Assembly (NCBI RefSeq): GCF_014217875.1
Contig: NZ_CP059060.1
Span: 1,054,001-1,118,000, forward strand
From: Synechococcus sp. LTW-R
GTDB taxonomy: Bacteria; Cyanobacteriota; Cyanobacteriia; PCC-6307; Cyanobiaceae
Direction of reading: 5' to 3'
Length of the DNA: 64,000 nt
The notes under the pieces were generated by a model. The model was not told the origin of the DNA, did not search any database, and worked only from the letters and a program-made list of their open reading frames with translations. Made by a program: the position numbers and the translations under genes. Each line of letters opens with the position of its first letter. Positions within the stretch are counted from its first letter, which is position 1. Shown piece by piece: positions 1 to 64,000 of the stretch.

Positions 1-1277
1 GCGGCCTGAGCCTGCAGACCTTCAAAGTTGGGCCGGACTATCTCGACCCGCAGCTGCTCTCGCTCGCCAGTGGCCGGGCCTGCCGCAACCTCGACGCCCT
101 GCTCTGCGGAGGGCCCTGGCTGCAGCGGTCATTCCAGCGCCATGGCGCCCAGGCCGATCTCTGCCTCGTGGAAGGAGTGATGGGCCTCTTCGATGGCAAA
201 GGCCCCTCAACCGAGGGGAGCTCGGCCCATGTGGCTTCGCTGTTGCAGCTACCTATCGTCCTGGTGGTGGAGGCAAGCCGGCAGGCCGGGTCCTTGGCCG
301 CCCTGGTGCGCGGCTTCCGGGACCACGATCCAAGCCTGACCATCGCTGGCGTGGTGCTCAATGGGGTGGGCAGTCCACGCCATGAGGCGCTGCTGCGGGA
401 GGCCCTGGCCTCGATCGCGATGCCGGTACTGGGAGCCCTGCCGAGGCACACCAGCCTGGAGCTGCCCTCGCGGCACCTAGGGCTCCTGCCGGCCCATGAA
501 CTCGAGGATGTCCAACTGCGCCTGGAGGCCTGGGCGACGCTCGCCGAAGCGCATCTGGATCTCGATCAGCTGTGGCCTTTGCTCAGCGCGCCAGCCCCGG
601 GTGAAGCCGCGCCAGCACCAGCCGCACCGGCGAACGACCCTGTCCCGGTGGCCCTCGCCAGCGACGCCGCCTTCCACTTCCGCTACCCCGAGGCGATCGA
701 GCTGCTCGAGCAGAACGGACTCATTGTCGAACCCTGGTCGCCGTTGGCCGATGAACCCCTACCCCAGGGGTGCCATGGTGTGATCCTCCCCGGCGGCTAT
801 CCGGAACTGCATGCGGACACCCTGACGGCGAGCTCCCGCAGCCTCGCCGCCCTGCGGCAGGCGCGGCAGATGGGCCTGCCGATCTACGCGGAATGCGGAG
901 GCTTACTGCTGCTGGGTAAGGGCCTAGAGGACCAGGACGGCGTCCTCCACCCCATGGCGGGCCTGCTGCCTTTTCAGGCACGGCGCGGAAGCCTGAGCTT
1001 GGGCTACCGCCAGGCCTCCCCCCGCTGCGATGGCTTGGTGGTGCGCCAAGGCGAGACGCTCTGGGGCCACGAGTTCCACCGCTGGCAGCTGGATCAAGGC
1101 AATACAGGCGAGGCGGCGCTCTGGGACCTGGAGGGCTGGGGGAGCCCCGCGCGATCCGAAGGGTGGGGCGATGGCCAGCTCCATGCCAGCTGGCTACACC
1201 TGCATTGGGGAGGCTGCCCCGCCATCCCCGAGCGCTTTGCCGCCTCGGCCCGTCTGGCCGCACCCCTTGGTCGCTGA
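1..1277 (+). CDS. cbiA: Cobyrinic acid a,c-diamide synthase (5' truncated by window)
   Basis: This enzyme amidates the a and c side chains of cobyrinic acid in cobalamin synthesis, using glutamine or ammonia and ATP. The reading frame is open from base 3, so the P-loop part lies outside the window. The visible part starts with the VGPDYLDPQ segment typical of the family. It continues with the dethiobiotin-synthetase-like domain (VEGVMGLFDG) and ends in a type-3 glutamine amidotransferase domain. That domain has the nucleophilic Cys in AECGG (codon 894-896), the ILPGGYPE segment and a C-terminal HLHW histidine motif. CobB of the aerobic pathway has the same fold; cbiA is preferred because cyanobacteria use the early-cobalt route. 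The next gene begins 6 nt downstream. Confidence 0.93.
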   Translation, partial: GLSLQTFKVGPDYLDPQLLSLASGRACRNLDALLCGGPWLQRSFQRHGAQADLCLVEGVMGLFDGKGPSTEGSSAHVASLLQLPIVLVVEASRQAGSLAALVRGFRDHDPSLTIAGVVLNGVGSPRHEALLREALASIAMPVLGALPRHTSLELPSRHLGLLPAHELEDVQLRLEAWATLAEAHLDLDQLWPLLSAPAPGEAAPAPAAPANDPVPVALASDAAFHFRYPEAIELLEQNGLIVEPWSPLADEPLPQGCHGVILPGGYPELHADTLTASSRSLAALRQARQMGLPIYAECGGLLLLGKGLEDQDGVLHPMAGLLPFQARRGSLSLGYRQASPRCDGLVVRQGETLWGHEFHRWQLDQGNTGEAALWDLEGWGSPARSEGWGDGQLHASWLHLHWGGCPAIPERFAASARLAAPLGR

Positions 1278-1283
1278 TTCCTG

Positions 1284-1886
1284 ATGGCCTCACTGCAGCT
1301 TTGGCTCCTGCGCCACGGCGCCACGGAATGGGCCGTCAATGGACGCCACACCGGCAGCACTGATCTCCCCCTGCTGCCCGAGGGCGAACGGGAAGCGCAG
1401 GCCCTAGCGCCGGTGCTCGCCCAACAGACCTTCGCGGCGGTCTTCAGCAGCCCCCTGCAGCGGGCCCGGCGCACCTGTGAGTTGGCTGGGCTGGGCGATC
1501 AAGCGCAGATCGAGCCGGGCCTGAAGGAATGGGACTACGGCGATTACGAGGGACTCACCACCCCCGAGATCCGCGCCCACGTCCCCGGTTGGAGCGTCTT
1601 CAGCCACCCCTGCCCCGGTGGCGAAAGCAGCGAACAAGTCCAGCAGCGCTGCGAGCGGGTGATTGCGCGCGCCAGCCAGGTCGCCAGTGCCGCCGACGGA
1701 GCGATCTGCCCGGTGGCGCTCTTCGCCCATGGCCACATCCTGCGCAGCCTGGCGGGCTGCTGGCTCGGGCGCGGCCCCGCCGGCGGAGCCCAGTTGGCAC
1801 TTGGCACAGGCAGCTTCTGCGTCCTGGGATACGAGCGGCAAAACCGTGCCCTAATCCACTGGAATGCACCGGTGATCCAGCCGTAG
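1284..1886 (+). CDS. Histidine phosphatase family protein
   Basis: A 200-residue member of the phosphoglycerate-mutase-like histidine phosphatases. The N-terminal RHG motif (LRHGATEW, residues about 9-16) carries the phosphate-accepting His. The second catalytic His lies in LFAHGHILR near residue 150, and an acidic residue in the LKEWDYGDYEG segment completes the site. The family includes CobC-type alpha-ribazole phosphatases, sugar phosphatases and phosphoglycerate mutases. Position 6 nt after cbiA would suit a CobC-like role, but the sequence also fits small sugar-phosphate phosphatases, so the substrate is left open. It is probably cotranscribed with cbiA. Confidence 0.85.
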   Translation: MASLQLWLLRHGATEWAVNGRHTGSTDLPLLPEGEREAQALAPVLAQQTFAAVFSSPLQRARRTCELAGLGDQAQIEPGLKEWDYGDYEGLTTPEIRAHVPGWSVFSHPCPGGESSEQVQQRCERVIARASQVASAADGAICPVALFAHGHILRSLAGCWLGRGPAGGAQLALGTGSFCVLGYERQNRALIHWNAPVIQP

Positions 1887-1941
1887 CCGAAAGCCCAAAC
1901 CCGTGCCACCTTGAAGACATCAGGCCTTCGCAGGGGGGTGG

Positions 1942-2361
1942 ATGGATAAGGGGGACCGGTCAGAGCGTCAGTCGGGAACACCAGGCTGGCTGATCGCCGA
2001 TACGCGGCCACTCAACCGTGGCAACCGCACCACGAAGGTGCGGCAATGGGTGCGCCAGGAGCAGCGCCACCCCAACCCAAGCGCGCTGCGCATCGAACGC
2101 TGGCAACTGCAGGTGCGGGGCCGTGTCCAGGGCGTCGGCTTCCGTGAAAGCTGCAGCCGGATGGCGAAGGACCTCAACCTGAGCGGCTGGGTCCGGAATT
2201 GCCCGGACGGATCCGTCGAGGTGCAGGCCGAAGGACAGCCCTATCAACTTACCGAATTGCGGCTCTGGTGCGAGCGCGGCCCCAGGGAGGCCGAGGTGCT
2301 GAGCGTGAGCCAAAGCCAACTCGCGCCCCTCAAGGAAGACTGGTTCGAAATTCGCCGCTAG
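1942..2361 (+). CDS. Acylphosphatase with N-terminal extension
   Basis: The C-terminal 90 residues form a standard acylphosphatase, which hydrolyses carboxyl-phosphate bonds. The signature RVQGVGFR provides the catalytic Arg and the phosphate loop, and GWVRNCPDGSVEV carries the catalytic Asn. The ATG at 1942 gives about 48 extra basic, low-complexity residues before the domain. GTG codons at 2038 and 2050 lie in frame closer to the domain and are reasonable alternative starts. The stop codon touches the ATG of the following membrane protein, which suggests translational coupling. Confidence 0.85.
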   Translation: MDKGDRSERQSGTPGWLIADTRPLNRGNRTTKVRQWVRQEQRHPNPSALRIERWQLQVRGRVQGVGFRESCSRMAKDLNLSGWVRNCPDGSVEVQAEGQPYQLTELRLWCERGPREAEVLSVSQSQLAPLKEDWFEIRR

Positions 2362-3048
2362 ATGACCAACGGGACCCTCTGGGCCGAATTGCTGGCCTAC
2401 GGCAGTGGGATCGCCCTCAGCCCCCTCCACATCGGCCTCTTGCTGTTGCTGCTGCTGGGGCCCAACCCCCTGCGGCGCGGGGGACTCTTGGTGATGGGCT
2501 GGATGCTCACCGTGAGCGCCATGCTGGTGCTGCTTCTGACCGTGGGCCATGGCCTGCTGCTGACCATGGAGAAAGGCAGCAGCCACCGCACCGGCCTTGA
2601 CCTGCTCGCGGCGGGTGTCCTCCTGGCCCTGGGTCTCAAGGAACTGCTGGACCGAAGGGAAGAGGGCGAAGAAGCCCCGGGCTGGACCCGTCAGCTCGAT
2701 CGTTTGTGTGCCATGCCCTTGCCCCTGCTGCTGGGGGTGAGCTCGGCCCTCGAGGTGGTCAGCCCCGATGACCTCTTCCTGTTTGCCAAGACCGCCTCTG
2801 CGCTCTTGGCTGCAGGACTGACCCGTCTGCAGGAGACGCTCTACACCGGGGCGTTCACCCTGGCGAGCAGCACCGCCTTGCTGTTGCCCTTCCTCGCGGT
2901 GTTGATCGGCCGTGAGCAGGTGCTGCCTCTGCTGGAGCGGGGCAAAACCCTGCTCTTCAACAAGGGGGACCTGCTGGTGGGCGGCCTGAGCCTGGTGCTC
3001 GCGGGCTACCTCGGCTGGCAGGGCATCGAAGGCCTGCAGCTCAGCTAG
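2362..3048 (+). CDS. GAP-family (SfLAP-like) integral membrane protein
   Basis: A polytopic inner-membrane protein of 228 residues with about six predicted transmembrane segments, starting directly after the acylphosphatase stop. The pattern matches the GAP/Sap superfamily: a conserved Pro in the first helix (SPLHIG), an R-GG-L loop, a central charged loop (KELLDRREEGEE) and a PDD-containing helix (VVSPDDLFLF). Mycobacterial members are linked to surface-lipid export. The cyanobacterial substrate is unknown, and export of a lipid or small molecule is only an inference. The 3' end overlaps the convergent helicase gene by 8 nt. Confidence 0.75.
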   Translation: MTNGTLWAELLAYGSGIALSPLHIGLLLLLLLGPNPLRRGGLLVMGWMLTVSAMLVLLLTVGHGLLLTMEKGSSHRTGLDLLAAGVLLALGLKELLDRREEGEEAPGWTRQLDRLCAMPLPLLLGVSSALEVVSPDDLFLFAKTASALLAAGLTRLQETLYTGAFTLASSTALLLPFLAVLIGREQVLPLLERGKTLLFNKGDLLVGGLSLVLAGYLGWQGIEGLQLS

Positions 3049-4501
3049 CGGGCTTCAACCAACGGCTCCAGCGCTCGCGCTCCTGGGCCGCGCCGCCACT
3101 GGCCAAACGGTTGTCGGCACTCAGCCAGACCGCTTGGGAGGCCCGGCTAACCGCCACGTAGACCAATTGACGCCGCAGGATGTCGTCGCTGGGCCAGAAG
3201 ACATCACCGGCGATGAAGACCTCGCCGAAGGTGCTGCCCTGGCTGCGGTGCACCGTCAACACCGCCGCGGGTCCCAGGGACGCAAAGGCATCGCGCACCA
3301 GGAAATAGCGGCGCCAGAGGCTGCGGCCCTGCTGCTTGCCCGCCTCCCGGGCCTGTAGACGCAGGGAGCGGAGCACCCCATCGAGGCTTTGGCGCCCGGC
3401 ACTGCCCACCGGCGGCAGCAGACGCAGGGTCAACCGGGTTTCGCCGGCCTCGACGTCGGCATTGAGGGTCTCGATCACCGTTGGGGTCAGGCCATCACCG
3501 ACGCCGACCCCAAAGTCCGCGAGATCGCATCGCTCGGGGGTGACATCACGGACCACCAGTTCGCGGTTCGAGCCCAGGAGCATGTCGGGCTCCTCGGCGG
3601 CCTCCTCCCCGGCCCGGCAGGCCGGGGCCATGACCGCCGAGCGGGTCATCAGCACCTCCCCCGGCAACACGGGCAGTTGATCGGCCATCTCACCGTGGAT
3701 GGCGCGGCGCGCCAGGGGGACCAACTGCTCGAGGGCCCGGTTCGTGTAGCAGAGAATCCTGGCGTGATCAGGGTTATCGAGCTCCGCACCCCGCTTGAGA
3801 GCCGCCTGGGCCGCCTCCAGCCATTGGGAACGTGGCAGGACCGCGACCTGTCCCTGGGGGTCTCGCACCAGGCCCAAGGCTGGCGGCTGACGGCAGGGGA
3901 GATCTCCGCTGCGCAAACCGGTGGCGAGCTGCAGGACTGGTCCCTGATGGCGCACCACCTCACTCAAGCTGGCGTTGACGGAGCGACCCATCGAAAACAC
4001 GGGGCTCTCGGGCTCCCCCACGGGGGGGAGCTGGGCGGGATCCCCGACAAAGACCAAGCGAGTCTTGAAGGGATGGGCGCAGCGCAGAGCAATCTCGAGG
4101 AGCGCGCTGTCGACCATCGAGGCCTCGTCGATCAGCACCAGGGAGAGGTTTTCGAGCGACCCCGCGGTCTGCTCGGTTTCCTCACAGCGCTCCAGATCCC
4201 CCTGACGTTTGAGCTTCAGCCGCAGCAGGCGATGGATCGTGCTCGGATACCAGGTGGGTTGAAGCCCCGCCCAGGCGAGCTGCTGACGCAAGACCCCGAC
4301 GGCCTTGTGGGTGGGGGCCACCACGGTCCAGCACCAATCCCGCTGCTCCACCAGGGCCAGCAGGTGACAGGAGAGGAAGGTCTTCCCGGTTCCAGCAAAA
4401 CCGCTGAGCACAAACGGGGTGCCGTCGTAAGGGGCCTTGAGCCACTGCTCAAACGCCTCGGCCGCCGCCGTTTGGCCGCTGGTCAGCCCCCCCTCAGCCA
4501 A
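3041..4501 (-). CDS. RecD-like ATP-dependent DNA helicase
   Basis: A 486-residue superfamily 1 helicase of the RecD/AAA_30 type. Walker A is GFAGTGKTF near residue 36 and Walker B is LIDEASMVD near residue 120. A Q-rich motif (VGDPAQLPPVG) and the C-terminal UvrD_C_2 motif (VLTVHRSQGSTF) follow. It lacks the RecBCD-binding regions, so it resembles stand-alone RecD2-like enzymes involved in repair or replication-fork processing. The start codon is TTG, overlapping the end of the upstream PAP2-like gene. The leftward genes folD, crtE and PAP2-like form a tight cluster with it. Confidence 0.88.
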   Translation of the reverse strand: MAEGGLTSGQTAAAEAFEQWLKAPYDGTPFVLSGFAGTGKTFLSCHLLALVEQRDWCWTVVAPTHKAVGVLRQQLAWAGLQPTWYPSTIHRLLRLKLKRQGDLERCEETEQTAGSLENLSLVLIDEASMVDSALLEIALRCAHPFKTRLVFVGDPAQLPPVGEPESPVFSMGRSVNASLSEVVRHQGPVLQLATGLRSGDLPCRQPPALGLVRDPQGQVAVLPRSQWLEAAQAALKRGAELDNPDHARILCYTNRALEQLVPLARRAIHGEMADQLPVLPGEVLMTRSAVMAPACRAGEEAAEEPDMLLGSNRELVVRDVTPERCDLADFGVGVGDGLTPTVIETLNADVEAGETRLTLRLLPPVGSAGRQSLDGVLRSLRLQAREAGKQQGRSLWRRYFLVRDAFASLGPAAVLTVHRSQGSTFGEVFIAGDVFWPSDDILRRQLVYVAVSRASQAVWLSADNRLASGGAAQERERWSRWLKPAS

Positions 4502-4982
4502 TCGCTATCAAGCCCCAGTGTTGGGCCAGGCTGAGCGGAGAGCCCACAAGCACCAGCCCCGGCAGGGAGACGAGCGGACCCATCAGGCTGCCGACAAGCA
4601 CCTCCAACGGCGTGTGACCCAGCTTTTCTTTAAGCGGGGTTTGCTCGTCTGAGGCCTCACTCAAGGCATTCACCCGGGCTGCCGTGAGGCCCGCGGAGTA
4701 GCGGACGTGGGAAGCGTCGTAGAGGACGACGAAACACATGGTCGCCGCCAGGGCAAAGAGTCCCGAATCAAACCCCTGCTGCCAGCCCAACGCGGCGGCC
4801 GTACCGGTCAGCAGAGCCGAATGGCTGGAGGGCATCCCACCGGTCTCGACGAGCACCTTCGGGTTCCAGCGGCGATGGACGACGAGCTCAATGACCAACT
4901 TGGAAAATTGGGCCGTGCCGCAGGCGGCGAGTCCCCACCACAGAGCCCCGTTGTCCAACAGAGCCACCAAGGGAGCACTCAT
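4494..4982 (-). CDS. Divergent PAP2 family membrane protein (DUF212)
   Basis: A 162-residue protein with about four hydrophobic segments and the conserved [10 protein letters not shown] motif near residue 50, a relic of the PAP2 phosphatase core. A second conserved segment is [11 protein letters not shown], and a [15 protein letters not shown] segment follows. The family (also known as YuiD-like) is widespread in cyanobacteria and plants; its substrate is not established. It overlaps crtE by 4 nt upstream and the helicase gene by 8 nt downstream. Coupling with crtE suggests, but does not show, a role with isoprenoid phosphates. Confidence 0.85.
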
Positions 4983-5917
4983 CGATCGCGGCTGGTGATG
5001 TAGTCCGCCAGGGCCAGCAGGGGCGCCGCCGAGCTATTGGTGTTGAAGGGCTCGAGCGCCTGCTTGGCCTCGGCCACAAGAGCATCAGCACGCTGGCGGG
5101 ATTCCTCCAAACCCAGGAGCTTGGGATAGGTCGTCTTGTCCGCCGTCAGGTCTTTACCGGCGGTCTTGCCCAGCACCTCGCTGCTGGCGGTGACATCGAG
5201 GATGTCGTCGATGATCTGGAAGGCCAGGCCGATGCCGCGGGCGTAGGTGGTCAGGGCCGCCAGGAGCGCGTCGGAGGCGCCGGCAATCAAGGCGCCGGTC
5301 AGCACACAGGAGCGCAGCAAGGCACCGGTCTTGTGCAGGTGGATGTACTCGAGGGTCTCGAGGTCAACGTCCTTGCCTTCGCATTCCAGATCCACCACCT
5401 GGCCGCCCACCAGCCCGGGGGCACCGGAGGCCAAGGAGAGCTCACCGACCACCTTCAGCAACTGCTCGGCGGGAACGCCGGGGCTGCGCAGGGCGACCAT
5501 CTCAAAGGCCCGGGTCAGCAGGGCATCACCGGCGAGGATGGCGTTGGCCTCGCCATAGACCTTGTGGTTGGTGGGCATGCCACGGCGCAGGTCGTCGTTG
5601 TCCATGGCCGGCAGGTCGTCATGGATCAGCGACATGGTGTGGATCATCTCCAGCGCCACCGCGGTGGGCATCGCCAGGGCCGCATCACCGCCGGCGAGTT
5701 CACAGGCCGCTAGGCAGAGGATCGGCCGCAGGCGCTTGCCCCCCGCCAGAAGGGAGTAACGCATGGCCTCCCGCAGGCTCTCGGGACGCTCCGGTCCCAA
5801 GGAGCCATCGAGGGCCTGCTCCACCCGCTGCCGGGATGTCTCCAGGTAAGCGGCGAAATCAAAGTGGCCTGGCTCCCCCGTGGAGGTGCTGTCTGTCGTC
5901 GTCACCGCCGCGCTCAT
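4979..5917 (-). CDS. crtE: Geranylgeranyl diphosphate synthase
   Basis: A trans-prenyltransferase that condenses isopentenyl diphosphate with allylic diphosphates to make GGPP, the precursor of carotenoids and of the chlorophyll and tocopherol tails. The first aspartate-rich motif is [15 protein letters not shown] at residues about 100-114. The second is QIIDDILD near residue 240, and GGKRLRP lies near residue 60. Length (312 residues) is normal. The ATG at 5915-5917 is followed by an acidic, low-complexity leader of about 20 residues. It overlaps the PAP2-like gene by 4 nt, and folD lies 55 nt upstream in the same direction. Confidence 0.95.
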
Positions 5918-5972
5918 GGGAGATCTGGGCCCAGGGCCATCGCTCGGGCGGATTCTCTCAGGCCGCGCCCCG

Positions 5973-6869
5973 CTATGGGAGCAAATCCGCCAAGGGCTGA
6001 TCCAAACCGCAGCGTTGGCACCAGCTGGCCACGGTGTTCACCAGCAGCAGGGTCACGGTCATCGGACCGACACCGCCTGGCACCGGGCTGATGGCGCTGG
6101 CGATCGGCTCCACCTCTTCAAAGCGGACATCGCCGCACAACTTCGCCTTCTCACCCGGCTCACTCGGCAGGCGATGGATGCCGACATCCACCACAACGGC
6201 CCCGGGTTTGACGTGTTCCGCGCCAATCATCCGAGGGCGACCCGCCGCCACCACCAGGACATCGGCCTGGCGGGTGAGGGCCGCCAAGTCCTGGGTGCGG
6301 GAATGACCAATGCTCACCGTGGCATTCGCGGCCTGGAGCATCAAGGCCATGGGCTGGCCCACCAGGATGCTGCGGCCGACCACCACGGCCCGCTTGCCGG
6401 AGAGCTCGACGCCAGCGGCGTCCAGCAGCGCCATGACACCGGCGGGGGTGCAACTGCGGGGGCCGGGTTCGCCCTTCAACAGTCGGCCGAGATTCAGGGT
6501 GTGGAGCCCATCGGCGTCCTTCTCGGGGTCGATCGCCGCCAACAGCGGCCGCTCGTCCAACCCCGCCGGCAGGGGGAGCTGCAGCAAAATTCCATCGACA
6601 GCCGGATCGGCATTGAGCCGTTGAATCGTGCTCAACACCTCCGCTGCTGGGGTGTCTGCGGGCAGATGGGCCCCAAGGTTGGTGATGCCGATGCGGCTGC
6701 AGGCTTTCTCTTTATTGGCGACATAGACCCCACTGGCGGGGTCATCCCCCACCCGCAGCACGGCGAGGCCAGGGGGACGCCCCGCCTGGGCCATCCGTTC
6801 AGCCACAACCCGCTCAAGCCGCTCCTCCAACGCAGCAGCCAACTGACGACCGTCGAGACGCTGAGCCAT
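5973..6869 (-). CDS. folD: Bifunctional methylenetetrahydrofolate dehydrogenase/cyclohydrolase
   Basis: FolD interconverts 5,10-methylene-THF, methenyl-THF and 10-formyl-THF in one-carbon metabolism. Recognisable segments are [14 protein letters not shown] with the catalytic Lys, [13 protein letters not shown], and the nucleotide-binding motif [11 protein letters not shown] followed by NATVSIGHS. The C-terminal [16 protein letters not shown] is diagnostic. The start at 6869 gives 298 residues, the family norm. An in-frame ATG at 6899 would add ten residues unlike the family. It heads the leftward folD-crtE-PAP2-helicase cluster. Confidence 0.95.
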
Positions 6870-6940
6870 GGCGAGGGGCGGGCAATCTCCTCTCAGCATG
6901 CAACGGCAGGGCTAGCGTGGGGACCTGTCATGCCCCCGCC

Positions 6941-9046
6941 GTGACTCGCCTGAGCACCGTGCACCAGCTCTGGCAACGGCTCCAGCGGCTCTGGAAACAA
7001 CTGTTGCGGCTGGAGATGCCGCGTCAGGTGCTCACCCCCTGGAAGCGCGGCGCCAGCACGGGGGTGGTCTTGATGGCCCTAGTGGTGGCCCTGGTCTCCA
7101 GCTGGCCCTGGTTGGTGGAGCCGAGCCTGCGGCCGGGAATTCCGGCTCCGTTTACGGCCAAGGCGCCGAAGGCCGCCACGGTGGTGGACTCCGATGCCCT
7201 CGAGCAACGGCGCTCCCAGCTGGGGGTACGGACCTATGTCCAGGTGGTCGATGAGCGCCAGAGCCAGGACCTCGAGGCGCGGCTGGATCGCCAACTCGAG
7301 GCCATCAGCCGCCTGGCGGCGAGTGATCAAGAGCAGGTCGCACCAATCGATATCGCCCCGGCGGAGCGTGCCTGGCTCAAGCGCTCCAGCCGCCGCCAGC
7401 TGCTGCGCTGGGAGGGTGAACTGCGCCAGGCGCAATCGCGCATGTTGCGCCAAGGGGTGGTCGGCAATGTGGCTCGCCAGCAGTTGGTGAAGGCGGCTCG
7501 CCATCAATTGGAAGGAATGCCCGAGCCGGAACTGGGCCTCGGCGCTCGCCTGATCGCCAATTCACTCCAGGGGCGCACCAACCTGCGCATCGACGCGGCC
7601 CTCAGTCAGCGGATGCTGGAGGAGCTCCTGACCCAACAGGGCATCCCCACCATCCAGGTGAGCAAGGGTGAACTGATTGCCCGGCAGGGGGAACCGATCA
7701 GCAAGCAGGCCTACGCGGTGCTGGATTACTTCGGCCTGGTAAACCGCCGGCCCCTGATTGGCGCCTGGTTGCTGCACTTCAGCGAAGCCTTGGCCGCCGC
7801 CAGCGTGATGGTGCTGCTGATCCGCAACCGCCGGGTCAGCCTCGAGCCCCGGCAGGCCCTGCTCGCCCTCGGCTTGCTGGCCCTGGTCCAAGGGCTGAAG
7901 CTCTGGCTCGGTGCCGCCGCAAGCCCCCTGGCCCTCTTGGTTCCGCCCACGTTGCTGCTCGCCCAAGGGCTGGGCACCACCGCTGGTCTGGCCTGGCTGG
8001 CGATGGCGAGCCTGCTTTGGCCGCTGCCCCTCTCGCCCTTTTTTGACCAGCGGATCCTGATCGCCGCGGCCGTGGCCGCGATCACCGCCGTCCTGGCGGA
8101 TCGCCAGCGCAACCGGGCTCAACTGCTGCAACTGGCCCTGCTCGTTCCCCTCGGAGCCCTGCTGGCGGAATGGCTCCTGCTGCAACTGGAGCTCTTCCGC
8201 GGTGTACGCGAGGGGGGCCTGCCGATTGGAGCGGACCTCACCGGTGAAGCGCTGGTGCTGGGGGGTCTGCTGCTGGGGGTCCTGCTGATCGGCCCCATGG
8301 TCGAGAGCTTTTTTGGTCTACTCACCCGCAGCCGCCTGATGGAGTTGGCGGATCTCGAGCGACCCCTGCTGCGGCGCCTGTCCTGCGAAGCGCCGGGCAC
8401 CTTTGAGCACACCCTGATGATCTGCGGCCTGGCGGAGGAGGGAGCCCGCTCCATCGGCGCCGATATCGACTTGACCCGCACCGGGGCGCTGTATCACGAC
8501 GTGGGCAAACTCCATGGCCCCCAGTGGTTCATCGAAAACCAGGAAGGGGGCGACAACCCCCACGACCAACTCGATGACCCTCAACTGAGTGCCGGGATCC
8601 TCCAGGCCCACGTGGATGAGGGGCTCAAGCTCGCGAAGCGCTACCGGCTGCCGAAACCCTTGGCGGACTTCATCCCGGAGCACCAGGGCACCTTGAAGAT
8701 GGGCTACTTCCTGCATGAAGCCCGCCGGCGCGACCCCAACATCCGCGAAGAGGACTTCCGCTACCGCGGCCCCACCCCCCGCAGCCGCGAAACGGCGGTC
8801 CTGATGCTGGCCGACGGTTGTGAAGCCGCCCTGCGCTCCCTGCCCCCTGACACCAGCGAGGCCCAAGCCCGTGATGTGGTGCGCAGCATCGTGGAAGCCC
8901 GCTGGCGCGACGGGCAACTCACAGGCAGTGGCCTGACCCCGGCAGAGTTGGAGCTATTGGTCCGCGCCTTTGTCCGGGTGTGGCGGCGGATGCGCCATCG
9001 CCGCATCCCCTATCCGATTCCCGCCCGCAAGAGTTTCAGCGCCTGA
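6941..9046 (+). CDS. 7TM-HD phosphodiesterase, PgpH/YqfF-like
   Basis: A 701-residue membrane protein with the 7TMR-HD architecture. An N-terminal transmembrane helix (about residues 38-56) is followed by an extracytoplasmic domain of about 200 residues, a bundle of about seven helices (roughly 280-470) and a cytoplasmic HD domain. HD residues are visible in FEHTLMI (near 488) and in LYHDVGK with His-Asp at 519-520. Further metal ligands lie in PEHQGT and in the AVLMLADGCEA segment. Members such as Listeria PgpH hydrolyse cyclic di-AMP, so turgor or osmotic second-messenger control is likely. GTG at 6941 is preferred; GTG at 6917 would add eight residues. The 3' end overlaps the next gene as TGATG. 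Confidence 0.88.
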   Translation: MTRLSTVHQLWQRLQRLWKQLLRLEMPRQVLTPWKRGASTGVVLMALVVALVSSWPWLVEPSLRPGIPAPFTAKAPKAATVVDSDALEQRRSQLGVRTYVQVVDERQSQDLEARLDRQLEAISRLAASDQEQVAPIDIAPAERAWLKRSSRRQLLRWEGELRQAQSRMLRQGVVGNVARQQLVKAARHQLEGMPEPELGLGARLIANSLQGRTNLRIDAALSQRMLEELLTQQGIPTIQVSKGELIARQGEPISKQAYAVLDYFGLVNRRPLIGAWLLHFSEALAAASVMVLLIRNRRVSLEPRQALLALGLLALVQGLKLWLGAAASPLALLVPPTLLLAQGLGTTAGLAWLAMASLLWPLPLSPFFDQRILIAAAVAAITAVLADRQRNRAQLLQLALLVPLGALLAEWLLLQLELFRGVREGGLPIGADLTGEALVLGGLLLGVLLIGPMVESFFGLLTRSRLMELADLERPLLRRLSCEAPGTFEHTLMICGLAEEGARSIGADIDLTRTGALYHDVGKLHGPQWFIENQEGGDNPHDQLDDPQLSAGILQAHVDEGLKLAKRYRLPKPLADFIPEHQGTLKMGYFLHEARRRDPNIREEDFRYRGPTPRSRETAVLMLADGCEAALRSLPPDTSEAQARDVVRSIVEARWRDGQLTGSGLTPAELELLVRAFVRVWRRMRHRRIPYPIPARKSFSA

Positions 9047-10344
9047 TGTCCTCCAACCGCTGGCAGAACGCCTGGTTCCCGGTGGCGTTTCTGCGGGACC
9101 TCGATCGCGATCGCCCCACCCCCTTCACCTTGGTCGGCCAGGACCTTGTGCTCTGGTTCGACCGGCACGCGAGCGCTTGGCGAGCCTTTTCCGATGTCTG
9201 CCCGCACCGACTCGTTCCGCTCTCCGACGGACGCCTGAACGCCTCCGGTGAACTGGAGTGTCCGTATCACGGTTGGACCTTTGATGGCTCGGGCCAGTGC
9301 ACGGCCCAACCTCAGGCGGAAGCCGGCAGCGGCATCAGTGGACGCAGCCACTGCCGCTCCTTCGCGACGGCCAGCGCCCAGGGATTGCTGTTCGTCTTCA
9401 GCGGCCCTAGCGAAGAGGCGAGCGAGCAGCCCCTGCCGCTGGTGCCGGTGCTCGAGGACGCGGGCTGGGTCGTGCAGGACACCTTCCGGGACCTGCCGAT
9501 GGATGCCTTGACCCTGCTGGAGAACGTGCTGGATGCCAGCCACGTTCCCTTTACCCACCACGCCACGGTCGGACGCCGGGAGAACGCCGCGCCGGTCAAC
9601 CTCGCCTTAACGGCCTTTGATCGCGACGGCTTTAGCGGCCTCTGGGAAGAGGGCCCGAGGCGGGGAAAGCTCGGCAGCCAGCACACCCGCTTCCTGGCTC
9701 CAGGCCTGATGTGGCATGACCTCACCGCCAAGGGGTTTGCCCGGATCTTGACGGTCGTCTACGCGGTGCCGACCCGAGCCGGCGAATGCCGCTTGATCGC
9801 CCGCTTCCCCTTCCAATTCCGTTCCCCCTGGCCGGGGCGCCTGCTGCGCCTGCGTCCCCAATGGCTCCAGCACATCGGTAATCACACCGTGCTGGAGGAC
9901 GACCAACTGTTTCTGCATTGGCAGGAGCGGGTGATCGAGCAGCGGGGCGGCCGGCATGACGCCCTGCGCCAGTACCACCTGCCGACCCAGGCCGACCTCT
10001 ATGTCCGAGCCCTCCATGACTGGGTGAATCGCTACGGCGGCGAGCCGTTCCCCGGCCAACGCCTACCGGCGCGGCAAAACCGTCAGGACCTGATGGAACG
10101 TTTTGAGGCCCACACCCGCCATTGCCGCAGCTGTTCCGGCGCCGATCAACGGTTGAAACGTCTACAACCGATCTGCTGGATCCTGGTGGCCGTGGCCGGG
10201 CTGACTGCGGCCTGGAGTAGTCCTGGGATCTCTGGAGCGCTCGCTCTGACGGCGGGCGTCGCCCTGGCCCTCGCCGCCTGGCGCATTCGGCGCTGGCGCC
10301 AACTGCTGCGCGCCGGCTCGGGTTTGCCTCCCCGCAACCGCTAG
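9046..10344 (+). CDS. Rieske 2Fe-2S oxygenase, pheophorbide a oxygenase-like
   Basis: A 432-residue Rieske non-heme iron oxygenase of the PaO/Tic55/CAO class. The Rieske ligands are Cys52 and His54 (CPHR) and Cys72 and His75 (CPYHGW). The mononuclear iron site is indicated by ENVLDASHVPFTHH. The C-terminus carries a redox-type CRSC motif and two hydrophobic helices, as in membrane-associated plant and cyanobacterial homologues. A substrate among chlorophyll-breakdown products or related tetrapyrroles is likely but not shown. The ATG at 9046 overlaps the stop of the HD-phosphodiesterase gene; a longer in-frame extension to 8980 would run inside that gene and is rejected. Confidence 0.88.
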   Translation: MSSNRWQNAWFPVAFLRDLDRDRPTPFTLVGQDLVLWFDRHASAWRAFSDVCPHRLVPLSDGRLNASGELECPYHGWTFDGSGQCTAQPQAEAGSGISGRSHCRSFATASAQGLLFVFSGPSEEASEQPLPLVPVLEDAGWVVQDTFRDLPMDALTLLENVLDASHVPFTHHATVGRRENAAPVNLALTAFDRDGFSGLWEEGPRRGKLGSQHTRFLAPGLMWHDLTAKGFARILTVVYAVPTRAGECRLIARFPFQFRSPWPGRLLRLRPQWLQHIGNHTVLEDDQLFLHWQERVIEQRGGRHDALRQYHLPTQADLYVRALHDWVNRYGGEPFPGQRLPARQNRQDLMERFEAHTRHCRSCSGADQRLKRLQPICWILVAVAGLTAAWSSPGISGALALTAGVALALAAWRIRRWRQLLRAGSGLPPRNR

Positions 10345-10973
10345 GGCAGGACAAATGGCACGGCGGACTCAAAGGCCATCCAGCGACCATCACTGGGGTG
10401 ACTGAACGCCAAGGCGCAGGCGTGCAAATGCAACCGCGCTGCCGGCGTCTCGCCATAGAGCGGATCCCCCAAGATCGGATGCCCCAACGCCTGCAGATGC
10501 ACGCGCAGCTGGTGGGAGCGACCGGTCAAGGGCTGCAAGGCCAGTCGACTGCAGCTCGAATGCTGGTCCAACAGCTGCCATCCCGTCCGGCAGGGTTTTC
10601 CCGCAGGATCGACGCCATAGAGCGGCGGCCGGTGTTGCCGCTTGGCGATGGGGAACTCGATCCAGCCCTGCCCCTCGGTGGGCACGCCGGACACGTCGGC
10701 CACATAGCGCTTCTCCATCTGCCGATCGGCAAAGGCCACGCTCAGCTGCCGATGGACCGCCGCGGATCGGGCCACGACCATCAGGCCCGAGGTGTCGCGA
10801 TCAAGGCGATGGACCAAGCGTGCTTCAGGCCACTGGGACTGCACCCCCGTGATCAAGGATGCCGACAACCCTGGACCGAGACCCGGCTGGGACAGCAAAC
10901 CACTGGGCTTCTCGAGCACCAACAGCGCCGGGTCGGCATGCAGCAACCAAGCGGGATCGAACAACGCAGGCAC
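10341..10973 (-). CDS. RluA-family pseudouridine synthase
   Basis: A 210-residue enzyme that isomerises uridine to pseudouridine in RNA. The catalytic Asp lies in the RluA motif VHRLDRDTSGLMV near residue 58. A YVADVSG strand and the HQLRVHLQALGHPILGDPLYG segment are typical of the family. There is no S4 domain, so it belongs to the short RluA branch. The target (rRNA or tRNA position) cannot be read from the sequence. It converges on the Rieske oxygenase gene with a 4-nt overlap. Confidence 0.9.
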   Translation of the reverse strand: MPALFDPAWLLHADPALLVLEKPSGLLSQPGLGPGLSASLITGVQSQWPEARLVHRLDRDTSGLMVVARSAAVHRQLSVAFADRQMEKRYVADVSGVPTEGQGWIEFPIAKRQHRPPLYGVDPAGKPCRTGWQLLDQHSSCSRLALQPLTGRSHQLRVHLQALGHPILGDPLYGETPAARLHLHACALAFSHPSDGRWMAFESAVPFVLP

Positions 10974-11017
10974 GAATGCTCGACCCTGGCCAGACTGGCC
11001 CTAGTCCTAGCCGGACC

Positions 11018-11389
11018 ATGGCACTCGATTCGTTCAAACAGGCCCTCGCCGCGCTACTCGAGCAGGCCCCCGAGGATCCCCTCGAGCGGGACGAGTATTT
11101 CGAGTTGAACACCCTCCCCAGCTACGGCGGCAGTGGCTTTGAGGTGGTGATGTGCGATGAGGAGCACGAGATCTTCGCGGTGATCTACACCGACCGCCTC
11201 TTTGAGGAGGGTGAAGAGGGGCAAGAGGCCGTCGAAGCCTTGGTGCCTGACTTCCTCCAGGCGGCCTACGGCCTCAGCCCCGAGGAGTGGCAAGCGACCG
11301 AACCCTTTGACCTGGGCTGGCGCAGCCGCGAATACCTCTGGTTCATGGAGTTCAGCGTGCCGGGGCTCAAACCCACCTGCAGCTTCTGA
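11018..11389 (+). CDS. Conserved cyanobacterial protein, unknown function
   Basis: A 123-residue acidic, soluble protein. ATG at 11018 is chosen because the open frame further upstream overlaps the divergent pseudouridine synthase. Visible features are an acidic N-terminal half (EQAPEDPLERDEYFE) and a central beta-rich stretch (GFEVVMCDEEHEIFAVIYTDR). An aromatic C-terminal end (YLWFMEFSVPG) follows. No catalytic motif or membrane segment is seen. I do not recognise a characterised family. Confidence 0.7.
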   Translation: MALDSFKQALAALLEQAPEDPLERDEYFELNTLPSYGGSGFEVVMCDEEHEIFAVIYTDRLFEEGEEGQEAVEALVPDFLQAAYGLSPEEWQATEPFDLGWRSREYLWFMEFSVPGLKPTCSF

Positions 11390-11392
11390 GGC

Positions 11393-11731
11393 TCAAGAGC
11401 TCCACTGGAGCAGCTGAAGCTCACTGGAACGCCGACTGATCAGCACCAACTGGTCCCCATCGAAGGCGACAGGGAGGCCGGTGACCCGGCGCAGTTGTTG
11501 ACGATCCAGCAAGGCCACACCACAGGTTTCGACCAGCAGCGCTGGCATCAGCCCGGGAGAGCCGCGCATACCGAACAAATCCAGGGCCTGGCGGACGGCG
11601 CGGGAGGAGGTGTCGCCGCCGAGGCGCTCCACCATCTGGGGCCACAGGTGATTCACGGGTTCAAAACCCGAAAGATCGAGGTCGAACAGCTGCATCCACT
11701 CACTGTCTGACCGCGGGCGGACCCGGGTCAA
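11393..11731 (-). CDS. Hypothetical protein downstream of sepF-like gene
   Basis: A 112-residue soluble protein with no motif I recognise. The first possible start is a TTG at 11731 that overlaps the stop of the sepF-like gene; an ATG at 11695 would begin at MQLFDLDL and may be the real start. The sequence ends with SSELQLLQW and contains one Cys. Tight coupling to the sepF-like gene suggests cotranscription. Confidence 0.6.
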   Translation of the reverse strand: MTRVRPRSDSEWMQLFDLDLSGFEPVNHLWPQMVERLGGDTSSRAVRQALDLFGMRGSPGLMPALLVETCGVALLDRQQLRRVTGLPVAFDGDQLVLISRRSSELQLLQWSS

Positions 11732-12009
11732 GCCCGATTCAGCTGGACGTAATGGGGGGCATAGAGAAAGACCCGCTCGCCCAGTCGCACCTGCTGGGCA
11801 TCGAGGGCCACCGCTGCACCCGAGAGAAAGTCCACCGCCCGCTGCAGCTGGTTCTCGGGCAACGCGCTCAAGTTGACCACCACCGTGGCCTGGTCCTGCA
11901 GGGCTGTGATCGCCTCCTGCACCGCATCAAAACTGGGCGGATGGATCACGATCACCTCCGGGCCCCAGCCCGGAGTGTCCTGCTCAGATCGCGGAAGAAA
12001 CGGGTCCAT
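11728..12009 (-). CDS. SepF-like cell-division protein (short form)
   Basis: About 93 residues that match the core SepF fold: EVIVIHPPSFDAVQEAI, then VVVNLSALPENQLQRAVDFLSGA and a final VFLYAPHYVQL. SepF (Cdv2 in cyanobacteria) bundles FtsZ filaments and tethers them to the membrane through an N-terminal amphipathic helix. This protein is shorter than usual and shows no clear amphipathic helix, so it may be a SepF paralogue. ATG at 12009 is chosen because upstream in-frame sequence overlaps the neighbouring gene in another frame. Confidence 0.7.
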   Translation of the reverse strand: MDPFLPRSEQDTPGWGPEVIVIHPPSFDAVQEAITALQDQATVVVNLSALPENQLQRAVDFLSGAAVALDAQQVRLGERVFLYAPHYVQLNRA

Positions 12010-12025
12010 CAGCGCCTCAGGTCCT

Positions 12026-12304
12026 TCAACTCTCGGCTTCCGGTTCGTCGGGTTGAACCTCCTGGGGCCGGAAACGCTCCAGCATTTCGACCGTGGGATG
12101 AATCGTCTCGAGGGCGTCTTCGTTGTCGAGGAAGGCCTCAAAGGAGCGGAAGCGGCAAATCGTGGGTTCGATCTCGGGATCGCTGCAGACCTCTTCCCAG
12201 CTCAGATGCTTCGGCCTGAGCTCCTGGAAATGGGTCAAGGCCTCCTCCAGATCACCAGCATCACCACAGTTTTCTCCCTTCCAGAGCAACTCAAAAAAGG
12301 TCAC
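12026..12304 (-). CDS. Conserved hypothetical protein
   Basis: A 92-residue acidic soluble protein beginning MTFFELLWKGENCGDAGD. It contains a helix-rich middle (ALTHFQELRPKHLSWEEV) and an acidic C-terminus rich in Glu and Pro. No catalytic motif is seen. It lies 16 nt before the sepF-like gene in the same direction and probably heads that small leftward operon. It begins about 45 nt downstream of the terminator that ends the cyAbrB gene. Confidence 0.65.
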   Translation of the reverse strand: MTFFELLWKGENCGDAGDLEEALTHFQELRPKHLSWEEVCSDPEIEPTICRFRSFEAFLDNEDALETIHPTVEMLERFRPQEVQPDEPEAES

Positions 12305-12348
12305 AGCGATGGGCGATCAGGTGGGCTGAGCCTACGAAGGTCCAGGCA

Positions 12349-12380
12349 CAAAAAAAGCTGGGCCACAACAGTGGCCCAGC
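12349..12380 (-). terminator. Rho-independent terminator of the cyAbrB gene
   Basis: On the minus strand a 10-bp GC-rich stem (GCTGGGCCAC paired with GTGGCCCAGC, loop TGTT) is followed immediately by a run of seven T. It lies just after the cyAbrB stop and separates that transcript from the leftward sepF-like cluster. Confidence 0.92.
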
Positions 12381-12406
12381 CGAGCATCGAAAACGTGGCG
12401 AGAGGA

Positions 12407-12772
12407 TCAGTCCTCTTCGGCTTCAGCGCCTGCAGGGATCAGTTTGATCTGCTTGCGGCCGAGCTTGATCTCGAATTCGTCACCGGGCTCCAGACCGAGC
12501 AGGGCCGTGTAGGCCTTGCCGACCAGGAGGTTGCCATTGCCCTGAACCGTGGCGACATAGCTGAGTTTGCGGCCACCCTTGCCGGTGCCGCCGCCACCAC
12601 CGCCAATGCTCAGGCCCTTGGCCTCCAGCAATGCCTCATAAAACGCGGTGAAGTTCAGACGCTCCGAACCATCCTTCTTGTTGCTGACGTAACCGCAGGA
12701 GCGCACAAGATCAGACTTGCTGACATCACCCAGCTCTTTGACCTTGGAGAGAAGATCAGATCCGGTGAGCAT
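12407..12772 (-). CDS. cyAbrB-family transition-state regulator
   Basis: A 121-residue cyanobacterial AbrB-like transcription factor. The N-terminal two thirds contain SDLLSKVKELGDVSKSDLVRSCGYV and a glycine-rich linker near residues 60-72. The C-terminal AbrB-like DNA-binding segment reads LVGKAYTALLGLEPGDEFEIKL, ending in an acidic tail. In cyanobacteria these proteins control carbon and nitrogen balance. ATG at 12772 (MLTGSDLL) is the family start; 15 residues upstream in frame are not conserved-looking. The gene is monocistronic with its own terminator. Confidence 0.9.
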   Translation of the reverse strand: MLTGSDLLSKVKELGDVSKSDLVRSCGYVSNKKDGSERLNFTAFYEALLEAKGLSIGGGGGGTGKGGRKLSYVATVQGNGNLLVGKAYTALLGLEPGDEFEIKLGRKQIKLIPAGAEAEED

Positions 12773-12910
12773 TGAATAGAGATTCGGTTGACAAAAAGAT
12801 AGCGAGCGAAAGAGCACTTACCCAGGGGGATGGTGTGCATGAAGAGACATTGCACACTCAAGCCACATCAATCGAGCTCCCTAAGGTCAAGCCAGACACA
12901 GCCGTTGACC

Positions 12911-13108
12911 ATGATCGTTGGCGAAGTTTTTCTCGAGAGTGTCTCGACCGGCGTGATCACCGCTGAAGAAATCGCCTGGATCACAGCCAAACAAAGTCAA
13001 TTCGACCGGCAAGAGGAAGCGATGGCCCTCAAACTCGGTCGCTTGCTCGATGAAGGCGTGATCCAAATCGGCTGCCGGATGCTCGGGGAGCACGCGGCCT
13101 CGGCCTAA
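12911..13108 (+). CDS. Small conserved protein
   Basis: A 65-residue protein starting at ATG 12911 (MIVGEVFLES). It is mostly helical and amphipathic (VITAEEIAWITAKQSQFDRQEEA) with one Cys. The longer frame from 12830 reads through non-conserved-looking sequence in the cyAbrB promoter region and is not used. The 3' end overlaps the convergent DUF427 gene by a few bases. No function can be assigned. Confidence 0.6.
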   Translation: MIVGEVFLESVSTGVITAEEIAWITAKQSQFDRQEEAMALKLGRLLDEGVIQIGCRMLGEHAASA

Positions 13109-13572
13109 ATCAGCTCGGGATGATTGGGGTCCCCCTTAAAGGGGCCTTCCACCCCAGACGTAATCCAGCCGCCGTAAAAACCGCCGGGCTGCGGACGCAC
13201 CAGCTCCCCGTCGATCCAGCAGCCGTCCATCAGGCCCGGATACAGCGCAATCCATCCGGCAATGGGATCAAAGCTAGGGGTGGGGTTCGCATAGCTCCAG
13301 GCCGCCTTGGCTAAGCAGCGATCGCCAAAGTCGATGTCGAAGTAGCTGGCGATCCCCTTCCACTCACAAAAGCTGCGGCCGCCAGCTGGCACCAAGGCGC
13401 CTTCGGCGAAGGATTCCGCTGGCAAGTAGTAGGTGGGTGGGTGGAAGGTCTCCAGCACACGAAAACTGCTCTGGGTTTCGGCCAAGAGCTGCCCAAAGGC
13501 GCGCACCACGATGTGCTGGCTGGAGGCCTGCAGAGCCGGGGGCCGGGGGTATTCGCAAACGCGTTCTGGCAT
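13105..13572 (-). CDS. DUF427 domain protein
   Basis: A 155-residue protein of the DUF427 family. Typical features are the RAFGQLLAET strand, PTYYLPAES, the SFCEWKGIASYFDI segment and the AAWSYANPTP block. The C-terminal half repeats a WITSG-type element. The fold is a small beta barrel, and no enzymatic activity is established. ATG at 13572 starts just before the domain. The Nif11-domain gene lies 11 nt upstream in the same direction, so the two are probably cotranscribed. Confidence 0.8.
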   Translation of the reverse strand: MPERVCEYPRPPALQASSQHIVVRAFGQLLAETQSSFRVLETFHPPTYYLPAESFAEGALVPAGGRSFCEWKGIASYFDIDFGDRCLAKAAWSYANPTPSFDPIAGWIALYPGLMDGCWIDGELVRPQPGGFYGGWITSGVEGPFKGDPNHPELI

Positions 13573-13583
13573 CCGCTCAGCCC

Positions 13584-13844
13584 TCAACCCGGAATGAAAT
13601 TGCGCAACTTGCGCGCTTCCTCTCCAGCGCGCTGCTGGAGTTCGGCGTCGCTCAGTTGATCGTCTTCACGCACCATGGCCGCGATCACATCGGACTCCTC
13701 CACCTGGAACTGGCACTCAGCCGCCCAGCGCAGCAGGTCAGAGAGGTCCATCGGTGTCTTCAGCCGTTCCGCCAACTCCGGCTTCGAGCGGGCGTACTGC
13801 AGAAAGGCGTCCAACTGCTGAAGCGACACGACCCGAACTTGCAC
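13584..13844 (-). CDS. Nif11-domain small protein
   Basis: An 86-residue protein whose first 70 residues match the Nif11 domain: LDAFLQYARSKPELAERL followed by a hydrophobic or acidic helix (LSDLLRWAAECQFQVEESDV). In picocyanobacteria this domain serves as the leader of lanthipeptide-type precursors. Here there is no GG-type cleavage site and no Cys- or Ser/Thr-rich core after it, and no modifying enzyme nearby. A non-precursor Nif11 protein is therefore more likely. The start codon is probably GTG at 13844. A second Nif11 protein lies at 47.0 kb. Confidence 0.75.
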   Translation of the reverse strand: MQVRVVSLQQLDAFLQYARSKPELAERLKTPMDLSDLLRWAAECQFQVEESDVIAAMVREDDQLSDAELQQRAGEEARKLRNFIPG

Positions 13845-13922
13845 GTGGTCCCGGTCTAACGGACGCAGCCCTCGTCAAAGGGCGGATCGCGCAGCAAACT
13901 TGCCCCAGAGACGTCCATCGGC

Positions 13923-14288
13923 ATGGCCACCCCCCTTCCCCAATGGATGCGCCTGCTCGGTGCCGGGCTCACGGGGCTACTGGCCGTGTTGTTTGTGGTG
14001 GTACTGCAACAGACCCGTGAACAGGGTCAACGGCTGCAACAACTGCAGGAGAAGGTCCAGACCATCGAGAACGCCAACGACCTAGAGCGCACCAACGCCC
14101 TCGAAGAGCAGCTCCGCTCGACGGTGGAGCGCCTGCAGACCCTGGAGGGGATCGAGCAGAAGGTCCAAAGCCTGAGCAGCCAGGTGCAAACCCTCAGGGA
14201 TTTGCAACGGAGCCGCTCCTCGCTGTTCCCCTACGACTCCAGGGAGCCCGGACCGCGCTCGCTCCCCGCCCTGCCCCAACTGCCCTAA
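13923..14288 (+). CDS. Membrane-anchored coiled-coil protein
   Basis: A 121-residue protein with one N-terminal transmembrane helix (residues about 10-28, LLGAGLTGLLAVLFVVVL). A heptad-rich coiled coil of about 65 residues follows (TREQGQRLQQLQEKVQTIE onward), then a Pro- and Ser-rich tail. No enzymatic motif is visible. It lies 8 nt before the aminotransferase gene, so they may share a transcript. Confidence 0.7.
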   Translation: MATPLPQWMRLLGAGLTGLLAVLFVVVLQQTREQGQRLQQLQEKVQTIENANDLERTNALEEQLRSTVERLQTLEGIEQKVQSLSSQVQTLRDLQRSRSSLFPYDSREPGPRSLPALPQLP

Positions 14289-14296
14289 ACGCAGGG

Positions 14297-15448
14297 ATGA
14301 CCAGCGCGAGGCGCTTCCAGCAGATCCAGACACCGGTCATCCCCGTGATGGCCCAGTTGATCGCGGCGACCCCCGGGACCCTGTCGCTGGGACAAGGCGT
14401 CGCGCCCTGGGCGCCGCCACCAGAAGTGATCGAAGCCGTTCAGGGCGCCCTCCTCAACGATCCCGACCTGCATCGCTATGGACCGGTGGCCGGCGACCCG
14501 GAACTGCGGGCCGAGCTGCAGCACTGGCTCGAGCAACAGCATCAGATCGACTGCAGCGGCAGCGAAATCCTGATCACCGCCGGCAGCAACATGGCCTTCC
14601 AAGCGGTGGTGCAGGCCCTGTGTGACCCAGGGGATGAAGTCATCCTTCCGGTCCCTTATTACTTCAACCATGAGATGGCCGTCCGCATTGCCGGTGGGAG
14701 TCCGGTGGCGGTGGATGCCGGTGTGATCCCTGACCCCGATCGGCTCGAGCAGGCCATCAGCGCACGCACGCGAGCGATCGTCACGGTTTCCCCCAACAAC
14801 CCCAGCGGAGCCATCGTTCCTAGGCCCGTCCTGGAGGCCATCAACCAGCTCTGCGCCCGCCACGGCCTGATCCACATCAGCGATGAGGCCTATGCCCTCT
14901 TCCACTACGGAGCCGAGCAGCCCTGGAGCCCCGGTGCGGCGAGCGGCAGCGGCGGCCACACCGTCAGCTTGGGCTCCCTCTCCAAAAGCCACGGCATGGC
15001 GGGCTATCGCATCGGCTGGGCCGTGGTGCCACCAGACTTGATGTCCGCGCTGACCAAAGTTCAGGACACGTCCCTGATCGGGCCACCGAAACTGAACCAA
15101 TGGGCGGCCCGGGCGGCGTTGGCCGCAGGGGCGACCTGGTGCCACGACAAGATCGCAGGCCTCGCCGCCCGGCGGGAGCAGGTCCTCCAAGCCTTCAACG
15201 GGCATCAGCCCGGGAGGCTGCTCTGCCCACCGAACGGCGCCTTCTACGCCTTGGTCCAGGTGGAGTGCCCCCTGAGCGCCGACCAGCTCATGGAGCGGCT
15301 GATCCGCGAGCACCGCGTGGCCTTAGCTAGTGGCAGCAGCTTTGGACTTCACGGTGCCTGCCTACGCCTGAGCTACGGGATGCTCAGCGGCGACGACCTC
15401 GGCGAGGCCCTGCAGCGGCTCCAAGGGGGGCTGTTGGCCTTGAGCTAA
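14297..15448 (+). CDS. PLP-dependent class I/II aminotransferase
   Basis: A 383-residue fold-type I aminotransferase. The PLP Lys lies in SLSKSHGMAGYRIGW near residue 234. NNPSGA (PLP-binding Asn, near 170), the DEAYALF segment and a C-terminal Arg in LRLSYG are all present. The N-terminal LGQGVAPWAPPPEV is typical of aspartate or aromatic aminotransferase-like proteins. The amino-acid substrate is not predictable from these motifs. It converges with the sugar permease gene, with 0 nt between the stops. Confidence 0.88.
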   Translation: MTSARRFQQIQTPVIPVMAQLIAATPGTLSLGQGVAPWAPPPEVIEAVQGALLNDPDLHRYGPVAGDPELRAELQHWLEQQHQIDCSGSEILITAGSNMAFQAVVQALCDPGDEVILPVPYYFNHEMAVRIAGGSPVAVDAGVIPDPDRLEQAISARTRAIVTVSPNNPSGAIVPRPVLEAINQLCARHGLIHISDEAYALFHYGAEQPWSPGAASGSGGHTVSLGSLSKSHGMAGYRIGWAVVPPDLMSALTKVQDTSLIGPPKLNQWAARAALAAGATWCHDKIAGLAARREQVLQAFNGHQPGRLLCPPNGAFYALVQVECPLSADQLMERLIREHRVALASGSSFGLHGACLRLSYGMLSGDDLGEALQRLQGGLLALS

Positions 15449-16288
15449 TCAGCCTTTGACTGCATCACCGGTGGCACTGGGGAGGATGAAGCGCTGCAGA
15501 CCAATGAACAGCACCAGGACGGGAACGATCGAGACGACCGCACCGGCGGCGACGAGGCGCCAATCCAAGGAAAAACTGCTGGCCAGTTGCTGCAGACCCA
15601 GCGGAAGGGTGTAGAGGGACCGGTCATCCAGGATCACCAGCGGCCAGATGAAGTCACTCCAGGTGCCGATGAACACAAACATCGCCAGGGTGATCAAATC
15701 GGCCTTGGCCGCCGGAATCATCACGTTCCACCACTCACCGAGACGGCTGCAACCATCGATCCGGGCCGCTTCCTCGAGCTCGACCGGCACCCCCGCGAAG
15801 CTCTGCCGCAGCAGAAAGATGCCGAAGGCGGTGGCCGCCTGGGGAATGATCAAGGCCCACAGGGTGTTGCGCAGCCCCAGCTGCACCATGAGCAGATAAA
15901 GCGGGATCATCACCACCTGGAAGGGGATCAGGATCGTGGCCACCACCAGGGCCAGAACGAGACCCCGCCCCGCGAAGCGCATCCGCGCCAGCGGGTAAGC
16001 CGCCAGGGAGCAGAAGAGCAGGTTCGCGACTACCGCGCAGCCGCTGACAATCGTGCTGTTGAGGATGTACCCCCACATGGGGTTGTCCTCAAACAAGCGC
16101 AGGTAGGCCTCAAAGCTGGGCTGGCTCGGAAAGAGCGCCGGGGGGCTCGTGAAGATGTCTTCCGCCGGCCCCTTTAAGGAGGTGCTCACCAACCAGAGCA
16201 GGGGCACCAGCATTGCCACCGCAATCAGCAGCAAGGCGATCAACTGCAGCCCGCGCAACAGAACGGGTTGGTGACGGCCAGCCATCAA
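15449..16288 (-). CDS. Carbohydrate ABC transporter permease (MalG type)
   Basis: A 279-residue inner-membrane permease with six predicted helices. The conserved EAA loop that contacts the ATPase reads [23 protein letters not shown] near residue 190. The first cytoplasmic-flanking segment ([12 protein letters not shown]) is typical of MalG/GgtD permeases. In related cyanobacteria such permeases take up glucosylglycerol, sucrose or trehalose. No partner permease, binding protein or ATPase gene lies next to it in this window, so the system must be completed elsewhere. The start overlaps the leuA stop by 4 nt. Confidence 0.85.
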
Positions 16289-17925
16289 AGACGCGGGCGA
16301 TCGGCGGGCGTTAAGTCACCCACCGGCAATGGGGCTTTCTGGGGATGCAGGGGAGAGCGCTGGCTGCCTGCCACGAGGCGGTTCAGGGCATTGACGAAGG
16401 CCTGGGCCGCCGCCACGACGATGTCGGTGTCGGCGGCATGGCCGGAATAGAGCACCCCATCGGCCCGCAGACGAATCGTGACCTCACCCATGGCATCGAT
16501 GCCTTCGGTGACGGACTTCACGGAAAACTCCACCAGTTCGTTGGGGACACGGGCGAGCTGGTTGAGGGCCTGGCAGACCGCATCCACCGGCCCGGTGCCG
16601 ATCGCGGCCTCGGTCAGCTCGGCGCCATCGCTATTGACGAGGGTGACGGTGGCGGTGGGTTGCAGGCTGGTGCCGGTGCTGACCTGCACCAGCTTCAAGC
16701 TGTAGGTCGCCTGGTCTTGCTGCTGAACCTGCTCACTGACGATGGCCTCGAGATCGCGGTCGGAGATCTCACGCTTGCGGTCCGCCAACTCCTTGAAGCG
16801 GGCAAAGGCATCGTCGAGGTCCTCGCGCTCGAGGTTGTAGCCGAGCTCCTCCAAGCGCGCGCGGAAGGCACTGCGACCGCTCAGCTTGCCCAAGGAGATG
16901 CGGTTATCGGCCAGACCGATGGTGCGGGCATCGATGATTTCGTAGGTCAGGCGGTTCTTGAGAACCCCGTCTTGGTGGATGCCACTTTCGTGGGCAAAGG
17001 CGTTGGCGCCGACGATCGCCTTGTTGGGCTGCACCGCCATGCCGGTGAGATTGCTGACCAGGCGGGAGGTTTTGTAGATCTCCTCGGTGCGGATGCCGGT
17101 GAGCGGTTCGCTGCTGCTGGCGTCGCGGCCCAGGAAGGGATTGAAGTAGCTGCGGCGCACATGCATCGCCATCACCAGCTCCTCCAAGGAGGCATTGCCG
17201 GCCCGCTCGCCGATCCCGTTGATCGTGCACTCGAGCTGGCGGGCTCCGTTCTTCACGGCCTCCAGGAAGTTGGCGACAGCCAAACCCAGATCGTTGTGGC
17301 CGTGGACTGAGATGACCGCCTGATCGATGTTGGGCACATGGCGGTTGATCCCGTCGATCAAGGCGCCAAATTCCGATGGGGTCGTGTAGCCGACGGTGTC
17401 CGGGATGTTGATGGTGGTGGCCCCGGCGGCAATCGCCGCCTCGATCACCAGGTACATGAACTCCGGATCGGAGCGGCCGGCGTCCTCGCAGGAGAACTCG
17501 ACGTCCTCCACCAGGGAGCGGGCGTAGGCCACCATCTCACCGGCGATGCTCAGCACCTCAGCACGGCTCTTGCGGAGCTTGTGCTCGAGGTGGATGTCGC
17601 TGGTGGCGATAAAGGTGTGGATGCGGCGATGGGCGGCCGGCGCCACCGCATCGGCGCAGGCCTTGATGTCGCCCTTGGCCGCCCGGGCCAGGCCACAGAT
17701 CACGGGGCCATCGGCCGTGCCCACGCTGGCGGCGATGCGCTGCACCGCATTGAAGTCACCAGGACTCGCGAACGGAAACCCCGCCTCGATGATGTCGACG
17801 CCAAGCCGGGACAGCTGCTGGGCGATCGCCAGCTTCTCCTCGAGGTTGAGGCTGGCCCCAGGGGATTGCTCCCCATCGCGCAGGGTCGTGTCGAAGATCA
17901 ATACCCGGCCGGGATCGCGGGCCAT
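16285..17925 (-). CDS. leuA: 2-isopropylmalate synthase
   Basis: LeuA condenses acetyl-CoA and 2-oxoisovalerate, the first committed step of leucine synthesis. Seen are the catalytic [15 protein letters not shown] (residue about 12), the metal-binding [10 protein letters not shown] near 210, [11 protein letters not shown], and the regulatory C-terminal domain from about residue 400. Length 546 fits the type with the leucine-sensing domain. ATG at 17925 is consistent with the family start. The downstream permease gene overlaps its stop by 4 nt. Confidence 0.95.
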
Positions 17926-17998
17926 GGCGGCTACAAGTCGGAATGGTTATGAGTTATGCCCACTCTAGTCGTGAGGGCCGGGATGCGGCTCAGCCGCT

Positions 17999-18511
17999 TC
18001 AGTGACCGTCGGTCTTCTCCAGCTGGGGCTTCAGGCTGGAGAGGTCAACGAAACGGTCGGCCGCGTTGCGCAATTCCCGAGGGACCATGCCCTCGGTGCT
18101 CATCAAGACGACCTTCAAACCCCGGATCCGCAGCACTTCGAGAAGGCGCTCGAGATCACGGCTGCCGCTCATCACCCAGACCTCATCGATGCGATGGGCC
18201 ACGGCCATCAGGTCAATGGCGATCTCCACATCCAGGTTGGCGCGGGCGAATTGACGCTGATCGGAGTCGTGCCCAACTTCCCGCAGGGGTTTGGTGCGGA
18301 CCGTGAAGCCCAGGCTGGCGAGAGCATCCCGGAACGGCCGTTGGTCCGTGGCGTCCTTCAGGCCGGTGTACCAAAAGGCCGAACCCAGCTCCACACCGGA
18401 TTGCGCCGTGGCGTACTCCAGCAGCCGGCGGGGATCAAAAAACCAGCCCAGTTTTTGCTGCACGTAAAACATGCTGTGGCCATCCACCGCCAAAGCCAGC
18501 TGCATCGGCAC
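17999..18511 (-). CDS. NYN-domain (LabA-like) protein
   Basis: A 170-residue PIN-like NYN domain protein. The acidic site is marked by AVDGHSMFY near the N-terminus, DVEIAIDLMAVAH in the middle and a third Asp in SGSRDLERLLEVL. In Synechococcus elongatus LabA affects circadian output from the Kai clock, and NYN proteins in general are putative ribonucleases. Whether this one is the LabA orthologue cannot be settled here, as several paralogues exist in cyanobacteria. It lies 73 nt upstream of leuA on the same strand. Confidence 0.82.
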   Translation of the reverse strand: MPMQLALAVDGHSMFYVQQKLGWFFDPRRLLEYATAQSGVELGSAFWYTGLKDATDQRPFRDALASLGFTVRTKPLREVGHDSDQRQFARANLDVEIAIDLMAVAHRIDEVWVMSGSRDLERLLEVLRIRGLKVVLMSTEGMVPRELRNAADRFVDLSSLKPQLEKTDGH

Positions 18512-18571
18512 CCCTTCGCTCCGTCGAGCCTAGAAGTTGCACCTAAAGTCCACTGACTCTGAGCAGGGGCG

Positions 18572-20154
18572 TTGGCCGCAGGACCCGCTGACGCTGGCGA
18601 TCTAGCGCTGGTTCTCCACGCGCACCTGCCATACGTGCACTCCAGCGCACCCGGCTCCCTGGAGGAGGACTGGTACTTCCAGGCCCTCCTGGAGTGCTAC
18701 TTGCCGCTGCTGGACACCCTGGAGGCCGCCGCCGCGGACCCCGCGCAGCGGCCGCGACTGACCATGGGTCTCTCGCCAACGCTCCTCTCCCTGCTGAGCA
18801 ACACGCTCCTCAGCCAACGCTTTCTCCCCTGGCTGGAGGTGCGCGAGGAGCTGCTGCGCCAAGCGCCAGCGGACCATGGCGCTGCGGCTGCCGACCTCGG
18901 CCTCAAGCTCCAACGGGCCAAACAGGCCTGGGTCCAAGCGGGCGGCAATCTGCTGCCCCGCTTTCAGCGGCTGCAGCAGCTCGGGGTGCTCGATCTGCTC
19001 ACCTGCGGGGCCACCCACGGCTATCTGCCGCTGCTGCGGGATTGCCCGGAAGCCGTTCGCGCGCAGCTGCTGACCGCGGTGCGCGAACACGAGCGTTTGC
19101 TCGGTGTGCGGCCCCTGGGCATCTGGCTCCCGGAATGCGCCTACTACGAAGGGCTGGATCGGCTGCTGGTCAGCTGCGGCCTGCGCTACGCGATCCTCGA
19201 CGCCCACGGCCTGCTCCATGGACAGCCGCGGCCGCGCTATGGGGTCTACGCACCGATCTGCAGTCCCGGTGGGATGGCCTTCTTCGGACGGGACAGCGAA
19301 TCCACCCTGCCCGTTTGGAGCGCCCGGGAGGGCTACCCCGGCGACCCCAGCTACCGGGAATTCCATCGGGATCTGGGCTGGGATCTGCCGCAGGAGGAGC
19401 TGCAGACGCGGGGCATTACCAGCCAACGCCCCCTGGGCCTCAAGCTCCATCGCGTCACCGGCAGGCAGTGCAGCCTCGAGGACAAGCAGGCCTACGAGCC
19501 CGAGCAGGCCGGGGTGACGGTGAAGCGCGACGCACAACACTTCCTGGCTGGCCGAGCCCAGCAGCTCGAGGACCTCAGCGACTCGATGGAACGCCGTCCG
19601 CTGCTGGTGGCGCCCTTCGATGCCGAGCTCTTTGGCCACTGGTGGTTTGAAGGCCCCCAATTCCTCGCTGAGCTCTTCCGCCAAGCCCCGCGCCAGGGTG
19701 TCGGCCTAGCCACCCTGCGGGAGACCCTGAGCCGCGGGGATGCCCTGCAGCTCTGCCAGCCCTCCCCCTCCAGCTGGGGGCAAGGCGGCTATCACACCTA
19801 CTGGCTCAACGAAAGCAACGCCTGGGTCATCCCCGAATGGAACCGAGCCTCCCGGGCGATGGTCGATCGCGTCAGCCGCGGGGTCGGCAGCGAGCAGGCC
19901 AGGGAGTGGCTGCAGCAGGCCGGCCGGGAGTTGTTGCTCGCCCAAAGTTCAGATTGGAGCTTCATCCTCCGGGCCGGCACGACGACGGAGCTGGCGAAGG
20001 AGCGCATCGAGCGCCATCTCGAGCGCTTCTGGCTGCTGATCGAGGCGATCAACACCAACACCCCACCGCCGGAGGGATGGCTGGAGGCGGTCCAACGGGA
20101 GGACGGGCTCTTCCCCCTGATCAACGCCGCCGACTGGGCCCGGCTTCCCACCCC

Positions 20155-20158
<4 letters not shown>
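18572..20158 (+). CDS. Glycoside hydrolase family 57 protein (glucan branching type)
   Basis: A 528-residue GH57 protein of the 1,4-alpha-glucan branching enzyme type. The N-terminal LVLHAHLPYVH is the first GH57 motif. The nucleophile Glu lies in GIWLPECAY near residue 190, and the acid/base Asp lies in PFDAELFGHWW near residue 350. A helical C-terminal domain follows. It probably acts in glycogen synthesis in the cytoplasm. The start is read as TTG at 18572 because no ATG lies before the first motif. The stop overlaps the start of arsS. Confidence 0.85.
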
Positions 20159-21169
<1,011 letters not shown>

Positions 21170-21180
<11 letters not shown>

Positions 21181-22417
21181 GCAACCGCAGCATCAACGGC
21201 AGCTCCCGTCCCTGCTGCTGCATCAAGCCCAGCCGCACACTCCAGGGGGCCACGGCGAAGAGCCGCACCATCGCGCCCACCAAGGCCGGCAGGGTCAAGG
21301 TGTTGGTCAAGAAGCCGTACCACTGCGGCGTCGGAAGGGAGAAGAACGTGGCGAAGAACTGCCTGAGCTGCCCCTCGGGGTAGCGCATCAACTTCTCCAG
21401 GCCAAAGCGATAGAGCGCATGTTTGCGCTGCAGCTCCAAGGGCCAGAGGGCCTGCCAAGCCGCCCGGGCCAGGGATGGCGAGGGGAGGTTGGCATCGGCC
21501 AGGCCATCGGCAATGGCCTGAGCCAGCGCGGGTGCCCGCCGCAGCAGCGAGCCGACCATGTAGCCGGAGGCGGGATGAACCAAGGTGGCGCCACCACCGA
21601 AGGCGAGCAACTGCTGATCTAAATCCGGCAGGGGCATGTTCATCGGGAAGAGACAGAACTCCTCCTCCTCCACGGCCAGGACGTCGATGCCGCGGTGCGC
21701 GAGCCGCTTCAGCAGACGTGCCTTGAGCACGTCGTAGGGAACCGCTGGAGCCAAGGCCAAGGAGGTTTCCTCGACAAAGAACCGCCCCTCACCGAAGTCC
21801 ATCGCATAGAGAAAGGTCGGAGGTCCGCAGCGGCGCTCGGCCTCACTCAGGTGGTCGCAGCGGTAATCCATCAGGACAAACTGCCCGGGCTCCACCGGGG
21901 GTTTCGAGAAGCGACCCACGATTCCGTAGGCCGCCTGCCCCGCCACCGGCCCCTCGTCCGGACGCTTGAGGAATGGGCTGTGATGGCCAGTGCAATCGAG
22001 CACCAAGCGGGCCTCGAGCCGATCCCCCTGATCGGTCGTGACCACCGAGCTCCGCTCGTGGTGCTCCATCGCCACAACGGCCCCACGCGTCCAAGCAACA
22101 CCGGCAGCCTGGCAGGGGGTCAACCAATGACGCTGAAGCGCGGCCTTGTCGAAGAGGCCGTAGTCGATGCCATGGGCAAAGGGCTGACTGCCCAGGTCTG
22201 CACCGAAGTAGCTGCTCGTGTGGCTCCAGCGGTGACCGAGCAAGTGGTCCAGGCCCAAGGCATCCACCTCCGGCCCCCAGATGCCGTAGGTGTTCAGCCA
22301 GGGAGCCTCCGGTGAGGAGGGGGCAACAGCCGCGACCTTCACGCCACGCTCGACGAGCGCTGCCGCGATGCAGAGCGCCGCTGGACCAGCGCCCATCACC
22401 AAGACCTCGGCAGTCAT
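21170..22417 (-). CDS. crtL: Lycopene cyclase (CrtL family)
   Basis: A 415-residue FAD/NAD-dependent cyclase that closes the ionone rings of lycopene to give beta- or epsilon-carotene. The dinucleotide-binding motif VLVMGAGPAALCIAAAL starts at residue 5. LVLDCTGHHSPF, the MDYR motif and the FVEETSLA segment follow, with an HPASGYMVG motif near residue 300. ATG at 22417 is the family start; the longer open frame overlaps the end of gyrA. Beta versus epsilon specificity cannot be decided by eye. Confidence 0.88.
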
Positions 22418-22457
22418 GGGCGCACGACGATCGCCAGGTGTCTCACTGCGCGGGAAA

Positions 22458-25106
22458 TCAGGCTTCCGTGCTCTCGTTGAGGCTCTCGCTCTCGGTCTCG
22501 GCGGTCGCGCCCTCCTCGAGCGCGTCTTCGTCCTCCTGGGCGGGAGGCACCAGAACCACTTCCGAGAGGCGATCGCCGCTGTCGAGGCGCTGCAGCTTGA
22601 CGCCGGTGGCGGCGCGGGACTGCTGCGGCACCGCATCAGCCTGCATCCGCACGATCACCCCGCGCTCACTGATCAGCAGCAACTCCTCACCCGAGCCGAG
22701 CACCCGCAGGCCGACGAGCACGTCGCCGTCGCGGCGGAATTTCATCGCCCGCAGGCCCATGCCGGCACGCTTCTGCAGGCGGAACTGATCCACGGGAACG
22801 CGCTTACCCAAGCCGCTCGCGGAGGCTACGAGCACCCAGGGACCATCGCTGGGGGCGACCTCCTCCGCGTCATCGTCGTCGCTGCCGGCACTGCTGCCTT
22901 CGACGCGATCGGCGAGCTCAACCGGCAGGACGTCCATGCTCACCAGCTGATCGCCAGGGCGGAGGTTCATCGCCCGCACGCCACGGGCCGTGCGGCCCAA
23001 GGGCCGAAGCTCCTCGTCACTGAGGCGGAAGTGGATGGTCATCCCGTTCCGCGAACCAATCAGGACGCTGTCGCCCGGCTGCGCCAGACGCACCCAGGTC
23101 AGGGCATCCCCCTCCTCGAGCGAGATCGCAATCAGGCCATTGGAGCGGATGTTGGCGAAGGCCGAGAGCCGGGTGCGCTTGATGTAGCCGCCACTCGTGA
23201 GCATTACCAGAACGGCATCTTCCGCGAACTCACTGACGGCCAGCAATGAGGTGATCTGCTCCTCACGCGGGATCGGCAAGAGCTGAACGATTGGCGTGCC
23301 CTTGGCAGCCCGGCTGCAGAGGGGGACCCGGTAGGCGGGCACGGTGTAAACGACACCGCGATCCGAGAACAGCAGCAACGAGTCATGGTCGTTGCAACTG
23401 ATAAACAGCCGAACCGCCTCCTCTCCCTGGGTCTTCGTGCCGGCCTTGCCACGGGTGCCGCGGCTGGTGGCTTCGAACTCACTCACCGGCATCCGCTTGA
23501 GGTAGCCGTTCTCCGTCAGCAGAACGACCGAGCGCTCGTTCGCGATCAGATCGATGTCTTCAAGACCCCCTTCGATATCGAGGATCTCGGTGCGACGCGG
23601 GGAGTCGTAGCGGGAGCGAATCACTCCCAGCTCCTCGGTGATCAAGCCATAGACCCGTTCTTTGCGGACCAGGATGTCCTTGTAATCGGTGATCTTGGCG
23701 AGCAGGTCCTCGTGCTCAAGGCGGATCTTGTCGGCCTCGAGGGCGGTCAGGCGACGCAGCTGCATCTGCAGGATCGCGTCGGCTTGGATTTCACTCAGCC
23801 CGAACTGCTGCACTAAATCCAGACGGGCGGTCGCCGTGTCAGCGGCCCCGCGGATCAAGGCAATGATCGCGTCGAGGTTGGCCAGCGCGATCAGTAGACC
23901 GAGCAGGATGTGGTCGCGCTCCTCGGCCTTGCGCAGCAGATAACGGGTCCGGCGCTCAATCGTCTCGACCCGGAACTCGAGGAAGACCTCGAGCATCTTG
24001 CGCAGGGTGAGCAGCACCGGCTCGCCGTTCACCAGCGCGAGCATGTAGGCACTGAAATTGCTCTGCAGTGGCGTGAGCTTGAACAGGTTGTTCAGCACCA
24101 CCTGGGGATAGGCATCCCGGCGCAATTCGATGACGATCCGCATGCCGTCGCGGTCGGATTCGTCGCGAATGTCGGCAATCCCGTCGAGCTTCTTGTCGTT
24201 CACCAACTCGGCAATGCGCTCGATCAGCGCGGCCTTATTGGTCTGATAAGGCAACTCCGTGATGATCACGGCGTCGCGATCGGGACGCCCCTTGGCCTCG
24301 ACCGTCTCAATCGCGGCCACACCGCGCATCGTGACGGAACCGCGGCCGGTTTCGTACATCTCCCGAATCCCGCGCCGACCCAGGATTTGACCGCCGGTGG
24401 GGAAGTCAGGTCCTTTGACGATGGAGGTCAGCTCACGATCGCTGACTTCGGGGTTAGCGATCAGCGCGAGCAGGCCATCAATCAGCTCGGTGAGGTTGTG
24501 GGGCGGAATGTTGGTGGCCATGCCCACCGCGATCCCCGTCGAGCCATTCAGCAGCAACTGCGGGATGCGCGCCGGCATCACCGTTGGTTCTTGCTGGGAG
24601 CCATCGAAGTTGTCGATGAAATCGACGGTTTCGCTCTCGATGTCCTCCAGCAAGCTGTCGGTCGTCAGCGCCCTCAGCCGCGATTCGGTGTATCGCATGG
24701 CGGCAGGCGGATCGTTATCCACCGAACCGAAGTTGCCGTGGCCGTCGATGAGCGGCATGCGCATGGAAAAGTCCTGCGCCATGCGCACCAGCGCGTCGTA
24801 GACGGCGGTATCACCGTGGGGGTGGTACTTACCGAGCACCTCACCCACCACACGGGCGCACTTTCGATAAGGCCGATCACTCGTGAGGCCCAGCTCGTAC
24901 ATGGCGTACAGGATCCGCCGGTGCACGGGTTTCAAACCATCGCGGGCATCGGGCAGCGCCCGTCCCACGATCACGCTCATCGCGTACTCCAAATAGGAGC
25001 GCGACATCTCGTTGCGAAGGTCAGCCTGAATAATTCGGCCGTCGGATCCGCCTGGTCCTTCTCCGTCCCCCGAGGGCAGCTCACGGGGTTCGGTTGGATC
25101 CGCCAT
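22458..25106 (-). CDS. gyrA: DNA gyrase subunit A
   Basis: The breakage-reunion subunit of gyrase, 882 residues. The quinolone-resistance region [25 protein letters not shown] lies near residue 85. The catalytic Tyr is in [10 protein letters not shown] near residue 128. The C-terminal half has the repeated beta-pinwheel blades, including the GyrA-box-like segment [13 protein letters not shown] near residue 550. The C-terminal tail is Glu/Ser-rich. It is divergent from the HcyBio-like gene, with 45 nt between the starts. Confidence 0.97.
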
Positions 25107-25151
25107 TCGTGACAGCTTTGATTAGAACGCATTTTATCGGTAGTTGCGCCT

Positions 25152-26294
25152 GTGTCTTCCTCCCCTGGGACCATTCCCAATCGGAGCGAGACCGAGCTGC
25201 AGCAGTGGCAGCGTGAGGGGCGGCTCCAGGTCCGCAGCGCGACAGCGTTCCGTGCGCTCGCCCAAGAGCAGGGACTCGAGCAGGCCTACCGCGAAACCCA
25301 TGTGGTCGTCGCCAGCGATGCCGAGCTCACGCAGCAGGCCTCCTTGGTGCTGCATCTGGGCCCCAGCGACCCACCGATCCGGGTGCGCCAAGTGCGATTT
25401 GGCCCCGCCGAAGGTCATGGCGGCCACGGCAATACCGACCTGTTAATTCCGATGGGATCGGGGGGAGCCCCCCTGCTCAGCGCCCTGCTGAAGGGTCAAC
25501 GCCTCCCTCTCTCGATCGGCGGGGCCCCAAGCCAGCAGCAGCCCAAGGTCGAGCTGGAAACCGAACTGGGATTAGCGGAGATCCCCTGCGGCCGCCTGCT
25601 GCTGCACCGCGGCATCTGCGAAAACGGCGTCGTGGCCGTCAGCAGCCGGGAAGGACTGACGCCGACGCCCTGGGGGCCGGTGCTGGGGCCATGGACCAGC
25701 GCCCTCTACAGCTGTAGGGGCCCCGGCAGCATTGGTCTGAGCATGCCTGGACTCCAGGACCTCGGAGCGGGATCCCCTGTGCTGGTTGGAGGAGCGATCG
25801 GCTGGGTCAGTGGACCGGGGAGCGGTCACAACCCCGCAACCAAACGCAGCCCCAGTGGCCATGCCCTTGGCCCAGGGGCCTGCTGCGCCCTTCAGGTGGA
25901 CCTCCACGGGCTGAAGCCTTCGGCGATCCGCTCCACCCGTTTGCCCGATGGCAGTAGCGGGCTGCTGGTGGCCATTGCCGCACCCATTCCGCTGTTGAAC
26001 CGCAGCAGGGCCGAGCAACTGCTGGCTCCAGCAGAGGCACTCTCCGCACCTCTGTTGGACTTCGGGATCCCACGGCGCGTCCGCCCCAGCCCAGCGAGCG
26101 CGACCTACGCAGAACTCCTCAGCGGCAGCATTCGTCTTGGCGAGCGGCAACTCAGCGCCGCACCGGCCCACAGCCCGAGGCTGGCGGAAGAGGCGGCCGC
26201 CCAACTCCAGGAAATGCTGCAAAGCGGAGACTTCCCCCTGCGCTTGCCCCTCGCCCCGCTCCCCAGTGATCGGACTGTGCGGGCGCTGAACTAA
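25152..26294 (+). CDS. Homocysteine biosynthesis (HcyBio/DUF39)-like protein
   Basis: A 380-residue protein that resembles the HcyBio (DUF39) family. Matching features are the long middle with VLVGGAIGWVSGPGSGHNP near residue 215 and the following ALQVDLHGLKPSAIRSTR. The segment LLVAIAAPIPLLNRSRAEQLL near residue 280 also matches. In methanogens the family takes part in making homocysteine from aspartate semialdehyde and sulfide. Several Cys residues are present, including an ACCALQV pair. The cyanobacterial role is not established, so the function is an inference. Start is GTG at 25152. Confidence 0.7.
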   Translation: MSSSPGTIPNRSETELQQWQREGRLQVRSATAFRALAQEQGLEQAYRETHVVVASDAELTQQASLVLHLGPSDPPIRVRQVRFGPAEGHGGHGNTDLLIPMGSGGAPLLSALLKGQRLPLSIGGAPSQQQPKVELETELGLAEIPCGRLLLHRGICENGVVAVSSREGLTPTPWGPVLGPWTSALYSCRGPGSIGLSMPGLQDLGAGSPVLVGGAIGWVSGPGSGHNPATKRSPSGHALGPGACCALQVDLHGLKPSAIRSTRLPDGSSGLLVAIAAPIPLLNRSRAEQLLAPAEALSAPLLDFGIPRRVRPSPASATYAELLSGSIRLGERQLSAAPAHSPRLAEEAAAQLQEMLQSGDFPLRLPLAPLPSDRTVRALN

Positions 26295-26363
26295 CCCTGC
26301 CGGAACCATCACAGACCAAAAACGGCCGTAAGCTCCCGTTTCCGTTGCGTTCTAACCAAAGCC

Positions 26364-27002
26364 ATGGCTGATGCTGCTGCCCCCCAGCCGGACGCCGAGC
26401 AGCAGCCCGAACTCGAGGCTCTGGAGACCGGCGCGTCAGAAGCGACCCCTGACTTGAGCGAAACCGTCGCCGCCGAAGCCGACGCCCCGGCCGACGTCAT
26501 TCAGGCCGAGCCGATCGTTGAGGTGGTGGAAGAGAAGCAAGAGGAGGCACCCCCGGTCCCCGCAGCCGTCCTTGAGGAGCCGGCAGCCCCCGAGCCCGAG
26601 CCCGAGCCGGCGAACGTCTGGACCCCACAGGTGGCGAGCACGACCGATGTTCCGGCCAGCCCTGCAGCCGTGTCCTCGGAAGGAGAGGGCGGCGAGTGGG
26701 AACTGCTGGTCGAGAAGGTCAAGCAGTGGATCGCCAGCGGCCAAATCCAGCAGCAGTGGGAGACGGCCCGCACCCCCATCACCCTGCTGGCGGGGCTGAT
26801 CGGCGTCCTGCTGGTCCTGCGCGTCTACAGCGCCCTGCTGGGGGTGGTTGAAAGCCTGCCGCTGCTCCCCGGACTGCTGGAGCTAGTCGGGGTCATCAGC
26901 GTGGTTCGCTTCAGCCTGACCCGCCTGGTCAAGAGCAGCGATCGCCATGAGGTCATCGATGGCCTGAAGCAGCGCTGGAGCAGCTTTCGGGGCAATCGGT
27001 AG
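26364..27002 (+). CDS. CAAD-domain membrane protein
   Basis: A 212-residue protein with an acidic, Ala/Pro/Glu-rich N-terminal half of about 110 residues. The C-terminal CAAD domain contains two transmembrane helices (LLAGLIGVLLVLRVYSALLG and the LLPGLLELVGVISVVRFSL region) and a basic end. CAAD domains anchor some cyanobacterial aminoacyl-tRNA synthetases to thylakoid membranes. Stand-alone versions such as this are common and related to the plant CURT1 curvature proteins. The gene lies 69 nt before the guaB3 region. Confidence 0.85.
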   Translation: MADAAAPQPDAEQQPELEALETGASEATPDLSETVAAEADAPADVIQAEPIVEVVEEKQEEAPPVPAAVLEEPAAPEPEPEPANVWTPQVASTTDVPASPAAVSSEGEGGEWELLVEKVKQWIASGQIQQQWETARTPITLLAGLIGVLLVLRVYSALLGVVESLPLLPGLLELVGVISVVRFSLTRLVKSSDRHEVIDGLKQRWSSFRGNR

Positions 27003-27071
27003 CAGACGGTCTGAAGCCAGGAGCAGTCAGGCCGGTTGATAGCTTGGCTGGATTGCTTCAAAAGGTCTCAG

Positions 27072-28235
27072 GTGGACATTCAGCTCGGCCGTTCCCGTAC
27101 TGTGCGCCGCGCCTACGGCATCGATGAAATCGCCCTGGTGCCTGGTGGTCGCACGGTTGATCCGGCCGTCACCGACAGCAGCTGGACCCTGGGCGGAATC
27201 ACGCGCGAAATTCCGATCATCGCTAGCGCCATGGACGGCGTGGTCGACGTCGGGATGTGCGTCGAGCTGGCCAAACAGGGCGCCCTCGGCGTGCTCAACC
27301 TGGAGGGCGTCCAGTGCCGCTACGACGACCCGAACCCCGCCCTGGATCGCATTGCCTCGGTGGGCAAGGAAGAGTTCGTGCCCCTGATGCAGGAGCTCTA
27401 CAGCCAGCCCGTCCGGGAAGACCTGATCCGGAAGCGCATCAGTGAGATCAAGGAGCGCGGCGGCATTGCCGCAGTGAGCGGCACCCCCGTCGCAGCCTTG
27501 AAATTCGGCAAGGCCATCGCTGAGGCCGGCGCTGATCTGTTCTTCGTGCAGGCCACCGTGGTCAGCACCGAACACATCGGACCGGAAGGCCAGGAAAGCC
27601 TCGACCTCGAAGCCCTCTGCCGCGATTTCGGCGTTCCCGTGATCATTGGCAACTGCGTCACCTACGACGTCGCCCTGAAACTCATGCGCGCCGGTGCCGC
27701 TGGCGTGATGGTGGGCATCGGCCCTGGTGCCGCCTGCACCTCCCGCGGCGTGCTGGGCATCGGCATTCCCCAGGCCACCTCTGTTGCCGACTGTGCAGCG
27801 GCCCGCGACGACTACATGAAGGAAAGCGGCCGCTACGTGCCGATCGTTGCCGACGGCGGCATCGTCACCGGCGGTGACATCTGCAAGTGCCTGGCCTGCG
27901 GTGCTGATGCGGTGATGATCGGCTCCCCCATTGCCCGCTCGGCGGAAGCTCCCGGACGCGGCTTCCACTGGGGGATGGCCACGCCCAGCCCCGTCCTTCC
28001 CCGCGGCACCCGCATCAAGGTGGGGACCACCGGCAGCCTGGAGAAGATCCTGCGCGGACCGGCCTCCCTCGACGACGGCACCCAGAACCTGCTGGGCTGC
28101 ATCAAGACCTCGATGGGCACCCTGGGGGCTCGCACCCTCAAGGAAATGCAGCAGGTGGAGGTCGTTGTCGCTCCGTCCCTGCTGACCGAGGGCAAGGTCT
28201 ATCAGAAGGCCCAGCAATTGGGCATGGGCAAGTAG
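27072..28235 (+). CDS. GuaB3-family IMP dehydrogenase-like protein
   Basis: A 387-residue TIM-barrel enzyme of the GuaB3 type, shorter than classical IMP dehydrogenase because the CBS domains are absent. The catalytic Cys loop is GIGPGAACTSR near residue 220. VADGGIVTGGDICKCLACGAD near residue 263 binds the phosphate. It starts at GTG 27072 (VDIQLGRSR), matching the conserved family N-terminus; an earlier frame start at 27036 adds a non-conserved leader. Cyanobacterial members act on IMP in guanine nucleotide synthesis. The Yfr1 small RNA and trxA follow directly. Confidence 0.92.
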   Translation: MDIQLGRSRTVRRAYGIDEIALVPGGRTVDPAVTDSSWTLGGITREIPIIASAMDGVVDVGMCVELAKQGALGVLNLEGVQCRYDDPNPALDRIASVGKEEFVPLMQELYSQPVREDLIRKRISEIKERGGIAAVSGTPVAALKFGKAIAEAGADLFFVQATVVSTEHIGPEGQESLDLEALCRDFGVPVIIGNCVTYDVALKLMRAGAAGVMVGIGPGAACTSRGVLGIGIPQATSVADCAAARDDYMKESGRYVPIVADGGIVTGGDICKCLACGADAVMIGSPIARSAEAPGRGFHWGMATPSPVLPRGTRIKVGTTGSLEKILRGPASLDDGTQNLLGCIKTSMGTLGARTLKEMQQVEVVVAPSLLTEGKVYQKAQQLGMGK

Positions 28236-28257
28236 GCGATCGCGTTAGCCTCCGGAG

Positions 28258-28324
28258 TGTGTGGGCCCAAAACCCTCACACTCCTCACACCCCCCGGCTC
28301 GGCGCGTCCGAGCTTTCACTCTTT
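28258..28324 (+). ncRNA. yfr1: Yfr1 small RNA
   Basis: The intergenic space between guaB3 and trxA carries the invariant single-stranded Yfr1 motif ACTCCTCACAC at 28280-28290. Upstream is a GTGTGGG/CCCTCAC-type hairpin. Downstream is a terminator stem (GCTCGG at 28297-28302 paired with CCGAGC at 28308-28313) followed by T-rich sequence. Yfr1 is a highly expressed trans-acting RNA of most cyanobacteria, reported to repress outer-membrane protein mRNAs. Its place between guaB and trxA is conserved in picocyanobacteria. The exact 5' end is estimated. Confidence 0.88.
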
Positions 28325-28432
28325 CAAGGGAGAAGCGCCTTCCGGCGCCAGCCCCCAGTTACGAGTTCCTCCAGGCCTCTGCCGAAGCCCAAAACTCGTT
28401 GCTAAATTCCGAAAACCCTGATCCCTGACCGG

Positions 28433-28756
28433 ATGTCCAGCGCCGCAGCCGTCACCGACGCTTCCTTCGAGCAAGACGTGCTCAAGAGCGATGTACCCGT
28501 TCTTGTGGATTTCTGGGCTCCCTGGTGCGGCCCCTGCCGCATGGTCGCTCCGATCGTTGACGAGATCTCGAAAGAGTTCGAAGGCAAGATCAAAGTCTTC
28601 AAGCTGAACACCGACGAGAACCCCAACGTCGCCAGCCAGTACGGCATCCGCAGCATTCCCACCCTGATGGTCTTCAAGGACGGCCAAAAGGTGGACACCG
28701 TTGTCGGCGCCGTGCCCAAGACCACCCTCTCCGGCACCATCTCCAAGTACCTCTGA
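28433..28756 (+). CDS. trxA: Thioredoxin
   Basis: A 107-residue m-type thioredoxin. The redox site is WCGPC at residues about 31-35, within [13 protein letters not shown]. The cis-Pro segment [10 protein letters not shown] lies near residue 75. It reduces disulfides in Calvin-cycle and other stromal-type targets in the cytoplasm. A strong terminator follows 33 nt after the stop, and yfr1 lies upstream. Confidence 0.96.
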
Positions 28757-28788
28757 GCGTCAACGGCCCAGGCCTAGACCTCCCCTCA

Positions 28789-28813
28789 AGCCCGGCCATT
28801 GGCCGGGCTTTTC
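28789..28813 (+). terminator. Rho-independent terminator of trxA
   Basis: A 10-bp stem (AAGCCCGGCC paired with GGCCGGGCTT, loop ATT) is followed by TTTTCT. It lies between trxA and the LOG-family gene and should end the trxA transcript. Confidence 0.9.
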
Positions 28814-28830
28814 TGTCCTGATCCCCCGCG

Positions 28831-29889
28831 ATGGCGATCGAGAGAAGTCCGCTTGAGGCGTTAGCCGATGCCCTCGAGGGCCATCCGCAACGCCGCTCGA
28901 TCGAACGCAGTGTTGTGCGGCTGCTGGAGATTGCCCGCAACAGCAGCGATCCCGATGAATGGCGGCTGATCACCGGGGCCCTGGCGGACATCCGCGATGG
29001 CTTGGACGTCTTCGCCCCCCATCGTCAAACCCGCAAGGTGACCGTGTTCGGCTCCGCTCGTACCGAGCCGACCGAGGCGGCCTATCCCTTGGCCCAAGAA
29101 CTCGCCCACGAAGCCGCACGGCGCGGCTTTGAGGTGATGACGGGTGCCGGCGGCGGCGTGATGGAGGCCGCCAACCGCGGAGCCGGCTGCGAGAACAGCA
29201 TCGGCCTGAATGTCGATCTGCCGTTTGAGCAGCACGCCAACCGGTACGTGAACGCCTGCGATGGGCGCCTGCTGCATTTCCGCTACTTCTTCACGCGCAA
29301 GCTCTTCTTCCTGCGAGAGAGCGATGCCCTGGTGGTGATGCCCGGTGGGTTTGGCACCTTTGATGAGCTCTTCGAAGCGCTGACCCTAATCCAGACCGGC
29401 CGCACACCGCCAATCCCGGTGGTCCTTCTGGCTCCAGAGGGCGATCCTTTTTGGAGCAACTGGCTCGCGACGATCGAGGGCACCCTGCGCGATCGAGCCC
29501 TGATCTCTCCGGAGGACACCGCGCTCTTCAAGCAGGCCAGCAGCGCCGCTGAGGCCCTCGAGCAGATCAGCCACTTCTACCGGGTCTTCCACGCCGTGCA
29601 ATTTGCGGAGGAGAAGCTGGAGTTGCTCCTGCACTGCCCCCTGCCCGCCACCACGGTGGTGGAGCTGAACCGTCGTTTTGATGCCCTGGTGGATGAGGGG
29701 AACATCAGCCAAGGCGAGAGCTCAGACCGCAACGGCATCCTTCGGCCCTGTCTGCGATTCCACCTGGATCGCCGCAAGGTGGGTCTGCTCTATCAACTCA
29801 TCGATGTCCTGAATGGACTGCCTCTGGAGGTCCCGCCCTCGATCGAGCAACCTGGACAACGTGTCTGCACCCCTTCGCCCGCCCCATGA
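28831..29889 (+). CDS. LOG-family nucleoside-monophosphate phosphoribohydrolase-like protein
   Basis: A 352-residue protein of the LOG (lysine-decarboxylase-like, TIGR00730-related) family. The Rossmann part begins VTVFGSARTEPTE near residue 71. The catalytic motif PGGFGTFDELFEALTL lies near residue 171, and EVMTGAGGGVMEAAN near residue 102. Short LOG enzymes release cytokinin bases from nucleoside monophosphates. This long form has about 70 extra residues at each end and its substrate is unknown. hisH begins 4 nt before its stop. Confidence 0.85.
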   Translation: MAIERSPLEALADALEGHPQRRSIERSVVRLLEIARNSSDPDEWRLITGALADIRDGLDVFAPHRQTRKVTVFGSARTEPTEAAYPLAQELAHEAARRGFEVMTGAGGGVMEAANRGAGCENSIGLNVDLPFEQHANRYVNACDGRLLHFRYFFTRKLFFLRESDALVVMPGGFGTFDELFEALTLIQTGRTPPIPVVLLAPEGDPFWSNWLATIEGTLRDRALISPEDTALFKQASSAAEALEQISHFYRVFHAVQFAEEKLELLLHCPLPATTVVELNRRFDALVDEGNISQGESSDRNGILRPCLRFHLDRRKVGLLYQLIDVLNGLPLEVPPSIEQPGQRVCTPSPAP

Positions 29890-30512
29890 CGCGCATCGGC
29901 CTGATCGACTACGGGATGGGCAACCTGCACTCAGTGCAGCGGGCCTTTGAACGGCTCGGCTGTGAGGTGCGGATCCTGCAGCAGGCCGAAGCCATGCAGG
30001 ACTGCCAGGCCCTCGTACTCCCCGGCGTGGGTGCGTTTGACCCGGCCATGGAACGGCTGAACGCCTCTGGACTGGTGCCGGCAATCAAGACCTGGTGCAA
30101 GACAGGGCGCCCGTTGCTTGGAATTTGCCTGGGGTTGCAGCTGCTCTTTGAGGGCAGTGATGAAGGATCAGCCGCTGGCCTTGGTCTACTCGCGGGGCAC
30201 ATTGCAGCACTCCCCAAAGTTCCAGGGCACCCGATTCCCCACATGGGCTGGGAAGCCTTGATTCCAGGGACGCCCTCCCCGCTCCTGCCTGAGGGATCCC
30301 CCGAGAGCTGGGTGTACTTCGTGCACTCCTTCGCGGCGCAACCCAGCGACCCCAGCTGTGTGACCGCCTTGGTCTCCTTCGCGGGCCAGCCCGTCACGGC
30401 CGCGGTCTGGCAAGGCAGCGTTGGCGCCTGCCAATTCCACCCAGAAAAATCCTCTGAAGCCGGCGAGCAGCTGCTGCGGCTCTGGCTCAGCTGGGTCGAG
30501 GCCCAGGCATGA
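29886..30512 (+). CDS. hisH: Imidazole glycerol phosphate synthase, glutaminase subunit
   Basis: HisH supplies ammonia from glutamine to HisF in histidine synthesis. The nucleophilic Cys lies in GICLGLQLLFEGSDEG near residue 80. The His-Glu pair lies in CQFHPEKSSEAG near residue 187, and the N-terminus reads IGLIDYGMGNLHSV. Length 208 is normal. It overlaps the LOG gene by 4 nt and rsmD by 4 nt, so the three form a tight operon. Confidence 0.95.
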   Translation: MTRIGLIDYGMGNLHSVQRAFERLGCEVRILQQAEAMQDCQALVLPGVGAFDPAMERLNASGLVPAIKTWCKTGRPLLGICLGLQLLFEGSDEGSAAGLGLLAGHIAALPKVPGHPIPHMGWEALIPGTPSPLLPEGSPESWVYFVHSFAAQPSDPSCVTALVSFAGQPVTAAVWQGSVGACQFHPEKSSEAGEQLLRLWLSWVEAQA

Positions 30513-31057
30513 GCCTGCGGCTCAGCGGGGGACGCAAACTGCAGAGTCCCCCTGGAGAGATCGCCAGGCCGACCGCCTCGCGGGTCCGCCTGGCGGTCAT
30601 GAACATGCTGGCGGCGGAGCTTCCTGGCGCCCACTGGCTGGATCTCTTCTGCGGCAGTGGCGTCATGGGCTGCGAAGCCCTCCTAAGGGGCGCATCCCAG
30701 GTCGTAGCAGTCGAGCAGGACCGGTGCGTCAGTGCGATCGCTCGCAGCAATTTGGAGACGGTGGCCTCCAGCCTGGAGCCGCGGCCAACCCTGCACGTCG
30801 TCCAACAGGAGGTCCTTCGCTGGCTAGACGCACCCCAGGGGGAGGGCTTCGATCTGGTCTATGCGGATCCCCCCTATGCCGCAGGTCTCTACGAACCCCT
30901 CCTGGAGCGGCTGGCCGCAGGGGAGTGGCTTCGGCCCCATGGCCTGGTGCTGCTGGAGCACGCAACAAAAAACCCGCCGGAGCTTCCGGCGGGCTGGGAG
31001 GTGGAGAAGCAAAAGCGCTACGGCAGTTGCAGTCTCGTGATGCTTTCACTCTGCTGA
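30509..31057 (+). CDS. rsmD: 16S rRNA (guanine966-N2)-methyltransferase RsmD
   Basis: A 182-residue class I SAM-dependent methyltransferase. The family N-terminal element is RPTASRVRLAVMNML, SAM binding is WLDLFCGSGVMGCEAL near residue 49, and the catalytic motif is DPPY near residue 122. It modifies G966 of 16S rRNA. Its 3' part overlaps, on the opposite strand, the terminator of the convergent petG gene. Confidence 0.93.
   Translation: MSLRLSGGRKLQSPPGEIARPTASRVRLAVMNMLAAELPGAHWLDLFCGSGVMGCEALLRGASQVVAVEQDRCVSAIARSNLETVASSLEPRPTLHVVQQEVLRWLDAPQGEGFDLVYADPPYAAGLYEPLLERLAAGEWLRPHGLVLLEHATKNPPELPAGWEVEKQKRYGSCSLVMLSLC
30966..30993 (-). terminator. petG terminator inside the rsmD coding region
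   Basis: Read on the minus strand, an 8-bp stem (CCCGCCGG paired with CCGGCGGG, 5-nt loop) is followed by TTTTTTG. It lies about 70 nt after the petG stop and inside codons of the convergent rsmD. It has the form of a Rho-independent terminator for petG. Confidence 0.85.
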
Positions 31058-31059
31058 GA

Positions 31060-31173
31060 TCAGCCGCCCAGGGCGCTGCCACGGCGGTACTGGTTCCAAG
31101 CTGCCACGAACAGGCCAAGCAAGGTCACGGGAATCAGACCGAGCACGATGCCGCAGAGCAGGGGTTCGATCAT
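31060..31173 (-). CDS. petG: Cytochrome b6f complex subunit 5 (PetG)
   Basis: A 37-residue single-span thylakoid protein, one of the small subunits of cytochrome b6f and needed for complex stability. The start [18 protein letters not shown] and the end NQYRRG are diagnostic. It diverges from the CytM-like cytochrome gene with 73 nt between the starts, a likely shared promoter region for two electron-transport genes. Its terminator lies within the convergent rsmD. Confidence 0.95.
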
Positions 31174-31246
31174 GGAAGGGCAGCCAGCTTTGGTTGCACA
31201 ATTCTCCCACGCCCATGGCTGGGTTCGTGACCGATCTGCACCAACC

Positions 31247-31633
31247 GTGACTGCACAGCCCCCTTCCCCCGCCCAGCAACCCCAGCGGGGACTGATCTCG
31301 GCGCTGGTGCTGCTGACGGCGATCTGCGTCACGCTCGTGCTGCTGGTGGTCGTCATCCCCGCCGCCCGCAGCGATCCCTACACCCGCACCACCCTGCAAT
31401 TGAGCGGCTCCGCGGAGCAGGGAGAACAGCTGTTTCTGCTGAACTGCGCCGGCTGCCACGGGATCGCCGCCCAAGGCTTGGTGGGACCCAACCTCCACAA
31501 GGTGGACAACCGCAAGAACAACCGCCAGCTGATCCAGCAGGTCGTGAGCGGACGCACCCCGCCCATGCCCCGCTTCCAGCCCGAACCCCAGGCCATGGCT
31601 GACCTCTTGGCCTACCTCCACAGCCTCTCGTGA
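31247..31633 (+). CDS. cytM: Membrane-anchored c-type cytochrome, CytM-like
   Basis: A 128-residue class I cytochrome c with an N-terminal transmembrane anchor ([20 protein letters not shown]). The heme site is CAGCH near residue 70, followed by VGPNLHKV, and the distal ligand Met lies in TPPMPRF near residue 107. Size and anchor fit cytochrome cM, which in cyanobacteria modulates electron flow. GTG at 31247 is chosen because the longer frame from 31148 overlaps petG. The stop overlaps the TrmJ-like gene. Confidence 0.83.
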
Positions 31634-32346
31634 CGCTGGCTGTGGTGCTGGTAGAGCCGGCTGGCCCGCTGAATGTGGGCAGCGTCGCCCGGCTCTGCGC
31701 CAACTTCGACGTGGACGCGCTGCGCCTCGTGGCACCCCGCTGCGACCACCTCGGCGAAGAGGCCCGTCGGATGGCCGTGCATGGGGAAGCTCTGCTCGAG
31801 CGCGCCCAGCTCTTCCCCACCCTGGAGGCCGCCCTGGCGGATTGCCGGAGGGTGGTGGCCACAAGCGGGCGCATCGAGGAAGAAGCCCTACCGCTAAGCG
31901 GCCCTGCTGAGGCCCTGTCCTGGCTGCAGGGGGGCAGCTCCCCAGATACTCCAGCCGCACTGGTGTTTGGCCGGGAAGACCGGGGGCTCAGCAATGGTGA
32001 GCTGCTCCAGGCCGGACGGATCCTGCGGCTGGACACCAGCGAGGCCTACGCCTCGATGAACCTCTCCCACGCCGTCGCCGTCTGCCTGCATGAACTGCGG
32101 CGTTGCCCGCCAGCGCCGGCAGAACCCCAGCCGGAGCCCTGCCGGCGGGATCAACTGGAGGCCGCCCTGGCGGATGCGGAGGAACTGCTGCTGGAGGTGG
32201 GATTCCTCTATCCCCACACCGCCCAGGCACGCCTGGGCAAGGTTCGGGCCCTGCTGCAACGGGCCGAGATCCGCGACGAGGAGGTCGCCCTGCTGCGGGG
32301 AATGGTGCGTCAATTGCGTTGGGCATCCCGGCGAGACTGCCCCTAA
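31630..32346 (+). CDS. TrmH/TrmJ-type RNA 2'-O-methyltransferase
   Basis: A 238-residue SPOUT methyltransferase. Visible SPOUT motifs are VEPAGPLNVGSVARLCANF at the N-terminus, LVFGREDRGLSNGEL near residue 115 and YASMNLSHAVAVCLHEL near residue 138. The trefoil-knot glycine motifs match TrmJ, which methylates position 32 of tRNA. A C-terminal helical extension follows. Start is GTG, overlapping the cytochrome gene stop by 4 nt. Confidence 0.88.
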   Translation: MTLAVVLVEPAGPLNVGSVARLCANFDVDALRLVAPRCDHLGEEARRMAVHGEALLERAQLFPTLEAALADCRRVVATSGRIEEEALPLSGPAEALSWLQGGSSPDTPAALVFGREDRGLSNGELLQAGRILRLDTSEAYASMNLSHAVAVCLHELRRCPPAPAEPQPEPCRRDQLEAALADAEELLLEVGFLYPHTAQARLGKVRALLQRAEIRDEEVALLRGMVRQLRWASRRDCP

Positions 32347-32374
32347 CGTCTGAGCCCAAGCTTCGATCGCTTCC

Positions 32375-33481
32375 GTGGGCGCAGGTCGGTCACAACGTTC
32401 AAACCGCTCCAGCTGGGGTGCACCGGTGCGGTTGGTGCTGCGGCTCCTGGTCATGGGACTCGGGCTCGGGGTGATTGCCGGCACCGGCTTGAAATTGCTC
32501 GCCCCAAAACTGGGGCAGGGGGCTGCCCAAGCCGCCAAACCCCAATCGCTGCTAGTCCCCCCCGGGCGACCACTGCCCCGAGGCCTTGCCCTGGGACGCT
32601 TCGAACCGCGGCTCCAGCTCACCACCTTAAGCAAGCGCTGGGCCGAACTCGCGGCCCAATACAAGGACCTCACCGTCAGCGGCTACTTGCTGGTGCTGGA
32701 TGACGGCCGCTTCGCGGAGCTCGCTCCCCAACGCCCCTTACCCGCCGCCAGCTCGATCAAGACCCCGATCCTGCTGGTGGGCCTTGAGGACCTCGATGCC
32801 GGCAAGTTGCGCTGGAACGAACGCCTCGCGATGACCAAGGAAGTGGTCGGCGGGGGCGCCGGCTGGATGGCGAACAAACCCGTCGGCACCACCTTCCCCT
32901 TTTGGGAGGCGGCCAACGAGATGATCCGCGTCAGCGACAACACCGCCACCAACCTGCTGATCAAACGGGTTGGCGGCAAAACCATCCTCAATGCCCGCTT
33001 CCAAGCCCTGGGCCTCACCAACACGGCGGTGAACAACTGGCTGCCGGATTTGGACGGCACGAACACCACCAGCGCCTATGACCTGGCGCGCTCCATCGCC
33101 CTGGTGGATACGGGGGAAAAGCTCAGCCCGCGAGCGCGCGATCTCTTCCGTGAGGTCATGGGCCGATCCCGCACCAACACCCTGTTGCCCCTCGGCATGT
33201 TGATGGGACTGGGGGGCGACTCCGCGAACCCCGACAACGAACTCATGGCCCACGGGGTGACCGTCTACAACAAAACCGGCGACATCGGCATTGCCTACGC
33301 CGATGCCGGCCTGATCGAACTCCCAGACGGCAAGCGGGCCGTGGCGGCCTTCATGGTCAAAGGCCCCTTCAACGACCCGCGCTCCACCAACTTGATCCGG
33401 GCCATGGCTGGAGAAATCGCGAAGAGCCTGGTGCGCAAACCGGCCCCCGCTCCAGCCAAGCCCAAAAAGCCCACCGCCTAG
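32375..33481 (+). CDS. Class A beta-lactamase-fold serine hydrolase
   Basis: A 368-residue protein with an N-terminal signal anchor (VLRLLVMGLGLGVIAG, residues 20-40). The active-site triad of the beta-lactamase/penicillin-binding fold is present: SSIK (Ser126 and Lys129), SDN near residue 188 and KTG near residue 294. A Pro/Lys/Ala tail follows. The Glu166-equivalent of true class A lactamases is not clearly seen, so a cell-wall or esterase role is as likely as antibiotic resistance. It probably faces the periplasm. Start is GTG at 32375. Confidence 0.82.
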   Translation: MGAGRSQRSNRSSWGAPVRLVLRLLVMGLGLGVIAGTGLKLLAPKLGQGAAQAAKPQSLLVPPGRPLPRGLALGRFEPRLQLTTLSKRWAELAAQYKDLTVSGYLLVLDDGRFAELAPQRPLPAASSIKTPILLVGLEDLDAGKLRWNERLAMTKEVVGGGAGWMANKPVGTTFPFWEAANEMIRVSDNTATNLLIKRVGGKTILNARFQALGLTNTAVNNWLPDLDGTNTTSAYDLARSIALVDTGEKLSPRARDLFREVMGRSRTNTLLPLGMLMGLGGDSANPDNELMAHGVTVYNKTGDIGIAYADAGLIELPDGKRAVAAFMVKGPFNDPRSTNLIRAMAGEIAKSLVRKPAPAPAKPKKPTA

Positions 33482-33492
33482 GGAGAGCGTCG

Positions 33493-34818
33493 ATGCTGCC
33501 TGTCCTCCTCGCCGCCAGCCCCGCCGCCGCCCCCCTGCTGCGCCCTCAAGAGGTCCGCGCGCTGCCGGGACGCCTCGATGGGGTTTTGATGCTGAACGAC
33601 AACAACCCCGAACTCATCAGCGGGCCAGGGATCCTGCTCTCCACCTTTGGGGGGAGCAGCCACCTGGACGTGCCCCTCAACGGGCGCTTCGACCTCTTCA
33701 GCCACCACGTCTACGCGGGCACCCCCGAGCAACCGGACTCCACCATCTGGCTCGCGGTGGTGGCCCAACCGCGGGGCGATCAACCCGTTCAACTGAGCCT
33801 CTTGAGCGGCTCCACCGCCCTCTCCCAGGCCACCGATGGCCGTGAGGCCCAAGCGCCCTTCCTGCCGCTGCCGGAGCGGATGCGTCAGGACGGCTCCACC
33901 TACGCCGGTCCGGGTAGTCGAGTCGCCACAGAACTGCTCCTGCGCCAGCGCAATCCGGACCTGCCCAAACGCTGGACCCTGGCCCCAGGCGCCCCGACCA
34001 CCCTGCTGCTGCTGCCCATTCCCGTGCAGGGCCTCGATCCCCTGCTGAATGGCCGCAATCTGCAGCTCCGGCTCCAGGCCAGCGGCCCGATCAGCGTGGC
34101 GACCCTGGCTGCCTTTGGAGAGGGGAACAAACCCCCAAGCACGTCTGCCCTGCAACAACTCCTGGCCTCTGGCGTCCTGAGTCCTAAGGAGCACAAACCC
34201 ACCCCGCGGGGCGCCCTCGGGCGCATGGTCTATTCCCGGGTCAGCGGCGTGCAAGTCGGCAGCACCTGGAGCGCTGTCATCACCGACCCCGGTCAACCCT
34301 GCCTCTCGAGCACCTCAGCGCCCCTCTCCTGGCCGATCGCATCCCTGGAGCGCGGCACCCTGGGAACCGCCCAGGTGCAGACCGCAGAACTCAAAGCCCA
34401 CTACCCCGGCACCGCCTGGGCCGCCCACGGCAACTACGGCGTCGCCTACGACATCCGAATCCCCCTCTGCAATCGCTCCAAGAGCAGCACCGAACTGGCT
34501 GTCGCCTTGGAGTCGCCGCTGAAAACCGACCAGGCCATCGGTGGACTGCGCTTCAACAGCAGCCCCTCCCGCTCCGTGATGTTTCGCGGCACGGTCGAAC
34601 TCAGCGGCCTCGACGGTGATGCCAGCCGCCAGAGCTTTCATCTCGTGCAGCGGGCCGGAGCGCAGGGCCCGGAACTCGGCCGCATTCGGCTGGCCGCCGG
34701 GGGCAAGCGGGAACTGCGGGTGCGCCTGATTTACCCCGCGGATGCCACCCCGCCCCAAGTGCTCAGCCTGCTGCCTGTGAAACAATCGCCAGCACCGCCA
34801 GACAGCCTCCAGCCGTGA
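33493..34818 (+). CDS. DUF3370 family protein, probably exported
   Basis: A 441-residue protein of the cyanobacterial DUF3370 family. The mature N-terminus has LLRPQEVRALPGRLDGVLMLNDNNPELIS, followed by long beta-rich stretches with repeated PLNGRFDLF-type elements. The first 17 residues (MLPVLLAASPAAAPLLR) look like a weak signal sequence. It lies 11 nt after the serine hydrolase gene and overlaps chlI by 4 nt. The function of the family is unknown; a cell-envelope role is an inference. Confidence 0.78.
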   Translation: MLPVLLAASPAAAPLLRPQEVRALPGRLDGVLMLNDNNPELISGPGILLSTFGGSSHLDVPLNGRFDLFSHHVYAGTPEQPDSTIWLAVVAQPRGDQPVQLSLLSGSTALSQATDGREAQAPFLPLPERMRQDGSTYAGPGSRVATELLLRQRNPDLPKRWTLAPGAPTTLLLLPIPVQGLDPLLNGRNLQLRLQASGPISVATLAAFGEGNKPPSTSALQQLLASGVLSPKEHKPTPRGALGRMVYSRVSGVQVGSTWSAVITDPGQPCLSSTSAPLSWPIASLERGTLGTAQVQTAELKAHYPGTAWAAHGNYGVAYDIRIPLCNRSKSSTELAVALESPLKTDQAIGGLRFNSSPSRSVMFRGTVELSGLDGDASRQSFHLVQRAGAQGPELGRIRLAAGGKRELRVRLIYPADATPPQVLSLLPVKQSPAPPDSLQP

Positions 34819-35903
34819 CGCAAGCCCGCAAGCGCAGGGTCTTTCCCTTCACCGCCATCGTGGGTCAGGAGGAGATGAAGCTGGCCCTGCTGTTGAACGT
34901 GATCGATCCGCGCATTGGCGGCGTGATGATCATGGGCGACCGCGGCACCGGCAAGAGCACCACGATCCGGGCCCTGGCTGATCTGCTGCCCGAGATCGAT
35001 GTGGTCGCCGGGGACCCTTACAACAGCTCCGCCCAAGACCCCGATCTGCAGAGCAGTGAGGTGCGTCAGCGCGCCGACCAGGGGGAGCAACTCCCCACCG
35101 AGAAGCGCCAGGTGCCGATGGTGGACCTGCCCCTGGGGGCCACCGAAGACCGCCTCTGCGGAACCATCGATATCGAGAAGGCCCTGAGCGAAGGTGTCCG
35201 CGCCTTTGAGCCCGGCCTGCTGGCCAAAGCCAACCGCGGCCTGCTCTACGTCGACGAAGTTAACCTGCTCGATGACCACCTGGTGGACGTGCTGCTCGAC
35301 TCCGCCGCCTCCGGCTGGAACACAGTCGAACGGGAAGGCGTCAGCGTCCGCCACCCGGCCCGCTTCGTGCTGATTGGCTCGGGCAACCCGGAAGAAGGCG
35401 AACTTCGTCCCCAGCTGCTCGACCGTTTCGGCATGAGCGTCGAAGTGCGGACCGTCCGCGACCCCGAACTGCGGGTGCAGGTCGTGGACCAGCGCACCGC
35501 CTTTGACAACGATCCCGACGGCTTCAACAACGCCGTCCAAGGCACCCAAGACGGCCTGCAGGCCCGGGTGGTGGAAGCCCAGAACCGTCTGCCCCACGTC
35601 CAGATCGATGACGACCTGCGGGTTCGTATCTCCGCGATCTGCGGCGAGCTGGATGTGGACGGCCTGCGGGGCGACATCGTGACCAACCGGGCTGCCCGGG
35701 CCCTGGCCGCCTTCGAAGGCCGCACCGAGGTCACTGAAGACGATGTGGCCCGCGTGGCCGCCTGCTGCCTGCGTCACCGCCTGCGCAAGGATCCCCTGGA
35801 GCAGATCGACTCCGGCGATCGGGTCGTCAAGGTCTTCTGCAAGGTCTTCGAGCGCCCCGAAAGCAGCGACAAGGCCGCCTTCGAACTGGCCCTCGCCGCC
35901 TGA
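34815..35903 (+). CDS. chlI: Magnesium chelatase ATPase subunit I
   Basis: The AAA+ subunit that, with ChlD and ChlH, inserts Mg into protoporphyrin IX at the start of the chlorophyll branch. The N-terminus has [13 protein letters not shown]. Walker A is [11 protein letters not shown] near residue 40 and Walker B is [16 protein letters not shown] near residue 140. An Arg-finger region ([23 protein letters not shown]) follows, and 362 residues is normal. GTG start, overlapping the DUF3370 gene; ruvC begins 5 nt later. Confidence 0.97.
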
Positions 35904-35908
35904 GGCCC

Positions 35909-36382
35909 TTGCGGATCCTCGGCATCGATCCCGGTCTGGCTCGTGTGGGCTACGGCGTGATTGATGTCGAGGAGGGCCCCGGTGGGGCCCAAACCATGCT
36001 TGATTGCGGGATCATCCGCACGGACCCCGGCCGTAGCGATGGCGATCGGATGGTCGAAATCGCCAAGGACCTGCGGGTGCTGATCCGCACCTGGAAGCCG
36101 CAGCTAGCGGCCGTCGAGAAATTCTTCTTCTACCGCTCCAGCACCACCATCTCCGTGGTCCAAGCCCGGGGGGTCCTGATGATGACCCTGGCCCGCTTCG
36201 GCGTCCCCGTGGTGGAGTTCCCACCGATGCAAATCAAGTTGGCCCTGGCTGGCCATGGCCATGCCGACAAGGACGACGTGCTCGATGCGGTGATGCGCGA
36301 GCTCAACCTCGACACCCCGCCGCGACCCGATGACGCCGCCGATGCCCTGGCGGTCGCCCTGACCGGCTGGTTCCAACGCTGA
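35909..36382 (+). CDS. ruvC: Crossover junction endodeoxyribonuclease RuvC
   Basis: RuvC cuts Holliday junctions with RuvAB. The catalytic acids are seen in [14 protein letters not shown] (Asp7), [14 protein letters not shown] (Glu near 70) and DKDDVLDAV plus RPDDAADAL at the C-terminus. Length 157 is normal. The start is TTG at 35909. The stop codon shares its last base with the ATG of the downstream 5-FCL gene. Confidence 0.95.
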
Positions 36383-36966
36383 TGGATGGGTCCAAAGCTG
36401 ACCTGCGCCGAACGTTGAAGCAGCGGCGAATGGCGCTCCACCCCAGCACTGCCCCAAGCCTGCAACGGCAGGCCATGCAGCAGCTCCCCGGCCTTCTGCC
36501 GGAGGGCACGGCCCTGGGGCTCTACTGGCCGCTGCCCGGAGAAGTCGATCTGCGGGGCCTCGCCGAGCTTCCTCCCCTGGCAGACCGGATCGCCTTGCCC
36601 TGCATCGCGGGGGGGGAGTTGGGCTATCGCCGCTGGAGCCCCGGCGATCCCACCGCCAAGGACGACACCGGCATCCCCGCCCCCACCAACGCCGCCAGCA
36701 CCCTCGAAGCCAAGCAGTTCGGCCTTCTCTTGGCCCCCGCCCTAGCTTTCGATCGAGCGGGGATCCGCCTGGGCTATGGCGGCGGCTGGTTCGACCGCCT
36801 CCGGCAACAGAGCCCCTGGAACCAGGTGCCCGCCCTAGCGGTCGTTGCGCGGGGCTGCCTCGTGGAGCAACTCCCCGCCGACCCCTGGGATGTGCCCTTC
36901 CCTGGCTGGCTGGATGAGCAGGGCGTCCATTGGCGTGATGGAGTGCAACCTCTTGAACAACCTTGA
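36382..36966 (+). CDS. 5-formyltetrahydrofolate cyclo-ligase
   Basis: A 194-residue enzyme that converts 5-formyl-THF to 5,10-methenyl-THF with ATP. The N-terminal LRRTLKQRRMAL is the family start. The substrate and ATP region LLAPALAFDRAGIRLGYGGGWFDRL near residue 115 is diagnostic. It starts at the last base of the ruvC stop. With folD at 6 kb it belongs to the one-carbon pathway, but they are not linked in an operon. Confidence 0.9.
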   Translation: MDGSKADLRRTLKQRRMALHPSTAPSLQRQAMQQLPGLLPEGTALGLYWPLPGEVDLRGLAELPPLADRIALPCIAGGELGYRRWSPGDPTAKDDTGIPAPTNAASTLEAKQFGLLLAPALAFDRAGIRLGYGGGWFDRLRQQSPWNQVPALAVVARGCLVEQLPADPWDVPFPGWLDEQGVHWRDGVQPLEQP

Positions 36967-37025
36967 AGCGCAGGCACAGCGGCGCATCAAATTTGACAGG
37001 ATCAGGTCAGTTCACGGCGGCAACG

Positions 37026-37199
37026 GTGGATCGCGCAGGCAACGACGCAGTCTTTTCCTCGAACAACGCAGGCCGTCCGTCCTCCGCTGACGAGCCCCGC
37101 AGCCAGATCAGCACGAGCGCTCTCTCGATGATGGTGAGCTCGATGGTCCACATGGTTCAAGCCGGACAGACCCAGACAGACAGCAACTGGTCCGCTTAA
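37026..37199 (+). CDS. Small hypothetical protein
   Basis: A 57-residue open frame from GTG 37026 (VDRAGNDAVFSSNN), rich in Ser, Gln and Met with a short helical MMVSSMVHMVQAG segment. It lies in the gap between the 5-FCL gene and the exported DUF gene. A TTG at 36963 would give a longer product. No similarity is recognised, and it may not be translated. Confidence 0.35.
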   Translation: MDRAGNDAVFSSNNAGRPSSADEPRSQISTSALSMMVSSMVHMVQAGQTQTDSNWSA

Positions 37200-37225
37200 G
37201 TCGTCAGCAAAGGCCCTGAACGCCA

Positions 37226-37672
37226 ATGCGCAGAACCGTTCTGTTTTGCCTCGTCACTCCTCTACTGATCTCAGCCCCCTCGGCCAGGGCCCACGGGATT
37301 GAGACGAGCATCAACCGACTCGAGAGCCTCAACGCCAACCTGGTGCTCCAAAGCCAGTTCTCGACAGGTGAGCCCACCACCGATGCTCTGGTGCGACTGA
37401 TTGGCCCGGACGGCAGCCAGCGTGAGCTTGGGCGAACCGATGCCGCAGGTCGTCTCAGCTTCGCCCTCCCGCCAGGCAGCCAAGGCGCATGGGAACTGCA
37501 GGTCGATGGCGGCCCGGGCCACCGGGACTACCTGGAGATTCCCGTCCAGGCCGGCGAAGTGCAGCTCGATCAAATCAGCACCGGTCCCCAACGGCGCCCC
37601 CTGCTCTGGCTCAGTACCTTCGGTGCAACTGCCATGCTGCTGGGACTTCAGCGCACGCGACGCAACCGTTAA
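37226..37672 (+). CDS. Exported protein with C-terminal membrane anchor
   Basis: A 148-residue protein with a clear signal peptide (MRRTVLFCLVTPLLISAPSARA, cleavage before HG) and a C-terminal hydrophobic anchor ending in RRNR. The middle is beta-rich (QSQFSTGEPTTDALVRLIGPDGS) and resembles carboxypeptidase-regulatory-like or metal-uptake-associated CbiL/NikL-type domains. That resemblance is weak. Its stop overlaps the start of sufE by one base, so they may be cotranscribed. Confidence 0.65.
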   Translation: MRRTVLFCLVTPLLISAPSARAHGIETSINRLESLNANLVLQSQFSTGEPTTDALVRLIGPDGSQRELGRTDAAGRLSFALPPGSQGAWELQVDGGPGHRDYLEIPVQAGEVQLDQISTGPQRRPLLWLSTFGATAMLLGLQRTRRNR

Positions 37673-38094
37673 TGGCCACCGGCAGCCAGAAGCTCGATCA
37701 AATCGTTGACCGCCTCAAAGGCACCGCCGATCCGAAGCGGCGCTACGAATACGTGCTCTGGCTCGCCAAAAAGTTGGAGCCCCTCCCGGAGGAATTCCGC
37801 AACGACGTCTTCAAGGTCAAAGGTTGCGTGTCCCAGGTGTACGTCGTTGGACAACTCGTGGACGGCAAGCTCCATTGGCAGGGCGATTCCGATGCCGCCA
37901 TCACCAAAGGCCTGCTGGCCCTGCTGATCGAAGGAACCGAGGGCCTCGATCCGAACGCCATGGCCGGGATTGACCCGGCCTTCTTGAGTGAAACAGGTCT
38001 GCAGGCCAGCCTGACCCCCTCACGGGCCAACGGCTTCTTGAACATCTTCAAGATGATGCAGGCCCAGGCCAGCGCCCTGACCCCCGCGGCGTAA
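37672..38094 (+). CDS. sufE: Cysteine desulfuration protein SufE
   Basis: SufE accepts persulfide sulfur from SufS on a conserved Cys and passes it to SufB for Fe-S cluster assembly. The active Cys lies in VKGCVSQVYV near residue 51. YEYVLWLAKKLEPLPEE near residue 22 and LTPSRANGFLNIF at the C-terminus are typical. ATG at 37672 gives 140 residues; the longer open frame runs inside the previous gene. Confidence 0.93.
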   Translation: MATGSQKLDQIVDRLKGTADPKRRYEYVLWLAKKLEPLPEEFRNDVFKVKGCVSQVYVVGQLVDGKLHWQGDSDAAITKGLLALLIEGTEGLDPNAMAGIDPAFLSETGLQASLTPSRANGFLNIFKMMQAQASALTPAA

Positions 38095-38142
38095 ACCCGG
38101 AAGGTCGATTTCTAGGATCACTCCTTTCGGATCGGCGACAGG

Positions 38143-39453
38143 ATGACCATCGGCATCGGCTTGCTCGGGCTCGGCACTGTGGGAGCAGGCGTTGCGGAAA
38201 TCCTGCAGACCCCTGACGGTCGCCACCCACTCGTGGGAGATCTGGCGCTCAAACGCGTGGCCGTCAGGGATCTGAACCGCCCACGGCCCATCGAGCTCCC
38301 CAGCGAGATCCTCTGCACCGACCCCGAAGCGGTCGTCCAGGACCCCGCGGTCGACATCGTCGTTGAGGTCATGGGTGGCCTGGAGCCCGCCCGCAGTCTG
38401 ATCCTGGCGGCAATTGCGGCTGGAAAGCCCGTCGTCACCGCCAACAAGGCTGTGATCGCGCGCCACGGCGAAGAAATTGCGGCCGCCGCCGCCGAGAAAG
38501 GCGTCTACGTGCTGATCGAAGCCGCCGTGGGCGGTGGGATCCCGATCATCGAACCCCTGAAGCAGTCCCTGGGGGGCAACCGGATCCAGCGGGTGAGCGG
38601 GATCATCAACGGCACCACCAACTACATCCTCAGCCGGATGGCCGATGAGGGCGCGGCCTACGCCGAGGTGCTGGCCGACGCCCAACGTCTTGGTTACGCC
38701 GAGGCCGATCCGGCCGCCGATGTGGGCGGTGGCGATGCCGCCGACAAGATCGCCATCCTCTCGGGCCTGGCCTACGGCGGACCGATCGAGCGGGCGGCGA
38801 TTCCAACCGAAGGCATCGATCGCCTGGATGGCTGTGATGTGAACTACGCCGAGCAACTGGGCTATGTGGTGAAACTCGTCGCCCAAGCCAAGAACCTTGG
38901 CACCGCCAGCGATGGCACCGTCCAGCTGGATGTGAGGGTGAGCCCCACCCTGCTGCCGAAGGATCACCCCCTCGCCGGCGTCCATGGCGTCAACAACGCG
39001 ATCCTGGTGGAAGGCGACCCCGTCGGTCGGGTGATGTTCTACGGCCCAGGCGCGGGGTCCGGCCCCACCGCATCGGCCGTGGTCGCGGACATCTTGAACA
39101 TCGCCGGCATCCGCGCGGCAACCGGAAACAACGGCGGACTGGACCCCCTCTTGGCTGCCAACCGCTGGCGCAACTGCGCCCTGGTGGATGCCGGAGAGAC
39201 CCTGCAACGGCACTACGTGCGCCTGCAGACCGGTGATGAAGCCGGGGTGATCGGCCGCATTGGCAGCTGCTTTGGCGACCAGGGCGTCTCGATTCGCTCG
39301 ATCGTCCAGTTCGAAACCACCGGGGATGCGGCCGACGCCGAAATCGTGGTGATCACCCATGAGGTGAAACAGCAGCACTTCGCCCAGGCCCTGGCGGCGA
39401 TCAAGGCACTGCCCGAGGTGAAGGCCGTCGCGGCCTGCCTGCCCACGCTCTAG
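38143..39453 (+). CDS. hom: Homoserine dehydrogenase
   Basis: This enzyme reduces aspartate semialdehyde to homoserine for threonine and methionine synthesis. The NAD(P) site is LGLGTVGAGVAEIL near residue 6. The catalytic region includes INGTTNYILSRM near residue 153 and the Lys/Asp segment AEADPAADVGGGDAADKIAIL near residue 187. A C-terminal ACT domain (GVIGRIGSCFGDQGVSIRSI) suggests allosteric control by an amino acid. Length 436 is normal. Confidence 0.95.
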   Translation: MTIGIGLLGLGTVGAGVAEILQTPDGRHPLVGDLALKRVAVRDLNRPRPIELPSEILCTDPEAVVQDPAVDIVVEVMGGLEPARSLILAAIAAGKPVVTANKAVIARHGEEIAAAAAEKGVYVLIEAAVGGGIPIIEPLKQSLGGNRIQRVSGIINGTTNYILSRMADEGAAYAEVLADAQRLGYAEADPAADVGGGDAADKIAILSGLAYGGPIERAAIPTEGIDRLDGCDVNYAEQLGYVVKLVAQAKNLGTASDGTVQLDVRVSPTLLPKDHPLAGVHGVNNAILVEGDPVGRVMFYGPGAGSGPTASAVVADILNIAGIRAATGNNGGLDPLLAANRWRNCALVDAGETLQRHYVRLQTGDEAGVIGRIGSCFGDQGVSIRSIVQFETTGDAADAEIVVITHEVKQQHFAQALAAIKALPEVKAVAACLPTL

Positions 39454-39615
39454 TGGCAGCCCCAGGGGCACCTGGGCCAGAGTCGGGAGATCGGTTGGCG
39501 CCGTTCCCCTGACCCAACCGCCGTTGTGTAGCTCAGCGAACGTCTTGAGCGCAGACGACGCGGAACCCTGGGCGGGTCAGCTGGTTTGCGCTTCGGCCTC
39601 ACCCCTCCGTTGGCC

Positions 39616-39816
39616 ATGACCTCAGTTAGCCCCTTCCATCAAGGCGATTGCGTCACCCTCGTGAGCGATTCGCACACCTACCAAGTGGTTGGCATTGATG
39701 ACAGCCACAACCGCTGCTGGGTGCGGCGCTGGCCCCTCGCCCGCCACGGCTGCCCCGTCTTTGAAATTTCCCTGCAACAGCTCGAGGGACACCAAGCCAC
39801 AACCCCCGCAAATTGA
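39616..39816 (+). CDS. Small conserved beta-rich protein
   Basis: A 66-residue soluble protein starting at ATG 39616. It has an SH3-like barrel character (FHQGDCVTLVSDSHTYQVVG followed by CWVRRWPL). Two or three Cys are present. Its stop overlaps the TTG start of the peptide-binding lipoprotein gene by 4 nt. The 162-nt gap before it, after hom, shows only weak hairpins. Confidence 0.6.
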   Translation: MTSVSPFHQGDCVTLVSDSHTYQVVGIDDSHNRCWVRRWPLARHGCPVFEISLQQLEGHQATTPAN

Positions 39817-41435
39817 AGTCTTGGGGCTTGAATGGGGCGGCTGAAACCAAGCGCCCCATCACTCGCCTCCCCGCTGCTGCCGGCCTTTTGGCCCTGTTGC
39901 CGGCCCTGCAGCTGTTGATGGGCTGCCAGCCCCCCCACCCCGTCGGTCAGCTGGTGGTGGCCAACAAGAGCAGCCTCGATTCCGTCGATCCGGTCGATGT
40001 CTATCTGCTGGCCGGAACGCAACTCCTCAGCGCCGTTGGCGATCCCCTGTACGCCGCCGATCGGCAAGGGCAACTCCAACCCAGGCTGGCGACGGCACTG
40101 CCGCAATTCAGCGCCGACGGCCTGAGCGCTCGCATCCCCCTGCGCCAAGGGGTGCGCTTCCACGACGGAACCCGCTTCGATGCCGAAGCGATGGTGTTCA
40201 ACCTCAATCGCTTCCGCCGGCTCGGAAAACTGAGCTACTTGCTGGACGACCGCATCGCGTCGGTGCGCAGCGTCGGGCCGTACACGATTGAGCTGCGCCT
40301 GACGCGTCCCTACCGCGCCCTAGCGGCGCTGCTCAGTTCGATCACCTTCACCCCGGTTTCACCTACCGCCTACCGGGACTACAGCGAACGCTCATTGACG
40401 GGGCGTTTTGTCGGGACCGGTCCCTACCGCTTGGTGAGCTACAGCCCGCGCAAACAGCAGTTGCTGCCCTTCGCGGACTACTGGGGGACGCCCGCGAAGA
40501 ACGCCGGGATCCACCTGATCACCCTGAGCAACTCCACCGCCTTGTTCGGCTCCCTGGTCAGCGGAGAGGTGGACGTCTTGATCTCGAGTGGGCTCGAGAG
40601 CGACCAACAGCAGGCCCTCGATGCCCGCGTGGCCCGCAGGGAGCTGGTCAGCGGAGCTGGTCCGGCGATCGAGATCGCCCTGATGGCCCTCAACAGCCAA
40701 CGCAGCCCGTTTAACAGCAGGGACGTGCGGCAGGCGGTGGCCCTGAGCCTGGATCGCCGGCTGATTAGCCAGCGGGTGAGCTTTGGCCTCAGTGAACCCT
40801 TGCGCTCCCTTGTGCCCCCACCCCTAGCGGGCTCCAGCCCCCCGAGCTGGCCGGCCTATGACCCCAAGGCCGCTCGGGCGCTCTATAAGCAGGCCGGCTT
40901 CTGCAACGGGAAGCGGCTGACGCTGCCGCTGACCTTCCGATCGAACCACGCCTCCGATCGCCTCTTTGCCCTCACCTGGCAGGCCCAGCTGCGCCGCGAC
41001 CTGGGGGACTGTGTGCGGCTGGAGATCACCGGGGTGGAATCCACGAGCGCCTACCGGCAGCTGGCCCAAGGCGTCTTCCCGATGATCGTTTACGACTGGA
41101 TTGGGGATTACCCCGACCCCGACACTTACCTGGCTCCGCTGCTGGGCTGCCGCAGGAGCACGGGCGACCATTGCCTGGCGGGCAGCAGCGTGGACTCGGG
41201 CAGCTTCTGGACGGCGCCCGGCCTGCAAGGGCAGCTTCAGGTCAGTGAGAGTCGCACGGGAGCGGCCCGCCAAGGCAGCCTGCTCACGGTCCAGCGGATG
41301 GCCGCCAAGGGCGCCTCGTTTGTCCCCCTCTGGCAGGTCAATGCCCGCGCCTGGGGACAACGGAACCTGAGCGCCCCCCAATTTGATGGGTCCGGCCGGG
41401 TGATCCTGCAGGCGTTGGAGCTGGTCCAGCCATGA
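39813..41435 (+). CDS. ABC transporter substrate-binding lipoprotein, family 5 (peptide/nickel type)
   Basis: A 540-residue solute-binding protein of the DppA/OppA family. A lipobox near residue 38 (LLMGC) follows a hydrophobic signal, so it is a lipoprotein anchored outside the cytoplasmic membrane. The SBP-5 signature region (LSARIPLRQGVRFHDGTRFDAEAMVFNLNRF) starts near residue 106. The start is read as TTG at 39813, overlapping the preceding gene; TTG at 39828 is also possible. It overlaps the permease gene by 4 nt. No DppC, DppD or DppF homologue lies nearby. Confidence 0.85.
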   Translation: MKSWGLNGAAETKRPITRLPAAAGLLALLPALQLLMGCQPPHPVGQLVVANKSSLDSVDPVDVYLLAGTQLLSAVGDPLYAADRQGQLQPRLATALPQFSADGLSARIPLRQGVRFHDGTRFDAEAMVFNLNRFRRLGKLSYLLDDRIASVRSVGPYTIELRLTRPYRALAALLSSITFTPVSPTAYRDYSERSLTGRFVGTGPYRLVSYSPRKQQLLPFADYWGTPAKNAGIHLITLSNSTALFGSLVSGEVDVLISSGLESDQQQALDARVARRELVSGAGPAIEIALMALNSQRSPFNSRDVRQAVALSLDRRLISQRVSFGLSEPLRSLVPPPLAGSSPPSWPAYDPKAARALYKQAGFCNGKRLTLPLTFRSNHASDRLFALTWQAQLRRDLGDCVRLEITGVESTSAYRQLAQGVFPMIVYDWIGDYPDPDTYLAPLLGCRRSTGDHCLAGSSVDSGSFWTAPGLQGQLQVSESRTGAARQGSLLTVQRMAAKGASFVPLWQVNARAWGQRNLSAPQFDGSGRVILQALELVQP

Positions 41436-42451
41436 GCCGCCGCTATCACCTCTGGGGCTACCTGCTGAGCCGCCTGGCCCTCGTGCCCGTGATGCTCTGG
41501 CTGATCGCCAGCCTGGTGTTCCTGCTGCTGCGGGTTGCCCCCGGCGATCCCATCGACGCCCTGCTCGGTCCCCGGGCTCCGCAGGCCGCCCGGGAGGCCC
41601 TGCGGCAGCAACTGGGGCTCGACCAGAGCCTGCCGGTGCAGTACGGCCAGTACCTCAACGACCTGCTGCACGGCCAACTCGGGACGTCCCTGACCAACCA
41701 GGAACCCGTCACCGCCGTGATCGCCCGCAGCCTTCCCGCAAGCCTGGAGCTCGGTCTCACGGCGCTGCTGATCGCGGCGGTGGTCGGGCTTGCCGTGGGC
41801 TTCAGCGGCATCGCCCGGCCGGAGGGCAAGCTCGACCTCTCCGCCAGGCTCTATGGCATCGGCACCTATGCCATGCCCCCGTTTTGGGCCGCGATGATGG
41901 TGCAGCTGGTGTTCGCGGTCTGGCTGGGCTGGCTCCCGGTCGGCGGGCGATTCCCCGCCACGTTGATCCCGCCGGATGGCAGCGGTTTCTACCTCCTCGA
42001 CAGCCTGCTGCGGGGCAACGGCCAACAGTTTTGGGGCGCGATCCGGCATCTCGTCCTGCCGGCCAGCACCCTGGGGATCCTGCTCAGCGGCATCTTTGCC
42101 AACGCCCTGCGCCTGAATCTGCGGCGGGCCTTGGATTCCGACTACGTGGAGGCGGCCCGCAGCCGCGGCCTCAGCGAAAGCCGGGTGGTGCTTCGCCATG
42201 CCCTGCCCAATGCCCTGCTGCCGGTGCTGACCATTGCCGGCATCACCGTGGCGTCTCTGATCGGTGGCGCCCTGTTGATCGAGGTGACCTACTCCTGGCC
42301 AGGGGTGGCCTACCGGCTCCAAGAAGCCATCAGCCAACGGAACTACCCGGTCGTCCAGGGAATTGTCGTGGTGGTGGCCAGCCTCGTGGTGGCGGTCAGC
42401 GTGCTGGTGGATCTGCTGGTGGCCCTGCTGGATCCACGCGTGAAGTTCTGA
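41432..42451 (+). CDS. Peptide/nickel ABC transporter permease, DppB type
   Basis: A 339-residue permease with six predicted transmembrane helices. The N-terminus has the typical RVAPGDPIDALLGPRAP and the EAA loop region (LDSDYVEAARSRGLSESRVVLRHALPNAL) is near residue 235. It pairs with the binding protein upstream. A second permease (DppC) and the ATPases are missing here. The last 56 nt overlap, tail to tail, the DUF1400 hydrolase gene. Confidence 0.88.
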   Translation: MSRRYHLWGYLLSRLALVPVMLWLIASLVFLLLRVAPGDPIDALLGPRAPQAAREALRQQLGLDQSLPVQYGQYLNDLLHGQLGTSLTNQEPVTAVIARSLPASLELGLTALLIAAVVGLAVGFSGIARPEGKLDLSARLYGIGTYAMPPFWAAMMVQLVFAVWLGWLPVGGRFPATLIPPDGSGFYLLDSLLRGNGQQFWGAIRHLVLPASTLGILLSGIFANALRLNLRRALDSDYVEAARSRGLSESRVVLRHALPNALLPVLTIAGITVASLIGGALLIEVTYSWPGVAYRLQEAISQRNYPVVQGIVVVVASLVVAVSVLVDLLVALLDPRVKF

Positions 42452-44072
42452 CCTCGATCCGGCTCTCCCAGAGCTTGGCCAGCTCGTGATCGAGCACGTA
42501 GGCGCTTACCCCACCCAGGTCCCGGCGCTGGGGCGGAAGGTCCCGTTTCACTCCGCCTTGCTCCAAGCCCCAAAGGAACTCACTACTCAAGCTCAAGATC
42601 AAGTTCTGCACCCGCGTGGGATCCACACCCACCCATTCCTCGCCGAACTTGAACAGGGGCGCCTCACTGCTCGACTGCATGCGCACGGGGGAGAAGTGGC
42701 TGGCTCCCTCGAGCAGCACCAAACGGCTGCGGGGATTGGGATCAGGCAGAAATAAGCGCAGCTGTTCGCTGAGGGGGGGCGTGATCAGATCCAGACTCCC
42801 GCCCAGCATCAACACAGGCGCCTGCAGCCCCCGCAGACCGCGATAGGGCCAGAGCAAGCTGCCAAACCCGTTGAGGGTGACCACACCCGCGATCGGCTGG
42901 GCCAGCGGTTGCACCGCCGGTAGGGGCACCTCGGGAAGTTGGCACTGCAGCAGGCGCGAAAGGTTGATCAGCGGCAGGTCCGCCAGCGATCTCTTGCAAC
43001 GGCGCTGCAGGCCGGGCTCCGGACGCAAACCAGCCGCCAACAGGCTCGTCAGCCCGGCCAGGGAATGGCCCATCAGCACCACCCGCCGCCCAAGACCGGG
43101 CAACCCACCCGAGTGGGCCGCAGCCACCACGGCCTGCAGGTCCCGGACGCGCCCAGGAAGGGTCTCTGCACCGGGGGGCAGGCGGCGGCCCTGGACGAGC
43201 TCACGCACCGCGAGCTCATTGCTGCCGGGGTGGTCCAGCAAGACCACGGGCCACTGCCGCTCATGCAGAGCCTGGGCCAACCAGCGCAGCTGATCGGTGC
43301 TGCCCCCCAATCCGGGCATCAAGAGCACCCAGGTGGTCGCCCCAGGCACAGGCCAGAGCTCGAGCGCCAGGTCCTCCTCGCGATGGGAGACCGGCAGACG
43401 CCAGCGTTGCGGTGCCCGATCAGCCGCCGAGCCCTGCTGCTCCAGCAAGACCCCGTCGGAGAGGGGCAACAGCGGTGTGCCCTGAGGGAGCGGCAGGGTT
43501 TGCAGCGCCTGCAGGGCCACCTTCTGCTCGAACAACTGCTGCTGCCAGCCCTGGGCCAGCTGCTGAAGGCCGTCGAGGTTGATCGTGAGCTGCCGGACCG
43601 GAAGCGCCCGCATCAACTCCAGGACAGTCACCTGCTGCTGCTCTTTCAGCAAGGCGTTCAAGGTGCTGAGCACCAGGGGGCCCGCGTTGCCGTTCTCCGT
43701 GCTGAGCAGGACGCCCAACTCTTCGGCGACGCGCTGACCGGCCCAGCTGCGCATCATCTGCTGGGTAAAGCTGCGCTGCTGCACCAACGAGGTGTTCAGC
43801 AGTTGATGCAACTGCGCTTGGCTTTGGGAATCCAAGAGGCTGAGCCAGACCCGGAGCTCACCGGAGCGGGCCTCGGGATCACGGCTCCAGCGTTCGAGCT
43901 CGGCGAGGTTCACGGGGAGATCCAGTCCATCGAGGCGGATGTCCAGTTCTTCGGCGGCCCGCAAGGGCGGAGCCAGCAGCGATCCGAAGGAGAGAACTCC
44001 GGCCAGCAGACTGCTGCACAGTGCACGGCGGCGACGCAAGCGGGTTGGCTCAACCACGGATGCAGGCAACAT
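42396..44072 (-). CDS. Exported alpha/beta hydrolase with N-terminal DUF1400 domain
   Basis: A 558-residue protein. The N-terminal signal peptide (RALCSSLLAGVLSFGSLLAPPLRA) is followed by a DUF1400-like helical region (residues about 45-170). The C-terminal two thirds form an alpha/beta hydrolase with the nucleophile elbow GHSLAG near residue 330. Substrate unknown. Start at 44072 (MLPASVV) is chosen over 44105. The gene overlaps the MFS gene at its 5' end and the DppB gene at its 3' end, so both borders are unusually compact. Confidence 0.8.
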   Translation of the reverse strand: MLPASVVEPTRLRRRRALCSSLLAGVLSFGSLLAPPLRAAEELDIRLDGLDLPVNLAELERWSRDPEARSGELRVWLSLLDSQSQAQLHQLLNTSLVQQRSFTQQMMRSWAGQRVAEELGVLLSTENGNAGPLVLSTLNALLKEQQQVTVLELMRALPVRQLTINLDGLQQLAQGWQQQLFEQKVALQALQTLPLPQGTPLLPLSDGVLLEQQGSAADRAPQRWRLPVSHREEDLALELWPVPGATTWVLLMPGLGGSTDQLRWLAQALHERQWPVVLLDHPGSNELAVRELVQGRRLPPGAETLPGRVRDLQAVVAAAHSGGLPGLGRRVVLMGHSLAGLTSLLAAGLRPEPGLQRRCKRSLADLPLINLSRLLQCQLPEVPLPAVQPLAQPIAGVVTLNGFGSLLWPYRGLRGLQAPVLMLGGSLDLITPPLSEQLRLFLPDPNPRSRLVLLEGASHFSPVRMQSSSEAPLFKFGEEWVGVDPTRVQNLILSLSSEFLWGLEQGGVKRDLPPQRRDLGGVSAYVLDHELAKLWESRIEVRTSRVDPAGPPADPPAR

Positions 44073-45277
44073 GCTGGAGCTGGTGGCACCAGTTTCCCCC
44101 GGCATTGCGGGAACTGGCCACTGTTCGCCTGGTGGCCAGTTTTGGCGCCGGGGGGATTTTGTACCTCACTCCGATGGTGTTTCACCAACAGGAGTTCAGC
44201 GCCGCCTCGATTGGCCTGGGGCTAGCCCTCGCCGCCCTGGCTGGAACGATCGGACGCTTCATCAGCGGGGCCCTGCTCGACCAAGGCCGCAGCTGCGGAA
44301 CGCCTGTGCTGCTCGCGGCGGCCTGCGGGTTCGCTGGAGATGGCTTCCTGCTGCAGGCCAGCACCATGGCGGGCTACGTCGCCGGCCAGCTTTGCATCGG
44401 CATGGCCGGCGGTCTCTACTGGCCGGCCGTAGAACTCGCCGTGCCGCAATGCGCCTATCCCTTGCCGTCGGCCAAGGGCTATGCCCTCGTGCGCAGCACC
44501 GATGCTCTCGGCGTGGCCACCGGGACGCTGTCGGGGTCCCTGCTGGCGGCCGCGGGGCTGTTGCGAGGCGTCTACTGGATTGATATCGCGGCGGTGATCG
44601 CCCTGGCGGCTCTACTGCTGCTCAAACCTCTTCCCAGGGCTGCGAAAGCCAGCGACAGCGCAGAGGGACAACGTCCCTTGCGCCAATGGCTGCCAGCCCT
44701 GGTGCCCATGTTGGCCATTTCGGTTGTCGCCACCTCGATGCCCGCCTTGATGCAGAGCGCCCTGCCCTTGGACTTGGTGCGCGGCGGACTGAACCGAGCA
44801 GGGCAACCTGAAAGTTGGAGCGCCCTGCTGATCGGCCTGCAACTTGGCCTGTTGGTCTTGATCCAATGGCCCGTGGGACGGGCACTAGCCCTGCGGCCAG
44901 TGGGGGTGGGACTGGGACTGAGCTTGGTCTGCTTCAGCGGCGGGACCCTGCTGCTAGCGGCCTCAGCCTTCAGCCAACACGGCATTGCGCTGGTCGTGAT
45001 CGCCCTGGCGGTGGTCGCCCTCGGGGAGGCCGCGTTTTTGCCGACGGCAACGGAGGCAGTCATTGAGCTCAGTCCCAAGGGCCATGGCGGCTTGGCCATG
45101 GCCCTGTTCTCCCAATGCTTTGCCCTCAGCGCCTTTGCCGCACCCCTGCTGGCCGGGATTCTGCTGGATCGCCATGGCCATGGCGTCAGCCTGTGGCTGG
45201 CCACGGCCCTCACCTGCGGCCTCAGTCTGCTGTTGGTCGGTCCTGTTCAGCGCCGATCAAAGCGGCGGCCGACCTAG
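44060..45277 (+). CDS. Major facilitator superfamily transporter
   Basis: A 405-residue membrane protein with about 12 hydrophobic helices and MFS features. It has a cytoplasmic loop after helix 2 (GRFISGALLDQGR, the motif A position). A central charged loop (KASDSAEGQRPLRQW) divides the helices, and a second half has similar periodicity. Substrate cannot be read. ATG at 44060 overlaps the divergent hydrolase start by 13 nt; later GTG/TTG starts near the first helix are possible. Its stop overlaps a 56-residue gene on the other strand. Confidence 0.78.
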   Translation: MQATCWSWWHQFPPALRELATVRLVASFGAGGILYLTPMVFHQQEFSAASIGLGLALAALAGTIGRFISGALLDQGRSCGTPVLLAAACGFAGDGFLLQASTMAGYVAGQLCIGMAGGLYWPAVELAVPQCAYPLPSAKGYALVRSTDALGVATGTLSGSLLAAAGLLRGVYWIDIAAVIALAALLLLKPLPRAAKASDSAEGQRPLRQWLPALVPMLAISVVATSMPALMQSALPLDLVRGGLNRAGQPESWSALLIGLQLGLLVLIQWPVGRALALRPVGVGLGLSLVCFSGGTLLLAASAFSQHGIALVVIALAVVALGEAAFLPTATEAVIELSPKGHGGLAMALFSQCFALSAFAAPLLAGILLDRHGHGVSLWLATALTCGLSLLLVGPVQRRSKRRPT

Positions 45278-45444
45278 GCCTTGTTCTTCGCAACCCAGGC
45301 CTCATGGGGCAGGGGCTCGGTGCCGTACTCCCAGTCGTCGTAGTCAGGGTCGTTGCGGATCTGCTTGTGCAGCTCCTTCTGACTGTCGAAATCGTGGGAT
45401 TGACGGTCGTCGCCGGTGGTTTCAGGGGTGGGCTGAGCCGTCAT
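45274..45444 (-). CDS. Small acidic conserved-looking protein (56 aa)
   Basis: An unlisted short gene: ATG at 45444, stop at 45274-45276. The product begins MTAQPTPETTGDDRQSHDFD and ends in AWVAKNKA. It contains a dense acidic segment (NDPDYDDWEYG) and no Cys. It is placed tail-to-tail with the MFS gene. Codon use and strand match neighbouring small genes; the function is unknown. Confidence 0.6.
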   Translation of the reverse strand: MTAQPTPETTGDDRQSHDFDSQKELHKQIRNDPDYDDWEYGTEPLPHEAWVAKNKA

Positions 45445-45477
45445 GGCAAACCTGGAGCTGGCGTCATTCTGGAACAG

Positions 45478-45585
45478 CTACTTCGATTTGGAAGGCAGGA
45501 GCCGCAACCAAGCCCAGAAGAGCAACGCCACCGGAAGGATCGCGAGCAGCAGCAGGGTCAGCACAAACCGCAGCTCCTCGTCCAC
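45478..45585 (-). CDS. Very small single-span membrane protein (35 aa)
   Basis: From GTG 45585 the frame encodes about 35 residues: a short acidic start (MDEELRF), one transmembrane helix (VLTLLLLAILPVALLFWAWL) and a basic end (LLPSKSK). Size and topology resemble the small subunits of photosynthetic complexes, but I recognise none of them. It sits between two other tiny genes in a 350-nt gap. Translation is unproved. Confidence 0.45.
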   Translation of the reverse strand: MDEELRFVLTLLLLAILPVALLFWAWLRLLPSKSK

Positions 45586-45629
45586 CGAATCCGGTCTCTC
45601 TCCGCGAGACTGATGCTGACGGATGCCCC

Positions 45630-45812
45630 ATGCCCCTGATGCATCAGCTTTGGCTGCTGGTTCCCTGGGCCGTTTTCGCCCTGGCCGCAGGGGTCAAGTT
45701 TTGGCGGTTGACACGGCCGTTTCGGCGGCAACTCGCAGAACCCAGCACCGAGCAGGTTCGCGCCTCCCTCGAGCGGCGCTGGCGGGCGGACCAGCGGGAA
45801 CTCACTGAATAG
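45630..45812 (+). CDS. Small membrane protein (60 aa)
   Basis: From ATG 45630 the frame gives 60 residues. One N-terminal transmembrane helix (LWLLVPWAVFALAAGVKFW) is followed by a basic, helical tail with paired Arg residues (ERRWRADQRELTE). A much longer frame in the same phase runs back into the MFS gene and is not used. Its stop overlaps the 3' end of the convergent zinc-finger gene. Confidence 0.6.
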   Translation: MPLMHQLWLLVPWAVFALAAGVKFWRLTRPFRRQLAEPSTEQVRASLERRWRADQRELTE

Positions 45813-46275
45813 TGGCCGAGGGCCGCTGGCCGGCGCAGGCCAGGCAGCCGCCATTGATGCGATAGGGCGCCAGGTGATGCCTGAGGCACCGGGTGCCGCG
45901 GAAAAACAACACCTGTCCCTGTTCCCGGGCGTGGGCATCGGTGAGGGGCAAGGCCAGCCAGCTCTCGGGAACCCGCCCCTTGAGGGACTCCCGATTCGCC
46001 AGGGCTTCACGCCGGCGCTGCCGCTCTTCCCGGTCGTTCTTTGCGCAGACCGCCTCCACCTGGAGCTCACGGGAACAGTCCGCACAGGCCTGCACCGTGG
46101 GCTTTTTGCGCTCCAGGTTGTGGGAGAGCTTGTCGCTTGGGACCTCCCGCTCTTTGCCGCAGCTGCAGCGGCACCACCAGAAGGCATTCCCAGACTTGGA
46201 GCGTTTCTCGGACGCGCGCACAACGGTGAGTTGGCCATACACCTCACCAATGCGATTGCGCGGCTTAGAGGGCAT
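45802..46275 (-). CDS. Phage-like cysteine-rich (zinc-binding) protein
   Basis: A 157-residue protein. The N-terminal part reads RIGEVYGQLTVVRASEKRS then WWCRCSCGKEREVPSDKL, followed by ACADC. This four-Cys arrangement resembles the zinc-ribbon domain in phage-encoded and HNH-associated proteins. A basic helical middle and a second CLACAG pair follow. No nuclease catalytic residues are evident. Its location between small core genes suggests fixation in the lineage rather than recent phage entry. Confidence 0.6.
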   Translation of the reverse strand: MPSKPRNRIGEVYGQLTVVRASEKRSKSGNAFWWCRCSCGKEREVPSDKLSHNLERKKPTVQACADCSRELQVEAVCAKNDREERQRRREALANRESLKGRVPESWLALPLTDAHAREQGQVLFFRGTRCLRHHLAPYRINGGCLACAGQRPSATIQ

Positions 46276-46283
46276 TCACTCCA

Positions 46284-46571
46284 ATGAACTCTGCTAAAAA
46301 CCCTACGGAGGAAGATGGCGAAAACACAGGAACAATGACGCGACGCAACAGCGCACTGATTCGACTGCTTCTCTCCTTGCTCTGGCTTCTGCTGGGGGTG
46401 TTTGCCTTCCTCAGCCTCGCCCGAGTGTTCCTGTGGGCCTTGAGCTGGTATTTCATTCGTGCAGCCCTCGCCATTGGCTTGGCGTACTTCGTGATTGATC
46501 GCGTACGGCGCCTGCGTCAAATCCAGCACCTGCGGGCCATGACCTTTCGGGCCTGGCTCGACGAGGACTGA
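46284..46571 (+). CDS. Small membrane protein
   Basis: A 95-residue protein with two adjacent hydrophobic helices (LIRLLLSLLWLLLGVFAFLS and the ALSWYFIRAALAIGLAYFV region). A basic C-terminal segment (RVRRLRQIQHLRAM) follows. ATG at 46284 or ATG at 46335 may be the start. It diverges from the zinc-finger gene and lies 14 nt before arfB. Confidence 0.6.
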   Translation: MNSAKNPTEEDGENTGTMTRRNSALIRLLLSLLWLLLGVFAFLSLARVFLWALSWYFIRAALAIGLAYFVIDRVRRLRQIQHLRAMTFRAWLDED

Positions 46572-46585
46572 TCACGTCCTTCGCC

Positions 46586-47026
46586 ATGGCGCCAAACCTT
46601 GACCTCGTTGTTCATCCGAGACTGGTGATTCCAGCGGCGGATTTGCAGTGGTCATTCAGTCGCAGTGCAGGACCAGGTGGTCAAAACGTCAACAAGTTGG
46701 AAACGGCTGTCGAGCTCAGTTTGGACATCGCAGCCTGCACGGTTCTTGGTCCCTTTCAGAAACAACGGCTGCAATCGCGCCTCACACAATTGAGGGGCTC
46801 AAGCGTGCTTCGGATCCGTGCATCCGAGCACCGTTCGCAATACAAAAACCGCTGCCTAGCCCTTGAGAAAATGGCTGAGGCGCTGCGGGACGGCCTCGAA
46901 CCAGACCCCAAGCCCCGGCGCGCCACGAAGCCCTCGAAAGCCTCCACCCGGAAACGCCTAGAGGGGAAAAAGTTCCGCGGCGATGTCAAACGCAACCGGC
47001 AACAACGACCGCGGCTGGAGGACTGA
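46586..47026 (+). CDS. arfB: ArfB-type peptidyl-tRNA hydrolase (ribosome rescue)
   Basis: A 146-residue release-factor-like protein. The catalytic GGQ motif lies in SAGPGGQNVNKLETAVEL near residue 33. The C-terminal tail is long, Lys/Arg-rich (KPSKASTRKRLEGKKFRGDVKRNRQ) as needed to enter the mRNA channel of stalled ribosomes. There is no codon-recognition domain. It releases peptides from stalled ribosomes. It converges on the Nif11 gene with 3 nt between. Confidence 0.92.
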   Translation: MAPNLDLVVHPRLVIPAADLQWSFSRSAGPGGQNVNKLETAVELSLDIAACTVLGPFQKQRLQSRLTQLRGSSVLRIRASEHRSQYKNRCLALEKMAEALRDGLEPDPKPRRATKPSKASTRKRLEGKKFRGDVKRNRQQRPRLED

Positions 47027-47029
47027 GCG

Positions 47030-47278
47030 CTAGACGTAGCGCCCGGGATATTCACCAGGGTGATCAATCCGTGTCACCGTCACACCGGACGCGGTGCGCC
47101 CCGAAAAGCGCAGAATCTCACTTCTGGACACTTCAAAGCCGAGCTCCTGGGCCAAGCGGGCGACGTCGTCGGCCGTGATGGCCTCTTCCACGGCTTGCCG
47201 CAGGGCGGGCTCAGCCTGAACCCGCGCCAAAAACTGCTGCAGCTGCTCAAAGGCCAAAGGATTTGCCTTCAAATGCAA
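47030..47278 (-). CDS. Nif11-domain small protein (second copy)
   Basis: An 82-residue protein. The N-terminal 55 residues match Nif11 (NPLAFEQLQQFLARVQAEP and the ARLAQELGFEVSRSE helix). A tail of about 27 residues (FSGRTASGVTVTRIDHPGEYPG) follows, lacking Cys and a GG cleavage motif. It is unlike Nif11 lanthipeptide leaders in that respect. It marks the left edge of the AT-rich accessory region. Confidence 0.72.
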   Translation of the reverse strand: MHLKANPLAFEQLQQFLARVQAEPALRQAVEEAITADDVARLAQELGFEVSRSEILRFSGRTASGVTVTRIDHPGEYPGRYV

Positions 47279-47298
47279 GCATACTATTGCTCACGAGT

Positions 47299-49446
47299 TC
47301 AATCGCCGCATACAACCGAAGGATCCGGACTATTTCTATAGCCAGACCACATAACGGAAGACAGACGCCTCTGATCGAGATCTACGACTCTGCAAAAAGA
47401 TCCGACCTTTCCCCTGCCAGGCATGGGAGTATCAACTATATACAATTTAGAACCACGCTTATAGACATTAGACGGGCGGTAGCCGTCAATATCAACGAGC
47501 TCTGGACCTCCATCGCGCCCAGCGGCGACAGGCCAGAATACCGGGAACCTCTCCGGCGAATCAAAACCCACGAAGAGCTCATTTTTATTACCACGCATCA
47601 ATATTATGCCATTTTTTCGATAAACAGCTTTAGGATATCGTAACATCCGAGGCGAAACAATGCGAACATCAAAGGCAAGCGGATTGGCCAGACTTGTCAC
47701 GCGAACGTCACATGGCACATAGACATCTTCGCCAGTCTTGTTGCGCACGTTGTCAGATTTGGATTGAAAAAGAGCCCAGCCAAGAGCCTTTACACCATCA
47801 TCACCTTCAAACTCGTACGGATAACCATCTTGAACAATAAAACCCGAGTATCCATTTACAGTTTTTACCCCCGAAAACTGCTGCGCATGCATTCCCAATA
47901 AATGCCTTTCGACAACATGAAGAGGCCTACCCACTGAGTCATAAAGCGCTGAAACAAAGAAATGACTACACTTCTTATTCCTCAACTCTACAGAAATCGA
48001 GCTAAGAGCCTTATACCAAGACGAATAGTCAAAACCCCCAAATCCTGAACGCTCCGAGAAGCATAGAGCAGCAATAACTGACACTCCCCCAACCAGATTC
48101 CGCAGACCACTGTTAAAGGCAAAACGAATACGAGACAAAGAGAGAACCAAAAAAGGAGCGGTGAAATAAATCACCACTGGAAGCACCCGACTTGGGACTC
48201 TGAGGGCTTTCGCCCCAGGTATCAAATGCACGACAAAGGAATAGAGGGTGGGTAGATTAGCGACCTGAACAACACCCAGCCAACAAAGAATAGCCAATAA
48301 GAACCACTTAAAGAAAACCTTCCTAGAGCCATCGGAGCCAAAAAACATCTCAAAAGAAGATGATGATCTAGAAAGAGAAATAGACCAAACAGCAACGCCA
48401 ATAGAAGCAATGAATAGAGCGATAAATAAGTAGCCCGGGAAAAGACTTTGCTCCCAACCATCAACTACAGGACGCTCTCCCCAAAAGAAATGCCAGTCGA
48501 TTGGCGACGGCACCATCATTGTATCTACACCATTAATCAGCGAAAGAGGCTTAGGCATTTGAGAAGGGTCCAGATGTCCACGATCTCCAAAATCAGAGAT
48601 CGTCCTGAGATAAGGGATATGGAAGCAGCCTGCCGCGACAAGAAGGCCCATCAATAGCAATACGAGATTCCTTGTTTTTTTCAGATGATTTAAGCTAGCC
48701 ACCAAAAAGCGAGGCCAGCTATTTTTCACCCAACATGCTAGAGGCGAGACATGGGTTCGCCCGAGGAAGTTTCCAGAAAATACTGCAAGTACCAACTCAA
48801 CCATCAATGCCAAGACCAATACATAGGCTGTAAACACATACACGTAAATACCAATAAATAACTGCAAAGTCAAGAAGATCAAGGCCAGAACAACGGCCTT
48901 ACTCCATTCCCCGGCCTCACCCGCAAAAAAGGATGCAACACTAAGAATTAAAGGACCAACGAAAAATAGGGGTAATAGCTGAATATGGCTTAGTCCGTCG
49001 TTTATGGCGACTGGCGAAAAAACACAGGAACACGTAACAACGGTCAGGAGAAAAGGATTAGAAGATGACGACAAGCGGCATAGAGACCATCTTAAAGAAA
49101 GATAGTTAAAAACAAGTACAATGAGCAACAAAAGTGAAAAAGCATGCGCATTACCAAGCGCCAACCTCAATACAGAATAAATCATGCCAGGAATCAACAA
49201 ATGATCCGAATATGCAAAAACATTTCGATAAGGCCAGAAGAAGTCAGGAGAGAAGTATTCTCTAAAAAGAGAGCCATAAGATTTAAAGTTATTTTCCAAG
49301 AAATACATATTTAGAAGCCCGTCTCCGCCGGTCACGGTACGAGCTCCAAGAGACAAGAGTGCGTCATCCATCACAAGGATGGACAATAGAATTGGCAGAA
49401 AAATCCAGTGAAATAGATTGCTCGCAGAGAAAGCTGTGCGACTCAA
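47299..49446 (-). CDS. Large GT-C-like polytopic membrane protein
   Basis: A 715-residue protein with about ten to twelve transmembrane helices in the first 490 residues and a soluble C-terminal domain of about 220. The first extracytoplasmic loop has GGDGLLNMYFLENNFKSYGS, like the acidic loop of GT-C glycosyltransferases. This suggests transfer of sugars from a lipid carrier to an envelope glycan or protein, but it is inferred from topology. The gene is AT-rich compared with the flanks and prefers different codons, which points to transfer. The only canonical start is TTG at 49446; the open frame continues upstream about 30 codons without ATG or GTG. Confidence 0.65.
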   Translation of the reverse strand: MSRTAFSASNLFHWIFLPILLSILVMDDALLSLGARTVTGGDGLLNMYFLENNFKSYGSLFREYFSPDFFWPYRNVFAYSDHLLIPGMIYSVLRLALGNAHAFSLLLLIVLVFNYLSLRWSLCRLSSSSNPFLLTVVTCSCVFSPVAINDGLSHIQLLPLFFVGPLILSVASFFAGEAGEWSKAVVLALIFLTLQLFIGIYVYVFTAYVLVLALMVELVLAVFSGNFLGRTHVSPLACWVKNSWPRFLVASLNHLKKTRNLVLLLMGLLVAAGCFHIPYLRTISDFGDRGHLDPSQMPKPLSLINGVDTMMVPSPIDWHFFWGERPVVDGWEQSLFPGYLFIALFIASIGVAVWSISLSRSSSSFEMFFGSDGSRKVFFKWFLLAILCWLGVVQVANLPTLYSFVVHLIPGAKALRVPSRVLPVVIYFTAPFLVLSLSRIRFAFNSGLRNLVGGVSVIAALCFSERSGFGGFDYSSWYKALSSISVELRNKKCSHFFVSALYDSVGRPLHVVERHLLGMHAQQFSGVKTVNGYSGFIVQDGYPYEFEGDDGVKALGWALFQSKSDNVRNKTGEDVYVPCDVRVTSLANPLAFDVRIVSPRMLRYPKAVYRKNGIILMRGNKNELFVGFDSPERFPVFWPVAAGRDGGPELVDIDGYRPSNVYKRGSKLYIVDTPMPGRGKVGSFCRVVDLDQRRLSSVMWSGYRNSPDPSVVCGD

Positions 49447-49650
49447 GGGAAAGAATGAGATCTTGAGACCACGATACAGGTAGAGGAAGAGATATTCTTT
49501 GACTTAAGGTGGCTTTTCCAAATAGTTATATAGAAAGTTCAGCGTCATTTGTGATTTTCCAACCAAGCCAATGTCGCTACAAGCACAGCCGACCGTGGTC
49601 TGGGGTGCAGCGGAGTCCAGTGATTCCGGGCAGGCTGACGGGGTCAGCAG

Positions 49651-49824
49651 ATGCCCTCTCGGCCTGAATGGAAGCCACCTATCCCCGTGGTCGTCACTCC
49701 AGACCTCGAGCCCCTGCCGGCTCGATCCCTTTGGCAGGAATGGCCGGAGCGCACCTTCTGCATTCCCGCTCGAACCATCCAGAACGATGGGCTGAGCTGG
49801 GAGGAACTCCTCGGCCAGCGCTGA
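49651..49824 (+). CDS. Small hypothetical protein (57 aa)
   Basis: A short frame from ATG 49651 beginning MPSRPEWKPPIPVVVTPDLE, with a Trp- and Pro-rich middle, a single Cys and the end DGLSWEELLGQR. It lies 37 nt before the next small gene on the same strand in a GC-rich patch within the AT-rich region. GC content and codon use match the core genome. Function unknown. Confidence 0.5.
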   Translation: MPSRPEWKPPIPVVVTPDLEPLPARSLWQEWPERTFCIPARTIQNDGLSWEELLGQR

Positions 49825-49861
49825 ACAGCCCAAACTGGTGCCACCGTCCGATCGCCCCTCC

Positions 49862-50113
49862 ATGCCAGGCCCCGCCGTGAGCGCACAAGAGAAAAGCGAG
49901 TGGGCGAACTTTGTGATCCAGGAAGTCGTGAGCTTCCTGGGGGCAAGCAAAGAGGAGATCTACGCCAATTACGCCGCCCAGAGCGAAGGCAAACTCAGCC
50001 GCGAAACCATCGAGGAAGCCGGCCTCATGGATTTCGAGATCGCCCTGACGTATCTGAACGAGCGCAGCTCCGGACTGGGCCGGGGCTTCCTTGGAATGAA
50101 CCTGATTCGCTAG
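49862..50113 (+). CDS. Conserved-looking small protein
   Basis: An 83-residue soluble, helical protein from ATG 49862. Its core is WANFVIQEVVSFLGASKEEI and a C-terminal LNERSSGLGRGFLGMNLI. It sits in the same GC-rich patch as the 57-residue gene upstream. No motif is recognised. A GTG at 49877 (VSAQEKSEW) is an alternative start. Confidence 0.6.
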   Translation: MPGPAVSAQEKSEWANFVIQEVVSFLGASKEEIYANYAAQSEGKLSRETIEEAGLMDFEIALTYLNERSSGLGRGFLGMNLIR

Positions 50114-50798
50114 CGACTCGAATAGACACTGACGAATATCTTGACAACCATTAACGCGTGGGAATGGATCTCAGCCTAAAATCATAAGCAGACATTCCAC
50201 AGGCCGTACAGGCGGCATACGAGCAGGCAAGAATGTCGTCCAACACAGCTGAACACCTCTCACATAACATCTGGACTTGCACAGCCTATCAGCGGACCCA
50301 AGTATTAAAAAGGTACAAAATGCTTTTGCTTATTCAAGCCTCTGAAGAGACGAAAAGAGTTCACAAGACAGAGTACGCAATAGAGAAAGCAGGTGGGATG
50401 ACGTCGACCTGACAGAAAGCAGTAAAAACGTAGCCAACCAGAGAGGAGGCAAAGAATTTGCACAGCCCCCTAAAGCATTACAAACATCTTTTTTTGATAG
50501 TCGCGAAGCCCAAACAAAGAAAAAACCAAGCGACAGCAAAACCACTCCCCAAGAAAACTAAAAAGAGCCAAGACAATGAGGCTGGGGGGAACGATCGCAA
50601 AGCATGAATAAAGCAAGAAACAAATCGACGACATCTGGCACACAACGCCGAAGACCCAAACCAAGAGACGTTCACAATTCGTCACACCAAGTTAAAACAT
50701 GCAGGCAAAGGGTCAGCTGCAGAAAAAGCAAGTAAACACCTGAAAACCAGCGGCAAGGGGAAATGCAGTAGGATAAGCAATAAGAGTCCAACACCCAA
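50114..50798 (+). other. AT-rich gene-poor gap
   Basis: About 690 nt between two small genes and the FkbM gene. The plus strand is purine-rich, with several runs of A. Overlapping minus-strand frames of about 70 codons encode hydrophobic, Ser/Phe-rich sequence expected from such composition, so none is called. I see no tRNA, terminator or repeat. Confidence 0.5.
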
Positions 50799-52607
50799 AT
50801 GAACACCCAGGAGCACATCATTGTTGAATGCCCTCCTTATGGGGCATTCAAGGTGGCGGCGACTTCTGAGTTCATTCGCTGGAGAGCCACATCATTTCAC
50901 ACAAAAGAACCCACTACAATTCAGTGGCTACAGACTCTAGAAAAAGATTCAATCTTAATAGATGTAGGCGCTAACATCGGAATTTATACCGTCCCAGCCG
51001 CTCTCTTTCATGTCAAGAAAGTAATAGCAGTCGAGCCAGAAATTAAAAGCTACAATGAGCTAATCAAGAATATCGAAATCAATGGTATCGACGAGGTTGT
51101 AGAAGCCTTGCCTCTAGCCATATCGACAGAATTTGAAAATTGCATTTCAAACCTATACCTTACAAGCGACGAGCCGGGCTCGAGCTGCCACCAGGTTGGT
51201 CGCAATCAAAATTACTTACTTAACCCTTCAGATCAAGAAAGGAAAAGAAGATCTATTTATTGTATTTCACTATCATCTATTGTGCAGAAAGTTCGTGATG
51301 AGCATCCCAAGTCTCCAATTCATATCAAGGTTGACGTAGATGGGATCGAAGAAGATGTTTGCCAGTCACTTTTCGATTCAAGGACCTTGAACTATGTCAA
51401 CACGCTGCAGGTTGAACTAAACCCAGCAATACCTCAACATGGGTCTCTTATCAAGAGGTTGCAAGATCATGGATTCAGCTATTCGAAATTACAAGTTACA
51501 ACGGCATGCAGGAAAAGCGGCAGCTTTGAAGGGTTTGCCGAGTATGTATTTCGTCGATACATTACTCGTGGGCTTGCATCGAACCTGCCGGAAAGCGTAA
51601 GAAGCCGGTACTATTTTGTTAATGATGAGAATGATTTGTCCGATATTTCAGGATGCATACTTGGATCTGGCCTAAATCATACTTCAGTCAACAATCCCTT
51701 TTCAAGTACTCATAATCCGGCTCTAATATCAACAAGCCCTCCGGCGCTTGTGCTGCCCAGACTTATTCACAGCAGCGATTGCCTTAAAATATTCACTTCG
51801 CTTGGACAATGCATTGAAGACTCGAAAGATTTCGGATTTGAGTCTAATTCAGGTTTCAATAAAGATGAAAATCGACGTGCGATATCAACCGAGAAGTTGC
51901 TCCATGTTGATAGACCATATGTGAATCAACTGGCTCAGCAGTTCTCAAATATTGAGATACCCAGGTCAATCCTAAAGAAAAGCATGCCTTTATTGAAGTC
52001 ATATTTAGGCATTGAAGAGAAAGAACCCTTTATACCTGGTTTAAAATTGACTGTAAGGCTAAGGCATTTTCTTGATCTTCAAGGGTTTTATCTCTGCGGT
52101 CATCATGATTCACCTGATACTTTACTTGCACTGATTTGCCCTTTAACTCCATCCTCCACCACTACTTCTTTCTTTAATACAGCTCCTGAGACGGCTGCTC
52201 GATTTAAATCACCTAAGTCATCACGCTTTGAATCTCAATTCAGAGCGGGACATTTTTATGAAGAACTACCAAGCGATGACGGTATCTACAGAGTAGTAAA
52301 TGCAAATGGAGAAACCTTGTACTGTAGTCATGTGCACAGCGCACGTCTGCAACATGGTGACACTTTAGTTATTCCTAATTTACGATCAAAAGCCTTCTCT
52401 AAACCAGACGCGAATAATCTTGATTCCCTTAACCGGTTTGCTCACGGGGTCTTCCCTCCGATCCCAGACCTGTTGAGGCCAGTACTGTTGGCGGACTATA
52501 TAGTTTCCAAGCAGAAGGATAAGGACACCTACTCTACTCTATTCGAAACCCGATCAGATAGCTCTTTCCACATACATTTATGCCCATTAAGTGATTTACT
52601 GAAGTAA
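50799..52607 (+). CDS. FkbM-family methyltransferase with unassigned C-terminal half
   Basis: A 602-residue protein, AT-rich relative to the flanks. Residues about 20-250 are a class I SAM methyltransferase of the FkbM type: IDVGANIGIYTVPAALF (SAM binding, near 52), AVEPEIKSYNELIKNIEINGI, and IKVDVDGIEEDV near 175. Such enzymes O-methylate sugars in surface glycans. Residues about 390-580 form a second region with GHHDSPD followed more than 100 residues later by RFAHGVFP. An HxD...H pattern like that of 2-oxoglutarate/Fe oxygenases is possible but unproved. The combination with a GT-C-like gene nearby suggests envelope-glycan synthesis. Confidence 0.75.
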   Translation: MNTQEHIIVECPPYGAFKVAATSEFIRWRATSFHTKEPTTIQWLQTLEKDSILIDVGANIGIYTVPAALFHVKKVIAVEPEIKSYNELIKNIEINGIDEVVEALPLAISTEFENCISNLYLTSDEPGSSCHQVGRNQNYLLNPSDQERKRRSIYCISLSSIVQKVRDEHPKSPIHIKVDVDGIEEDVCQSLFDSRTLNYVNTLQVELNPAIPQHGSLIKRLQDHGFSYSKLQVTTACRKSGSFEGFAEYVFRRYITRGLASNLPESVRSRYYFVNDENDLSDISGCILGSGLNHTSVNNPFSSTHNPALISTSPPALVLPRLIHSSDCLKIFTSLGQCIEDSKDFGFESNSGFNKDENRRAISTEKLLHVDRPYVNQLAQQFSNIEIPRSILKKSMPLLKSYLGIEEKEPFIPGLKLTVRLRHFLDLQGFYLCGHHDSPDTLLALICPLTPSSTTTSFFNTAPETAARFKSPKSSRFESQFRAGHFYEELPSDDGIYRVVNANGETLYCSHVHSARLQHGDTLVIPNLRSKAFSKPDANNLDSLNRFAHGVFPPIPDLLRPVLLADYIVSKQKDKDTYSTLFETRSDSSFHIHLCPLSDLLK

Positions 52608-53390
52608 CACATAAAGAATGAGTGAGCGCCAATAACCATAACCTTTGCGGCATTTTACGCTAGATTCTGCAATAAATCAAGAGTCCCTAAAAATACCGGC
52701 CTCTTTATTCTGCCGATTGGAGGCTGTTCAGTTGGCATTGTATATTGTTTGTTTCACGAAGTGAATTGCCAATCTCCAACCAATCTGGCGCGAGCAATTA
52801 ACAAGCCAAGACAATCCTTCCAGTGAGACAAGGAAGGCTTGATAAAGATTTTACCAAGCATATTTATCTGATGATTATGAACGGCGGCTCCTGCTAAACA
52901 TCTATTCCAGTAGCAAACCGGTTAAATCTGAGTGGAGGGCAATAAACGGTTGAGAAGCCCTCCAATGGCTTTGACAAACGCTGGAAGACGTTCTGGTGAA
53001 TTACCGGAATGAAGTAACAACAAAGCTTAGATAGAAGGTACTTACTCGCATCTTTTTCTTGTGCTGTCACGATGACTAGGCACGGTCTAGGACATTTTTA
53101 ATGCATGGGAGTTCGAGCAAGACTCCATTCAATCCAAACTCACTAGCGCTCTTAAGGAATGCCTGAACAGGATTGTCTAAACAAGGCAGGAGCCGATTCC
53201 ACTCATCGCACCAAAGTGCTGCATCGAACGATGCTTACGAGACACATCGTGTCAGGCTTTGGGCAAATTGGTAGAGGAAGTCGGTGTGAGAGCCTTCCCG
53301 ACTACGCACGACCTGGCAACCCGCACCAGACACTATAAACCTGAACATTACGTTGCGGGAAATGGCAAACAAGCAACCCAGTCGATAGCC
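52608..53390 (+). other. Gene-poor gap before the first ychF-end repeat
   Basis: About 780 nt with no frame I would call. Composition is intermediate. It is followed at 53391 by the first of the repeats that carry the ychF terminus. No tRNA or terminator was recognised. Confidence 0.5.
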
Positions 53391-53500
53391 AAACCTCTTG
53401 GCATGGCTGGATGATTACACATTAAAGAGGAACTCAATACCTTCCAGTCATAGCAACGGATCTCTGCCGAGAAGCAGCCGTGGACTGTTAGTAGACTTAT
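53391..53500 (+). repeat. Direct repeat R1, displaced ychF 3' end (putative attachment site)
   Basis: The plus strand at 53421-53438 carries a diverged copy of the last codons of ychF; read on the minus strand it encodes I-E-F-L-F-N-V-stop. Flanks on both sides align without gaps to R2 (53391 to 55251) over about 90 nt, with about 14 mismatches by eye. A GTAGACTT motif lies just to the right. Confidence 0.8.
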
Positions 53501-53607
53501 TTGGCGCCTGAGTCGGCTTGCCCGCTGCCTTGTCTACTGTCAAAGTAATACGTATGAACTGCTTGCTTGGTGCTCTAGATAGAGTTGAACGGAAGCAAGA
53601 CAGGTTG

Positions 53608-53919
53608 ATGCGTCATTTTCTACCGCTGCTTATTGGCGTGATTGTGACGCCACTTAGCGCCGCAGCACACAACGAGATGGTGGTGGCGCACGCAGTTGAT
53701 GAAGGCGACACGACCCTTCCCGTGAGTCGTGGAAGGGTTGACACCGGTTCTACAGAGCAGATTTACCTGATGCTCAAGGACGGTGGTTCCTTCTCCGTAC
53801 CCATCCCAATGACAAACCGGTTCACGTGTGAACTGGAGGGTAAGAAGTGGGTAGAGACGCCCATCAAGGGCGTAGACGGGCGCTGGAAGGCATTCTGGTG
53901 TGTCGCTGGGATGAAGTGA
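53608..53919 (+). CDS. Small secreted protein
   Basis: From ATG 53608 the product has 103 residues with a signal peptide (MRHFLPLLIGVIVTPLSAAA, cleavage before HN). The mature part is about 83 residues with two Cys (FTCELEG and AFWCVAG) that could form a disulfide. It lies in the R1-R2 interval downstream of R1. The frame upstream of 53608 is open to 53518 but non-conserved-looking. Function unknown. Confidence 0.6.
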   Translation: MRHFLPLLIGVIVTPLSAAAHNEMVVAHAVDEGDTTLPVSRGRVDTGSTEQIYLMLKDGGSFSVPIPMTNRFTCELEGKKWVETPIKGVDGRWKAFWCVAGMK

Positions 53920-53955
53920 AGCGGATCTGTTGGAATAACACGTTTTAGGTAGCAA

Positions 53956-53980
53956 TAAAAAAACCGCCCTTTCGGGCGGC
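53956..53980 (-). terminator. Terminator of the outer-membrane protein gene
   Basis: On the minus strand a 6-bp GC stem (CCGCCC with GGGCGG, loop GAAA) is followed by a run of about seven T. It lies 37 nt after the stop of the minus-strand beta-barrel gene and between the convergent gene ends. Confidence 0.85.
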
Positions 53981-54016
53981 CCTGATTGGTTTGGCGTGAA
54001 GAAATCGGAGATCAGA

Positions 54017-54760
54017 TCACTTGCCGAAGCGATAACGGAAGCCACCACGAACGCCGAAGTTATTCAGTGAACCAATCCCGATGTTGTTGATGGTCACAGA
54101 GCTGTTTCCGGTGTACAGGACTTCAGCAAACAAGTCAGCCTGTGCAGCCGCTTCGTAGGAGACACCCAACTTGGCCTGGTAACCAAATGCACCTGCGCTG
54201 CCGCCCTGGGTCTGCAGGTCGCCAATCGTTCCGGTGTAGCCGAGAGCTGTGCCAGTTGCCGAGAAGGTCTGGTCGGGAATGGAAACATTGGTGTAACCAA
54301 TGCCACCACCCACGTAAGGAGTGAACTTAGTCTTGGTTTGGATGTCGTAGTAGCCAGACACCAGAACACTATTGGTGCTGAGCGTGCCAGAGGTACTCAG
54401 GCTTCCGACGCCTGTGTAGGAGGTGCCATCGATTGTGACGGTACCGCTGCCCGTGGAGGAACCAATCGCGTAGCGGCCAAGCTCATAAGTCAACTCAGCA
54501 CGCAGGCTGTTGCCGAAGTCGTAGCCAACACCGGCTACTAGGCCAACACCACCACCTAAACCAGTGGTGACATTGAAGTCCTCGGACCAATTAATTCCAG
54601 AAATAGTTCCGCTGTCTTTATAGGTAACAGCAGGATCGCCCGCCCATGTGCCACCAACACCGACAGTTACGTATGCGCCTGAAGTGTTGTCGCTCGTTGC
54701 TTCTTGAGCGCAGACAGGTGCCGCAAAAGCGACGGCGGAAGCTGCAGCTGCAGAAAACAG
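54017..54760 (-). CDS. OmpA-like outer-membrane beta-barrel protein, 5' end disturbed
   Basis: The frame encodes about 247 residues. A signal sequence (LFSAAAASAVAFAAPVCA) precedes a beta-barrel rich in Gly, Thr and aromatic residues, ending in the typical outer-membrane C-terminus GGFRYRFGK. No ATG, GTG or TTG lies in frame before the signal sequence. CTG at 54760 or ATA at 54775 would have to serve. An ATG at 54801 in another frame encodes MKLLFS and then stops, resembling the start of the signal peptide. This suggests a frameshift or partial duplication at the 5' end, so the gene may be a pseudogene or use a rare start. Confidence 0.65.
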   Translation of the reverse strand: MFSAAAASAVAFAAPVCAQEATSDNTSGAYVTVGVGGTWAGDPAVTYKDSGTISGINWSEDFNVTTGLGGGVGLVAGVGYDFGNSLRAELTYELGRYAIGSSTGSGTVTIDGTSYTGVGSLSTSGTLSTNSVLVSGYYDIQTKTKFTPYVGGGIGYTNVSIPDQTFSATGTALGYTGTIGDLQTQGGSAGAFGYQAKLGVSYEAAAQADLFAEVLYTGNSSVTINNIGIGSLNNFGVRGGFRYRFGK

Positions 54761-54801
54761 AAGACGAAGCTTTATTTCCTCACGCTGAATAGCAGTTTCA
54801 T

Positions 54802-55250
54802 TTCACCAGCCAGTCAGTCCCACCCCCTAGACAGCCTAGGCCACTACCCATACCGGCCCAATTCGTGCTTTCGGCATAGCCATAGCCGGATTGATTTCGA
54901 CTTAGCTGTAGCCGGAGCGCTTAATCTCGCAATTTTTTTGCAGAGTCCCTGTGCCACAGACGATCTGAAGCGTCTAGTGATAATTATTCTTGGCTCGCGA
55001 GGGCGACCTGGACCCGGCATGTCGCCCAGTCATGTAGCCAGTGATACAACTGTCAGCGTCTGCTCGATGGTGGTAGCGAATGCCGTTCCCACGCCTTATG
55101 TGAAGTCCGCTGGAAACATCTAGAGGCTTTGCACGCTGAACCAACTCACCAAGTGGATGAAGTGCCTACCTAAGACCACCACATGGACTGACGCGCGGCG
55201 TAAAGATTCAGAGCCTTTGAACGGTAGACAAAACTTTTGAGTAGACCGTC
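54802..55250 (+). other. Gap between beta-barrel gene and repeat R2
   Basis: About 450 nt with no convincing gene. A plus-strand frame to 55123 overlaps the opposite gene and has no motif. Just before R2 two GTAGAC-type motifs flank AAAACTTTT. It probably contains the promoter of the leftward beta-barrel gene. Confidence 0.45.
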
Positions 55251-55402
55251 AAACCCCTTGGCATGACTGGATGCTTACACGTTGAAGAGGAACTCCATAC
55301 CTTTTAGTCATAGCAATGGGTCTCAGCCGAAAAGCGGCAGTAGACTTTTCAAGCCGTCAAACCAGTAGATAAAGCATCTTGTCTACCCAGATTCAGCTCA
55401 CA
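55251..55402 (+). repeat. Direct repeat R2, displaced ychF 3' end plus flank
   Basis: The segment 55281-55298 encodes, on the minus strand, M-E-F-L-F-N-V-stop, identical in amino acids to the ychF end but with silent changes (AAC for AAT, GTG for GTA, TAA for TAG). The right-hand flank (CATACCTTTTAGTCATAGCA and on) is shared with R1 and R3. It precedes the leader of the first barrel gene. Confidence 0.85.
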
Positions 55403-55612
55403 CTCACCACTGCCTGGACTTCCGCAGGGCTGCACTAATCCAGAGCACAGGGGACGCCGCCAATGCTCCAGTTCATTGGAATCGGTGACGCCGCAGGAAT
55501 CGTCTAGGGAGTCTCGTCTGCCTTCATCCTGATGCCACCCAGTCAACTGCTCTAAGCCCAGTTGCAATTGGGCTTGTAGCGGCGAACCTCGCTGCAATTG
55601 TGCTTGTGAGTG
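55403..55612 (+). promoter_or_regulatory. Conserved leader of barrel gene A
   Basis: Together with the right part of R2, about 280 nt before the gene A start are closely similar to the leader of gene B, with few indels. A hairpin-forming GTAGATAAAG...CTTGTCTAC lies at its left end, and a short direct repeat (TGCAATTGGGCTTGT/TGCAATTGTGCTTGT) just before the start codon. Promoter elements were not mapped. Confidence 0.6.
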
Positions 55613-56647
55613 ATGCAGCAGTCCCTTCGGCTATCGCTGGCGGCACTGGGCACAGCAGCTCTCTCGCTCGCTTCACTGCCTGCGGTCAGCGCCAAACCTG
55701 CTCAAGTGGCTCAAGGGTCAGCCAGTGACCTGGGCGTGATGAGCATCAGCCTCAAGGACGTCGTCAAGCCTCGGGTTGGTGTTCAGGCTCAAACCCAAGC
55801 CGCTGGCACACCCAACCAAGCAGGTTTGGGTGGCTTCCTTCCCTTGGTGGTCGGCAGCAACAGCGTCTTCTTTGCTGATCTGCTGGCGAATGCCAACTTC
55901 GCTGACATCAATAACTCCAGCAGCATCATCAACACCACCGTTGCTGGCACCACCATTTCCACCTCATCACGCCTGGGCTATCGCTGGCTGAACGGTGACC
56001 GCAGTTGGATGTATGGAGTGAATGCGGGTTATGACACCCGACCGATGAGCACAGGTCCTGCGGACACAGGCATCACTGTTTATGCCTCACGCACCGCTTT
56101 CTTCCAGCAGGCTGCCGTCAATGCAGAAGCGGTAAGCGACCAGTGGGCATTCAATGCTTATGCGCTTATTCCAACGGGTGACACCGAGCAGGTCCTCAAC
56201 ACCGTCTATCAAGGCGGCGCACTGGACACCTACGGCTTGGATGCGGGTTACAACCTGACGCCAGCCCTAAGAGCCTCTGTTGGGTACTACTACCAAAACG
56301 GTGACTGCGGCAATGCCGATGGCTCTGGCGTCTTGGGTCGCCTCGATTATGCCATCAACAACGGACTAACGGTTGGCACCAACCTCTCGTATGACAGTAC
56401 CTTCAAGTCACGCTTCTCAGCTGACATCAAGTGGCGCTTCAATACAAACGGCGGTCCTGGCAAAGAAACACGGAAAACCAATACCGCCGTTACAGCCCTA
56501 ACATCAACGCCAAGCAATAGGGATGTGCGGGTGCACGATTCTGGACCCCTCCCGGGCTGCGTCCAGCCTGACACTTGTAGTGTATACGTATGCATCCCCG
56601 GGTCGCCGCCTGTATGCTCTTGGTACTGCCTGGATTGCGGAGCTTGA
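55613..56647 (+). CDS. Secreted beta-barrel, inverse-autotransporter-like, with Cys-rich tail (gene A)
   Basis: A 344-residue protein with a signal peptide (RLSLAALGTAALSLASLPAV, cleavage near AKPA). Residues about 45-285 form a beta-barrel with alternating segments such as SSRLGYRWLNGDRSWMYGVN and GYDTRP. These resemble inverse-autotransporter barrels (intimin/invasin type), where the passenger follows the barrel and is displayed outside. After a shared linker ending NRDVRVHD the last 35 residues are a tail with six Cys ending C-L-D-C-G-A. The gene is about 90% similar to gene B except for this tail. A terminator follows. Assignment is by pattern only. Confidence 0.75.
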   Translation: MQQSLRLSLAALGTAALSLASLPAVSAKPAQVAQGSASDLGVMSISLKDVVKPRVGVQAQTQAAGTPNQAGLGGFLPLVVGSNSVFFADLLANANFADINNSSSIINTTVAGTTISTSSRLGYRWLNGDRSWMYGVNAGYDTRPMSTGPADTGITVYASRTAFFQQAAVNAEAVSDQWAFNAYALIPTGDTEQVLNTVYQGGALDTYGLDAGYNLTPALRASVGYYYQNGDCGNADGSGVLGRLDYAINNGLTVGTNLSYDSTFKSRFSADIKWRFNTNGGPGKETRKTNTAVTALTSTPSNRDVRVHDSGPLPGCVQPDTCSVYVCIPGSPPVCSWYCLDCGA

Positions 56648-56666
56648 TTGAACCCTAAAAGTCCCC

Positions 56667-56698
56667 AAAGCTCCTGCAAAAGCAGGGGCTTTTTATTT
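56667..56698 (+). terminator. Rho-independent terminator of barrel gene A
   Basis: A 10-bp stem (AAGCTCCTGC with GCAGGGGCTT, one G-U pair, loop AAAA) is followed by TTTTATTTCTT. It lies 20 nt after the gene A stop. Confidence 0.88.
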
Positions 56699-56829
56699 CT
56701 TCAGTCACACCAATAAGCCAATAAACCAGCCTCCAATACCTGGAACCATTGCCATCAACGCAACCTGACGACAGCCTCGTCAAGGCACGGAATAGAAGTC
56801 GCCCCAGGACAAACGTCGGCTGCGGCACG

Positions 56830-56965
56830 TTTTCTATACATTGAAGAGGAACTCCATACCTTCCAGTCATAGCAATAGATCTCAGCCGAAAAGCGGCAGT
56901 AGACTTTTAGTAGACTTTTCAAGCCGTCGAACCAGTAGACAAAGCATCTTGTCTACCCAGATTCA
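56830..56965 (+). repeat. Direct repeat R3, exact copy of the ychF 3' end plus flank
   Basis: Bases 56830-56857 are identical over 28 nt to 58286-58313, the last codons and stop of ychF plus four bases beyond. To the right it continues with the flank shared by R1 and R2. Here an 11-bp AGTAGACTTTT element is present twice in tandem, once in R2. A hairpin GTAGACAA...TTGTCTAC follows. Confidence 0.9.
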
Positions 56966-57184
56966 GCTCACACTCACCACTGCCTGGACTTCCGCTGGGC
57001 GGCACTAATCCAGAGCACAGGGGAAGCCGCCAATGCTCCATTCATTGGAATCGGGGAAGAAGCAGGAATCGTCTAGGGAGTCTCGTCTGCCTTCATCCTG
57101 GTGCCGTCCAGTCAACTGCTCTAATCACAGTGGCAATGGGGCTTGTTCTGGCAAAACTACTGCCAGCAGTTGAGCGTGTCTGTG
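56966..57184 (+). promoter_or_regulatory. Conserved leader of barrel gene B
   Basis: Closely similar to the leader of gene A, including the blocks around CTAGGGAGTCTCGTCTGCC and CAGTCAACTGCTCTAA. The similarity weakens in the last 60 nt before the start. Long, conserved and apparently untranslated, so it may carry promoter and regulatory signals. Confidence 0.6.
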
Positions 57185-58192
57185 ATGCGGCAGTCCCTTC
57201 GTTTATCGCTGGCAGCACTCGGCACAGCAGCTCTCTCCATCGCCTCGCTGCCTGGAGTTAGCGCCAAGCCTGCTCAGGCGGCTCAAGGCACGGCTAGTGA
57301 CCTTGGCGTGATGAGCATTCAGCTCAAGGACATCGTCAAACCGCAAGTCGGCATCCAGGCTCAAACCCAAGCCGCTGGCACCCCCAACCAAGCAGGTCTG
57401 GGCGGCTTCCTTCCCCTGTTGGTCGGCAGCAACAGCGTCTTCTTTGCTGATGTCCTGGCAAATGCCAACTTCTCAGACTGGGGTAACAGCAGCAGCATCA
57501 TCAACACCACCGTTGCTGGCACCACCATCTCCACCTCATCGCGCCTGGGCTATCGCTGGCTGAATGGCGACCGCAGTTGGATGTATGGACTGAATGCGGG
57601 CTATGACACCCGACCGATGAGCACGGGTCCTGCAGACACAGGCATCCCTGTCTATGCCTCACGCACCGCCTTCTTCCAGCAGGCTGCCGTCAATGCAGAA
57701 GCGGTGAGCGATAAGTGGGCATTCAATGCTTATGCGCTCATTCCCACTGGCACCACCAACGCCCAACTCAACACCGTCTATCAAGGCGGCTCGCTTGACA
57801 CCTATGGCTTGGATGCTGGCTACAACCTCACGAAAGCCTTGAGAGCATCTATTGGTTACTACTACCAAAACGGTGACAGCTGCGATGCCGATGGCTCTGG
57901 CGTCTTGGGTCGCCTCGCTTATGCCATCAATAACGGACTAACGGTTGGCACCAACCTCTCTTATGACAGTGCCTTCAAGTCACGCTTCTCCGCTGATATC
58001 AAGTGGCGCTTCAATACCAATGCAGGTCCTGGCAAAGAAACAACGAAAACCAATACTGCCGTTACCGCTCTAACATCAAAAACAAATAATAGGGATGTGC
58101 GGGTGCATGATCAGACGCTGCGTGAGTGGTGCAAAAATAATCCTCGATGGTCCAATATGCCTGTATGTACTGGGTGCCTTAATTGCTACTAA
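57185..58192 (+). CDS. Secreted beta-barrel, inverse-autotransporter-like, with Cys-rich tail (gene B)
   Basis: A 335-residue paralogue of gene A in the adjacent tandem unit. Signal peptide (RLSLAALGTAALSIASLPGV) and barrel correspond residue by residue with few changes. After the shared linker ending NRDVRVHD the tail is 26 residues with four Cys and no similarity to that of gene A, apart from the final C-L-N-C. ATG at 57185 aligns with the gene A start; a longer frame from 57143 is not shared. The stop lies about 100 nt before the end of convergent ychF, and no clear terminator is seen. Confidence 0.75.
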   Translation: MRQSLRLSLAALGTAALSIASLPGVSAKPAQAAQGTASDLGVMSIQLKDIVKPQVGIQAQTQAAGTPNQAGLGGFLPLLVGSNSVFFADVLANANFSDWGNSSSIINTTVAGTTISTSSRLGYRWLNGDRSWMYGLNAGYDTRPMSTGPADTGIPVYASRTAFFQQAAVNAEAVSDKWAFNAYALIPTGTTNAQLNTVYQGGSLDTYGLDAGYNLTKALRASIGYYYQNGDSCDADGSGVLGRLAYAINNGLTVGTNLSYDSAFKSRFSADIKWRFNTNAGPGKETTKTNTAVTALTSKTNNRDVRVHDQTLREWCKNNPRWSNMPVCTGCLNCY

Positions 58193-58285
58193 GCTTGATC
58201 ATTCAAGCCGTTCTTGCCGAGAACTGAGCTCTCAACAGCTCGTAACCAAGGTCAAAGCCCATGCAACCGCATCAGACGCAGACAA

Positions 58286-58313
58286 TTTTCTATACATTGA
58301 AGAGGAACTCCAT
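58286..58313 (+). repeat. Repeat R4, the native ychF 3' end
   Basis: The reference copy of the repeat core. On the minus strand it is the final M-E-F-L-F-N-V-stop of ychF plus four bases. It is identical to 56830-56857. Left and right flanks differ from R3 right outside these 28 nt, as expected for a crossover point. Confidence 0.9.
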
Positions 58314-59381
58314 CACATCACCCTCTTCAACAACGTACTCCTTACCTTCAGCGCGCAGCCATCCTTTGTTGCGCGCTTCTGCCAGGGAACCGGCTTCAAG
58401 CAGCTGCTTGTAGCCAATGGTTTGCGCGCGAATGAAGCCGCGTTCGAAGTCCGTGTGGATCACACCGGCGGCCTGGGGAGCGGTCATGCCGGCCTTGATC
58501 GTCCAAGCCCGGGTTTCCTTCTCACCGGTCGTGAAATAGGTGCGCAAGCCCAGCAGGCTGTAGGTGGCACGAATCAGGCTTTGCAGGCCACCTTCTTCAA
58601 CGCCTAATCCCTCCAGGAATTCCGCGCGATCCTCTTCCGGCAGCTCGATCAGTTCGGCCTCCACCTGCGCAGAAATCCGCACAGTTCCAGCGCCCTCTTT
58701 CTCGGCGAGCACGGCCACTTCCTCGCAGTAGGCATTGCCGCTGGAGAGGTCGTCTTCGCTGACATTGGTGGCGTAGATGATCGGCTTTGCCGTCAGCAAA
58801 CCCAAGGGTTTGATCATCGCGGCCTCTTCTTCCGTGAGGCTGATGCTGCGGGCGGCACCACCCTGCTCGAGCACCGCCTGGATGCGCTCAAGGGCCTCGT
58901 CTTCCACCTGGGCTTCCTTACTGGTGCGCACCTGCTTCTTCAGACGCTCCCGGCGCTTCTCCACCTGGGAGAGATCCGCCAGACCGAGCTCCAGGTTGAT
59001 CACCTCGGCATCGCGGGCCGGACCGACGGAGCCACTGACGTGGATGACGTCGTCGTTCTCAAAGCAACGCACGACGTGGACGATGGCGTCCACCTCACGA
59101 ATATTCGCCAGGAACTTGTTCCCCAGACCTTCCCCTTGGCTGGCGCCCTTCACCAGGCCGGCGATATCGACAAACTCCACCCGCGTAGGAATCAGCTCCT
59201 TGCTGCTGCTCAGATCCGAGAGCTGCTGCAGCCTGGGATCCGGAACCGCGACCACACCGGAGTTCGGCTCAATGGTGCAGAAGGGGTAGTTGGCAGCTTC
59301 AGCCTGGGCGTTGGCCACCAAGGCGTTGAAGAGAGTCGACTTGCCCACATTGGGCAGCCCCACGATTCCGGCTTTAAGCAT
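58290..59381 (-). CDS. ychF: Redox-regulated ATPase/GTPase YchF
   Basis: A 363-residue Obg-related P-loop ATPase that binds ribosomes. G1 is GIVGLPNVGKSTLFNAL near residue 5, the switch region NYPFCTIEPNSG lies near 35, and G3 is DIAGLVKGASQGEGLGNKFL near 70. A coiled-coil insert and a C-terminal TGS domain (TYFTTGEKETRAWTIKAG onward) are present. The extreme 3' end is the core of the repeats at 53.4, 55.3 and 56.8 kb. It diverges from the adaptor gene with 115 nt between. Confidence 0.97.
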   Translation of the reverse strand: MLKAGIVGLPNVGKSTLFNALVANAQAEAANYPFCTIEPNSGVVAVPDPRLQQLSDLSSSKELIPTRVEFVDIAGLVKGASQGEGLGNKFLANIREVDAIVHVVRCFENDDVIHVSGSVGPARDAEVINLELGLADLSQVEKRRERLKKQVRTSKEAQVEDEALERIQAVLEQGGAARSISLTEEEAAMIKPLGLLTAKPIIYATNVSEDDLSSGNAYCEEVAVLAEKEGAGTVRISAQVEAELIELPEEDRAEFLEGLGVEEGGLQSLIRATYSLLGLRTYFTTGEKETRAWTIKAGMTAPQAAGVIHTDFERGFIRAQTIGYKQLLEAGSLAEARNKGWLRAEGKEYVVEEGDVMEFLFNV

Positions 59382-59496
59382 CGATGGAATCTACGGTTTG
59401 CCCCCCATGACGGTGATCCGTCCCTGACCGAACCCCCGCCAGTTCCCCGCTGACAGGAAGACTGGTGAGACACCAGGAGCCCCACAGGTCAGCGCG

Positions 59497-60696
59497 ATGC
59501 TCCAACAACCCCGTCGCAAACAACCTGTTGTCACCTGGCTGCAATGCAACACCTTGAGCCTCAAACGCCTCGCCACAGATCGCCCCTGGCTGGCTCGGCG
59601 CCGCTTCTGGGCAGCAGCCCTGGCCGGGACCGTCGCGATTGCCGGCGGCGCAACCGCCCTGAACCTCAGCCGCAGCGCCAAGCAGGCCCGCAGCCTGAGC
59701 ACCTACACCGCAGTCGCCCAAGAGGGATCGCTGCCGGGGCTCGTCACCGCCAGCGGTGAACTAGAGGCCTTCCGGCTCGTCAACGTCAGCCCCAAACGCC
59801 AGGGGGTCCTCAAAACCCTCTACGTCGAGGAGGGCGACAGCGTTCAGGCGGGTCAGGCCCTGGCCTTGATGGATGGTGGTGACCTGACGGACCGGCTGGA
59901 GGAGCTCTCCGCCCAACTGCAATCGGCCAAAGCGCAACTGGCCCGCAGCCAGAGCGAGCTCCAACGCCGGGAGAACCTCGTCCGCAACGGCGCCATCAGC
60001 CAGGACAACTACAACAGTGCGAAGGCCACCTATTTGGTGGACCGTGCCGCCGTGGATGCCGCCCAGCAACGGCTCGAGCAGCGCGAGATGGAGCGCAGTG
60101 AATTGATCGTTCGTGCCCCCTTCGCCGGGATCATCACCGCACGGTTCGCCGACCCCGGGGCCTACGTGACCCCGACCACCTCGGCGTCAGCCTCCGCCGG
60201 CGCGAGCAGTTCCTCCATCGTCGAGCTCGCCCAAGGGCTCGAAGCGGTGGCCAAGGTTCCCGAGAGCGACATCGGTCGGATCAAGCTCAGACAAACCGGC
60301 TCGGTGCGGGTCGACGCCTTCCCCGATCGCCGCTTCAAAGCCCAGGTGCGTCAGATCGCACCGCGGGCGGCCAAGCTCAACAACGTCACCTCCTTTGAGG
60401 TCACCCTGAAGTTCGTGGAGCCGGCGCCTGAATTGCGCATTGGCATGACGGCCGACATCGACTTCAACACCGGCGATCTCCCCCCGCGCACCCTGGTGCC
60501 CACCGTGGCGGTCGTCACCGAACGCGGTAAGCCCGGTGTCCTGCTGGTGGGCCCCGGCAACCAGCCGAAGTTCCAAGCCGTCACCCTGGGGGCCACCAGC
60601 GGCCGCAACACCCAAATCCTTGATGGCCTCCAGGCCGGGACGCGGGTCTTCATCGACCTCCCCCCCTGGGCGAAGCGCAAGAGCGACTCGAACTAA
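59497..60696 (+). CDS. Periplasmic adaptor protein of a MacA/HlyD-type efflux system
   Basis: A 399-residue membrane fusion protein. An N-terminal transmembrane anchor (FWAAALAGTVAIAGGATAL, near residue 40) precedes a biotinyl-lipoyl-like part (VSPKRQGVLKTLYVEEGDSVQAGQALALM) and a long helical hairpin (residues about 125-190). A beta-barrel domain (PFAGIITARFADPGAYV) completes it. It connects an inner-membrane ABC or RND pump to an outer-membrane channel. No pump gene lies next to it here. It converges on wecB with 1 nt between. Confidence 0.85.
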   Translation: MLQQPRRKQPVVTWLQCNTLSLKRLATDRPWLARRRFWAAALAGTVAIAGGATALNLSRSAKQARSLSTYTAVAQEGSLPGLVTASGELEAFRLVNVSPKRQGVLKTLYVEEGDSVQAGQALALMDGGDLTDRLEELSAQLQSAKAQLARSQSELQRRENLVRNGAISQDNYNSAKATYLVDRAAVDAAQQRLEQREMERSELIVRAPFAGIITARFADPGAYVTPTTSASASAGASSSSIVELAQGLEAVAKVPESDIGRIKLRQTGSVRVDAFPDRRFKAQVRQIAPRAAKLNNVTSFEVTLKFVEPAPELRIGMTADIDFNTGDLPPRTLVPTVAVVTERGKPGVLLVGPGNQPKFQAVTLGATSGRNTQILDGLQAGTRVFIDLPPWAKRKSDSN

Positions 60697-60697
60697 C

Positions 60698-61831
60698 TCA
60701 CTCGGCCGCCGCGTGGCGGCGCTCGTTGAGGAAACTGCGGCAGGCATCCAGGATGCGCGTGCTGGCCTGGCCATCCCCAAACGGGTTGTGGGCCCGCGCC
60801 ATCTCCTCGTAGGCCTCCGCGTTGTCCAGCAACAGGGAGGCCTCCCGCAGGATGTCGGCGGAGTCCGTGCCAATCAACTTGGCGGTGCCGGCGTCCACGG
60901 CCTCGGGCCGCTCGGTGGTGCGCCGGAGCACCAGGACCGGCTTACCCAGGGCCGGAGCCTCCTCCTGAAGACCGCCTGAATCAGTCAGCAGCAGCGTCGA
61001 GCCACGCATCGCGGCCACCAGGCGGGCGTAATCCAGGGGCTCCGTCAGGAATGCCCGCGGATGATCACCCAGCAACGCCTGCAGGGGTTCCCGCACGGTG
61101 GGATTGCGATGCAAGGGCAGGAGCAAGGCCGTATCGGGGTAGCGCTCCAGCACAGCCAAGAAGCCCTTGCCGATCTCCTTTAGCCGCTCGCCCCAGTTCT
61201 CGCGGCGATGCACTGTCGCCAGGATCACGCGCTGCTTCTCAAAGTCCAAACCCGGCAGCTCAAAGGGCAGAGCCTTTTTCGCCATCAACAGCAGGGCGTC
61301 GATGACGGTGTTGCCGGTCGTGATGGTCTGACCGACCACGCCAGAGGCAGCCAAGTTGCGGGCCGACACGTGGGTCGGGGCGAAGTGCAGCAGGGCGACC
61401 TGGGAGATCAGACGGCGGTTGGCCTCCTCTGGGTAGGGATCAAAGATGTTGTCGGTGCGCAGTCCCGCCTCCACATGACCGACGGGGATCTGCTCATAGA
61501 ACGCCGCCAACGCTGAGGCAAAGGCCGTTGTCGTGTCCCCCTGCACCAAGACCAAATCGGGGGGGAACTGCTCAAACTCCGCCTTCAATCCCTGCAGCGC
61601 GGCACAGGTGATGTGGGTCAGGGTCTGCTTGGGGGCCATCAAGGCCAAGTCGTGATCGGCCTGCAGATCAAACAGGTCCATCACCTGGGTCACCATCTCC
61701 CGGTGTTGGCCGGTGAGCACCACCCGGGTGTTGAAGTCATCGGACTGCTGGAACGCCTGGATGACCGGAGCGAGCTTGATCGCCTCCGGACGTGTGCCCA
61801 ACACGATGCAGACGTTGTGGGGAGCGCTCAC
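60698..61831 (-). CDS. wecB: UDP-N-acetylglucosamine 2-epimerase
   Basis: A 377-residue non-hydrolysing epimerase that makes UDP-ManNAc for surface polysaccharides. LGTRPEAIKLAPVIQAF at residue 12, VQGDTTTAFASALAAFYEQIPVGHVEAGLRT near residue 95 and LTDSGGLQEEAPALGKPVLVLR near residue 280 are diagnostic. It lies divergently next to pilT. Confidence 0.95.
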   Translation of the reverse strand: MSAPHNVCIVLGTRPEAIKLAPVIQAFQQSDDFNTRVVLTGQHREMVTQVMDLFDLQADHDLALMAPKQTLTHITCAALQGLKAEFEQFPPDLVLVQGDTTTAFASALAAFYEQIPVGHVEAGLRTDNIFDPYPEEANRRLISQVALLHFAPTHVSARNLAASGVVGQTITTGNTVIDALLLMAKKALPFELPGLDFEKQRVILATVHRRENWGERLKEIGKGFLAVLERYPDTALLLPLHRNPTVREPLQALLGDHPRAFLTEPLDYARLVAAMRGSTLLLTDSGGLQEEAPALGKPVLVLRRTTERPEAVDAGTAKLIGTDSADILREASLLLDNAEAYEEMARAHNPFGDGQASTRILDACRSFLNERRHAAAE

Positions 61832-61934
61832 TCGAGGGGCTGCGGGCAGTCATTTGGATCCTAAAGATGGCGGGCAGAAAAGCGGCCCACCCTTCGCTTT
61901 GCCGCAACAGTGGCGGCAGCGAGGCTGCGGGGCA

Positions 61935-63113
61935 GTGAGCAACAGTTCGCCCTTCCCGATCGGGCTGTTTCCAAACCAGGGACACGCCCCCAAAACCACT
62001 CCCATCCCGCAAGCGCAAGAGCTGGATGGTTCCCTGCAAGGCCGCCAACCCAGTTCGCTCCAGGGCATCGTCAAGCTCGCCGCCGAGCAGGGGTTCTCCG
62101 ATGTCCATCTCGGAGTCGGCGAAGAACCCCGCTACCGCGACCGCGGCGAGATGCTGCGCACCGGTTGGCCCGTCACCGAAGCCGCTGGCTTCCAGGCCTG
62201 GCTTCGGGAAATGCTGAGCCCTGCCCAGGTGGATGCCTTCCAGCGGGACAAGGAGTTCGACGGCTCCCACGCCTTCCCCTTTGTCAGGGTGCGCATCAAC
62301 CTGCTGGAGTCCCTGCGGGGGCCCGCCATGGTGCTCCGGTTGATCCCCCAGACCATCGCAACCCTGGAGGAGCTCAAGCTCCCCGCCGTGCTGCAGGAGC
62401 TCGCCTCCAAACCCAAGGGCCTCGTGCTGATCACAGGCCCCACCGGATCAGGGAAAACCACCACCCTCGCCGCGATGATCGACTGGATCAATCGCAACCG
62501 GGCCTGCCACATCCTCAGGATTGAGGACCCGGTCGAATTCGTCCACAGCAGCCAGCAGTCCTTGATTCGGCACCGCGAGGTGGGGCCCCACACCAAGCAC
62601 TTCCACAACGCCCTGAGGGCCGCCCTTCGGGAAGACCCCGACGTGATCTTGATCGGTGAACTGCGCGACGGAGAGACCCTCACCACTGCCCTGGAGGCCT
62701 CGCAAACCGGTCACCTGGTGTTCGCCACCCTCCACACCAACTCAGAGGTGAAAACCGTGGAGCGGGTGCTCGGGATGGTCCCGCCCCAGGACCAGCCCAG
62801 CCTCCGCCGGTCCCTGGCCGAGAGCCTGCTGGGGGTCATCGCCCAGGGGCTCATCAAAACCAGCGACGGCAAACGGGCCGCCTTTCACGACATCTTGATC
62901 AACACCGACGCCTGCAAGGACTACATCGAGCGCGGTGAACTCGAGGAGATCGAGTCGATCATGTCCCGCAGCGGTTTTGACGGCATGCAGACCGCCAACC
63001 AATCGCTCATCGCTCTGGTCGAAGAGGGTCGTGTCGCGGGCGAGGCGGCCCTGGCCCAAAGCCTCAAGGCCAACGAGCTCGCCCAGGCCCTACGCGGCAA
63101 GGACTCGACTTAG
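61935..63113 (+). CDS. pilT: Type IV pilus retraction ATPase PilT
   Basis: A 392-residue secretion ATPase that drives pilus retraction. Walker A is GPTGSGKTTT near residue 170, the Asp box RIEDPVEFVHS near 205, Walker B DPDVILIGELRD near 240 and the His box TGHLVFATLHTNS near 265. GTG at 61935 is chosen because the longer frame from 61713 overlaps wecB. No pilB or pilC lies next to it. Confidence 0.9.
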   Translation: MSNSSPFPIGLFPNQGHAPKTTPIPQAQELDGSLQGRQPSSLQGIVKLAAEQGFSDVHLGVGEEPRYRDRGEMLRTGWPVTEAAGFQAWLREMLSPAQVDAFQRDKEFDGSHAFPFVRVRINLLESLRGPAMVLRLIPQTIATLEELKLPAVLQELASKPKGLVLITGPTGSGKTTTLAAMIDWINRNRACHILRIEDPVEFVHSSQQSLIRHREVGPHTKHFHNALRAALREDPDVILIGELRDGETLTTALEASQTGHLVFATLHTNSEVKTVERVLGMVPPQDQPSLRRSLAESLLGVIAQGLIKTSDGKRAAFHDILINTDACKDYIERGELEEIESIMSRSGFDGMQTANQSLIALVEEGRVAGEAALAQSLKANELAQALRGKDST

Positions 63114-63123
63114 CGCCGAAGGC

Positions 63124-63306
63124 TCAAACCTTTCCGGCGAGGCGGGCGATCAAGAGGACGCTCAAACCCACTGAGAGGCCAACCATCGCCATCCGGCCGT
63201 TCCAGATCTCAGCCTGGGGCGTAAAGCCTCGCTTCCACTGGTTCAGCTCTTCAGGAGCCGCTTCAACCACTTGATCCGGGGTAGGAGCGGGGTCTGCAGT
63301 GGCCAT
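63124..63306 (-). CDS. High-light-inducible protein (Hli/SCP)
   Basis: A 60-residue single-helix chlorophyll-binding-like protein. The conserved helix motif E-x-x-N-x-R is present as EIWNGRMAMVGLSVGLSV near residue 33. A soluble N-terminal half (about 25 residues) precedes it. Hli proteins protect photosystem and chlorophyll-biosynthesis intermediates under light stress in thylakoids. It lies between pilT and tsaD; the ATG is at 63306. Confidence 0.93.
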   Translation of the reverse strand: MATADPAPTPDQVVEAAPEELNQWKRGFTPQAEIWNGRMAMVGLSVGLSVLLIARLAGKV

Positions 63307-63342
63307 TACCTCTGCTCGCGAAGTCCGACCACCCTACGGGCC

Positions 63343-64000
63343 TCAGAAGGGTGGCTGGGGTTCGTAGAGAACCGGGACCTCCTCAAGGGCCAGGCGGGGG
63401 GTCACGGCCAAGCGGATCGAGCTCTGGCCGCCAGCCATGAAGCGCTGTTCAGCGGCCACGCCAATCATCGCGGCGTTGTCGGTGCAATAGGCCAGAGGCG
63501 CCACCCGCCAGTCCAGTTGCAGGGCTTGGCAGCGCTCCTGCAAACGGTCCCGCAAGCGACGGTTCGCCGCCACGCCACCCACCATGACGATGGTCTTCAA
63601 GCCTTGGTCGCGGGCACAGCGGGTTGTGCGCTCCACCAAAACATCCGCCACCACCTGCTCAAAGCTGGCCGCCACATCGGCCAAGGGGAAGGGTTCTCCG
63701 CCGCCTGCCTCCTCCGCCCGGAGCTGATTCACCAGGCGCAGAACCGCCGTTTTCAAACCGCTGAAGCTGAAGTCGTAGGGGTGAAAGCCCCCCTCCGGCA
63801 GGGACACCCGTCCCTTCGGTAAGGGAAAACGCTTGGGATCGCCGCTGGCGGCAACGGCCTGAACAGCCGGACCGCCCGGATAGCCCAGCCCGAGCAGCCG
63901 GGCCACCTTGTCAAAGGCCTCGCCAGCCGCGTCATCGCGGCTCCGGGCCAAGCGGCTGTAGGAGCCAGGCCCGTCCACGCGAATCATTTCGGTGTGCCCG
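63343..64000 (-). CDS. tsaD: tRNA N6-threonylcarbamoyladenosine synthase subunit TsaD (5' end cut by window)
   Basis: TsaD transfers threonylcarbamoyl to A37 of ANN-decoding tRNAs with TsaB and TsaE. The frame runs off the right edge, so about the first third is missing. Present are GHTEM at the edge (metal-binding His), the [10 protein letters not shown] segment and the actin-like motif [25 protein letters not shown] near the C-terminus provides an iron-binding Asp. The internal Met often predicted as a start at 63987 is within the domain and not the start. Confidence 0.95.

Follow-up and report, generated by a model that had tools for sequence, protein, structure and literature searches.

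A picocyanobacterial gene predicted to join an FkbM methyltransferase to an unnamed Fe(II)/2-oxoglutarate oxygenase-like domain

A gene of Synechococcus sp. LTW-R appears to encode a two-domain enzyme, in which a predicted oxygenase and a predicted methyltransferase would tailor the same sugar of a surface glycan. We hold this explanation as a whole to be reasonably probable. The gene lies at 50799..52607 on the forward strand of the window, which is the whole 64,000-nucleotide stretch that was analyzed (contig NZ_CP059060.1, positions 1,054,001 to 1,118,000). It has an ATG start and 602 codons plus a stop, and the 602-residue reading frame of the original prediction is thus real. The host genome is a single contig of 2.4 Mb. 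The argument draws on the reading frame, the FkbM family, the oxygenase fold, the conserved ligands, and the recurrence of the fusion, all of which come from sequence and structure prediction. Catalysis, a glycan substrate, and the order of the steps are what we infer from them.

In the proposed mechanism, the N-terminal half would serve as an FkbM-type, SAM-dependent O-methyltransferase. The C-terminal half would oxidize a C-H bond of its substrate, most likely to a hydroxyl, taking in O2 and giving off succinate and CO2. The substrate would most likely be a cell-surface glycan sugar, or the nucleotide or lipid precursor of that sugar. The fusion would most likely serve to have one sugar tailored by both halves, and the new hydroxyl may be the one that is capped with methyl.

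The N-terminal half is an FkbM methyltransferase, as had been recognized from the sequence. Residues 55 to 228 (50961..51482, forward strand) match PF05050 with an E value of 7.9e-10 (39.5 bits; cut-off, 22.7), and residues 53 to 207 match TIGR01444 with an E value of 2.8e-18 (66.8 bits; cut-off, 37.7). Alignment places two intact motifs in this half, both on the forward strand: IDVGANIGIY (aa 54 to 63; 50958..50987), which we take to be SAM-binding motif I, and the FkbM motif HIKVDVDGIEEDV (aa 175 to 187; 51321..51359). The latter is retained in five of the six fused copies that have a complete N-terminal half in the alignment. The window protein therefore shares with the FkbM family both the SAM motif DxGANxG and the KxDVDG motif, which we regard as the marks of that family. 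FkbM enzymes are best known as O-methyltransferases of sugars and polyketides, and this half would be predicted to transfer an O-methyl group to a sugar or a similar acceptor. In a full-length structure model, residues 30 to 260 or so are similar to SAM methyltransferases, KsgA, COMT, and TrmK among them (Z of 14.3 to 12.6 among the best 50 listed). Several FkbM relatives have frames of only about 260 to 305 aa, too short for such a second domain, whereas the window protein continues into a second enzyme domain. The two domains are joined by a variable linker (aa 261 to 305; 51579..51713, forward strand), which is 5 to 20% identical to those of the six fused relatives aligned.

The second domain spans residues 306 to 602 (51714..52604, forward strand) as delimited by alignment, and it is Fe(II)/2-oxoglutarate (2OG) oxygenase-like and belongs to an unnamed family. 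It had been described as an unfamiliar domain of 350 residues; the unfamiliarity holds, and the length was a slight overestimate, the domain having 297 residues after the linker. Residues 306 to 602 had no match in Pfam, NCBIfam, or PHROG. A profile search of PDB sequences returned one chance match (E 1.4). No Pfam oxygenase family, PF13640 for example, matches the window domain, and there is no oxygenase among the six Pfam families that are matched by any of the 11 members found.

These 11 copies, the window copy included, come from 6 of 151 family genomes, and all 11 are full copies of the domain. In their alignment (numbered here by the full window protein), the mean column identity is 38% and 17 columns are invariant. 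The GHHDSPD motif that had been pointed out reads H435-H436-D437, so the HxD pair is H435 and D437 (52101..52109). The distant histidine mentioned with it corresponds to H549 (52443..52445), the predicted third iron ligand. R560 (52476..52478), 11 residues farther downstream and the first residue of a predicted strand, is the predicted binder of the 2OG carboxylate. None of these four residues, encoded on the forward strand like the rest of the gene, varies in any of the 11 copies, so that at the sequence level the HxD...H triad and the 2OG-type arginine are in the expected order and conserved. We considered a chance motif, and this invariance excludes it. R420, R422, D426, G520, and N527 are also invariant.

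The predicted fold agrees with the sequence. We ran AlphaFold2 on the C-terminal half alone, using the window domain and six relatives (7 sequences), and obtained a model with a pLDDT of 64.7 and a pTM of 0.70. The model matches the double-stranded beta helix of Fe(II)/2OG oxygenases with moderate confidence. The fold comparison that had been proposed as a check thus came out in favor of an oxygenase-like half. Foldseek found 170 PDB chains at E<=1e-3, with low TM-scores of 0.32 to 0.42 by query length. The best 50 of the 170 include OkaE, FtmOx1, SnoN, HygX, AndA, PrhA, and prolyl 4-hydroxylases, and judging by title or known function we take these 50 to be 2OG-dependent enzymes. A VIA comparison was run on Foldseek's best 1,000. 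The best match was PolD (Z 11.8; 175 residues aligned; rmsd, 3.4 Å), followed by Tpa1 (11.2), an algal P4H (11.1), and PasI (10.8), and rank 50 still had a Z of 9.8. For comparison, models without a clear match typically have a best Z of 7 to 8 and a rank 50 of 4 to 5. Judged in the same way, the VIA best 50 are presumably 2OG oxygenases, except for the uncharacterized 3bvc. PolD, Tpa1, the algal P4H, and PasI, as prolyl-hydroxylase-type 2OG oxygenases, share with the window domain the predicted fold and the order HxD...H...R, at about 9 to 12% identity in structural alignments. The top BFVD match of the model was a cyanophage 2OG oxygenase (E 1.8e-6).

The model places HxD after strand E110-121 and before strand E136-143, with R560 at the start of strand E255-266. 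This is the placement expected of these residues in a 2OG oxygenase fold. The model has a pLDDT below 50 at 72 of its 297 residues, including 127 to 131 (with H435) and 248 to 252 (just after H549), and residues 159 to 191 form a low-confidence stretch. The full-length model has a pLDDT of 61.5 and a pTM of 0.55; residues 434 to 437 form a short helix there, and residues 536 to 551, with H549, are below 50. Its VIA matches as listed are of the methyltransferase type only. One domain can fill such a list, and the full-length VIA comparison is therefore no test of the C-terminal half. Because the full-length run was weak at the ligands and gave methyltransferase matches only, the fold assignment rests on the domain-alone model and the conserved residues. 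From this predicted fold and the invariant ligands, we assign the C-terminal half to the Fe(II)/2OG oxygenases with high confidence. H435, D437, and H549 are predicted to hold the iron, and R560 to hold 2-oxoglutarate. The domain might instead keep the oxygenase fold without activity, as a structural or regulatory remnant. The C-terminal half does diverge rapidly, and the reading of it as active is based on sequence and model. However, every one of the 11 copies has the four catalytic residues, even one whose methyltransferase motif has decayed (L021), and we consider a remnant very improbable.

The fusion is found at several loci. Among the 11 copies, 6 have a complete in-frame FkbM half (window, G019, G028, G038, G043:C3, and G079:C5), and 4 consist of the oxygenase half standing alone (in G038, G043:C25, G079:C12, and G079:C17). 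The remaining copy, G079:C27, has the end of an FkbM half, which is cut off by the contig edge. A larger family search matched 8 of 400 genomes, among which G000 is the only member of genus g1, and added two loci. One of these (G020:C23) is a fused gene cut by the contig end. The other (G084:C5) is a 287-aa relative with 96 positions matched (E 7.8e-10), in which HAD, YHGV, and R are kept by eye. With G020:C23 counted, the fusion in one frame occurs at eight loci in seven genomes, and two of the eight run off a contig end. The presence of the same fused frame in other genomes excludes a sequencing or frame artifact. The scans used an alignment of 6 of the 11 copies (A2), and the structure predictions used alignments of 7 copies, those that could be read from the window and the named loci (A3 and A4). 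Five of the relative loci belong to Prochlorococcus sp. AG-363 and AG-409, which are plates of single-cell genomes according to PMC6122165.

A phage origin of the domain was considered and rejected, since a tblastn search of 50,697 phage records with the window domain gave no match and the viral contigs searched held no confirmed relative, although the model fold resembles cyanophage 2OG oxygenases. A single-protein scan of genome contigs gave 56 pattern stretches, none of them confirmed. A match to G539 in the phylum search (E 8.9e-4; 49 positions) lies in a 46-codon frame with stops and was taken as chance.

The window protein aligns nearly over its full length with the fused genes of G038, G043, G019, and G028 (34.9 to 38.2% identity over 586 to 613 columns). 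The two halves have changed at different rates. The methyltransferase halves of these four are 49 to 52% identical to that of the window (36% for G079:C5), and the oxygenase halves of all five are 25 to 27% identical to that of the window. In G079:C5 (L021 942-2744, reverse strand) the FkbM motif has decayed to HIKIGVGQIQYDL, and all oxygenase ligands are kept. Therefore, at least one lineage has kept its oxygenase residues after the loss of the methyltransferase motif. In G020:C23 (L048 1414-2592, forward strand) the FkbM motif has also decayed, as judged by eye; there is no PF05050 match, and the contig ends before the ligand region. The loss of the motif in two fused copies suggests that both halves are not always needed. 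Trees of the C-terminal half neither support nor reject a single origin of the fusion (p-AU 0.405), and this half diverges too much for the window copy to be placed in them.

These observations bear on whether the two halves share a target. Both could be enzymes that act on different molecules or positions, with the fusion merely co-locating them at an assembly site. The oxygenase half does stand alone in 4 of the 11 copies, and the reading frames of fused copies have stayed open after loss of the FkbM motif. The difference in identity between the halves, seen between the window and the four fused relatives, looks as if the oxygenase substrate changes and the methyl acceptor does not. However, two dissimilar FkbM-oxygenase pairs share one domain order, a sign of a coupled task, and we think that separate targets are rather unlikely. 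That both halves act on one molecule is a tentative proposal, with a chance that we put slightly short of even.

The second of these pairs came from a search with the FkbM half, which matched 26 of the 151 genomes. Two of them carry a further fusion: a 526-residue frame in G037 (L049 700-2277) and a 530-residue frame in G077 (L050 688-2277), both on the reverse strand. The domain order is that of the window protein, and the FkbM halves are 39 and 37% identical to the window half. The C-terminal half reads HTD...SFHGV...R and, as cut for alignment, is about 70 aa shorter (227 residues versus 297). Its matches to PF13640 are below the cut-off (E 3.6e-4 for G037 and 1.7e-4 for G077). By profile, it is weakly related to the C-terminal half of the window protein. 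A profile of five rows (A6: L049, L050, L062, L063, and L065, with L064 and L029 left out) was compared with that of the window family (A1). This gave an hhalign score of 37.0 and a probability of 44%, whereas 200 column shuffles scored 25.2 or less; the link between A1 and A6 is confined to the beginning of the domain, up to and including HxD. When L064 and L029 were added (A5), the score was 53.7, which we did not count, because L029 itself had been found with A1. Three weak matches with frames of about 1,290 aa (L066 to L068) were left unused. With this second and unlike fusion, FkbM plus a 2OG oxygenase is a recurring pair.

We then turned to the substrate, for which the surroundings of seven fused loci were examined (window, G019, G028, G038, G043:C3, G079:C5, and G079:C27), along with 2.6 kb of G020. 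A clear sugar cluster surrounds one of the seven, G043:C3. There, a hexapeptide acetyltransferase gene begins 59 bases after the fused gene on the same strand. It is followed, also on that strand, by genes for a nucleotide-sugar dehydrogenase, a Gfo/Idh oxidoreductase, an LhgO-like oxidase, an epimerase, a DegT aminotransferase, and an Asn-synthase-like amidotransferase. We infer that these genes may make an amino sugar for a surface polysaccharide. More same-strand genes lie upstream, the nearest of which encodes another hexapeptide acetyltransferase, and the fused gene therefore need not open the operon. Within a nucleotide-sugar cluster (L018 375-10882, reverse strand), the L-2-hydroxyglutarate-oxidase-like gene scores just under the NCBIfam cut-off. 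In WbpA/WbpB chemistry, a 2OG-coupled sugar dehydrogenase produces 2-hydroxyglutarate, and the L018 gene might recycle 2-hydroxyglutarate from such an enzyme.

In G038, the fused and stand-alone copies are 1.4 kb apart, separated by genes for a family 2 glycosyltransferase and an unknown protein of 145 aa, and ABC-2 exporter genes lie nearby. The stand-alone copy of G079:C17 is flanked by homologues of this glycosyltransferase (48%) and of this unknown (31%) and has a Methyltransf_24 gene near it. The unknown belongs to a family of 145 to 156 aa (L014 8972-9409, reverse strand; L013 6889-7359, forward strand) that twice adjoins the oxygenase family together with a GT2-like gene. A TylF-type methyltransferase gene lies 117 bases from the fused gene of G079:C5 on the opposite strand, and a Methyltransf_31 gene adjoins that of G028 on the same strand. 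The fused gene of G019 is among housekeeping genes, with ksgA (recognized by eye) following it. Beside the stand-alone copy of G043:C25 is a 289-aa frame (L015 6664-7533, reverse strand) that is weakly KdoO-like, below the cut-off.

Because one fused gene sits within a nucleotide-sugar cluster and glycosyltransferase or methyltransferase genes lie close to others, glycan tailoring is the likeliest role, and we judge a glycan or sugar substrate to be moderately likely. The oxygenase might instead act on a protein, peptide, lipid, or small metabolite. The top VIA matches include prolyl hydroxylases, Tpa1, and the small-molecule enzymes PolD and PasI, and the top Foldseek matches are natural-product enzymes. 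However, likeness of fold at 6 to 15% identity (VIA, among the matches listed) tells little about substrate, and both the FkbM partner and the sugar-gene neighbors in G043 and G038 argue for a glycan. A non-glycan substrate is therefore not the reading that we expect, and we regard it as fairly unlikely.

The window copy itself has no recognizable glycan cluster around it in its low-GC island. The GC content of the fused gene is 42%, versus 63% for the window. In 2-kb windows, the island (46000 to 59000) has a GC fraction of about 0.42 to 0.57, versus 0.60 to 0.69 outside, and it is bordered by an RF-1-domain gene (46586-47026) and ychF (58290-59381). Given the low GC of both the gene and its surroundings, the fused gene was probably acquired as part of the island. 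Its neighbors encode barrel-like proteins and a membrane protein of 715 aa. The latter (47299-49446, reverse strand) has about nine hydrophobic segments, no Pfam or NCBIfam match, and relatives in 4 other genomes of the 151; a GT-C-type glycosyltransferase would be a guess. Two tandem frames on the forward strand (55610-56647 and 57143-58192) encode proteins of about 345 aa that are 82.5% identical, have no Pfam match, and look secreted and barrel-like by eye. A short frame (54017-54493, reverse strand) has partial matches to surface-antigen and OmpW-type barrel profiles and may encode a truncated outer membrane protein.

There is a precedent for the proposed role, because a lipopolysaccharide sugar is the substrate of the Kdo hydroxylase KdoO, which is a 2OG oxygenase. 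The window domain did not match the KdoO models PF11004 and NF053719. We found no fusion of FkbM with a 2OG oxygenase in the literature searched, a scope mostly outside subscription papers. In passages of four papers (PMC12085832, PMC4602308, PMC5769502, and PMC2684587), FkbM and 2OG (or phytanoyl-CoA) oxygenases are encoded by separate genes. What is new is the unnamed oxygenase branch and a fused order unmatched in the literature searched. The surprise is limited, because both halves belong to well-known classes of enzyme.

The chemistry could also run the other way, with the oxygenase oxidatively stripping the methyl (or a related alkyl) put on by the other half. 2OG oxygenases are capable of demethylation. 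However, no result here points in that direction, and an eraser in the writer's own chain would have no obvious need, so that we give an opposed pair almost no credence. Under the preferred reading of joint tailoring, the new hydroxyl may be the methylated one, which we consider doubtful. More speculative still, and improbable in our estimate, is a general scheme in which picocyanobacteria have on more than one occasion combined FkbM with 2OG oxygenases of different kinds into "hydroxylate-then-cap" enzymes. These would first hydroxylate an unactivated carbon of a sugar and then O-methylate the new hydroxyl, leaving a methoxy group where ordinary pathways leave CH or CH2, and the fast-changing oxygenase half would vary the cell surface, for example against phages.

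The analysis adds an oxygenase family missed by the sequence libraries searched and a fused order with a testable chemical logic. In ocean cyanobacteria, surface chemistry affects phage attachment and grazing. If the coupled reading is true, the fused protein would give these abundant organisms a one-protein route to methoxy groups on their surface sugars.
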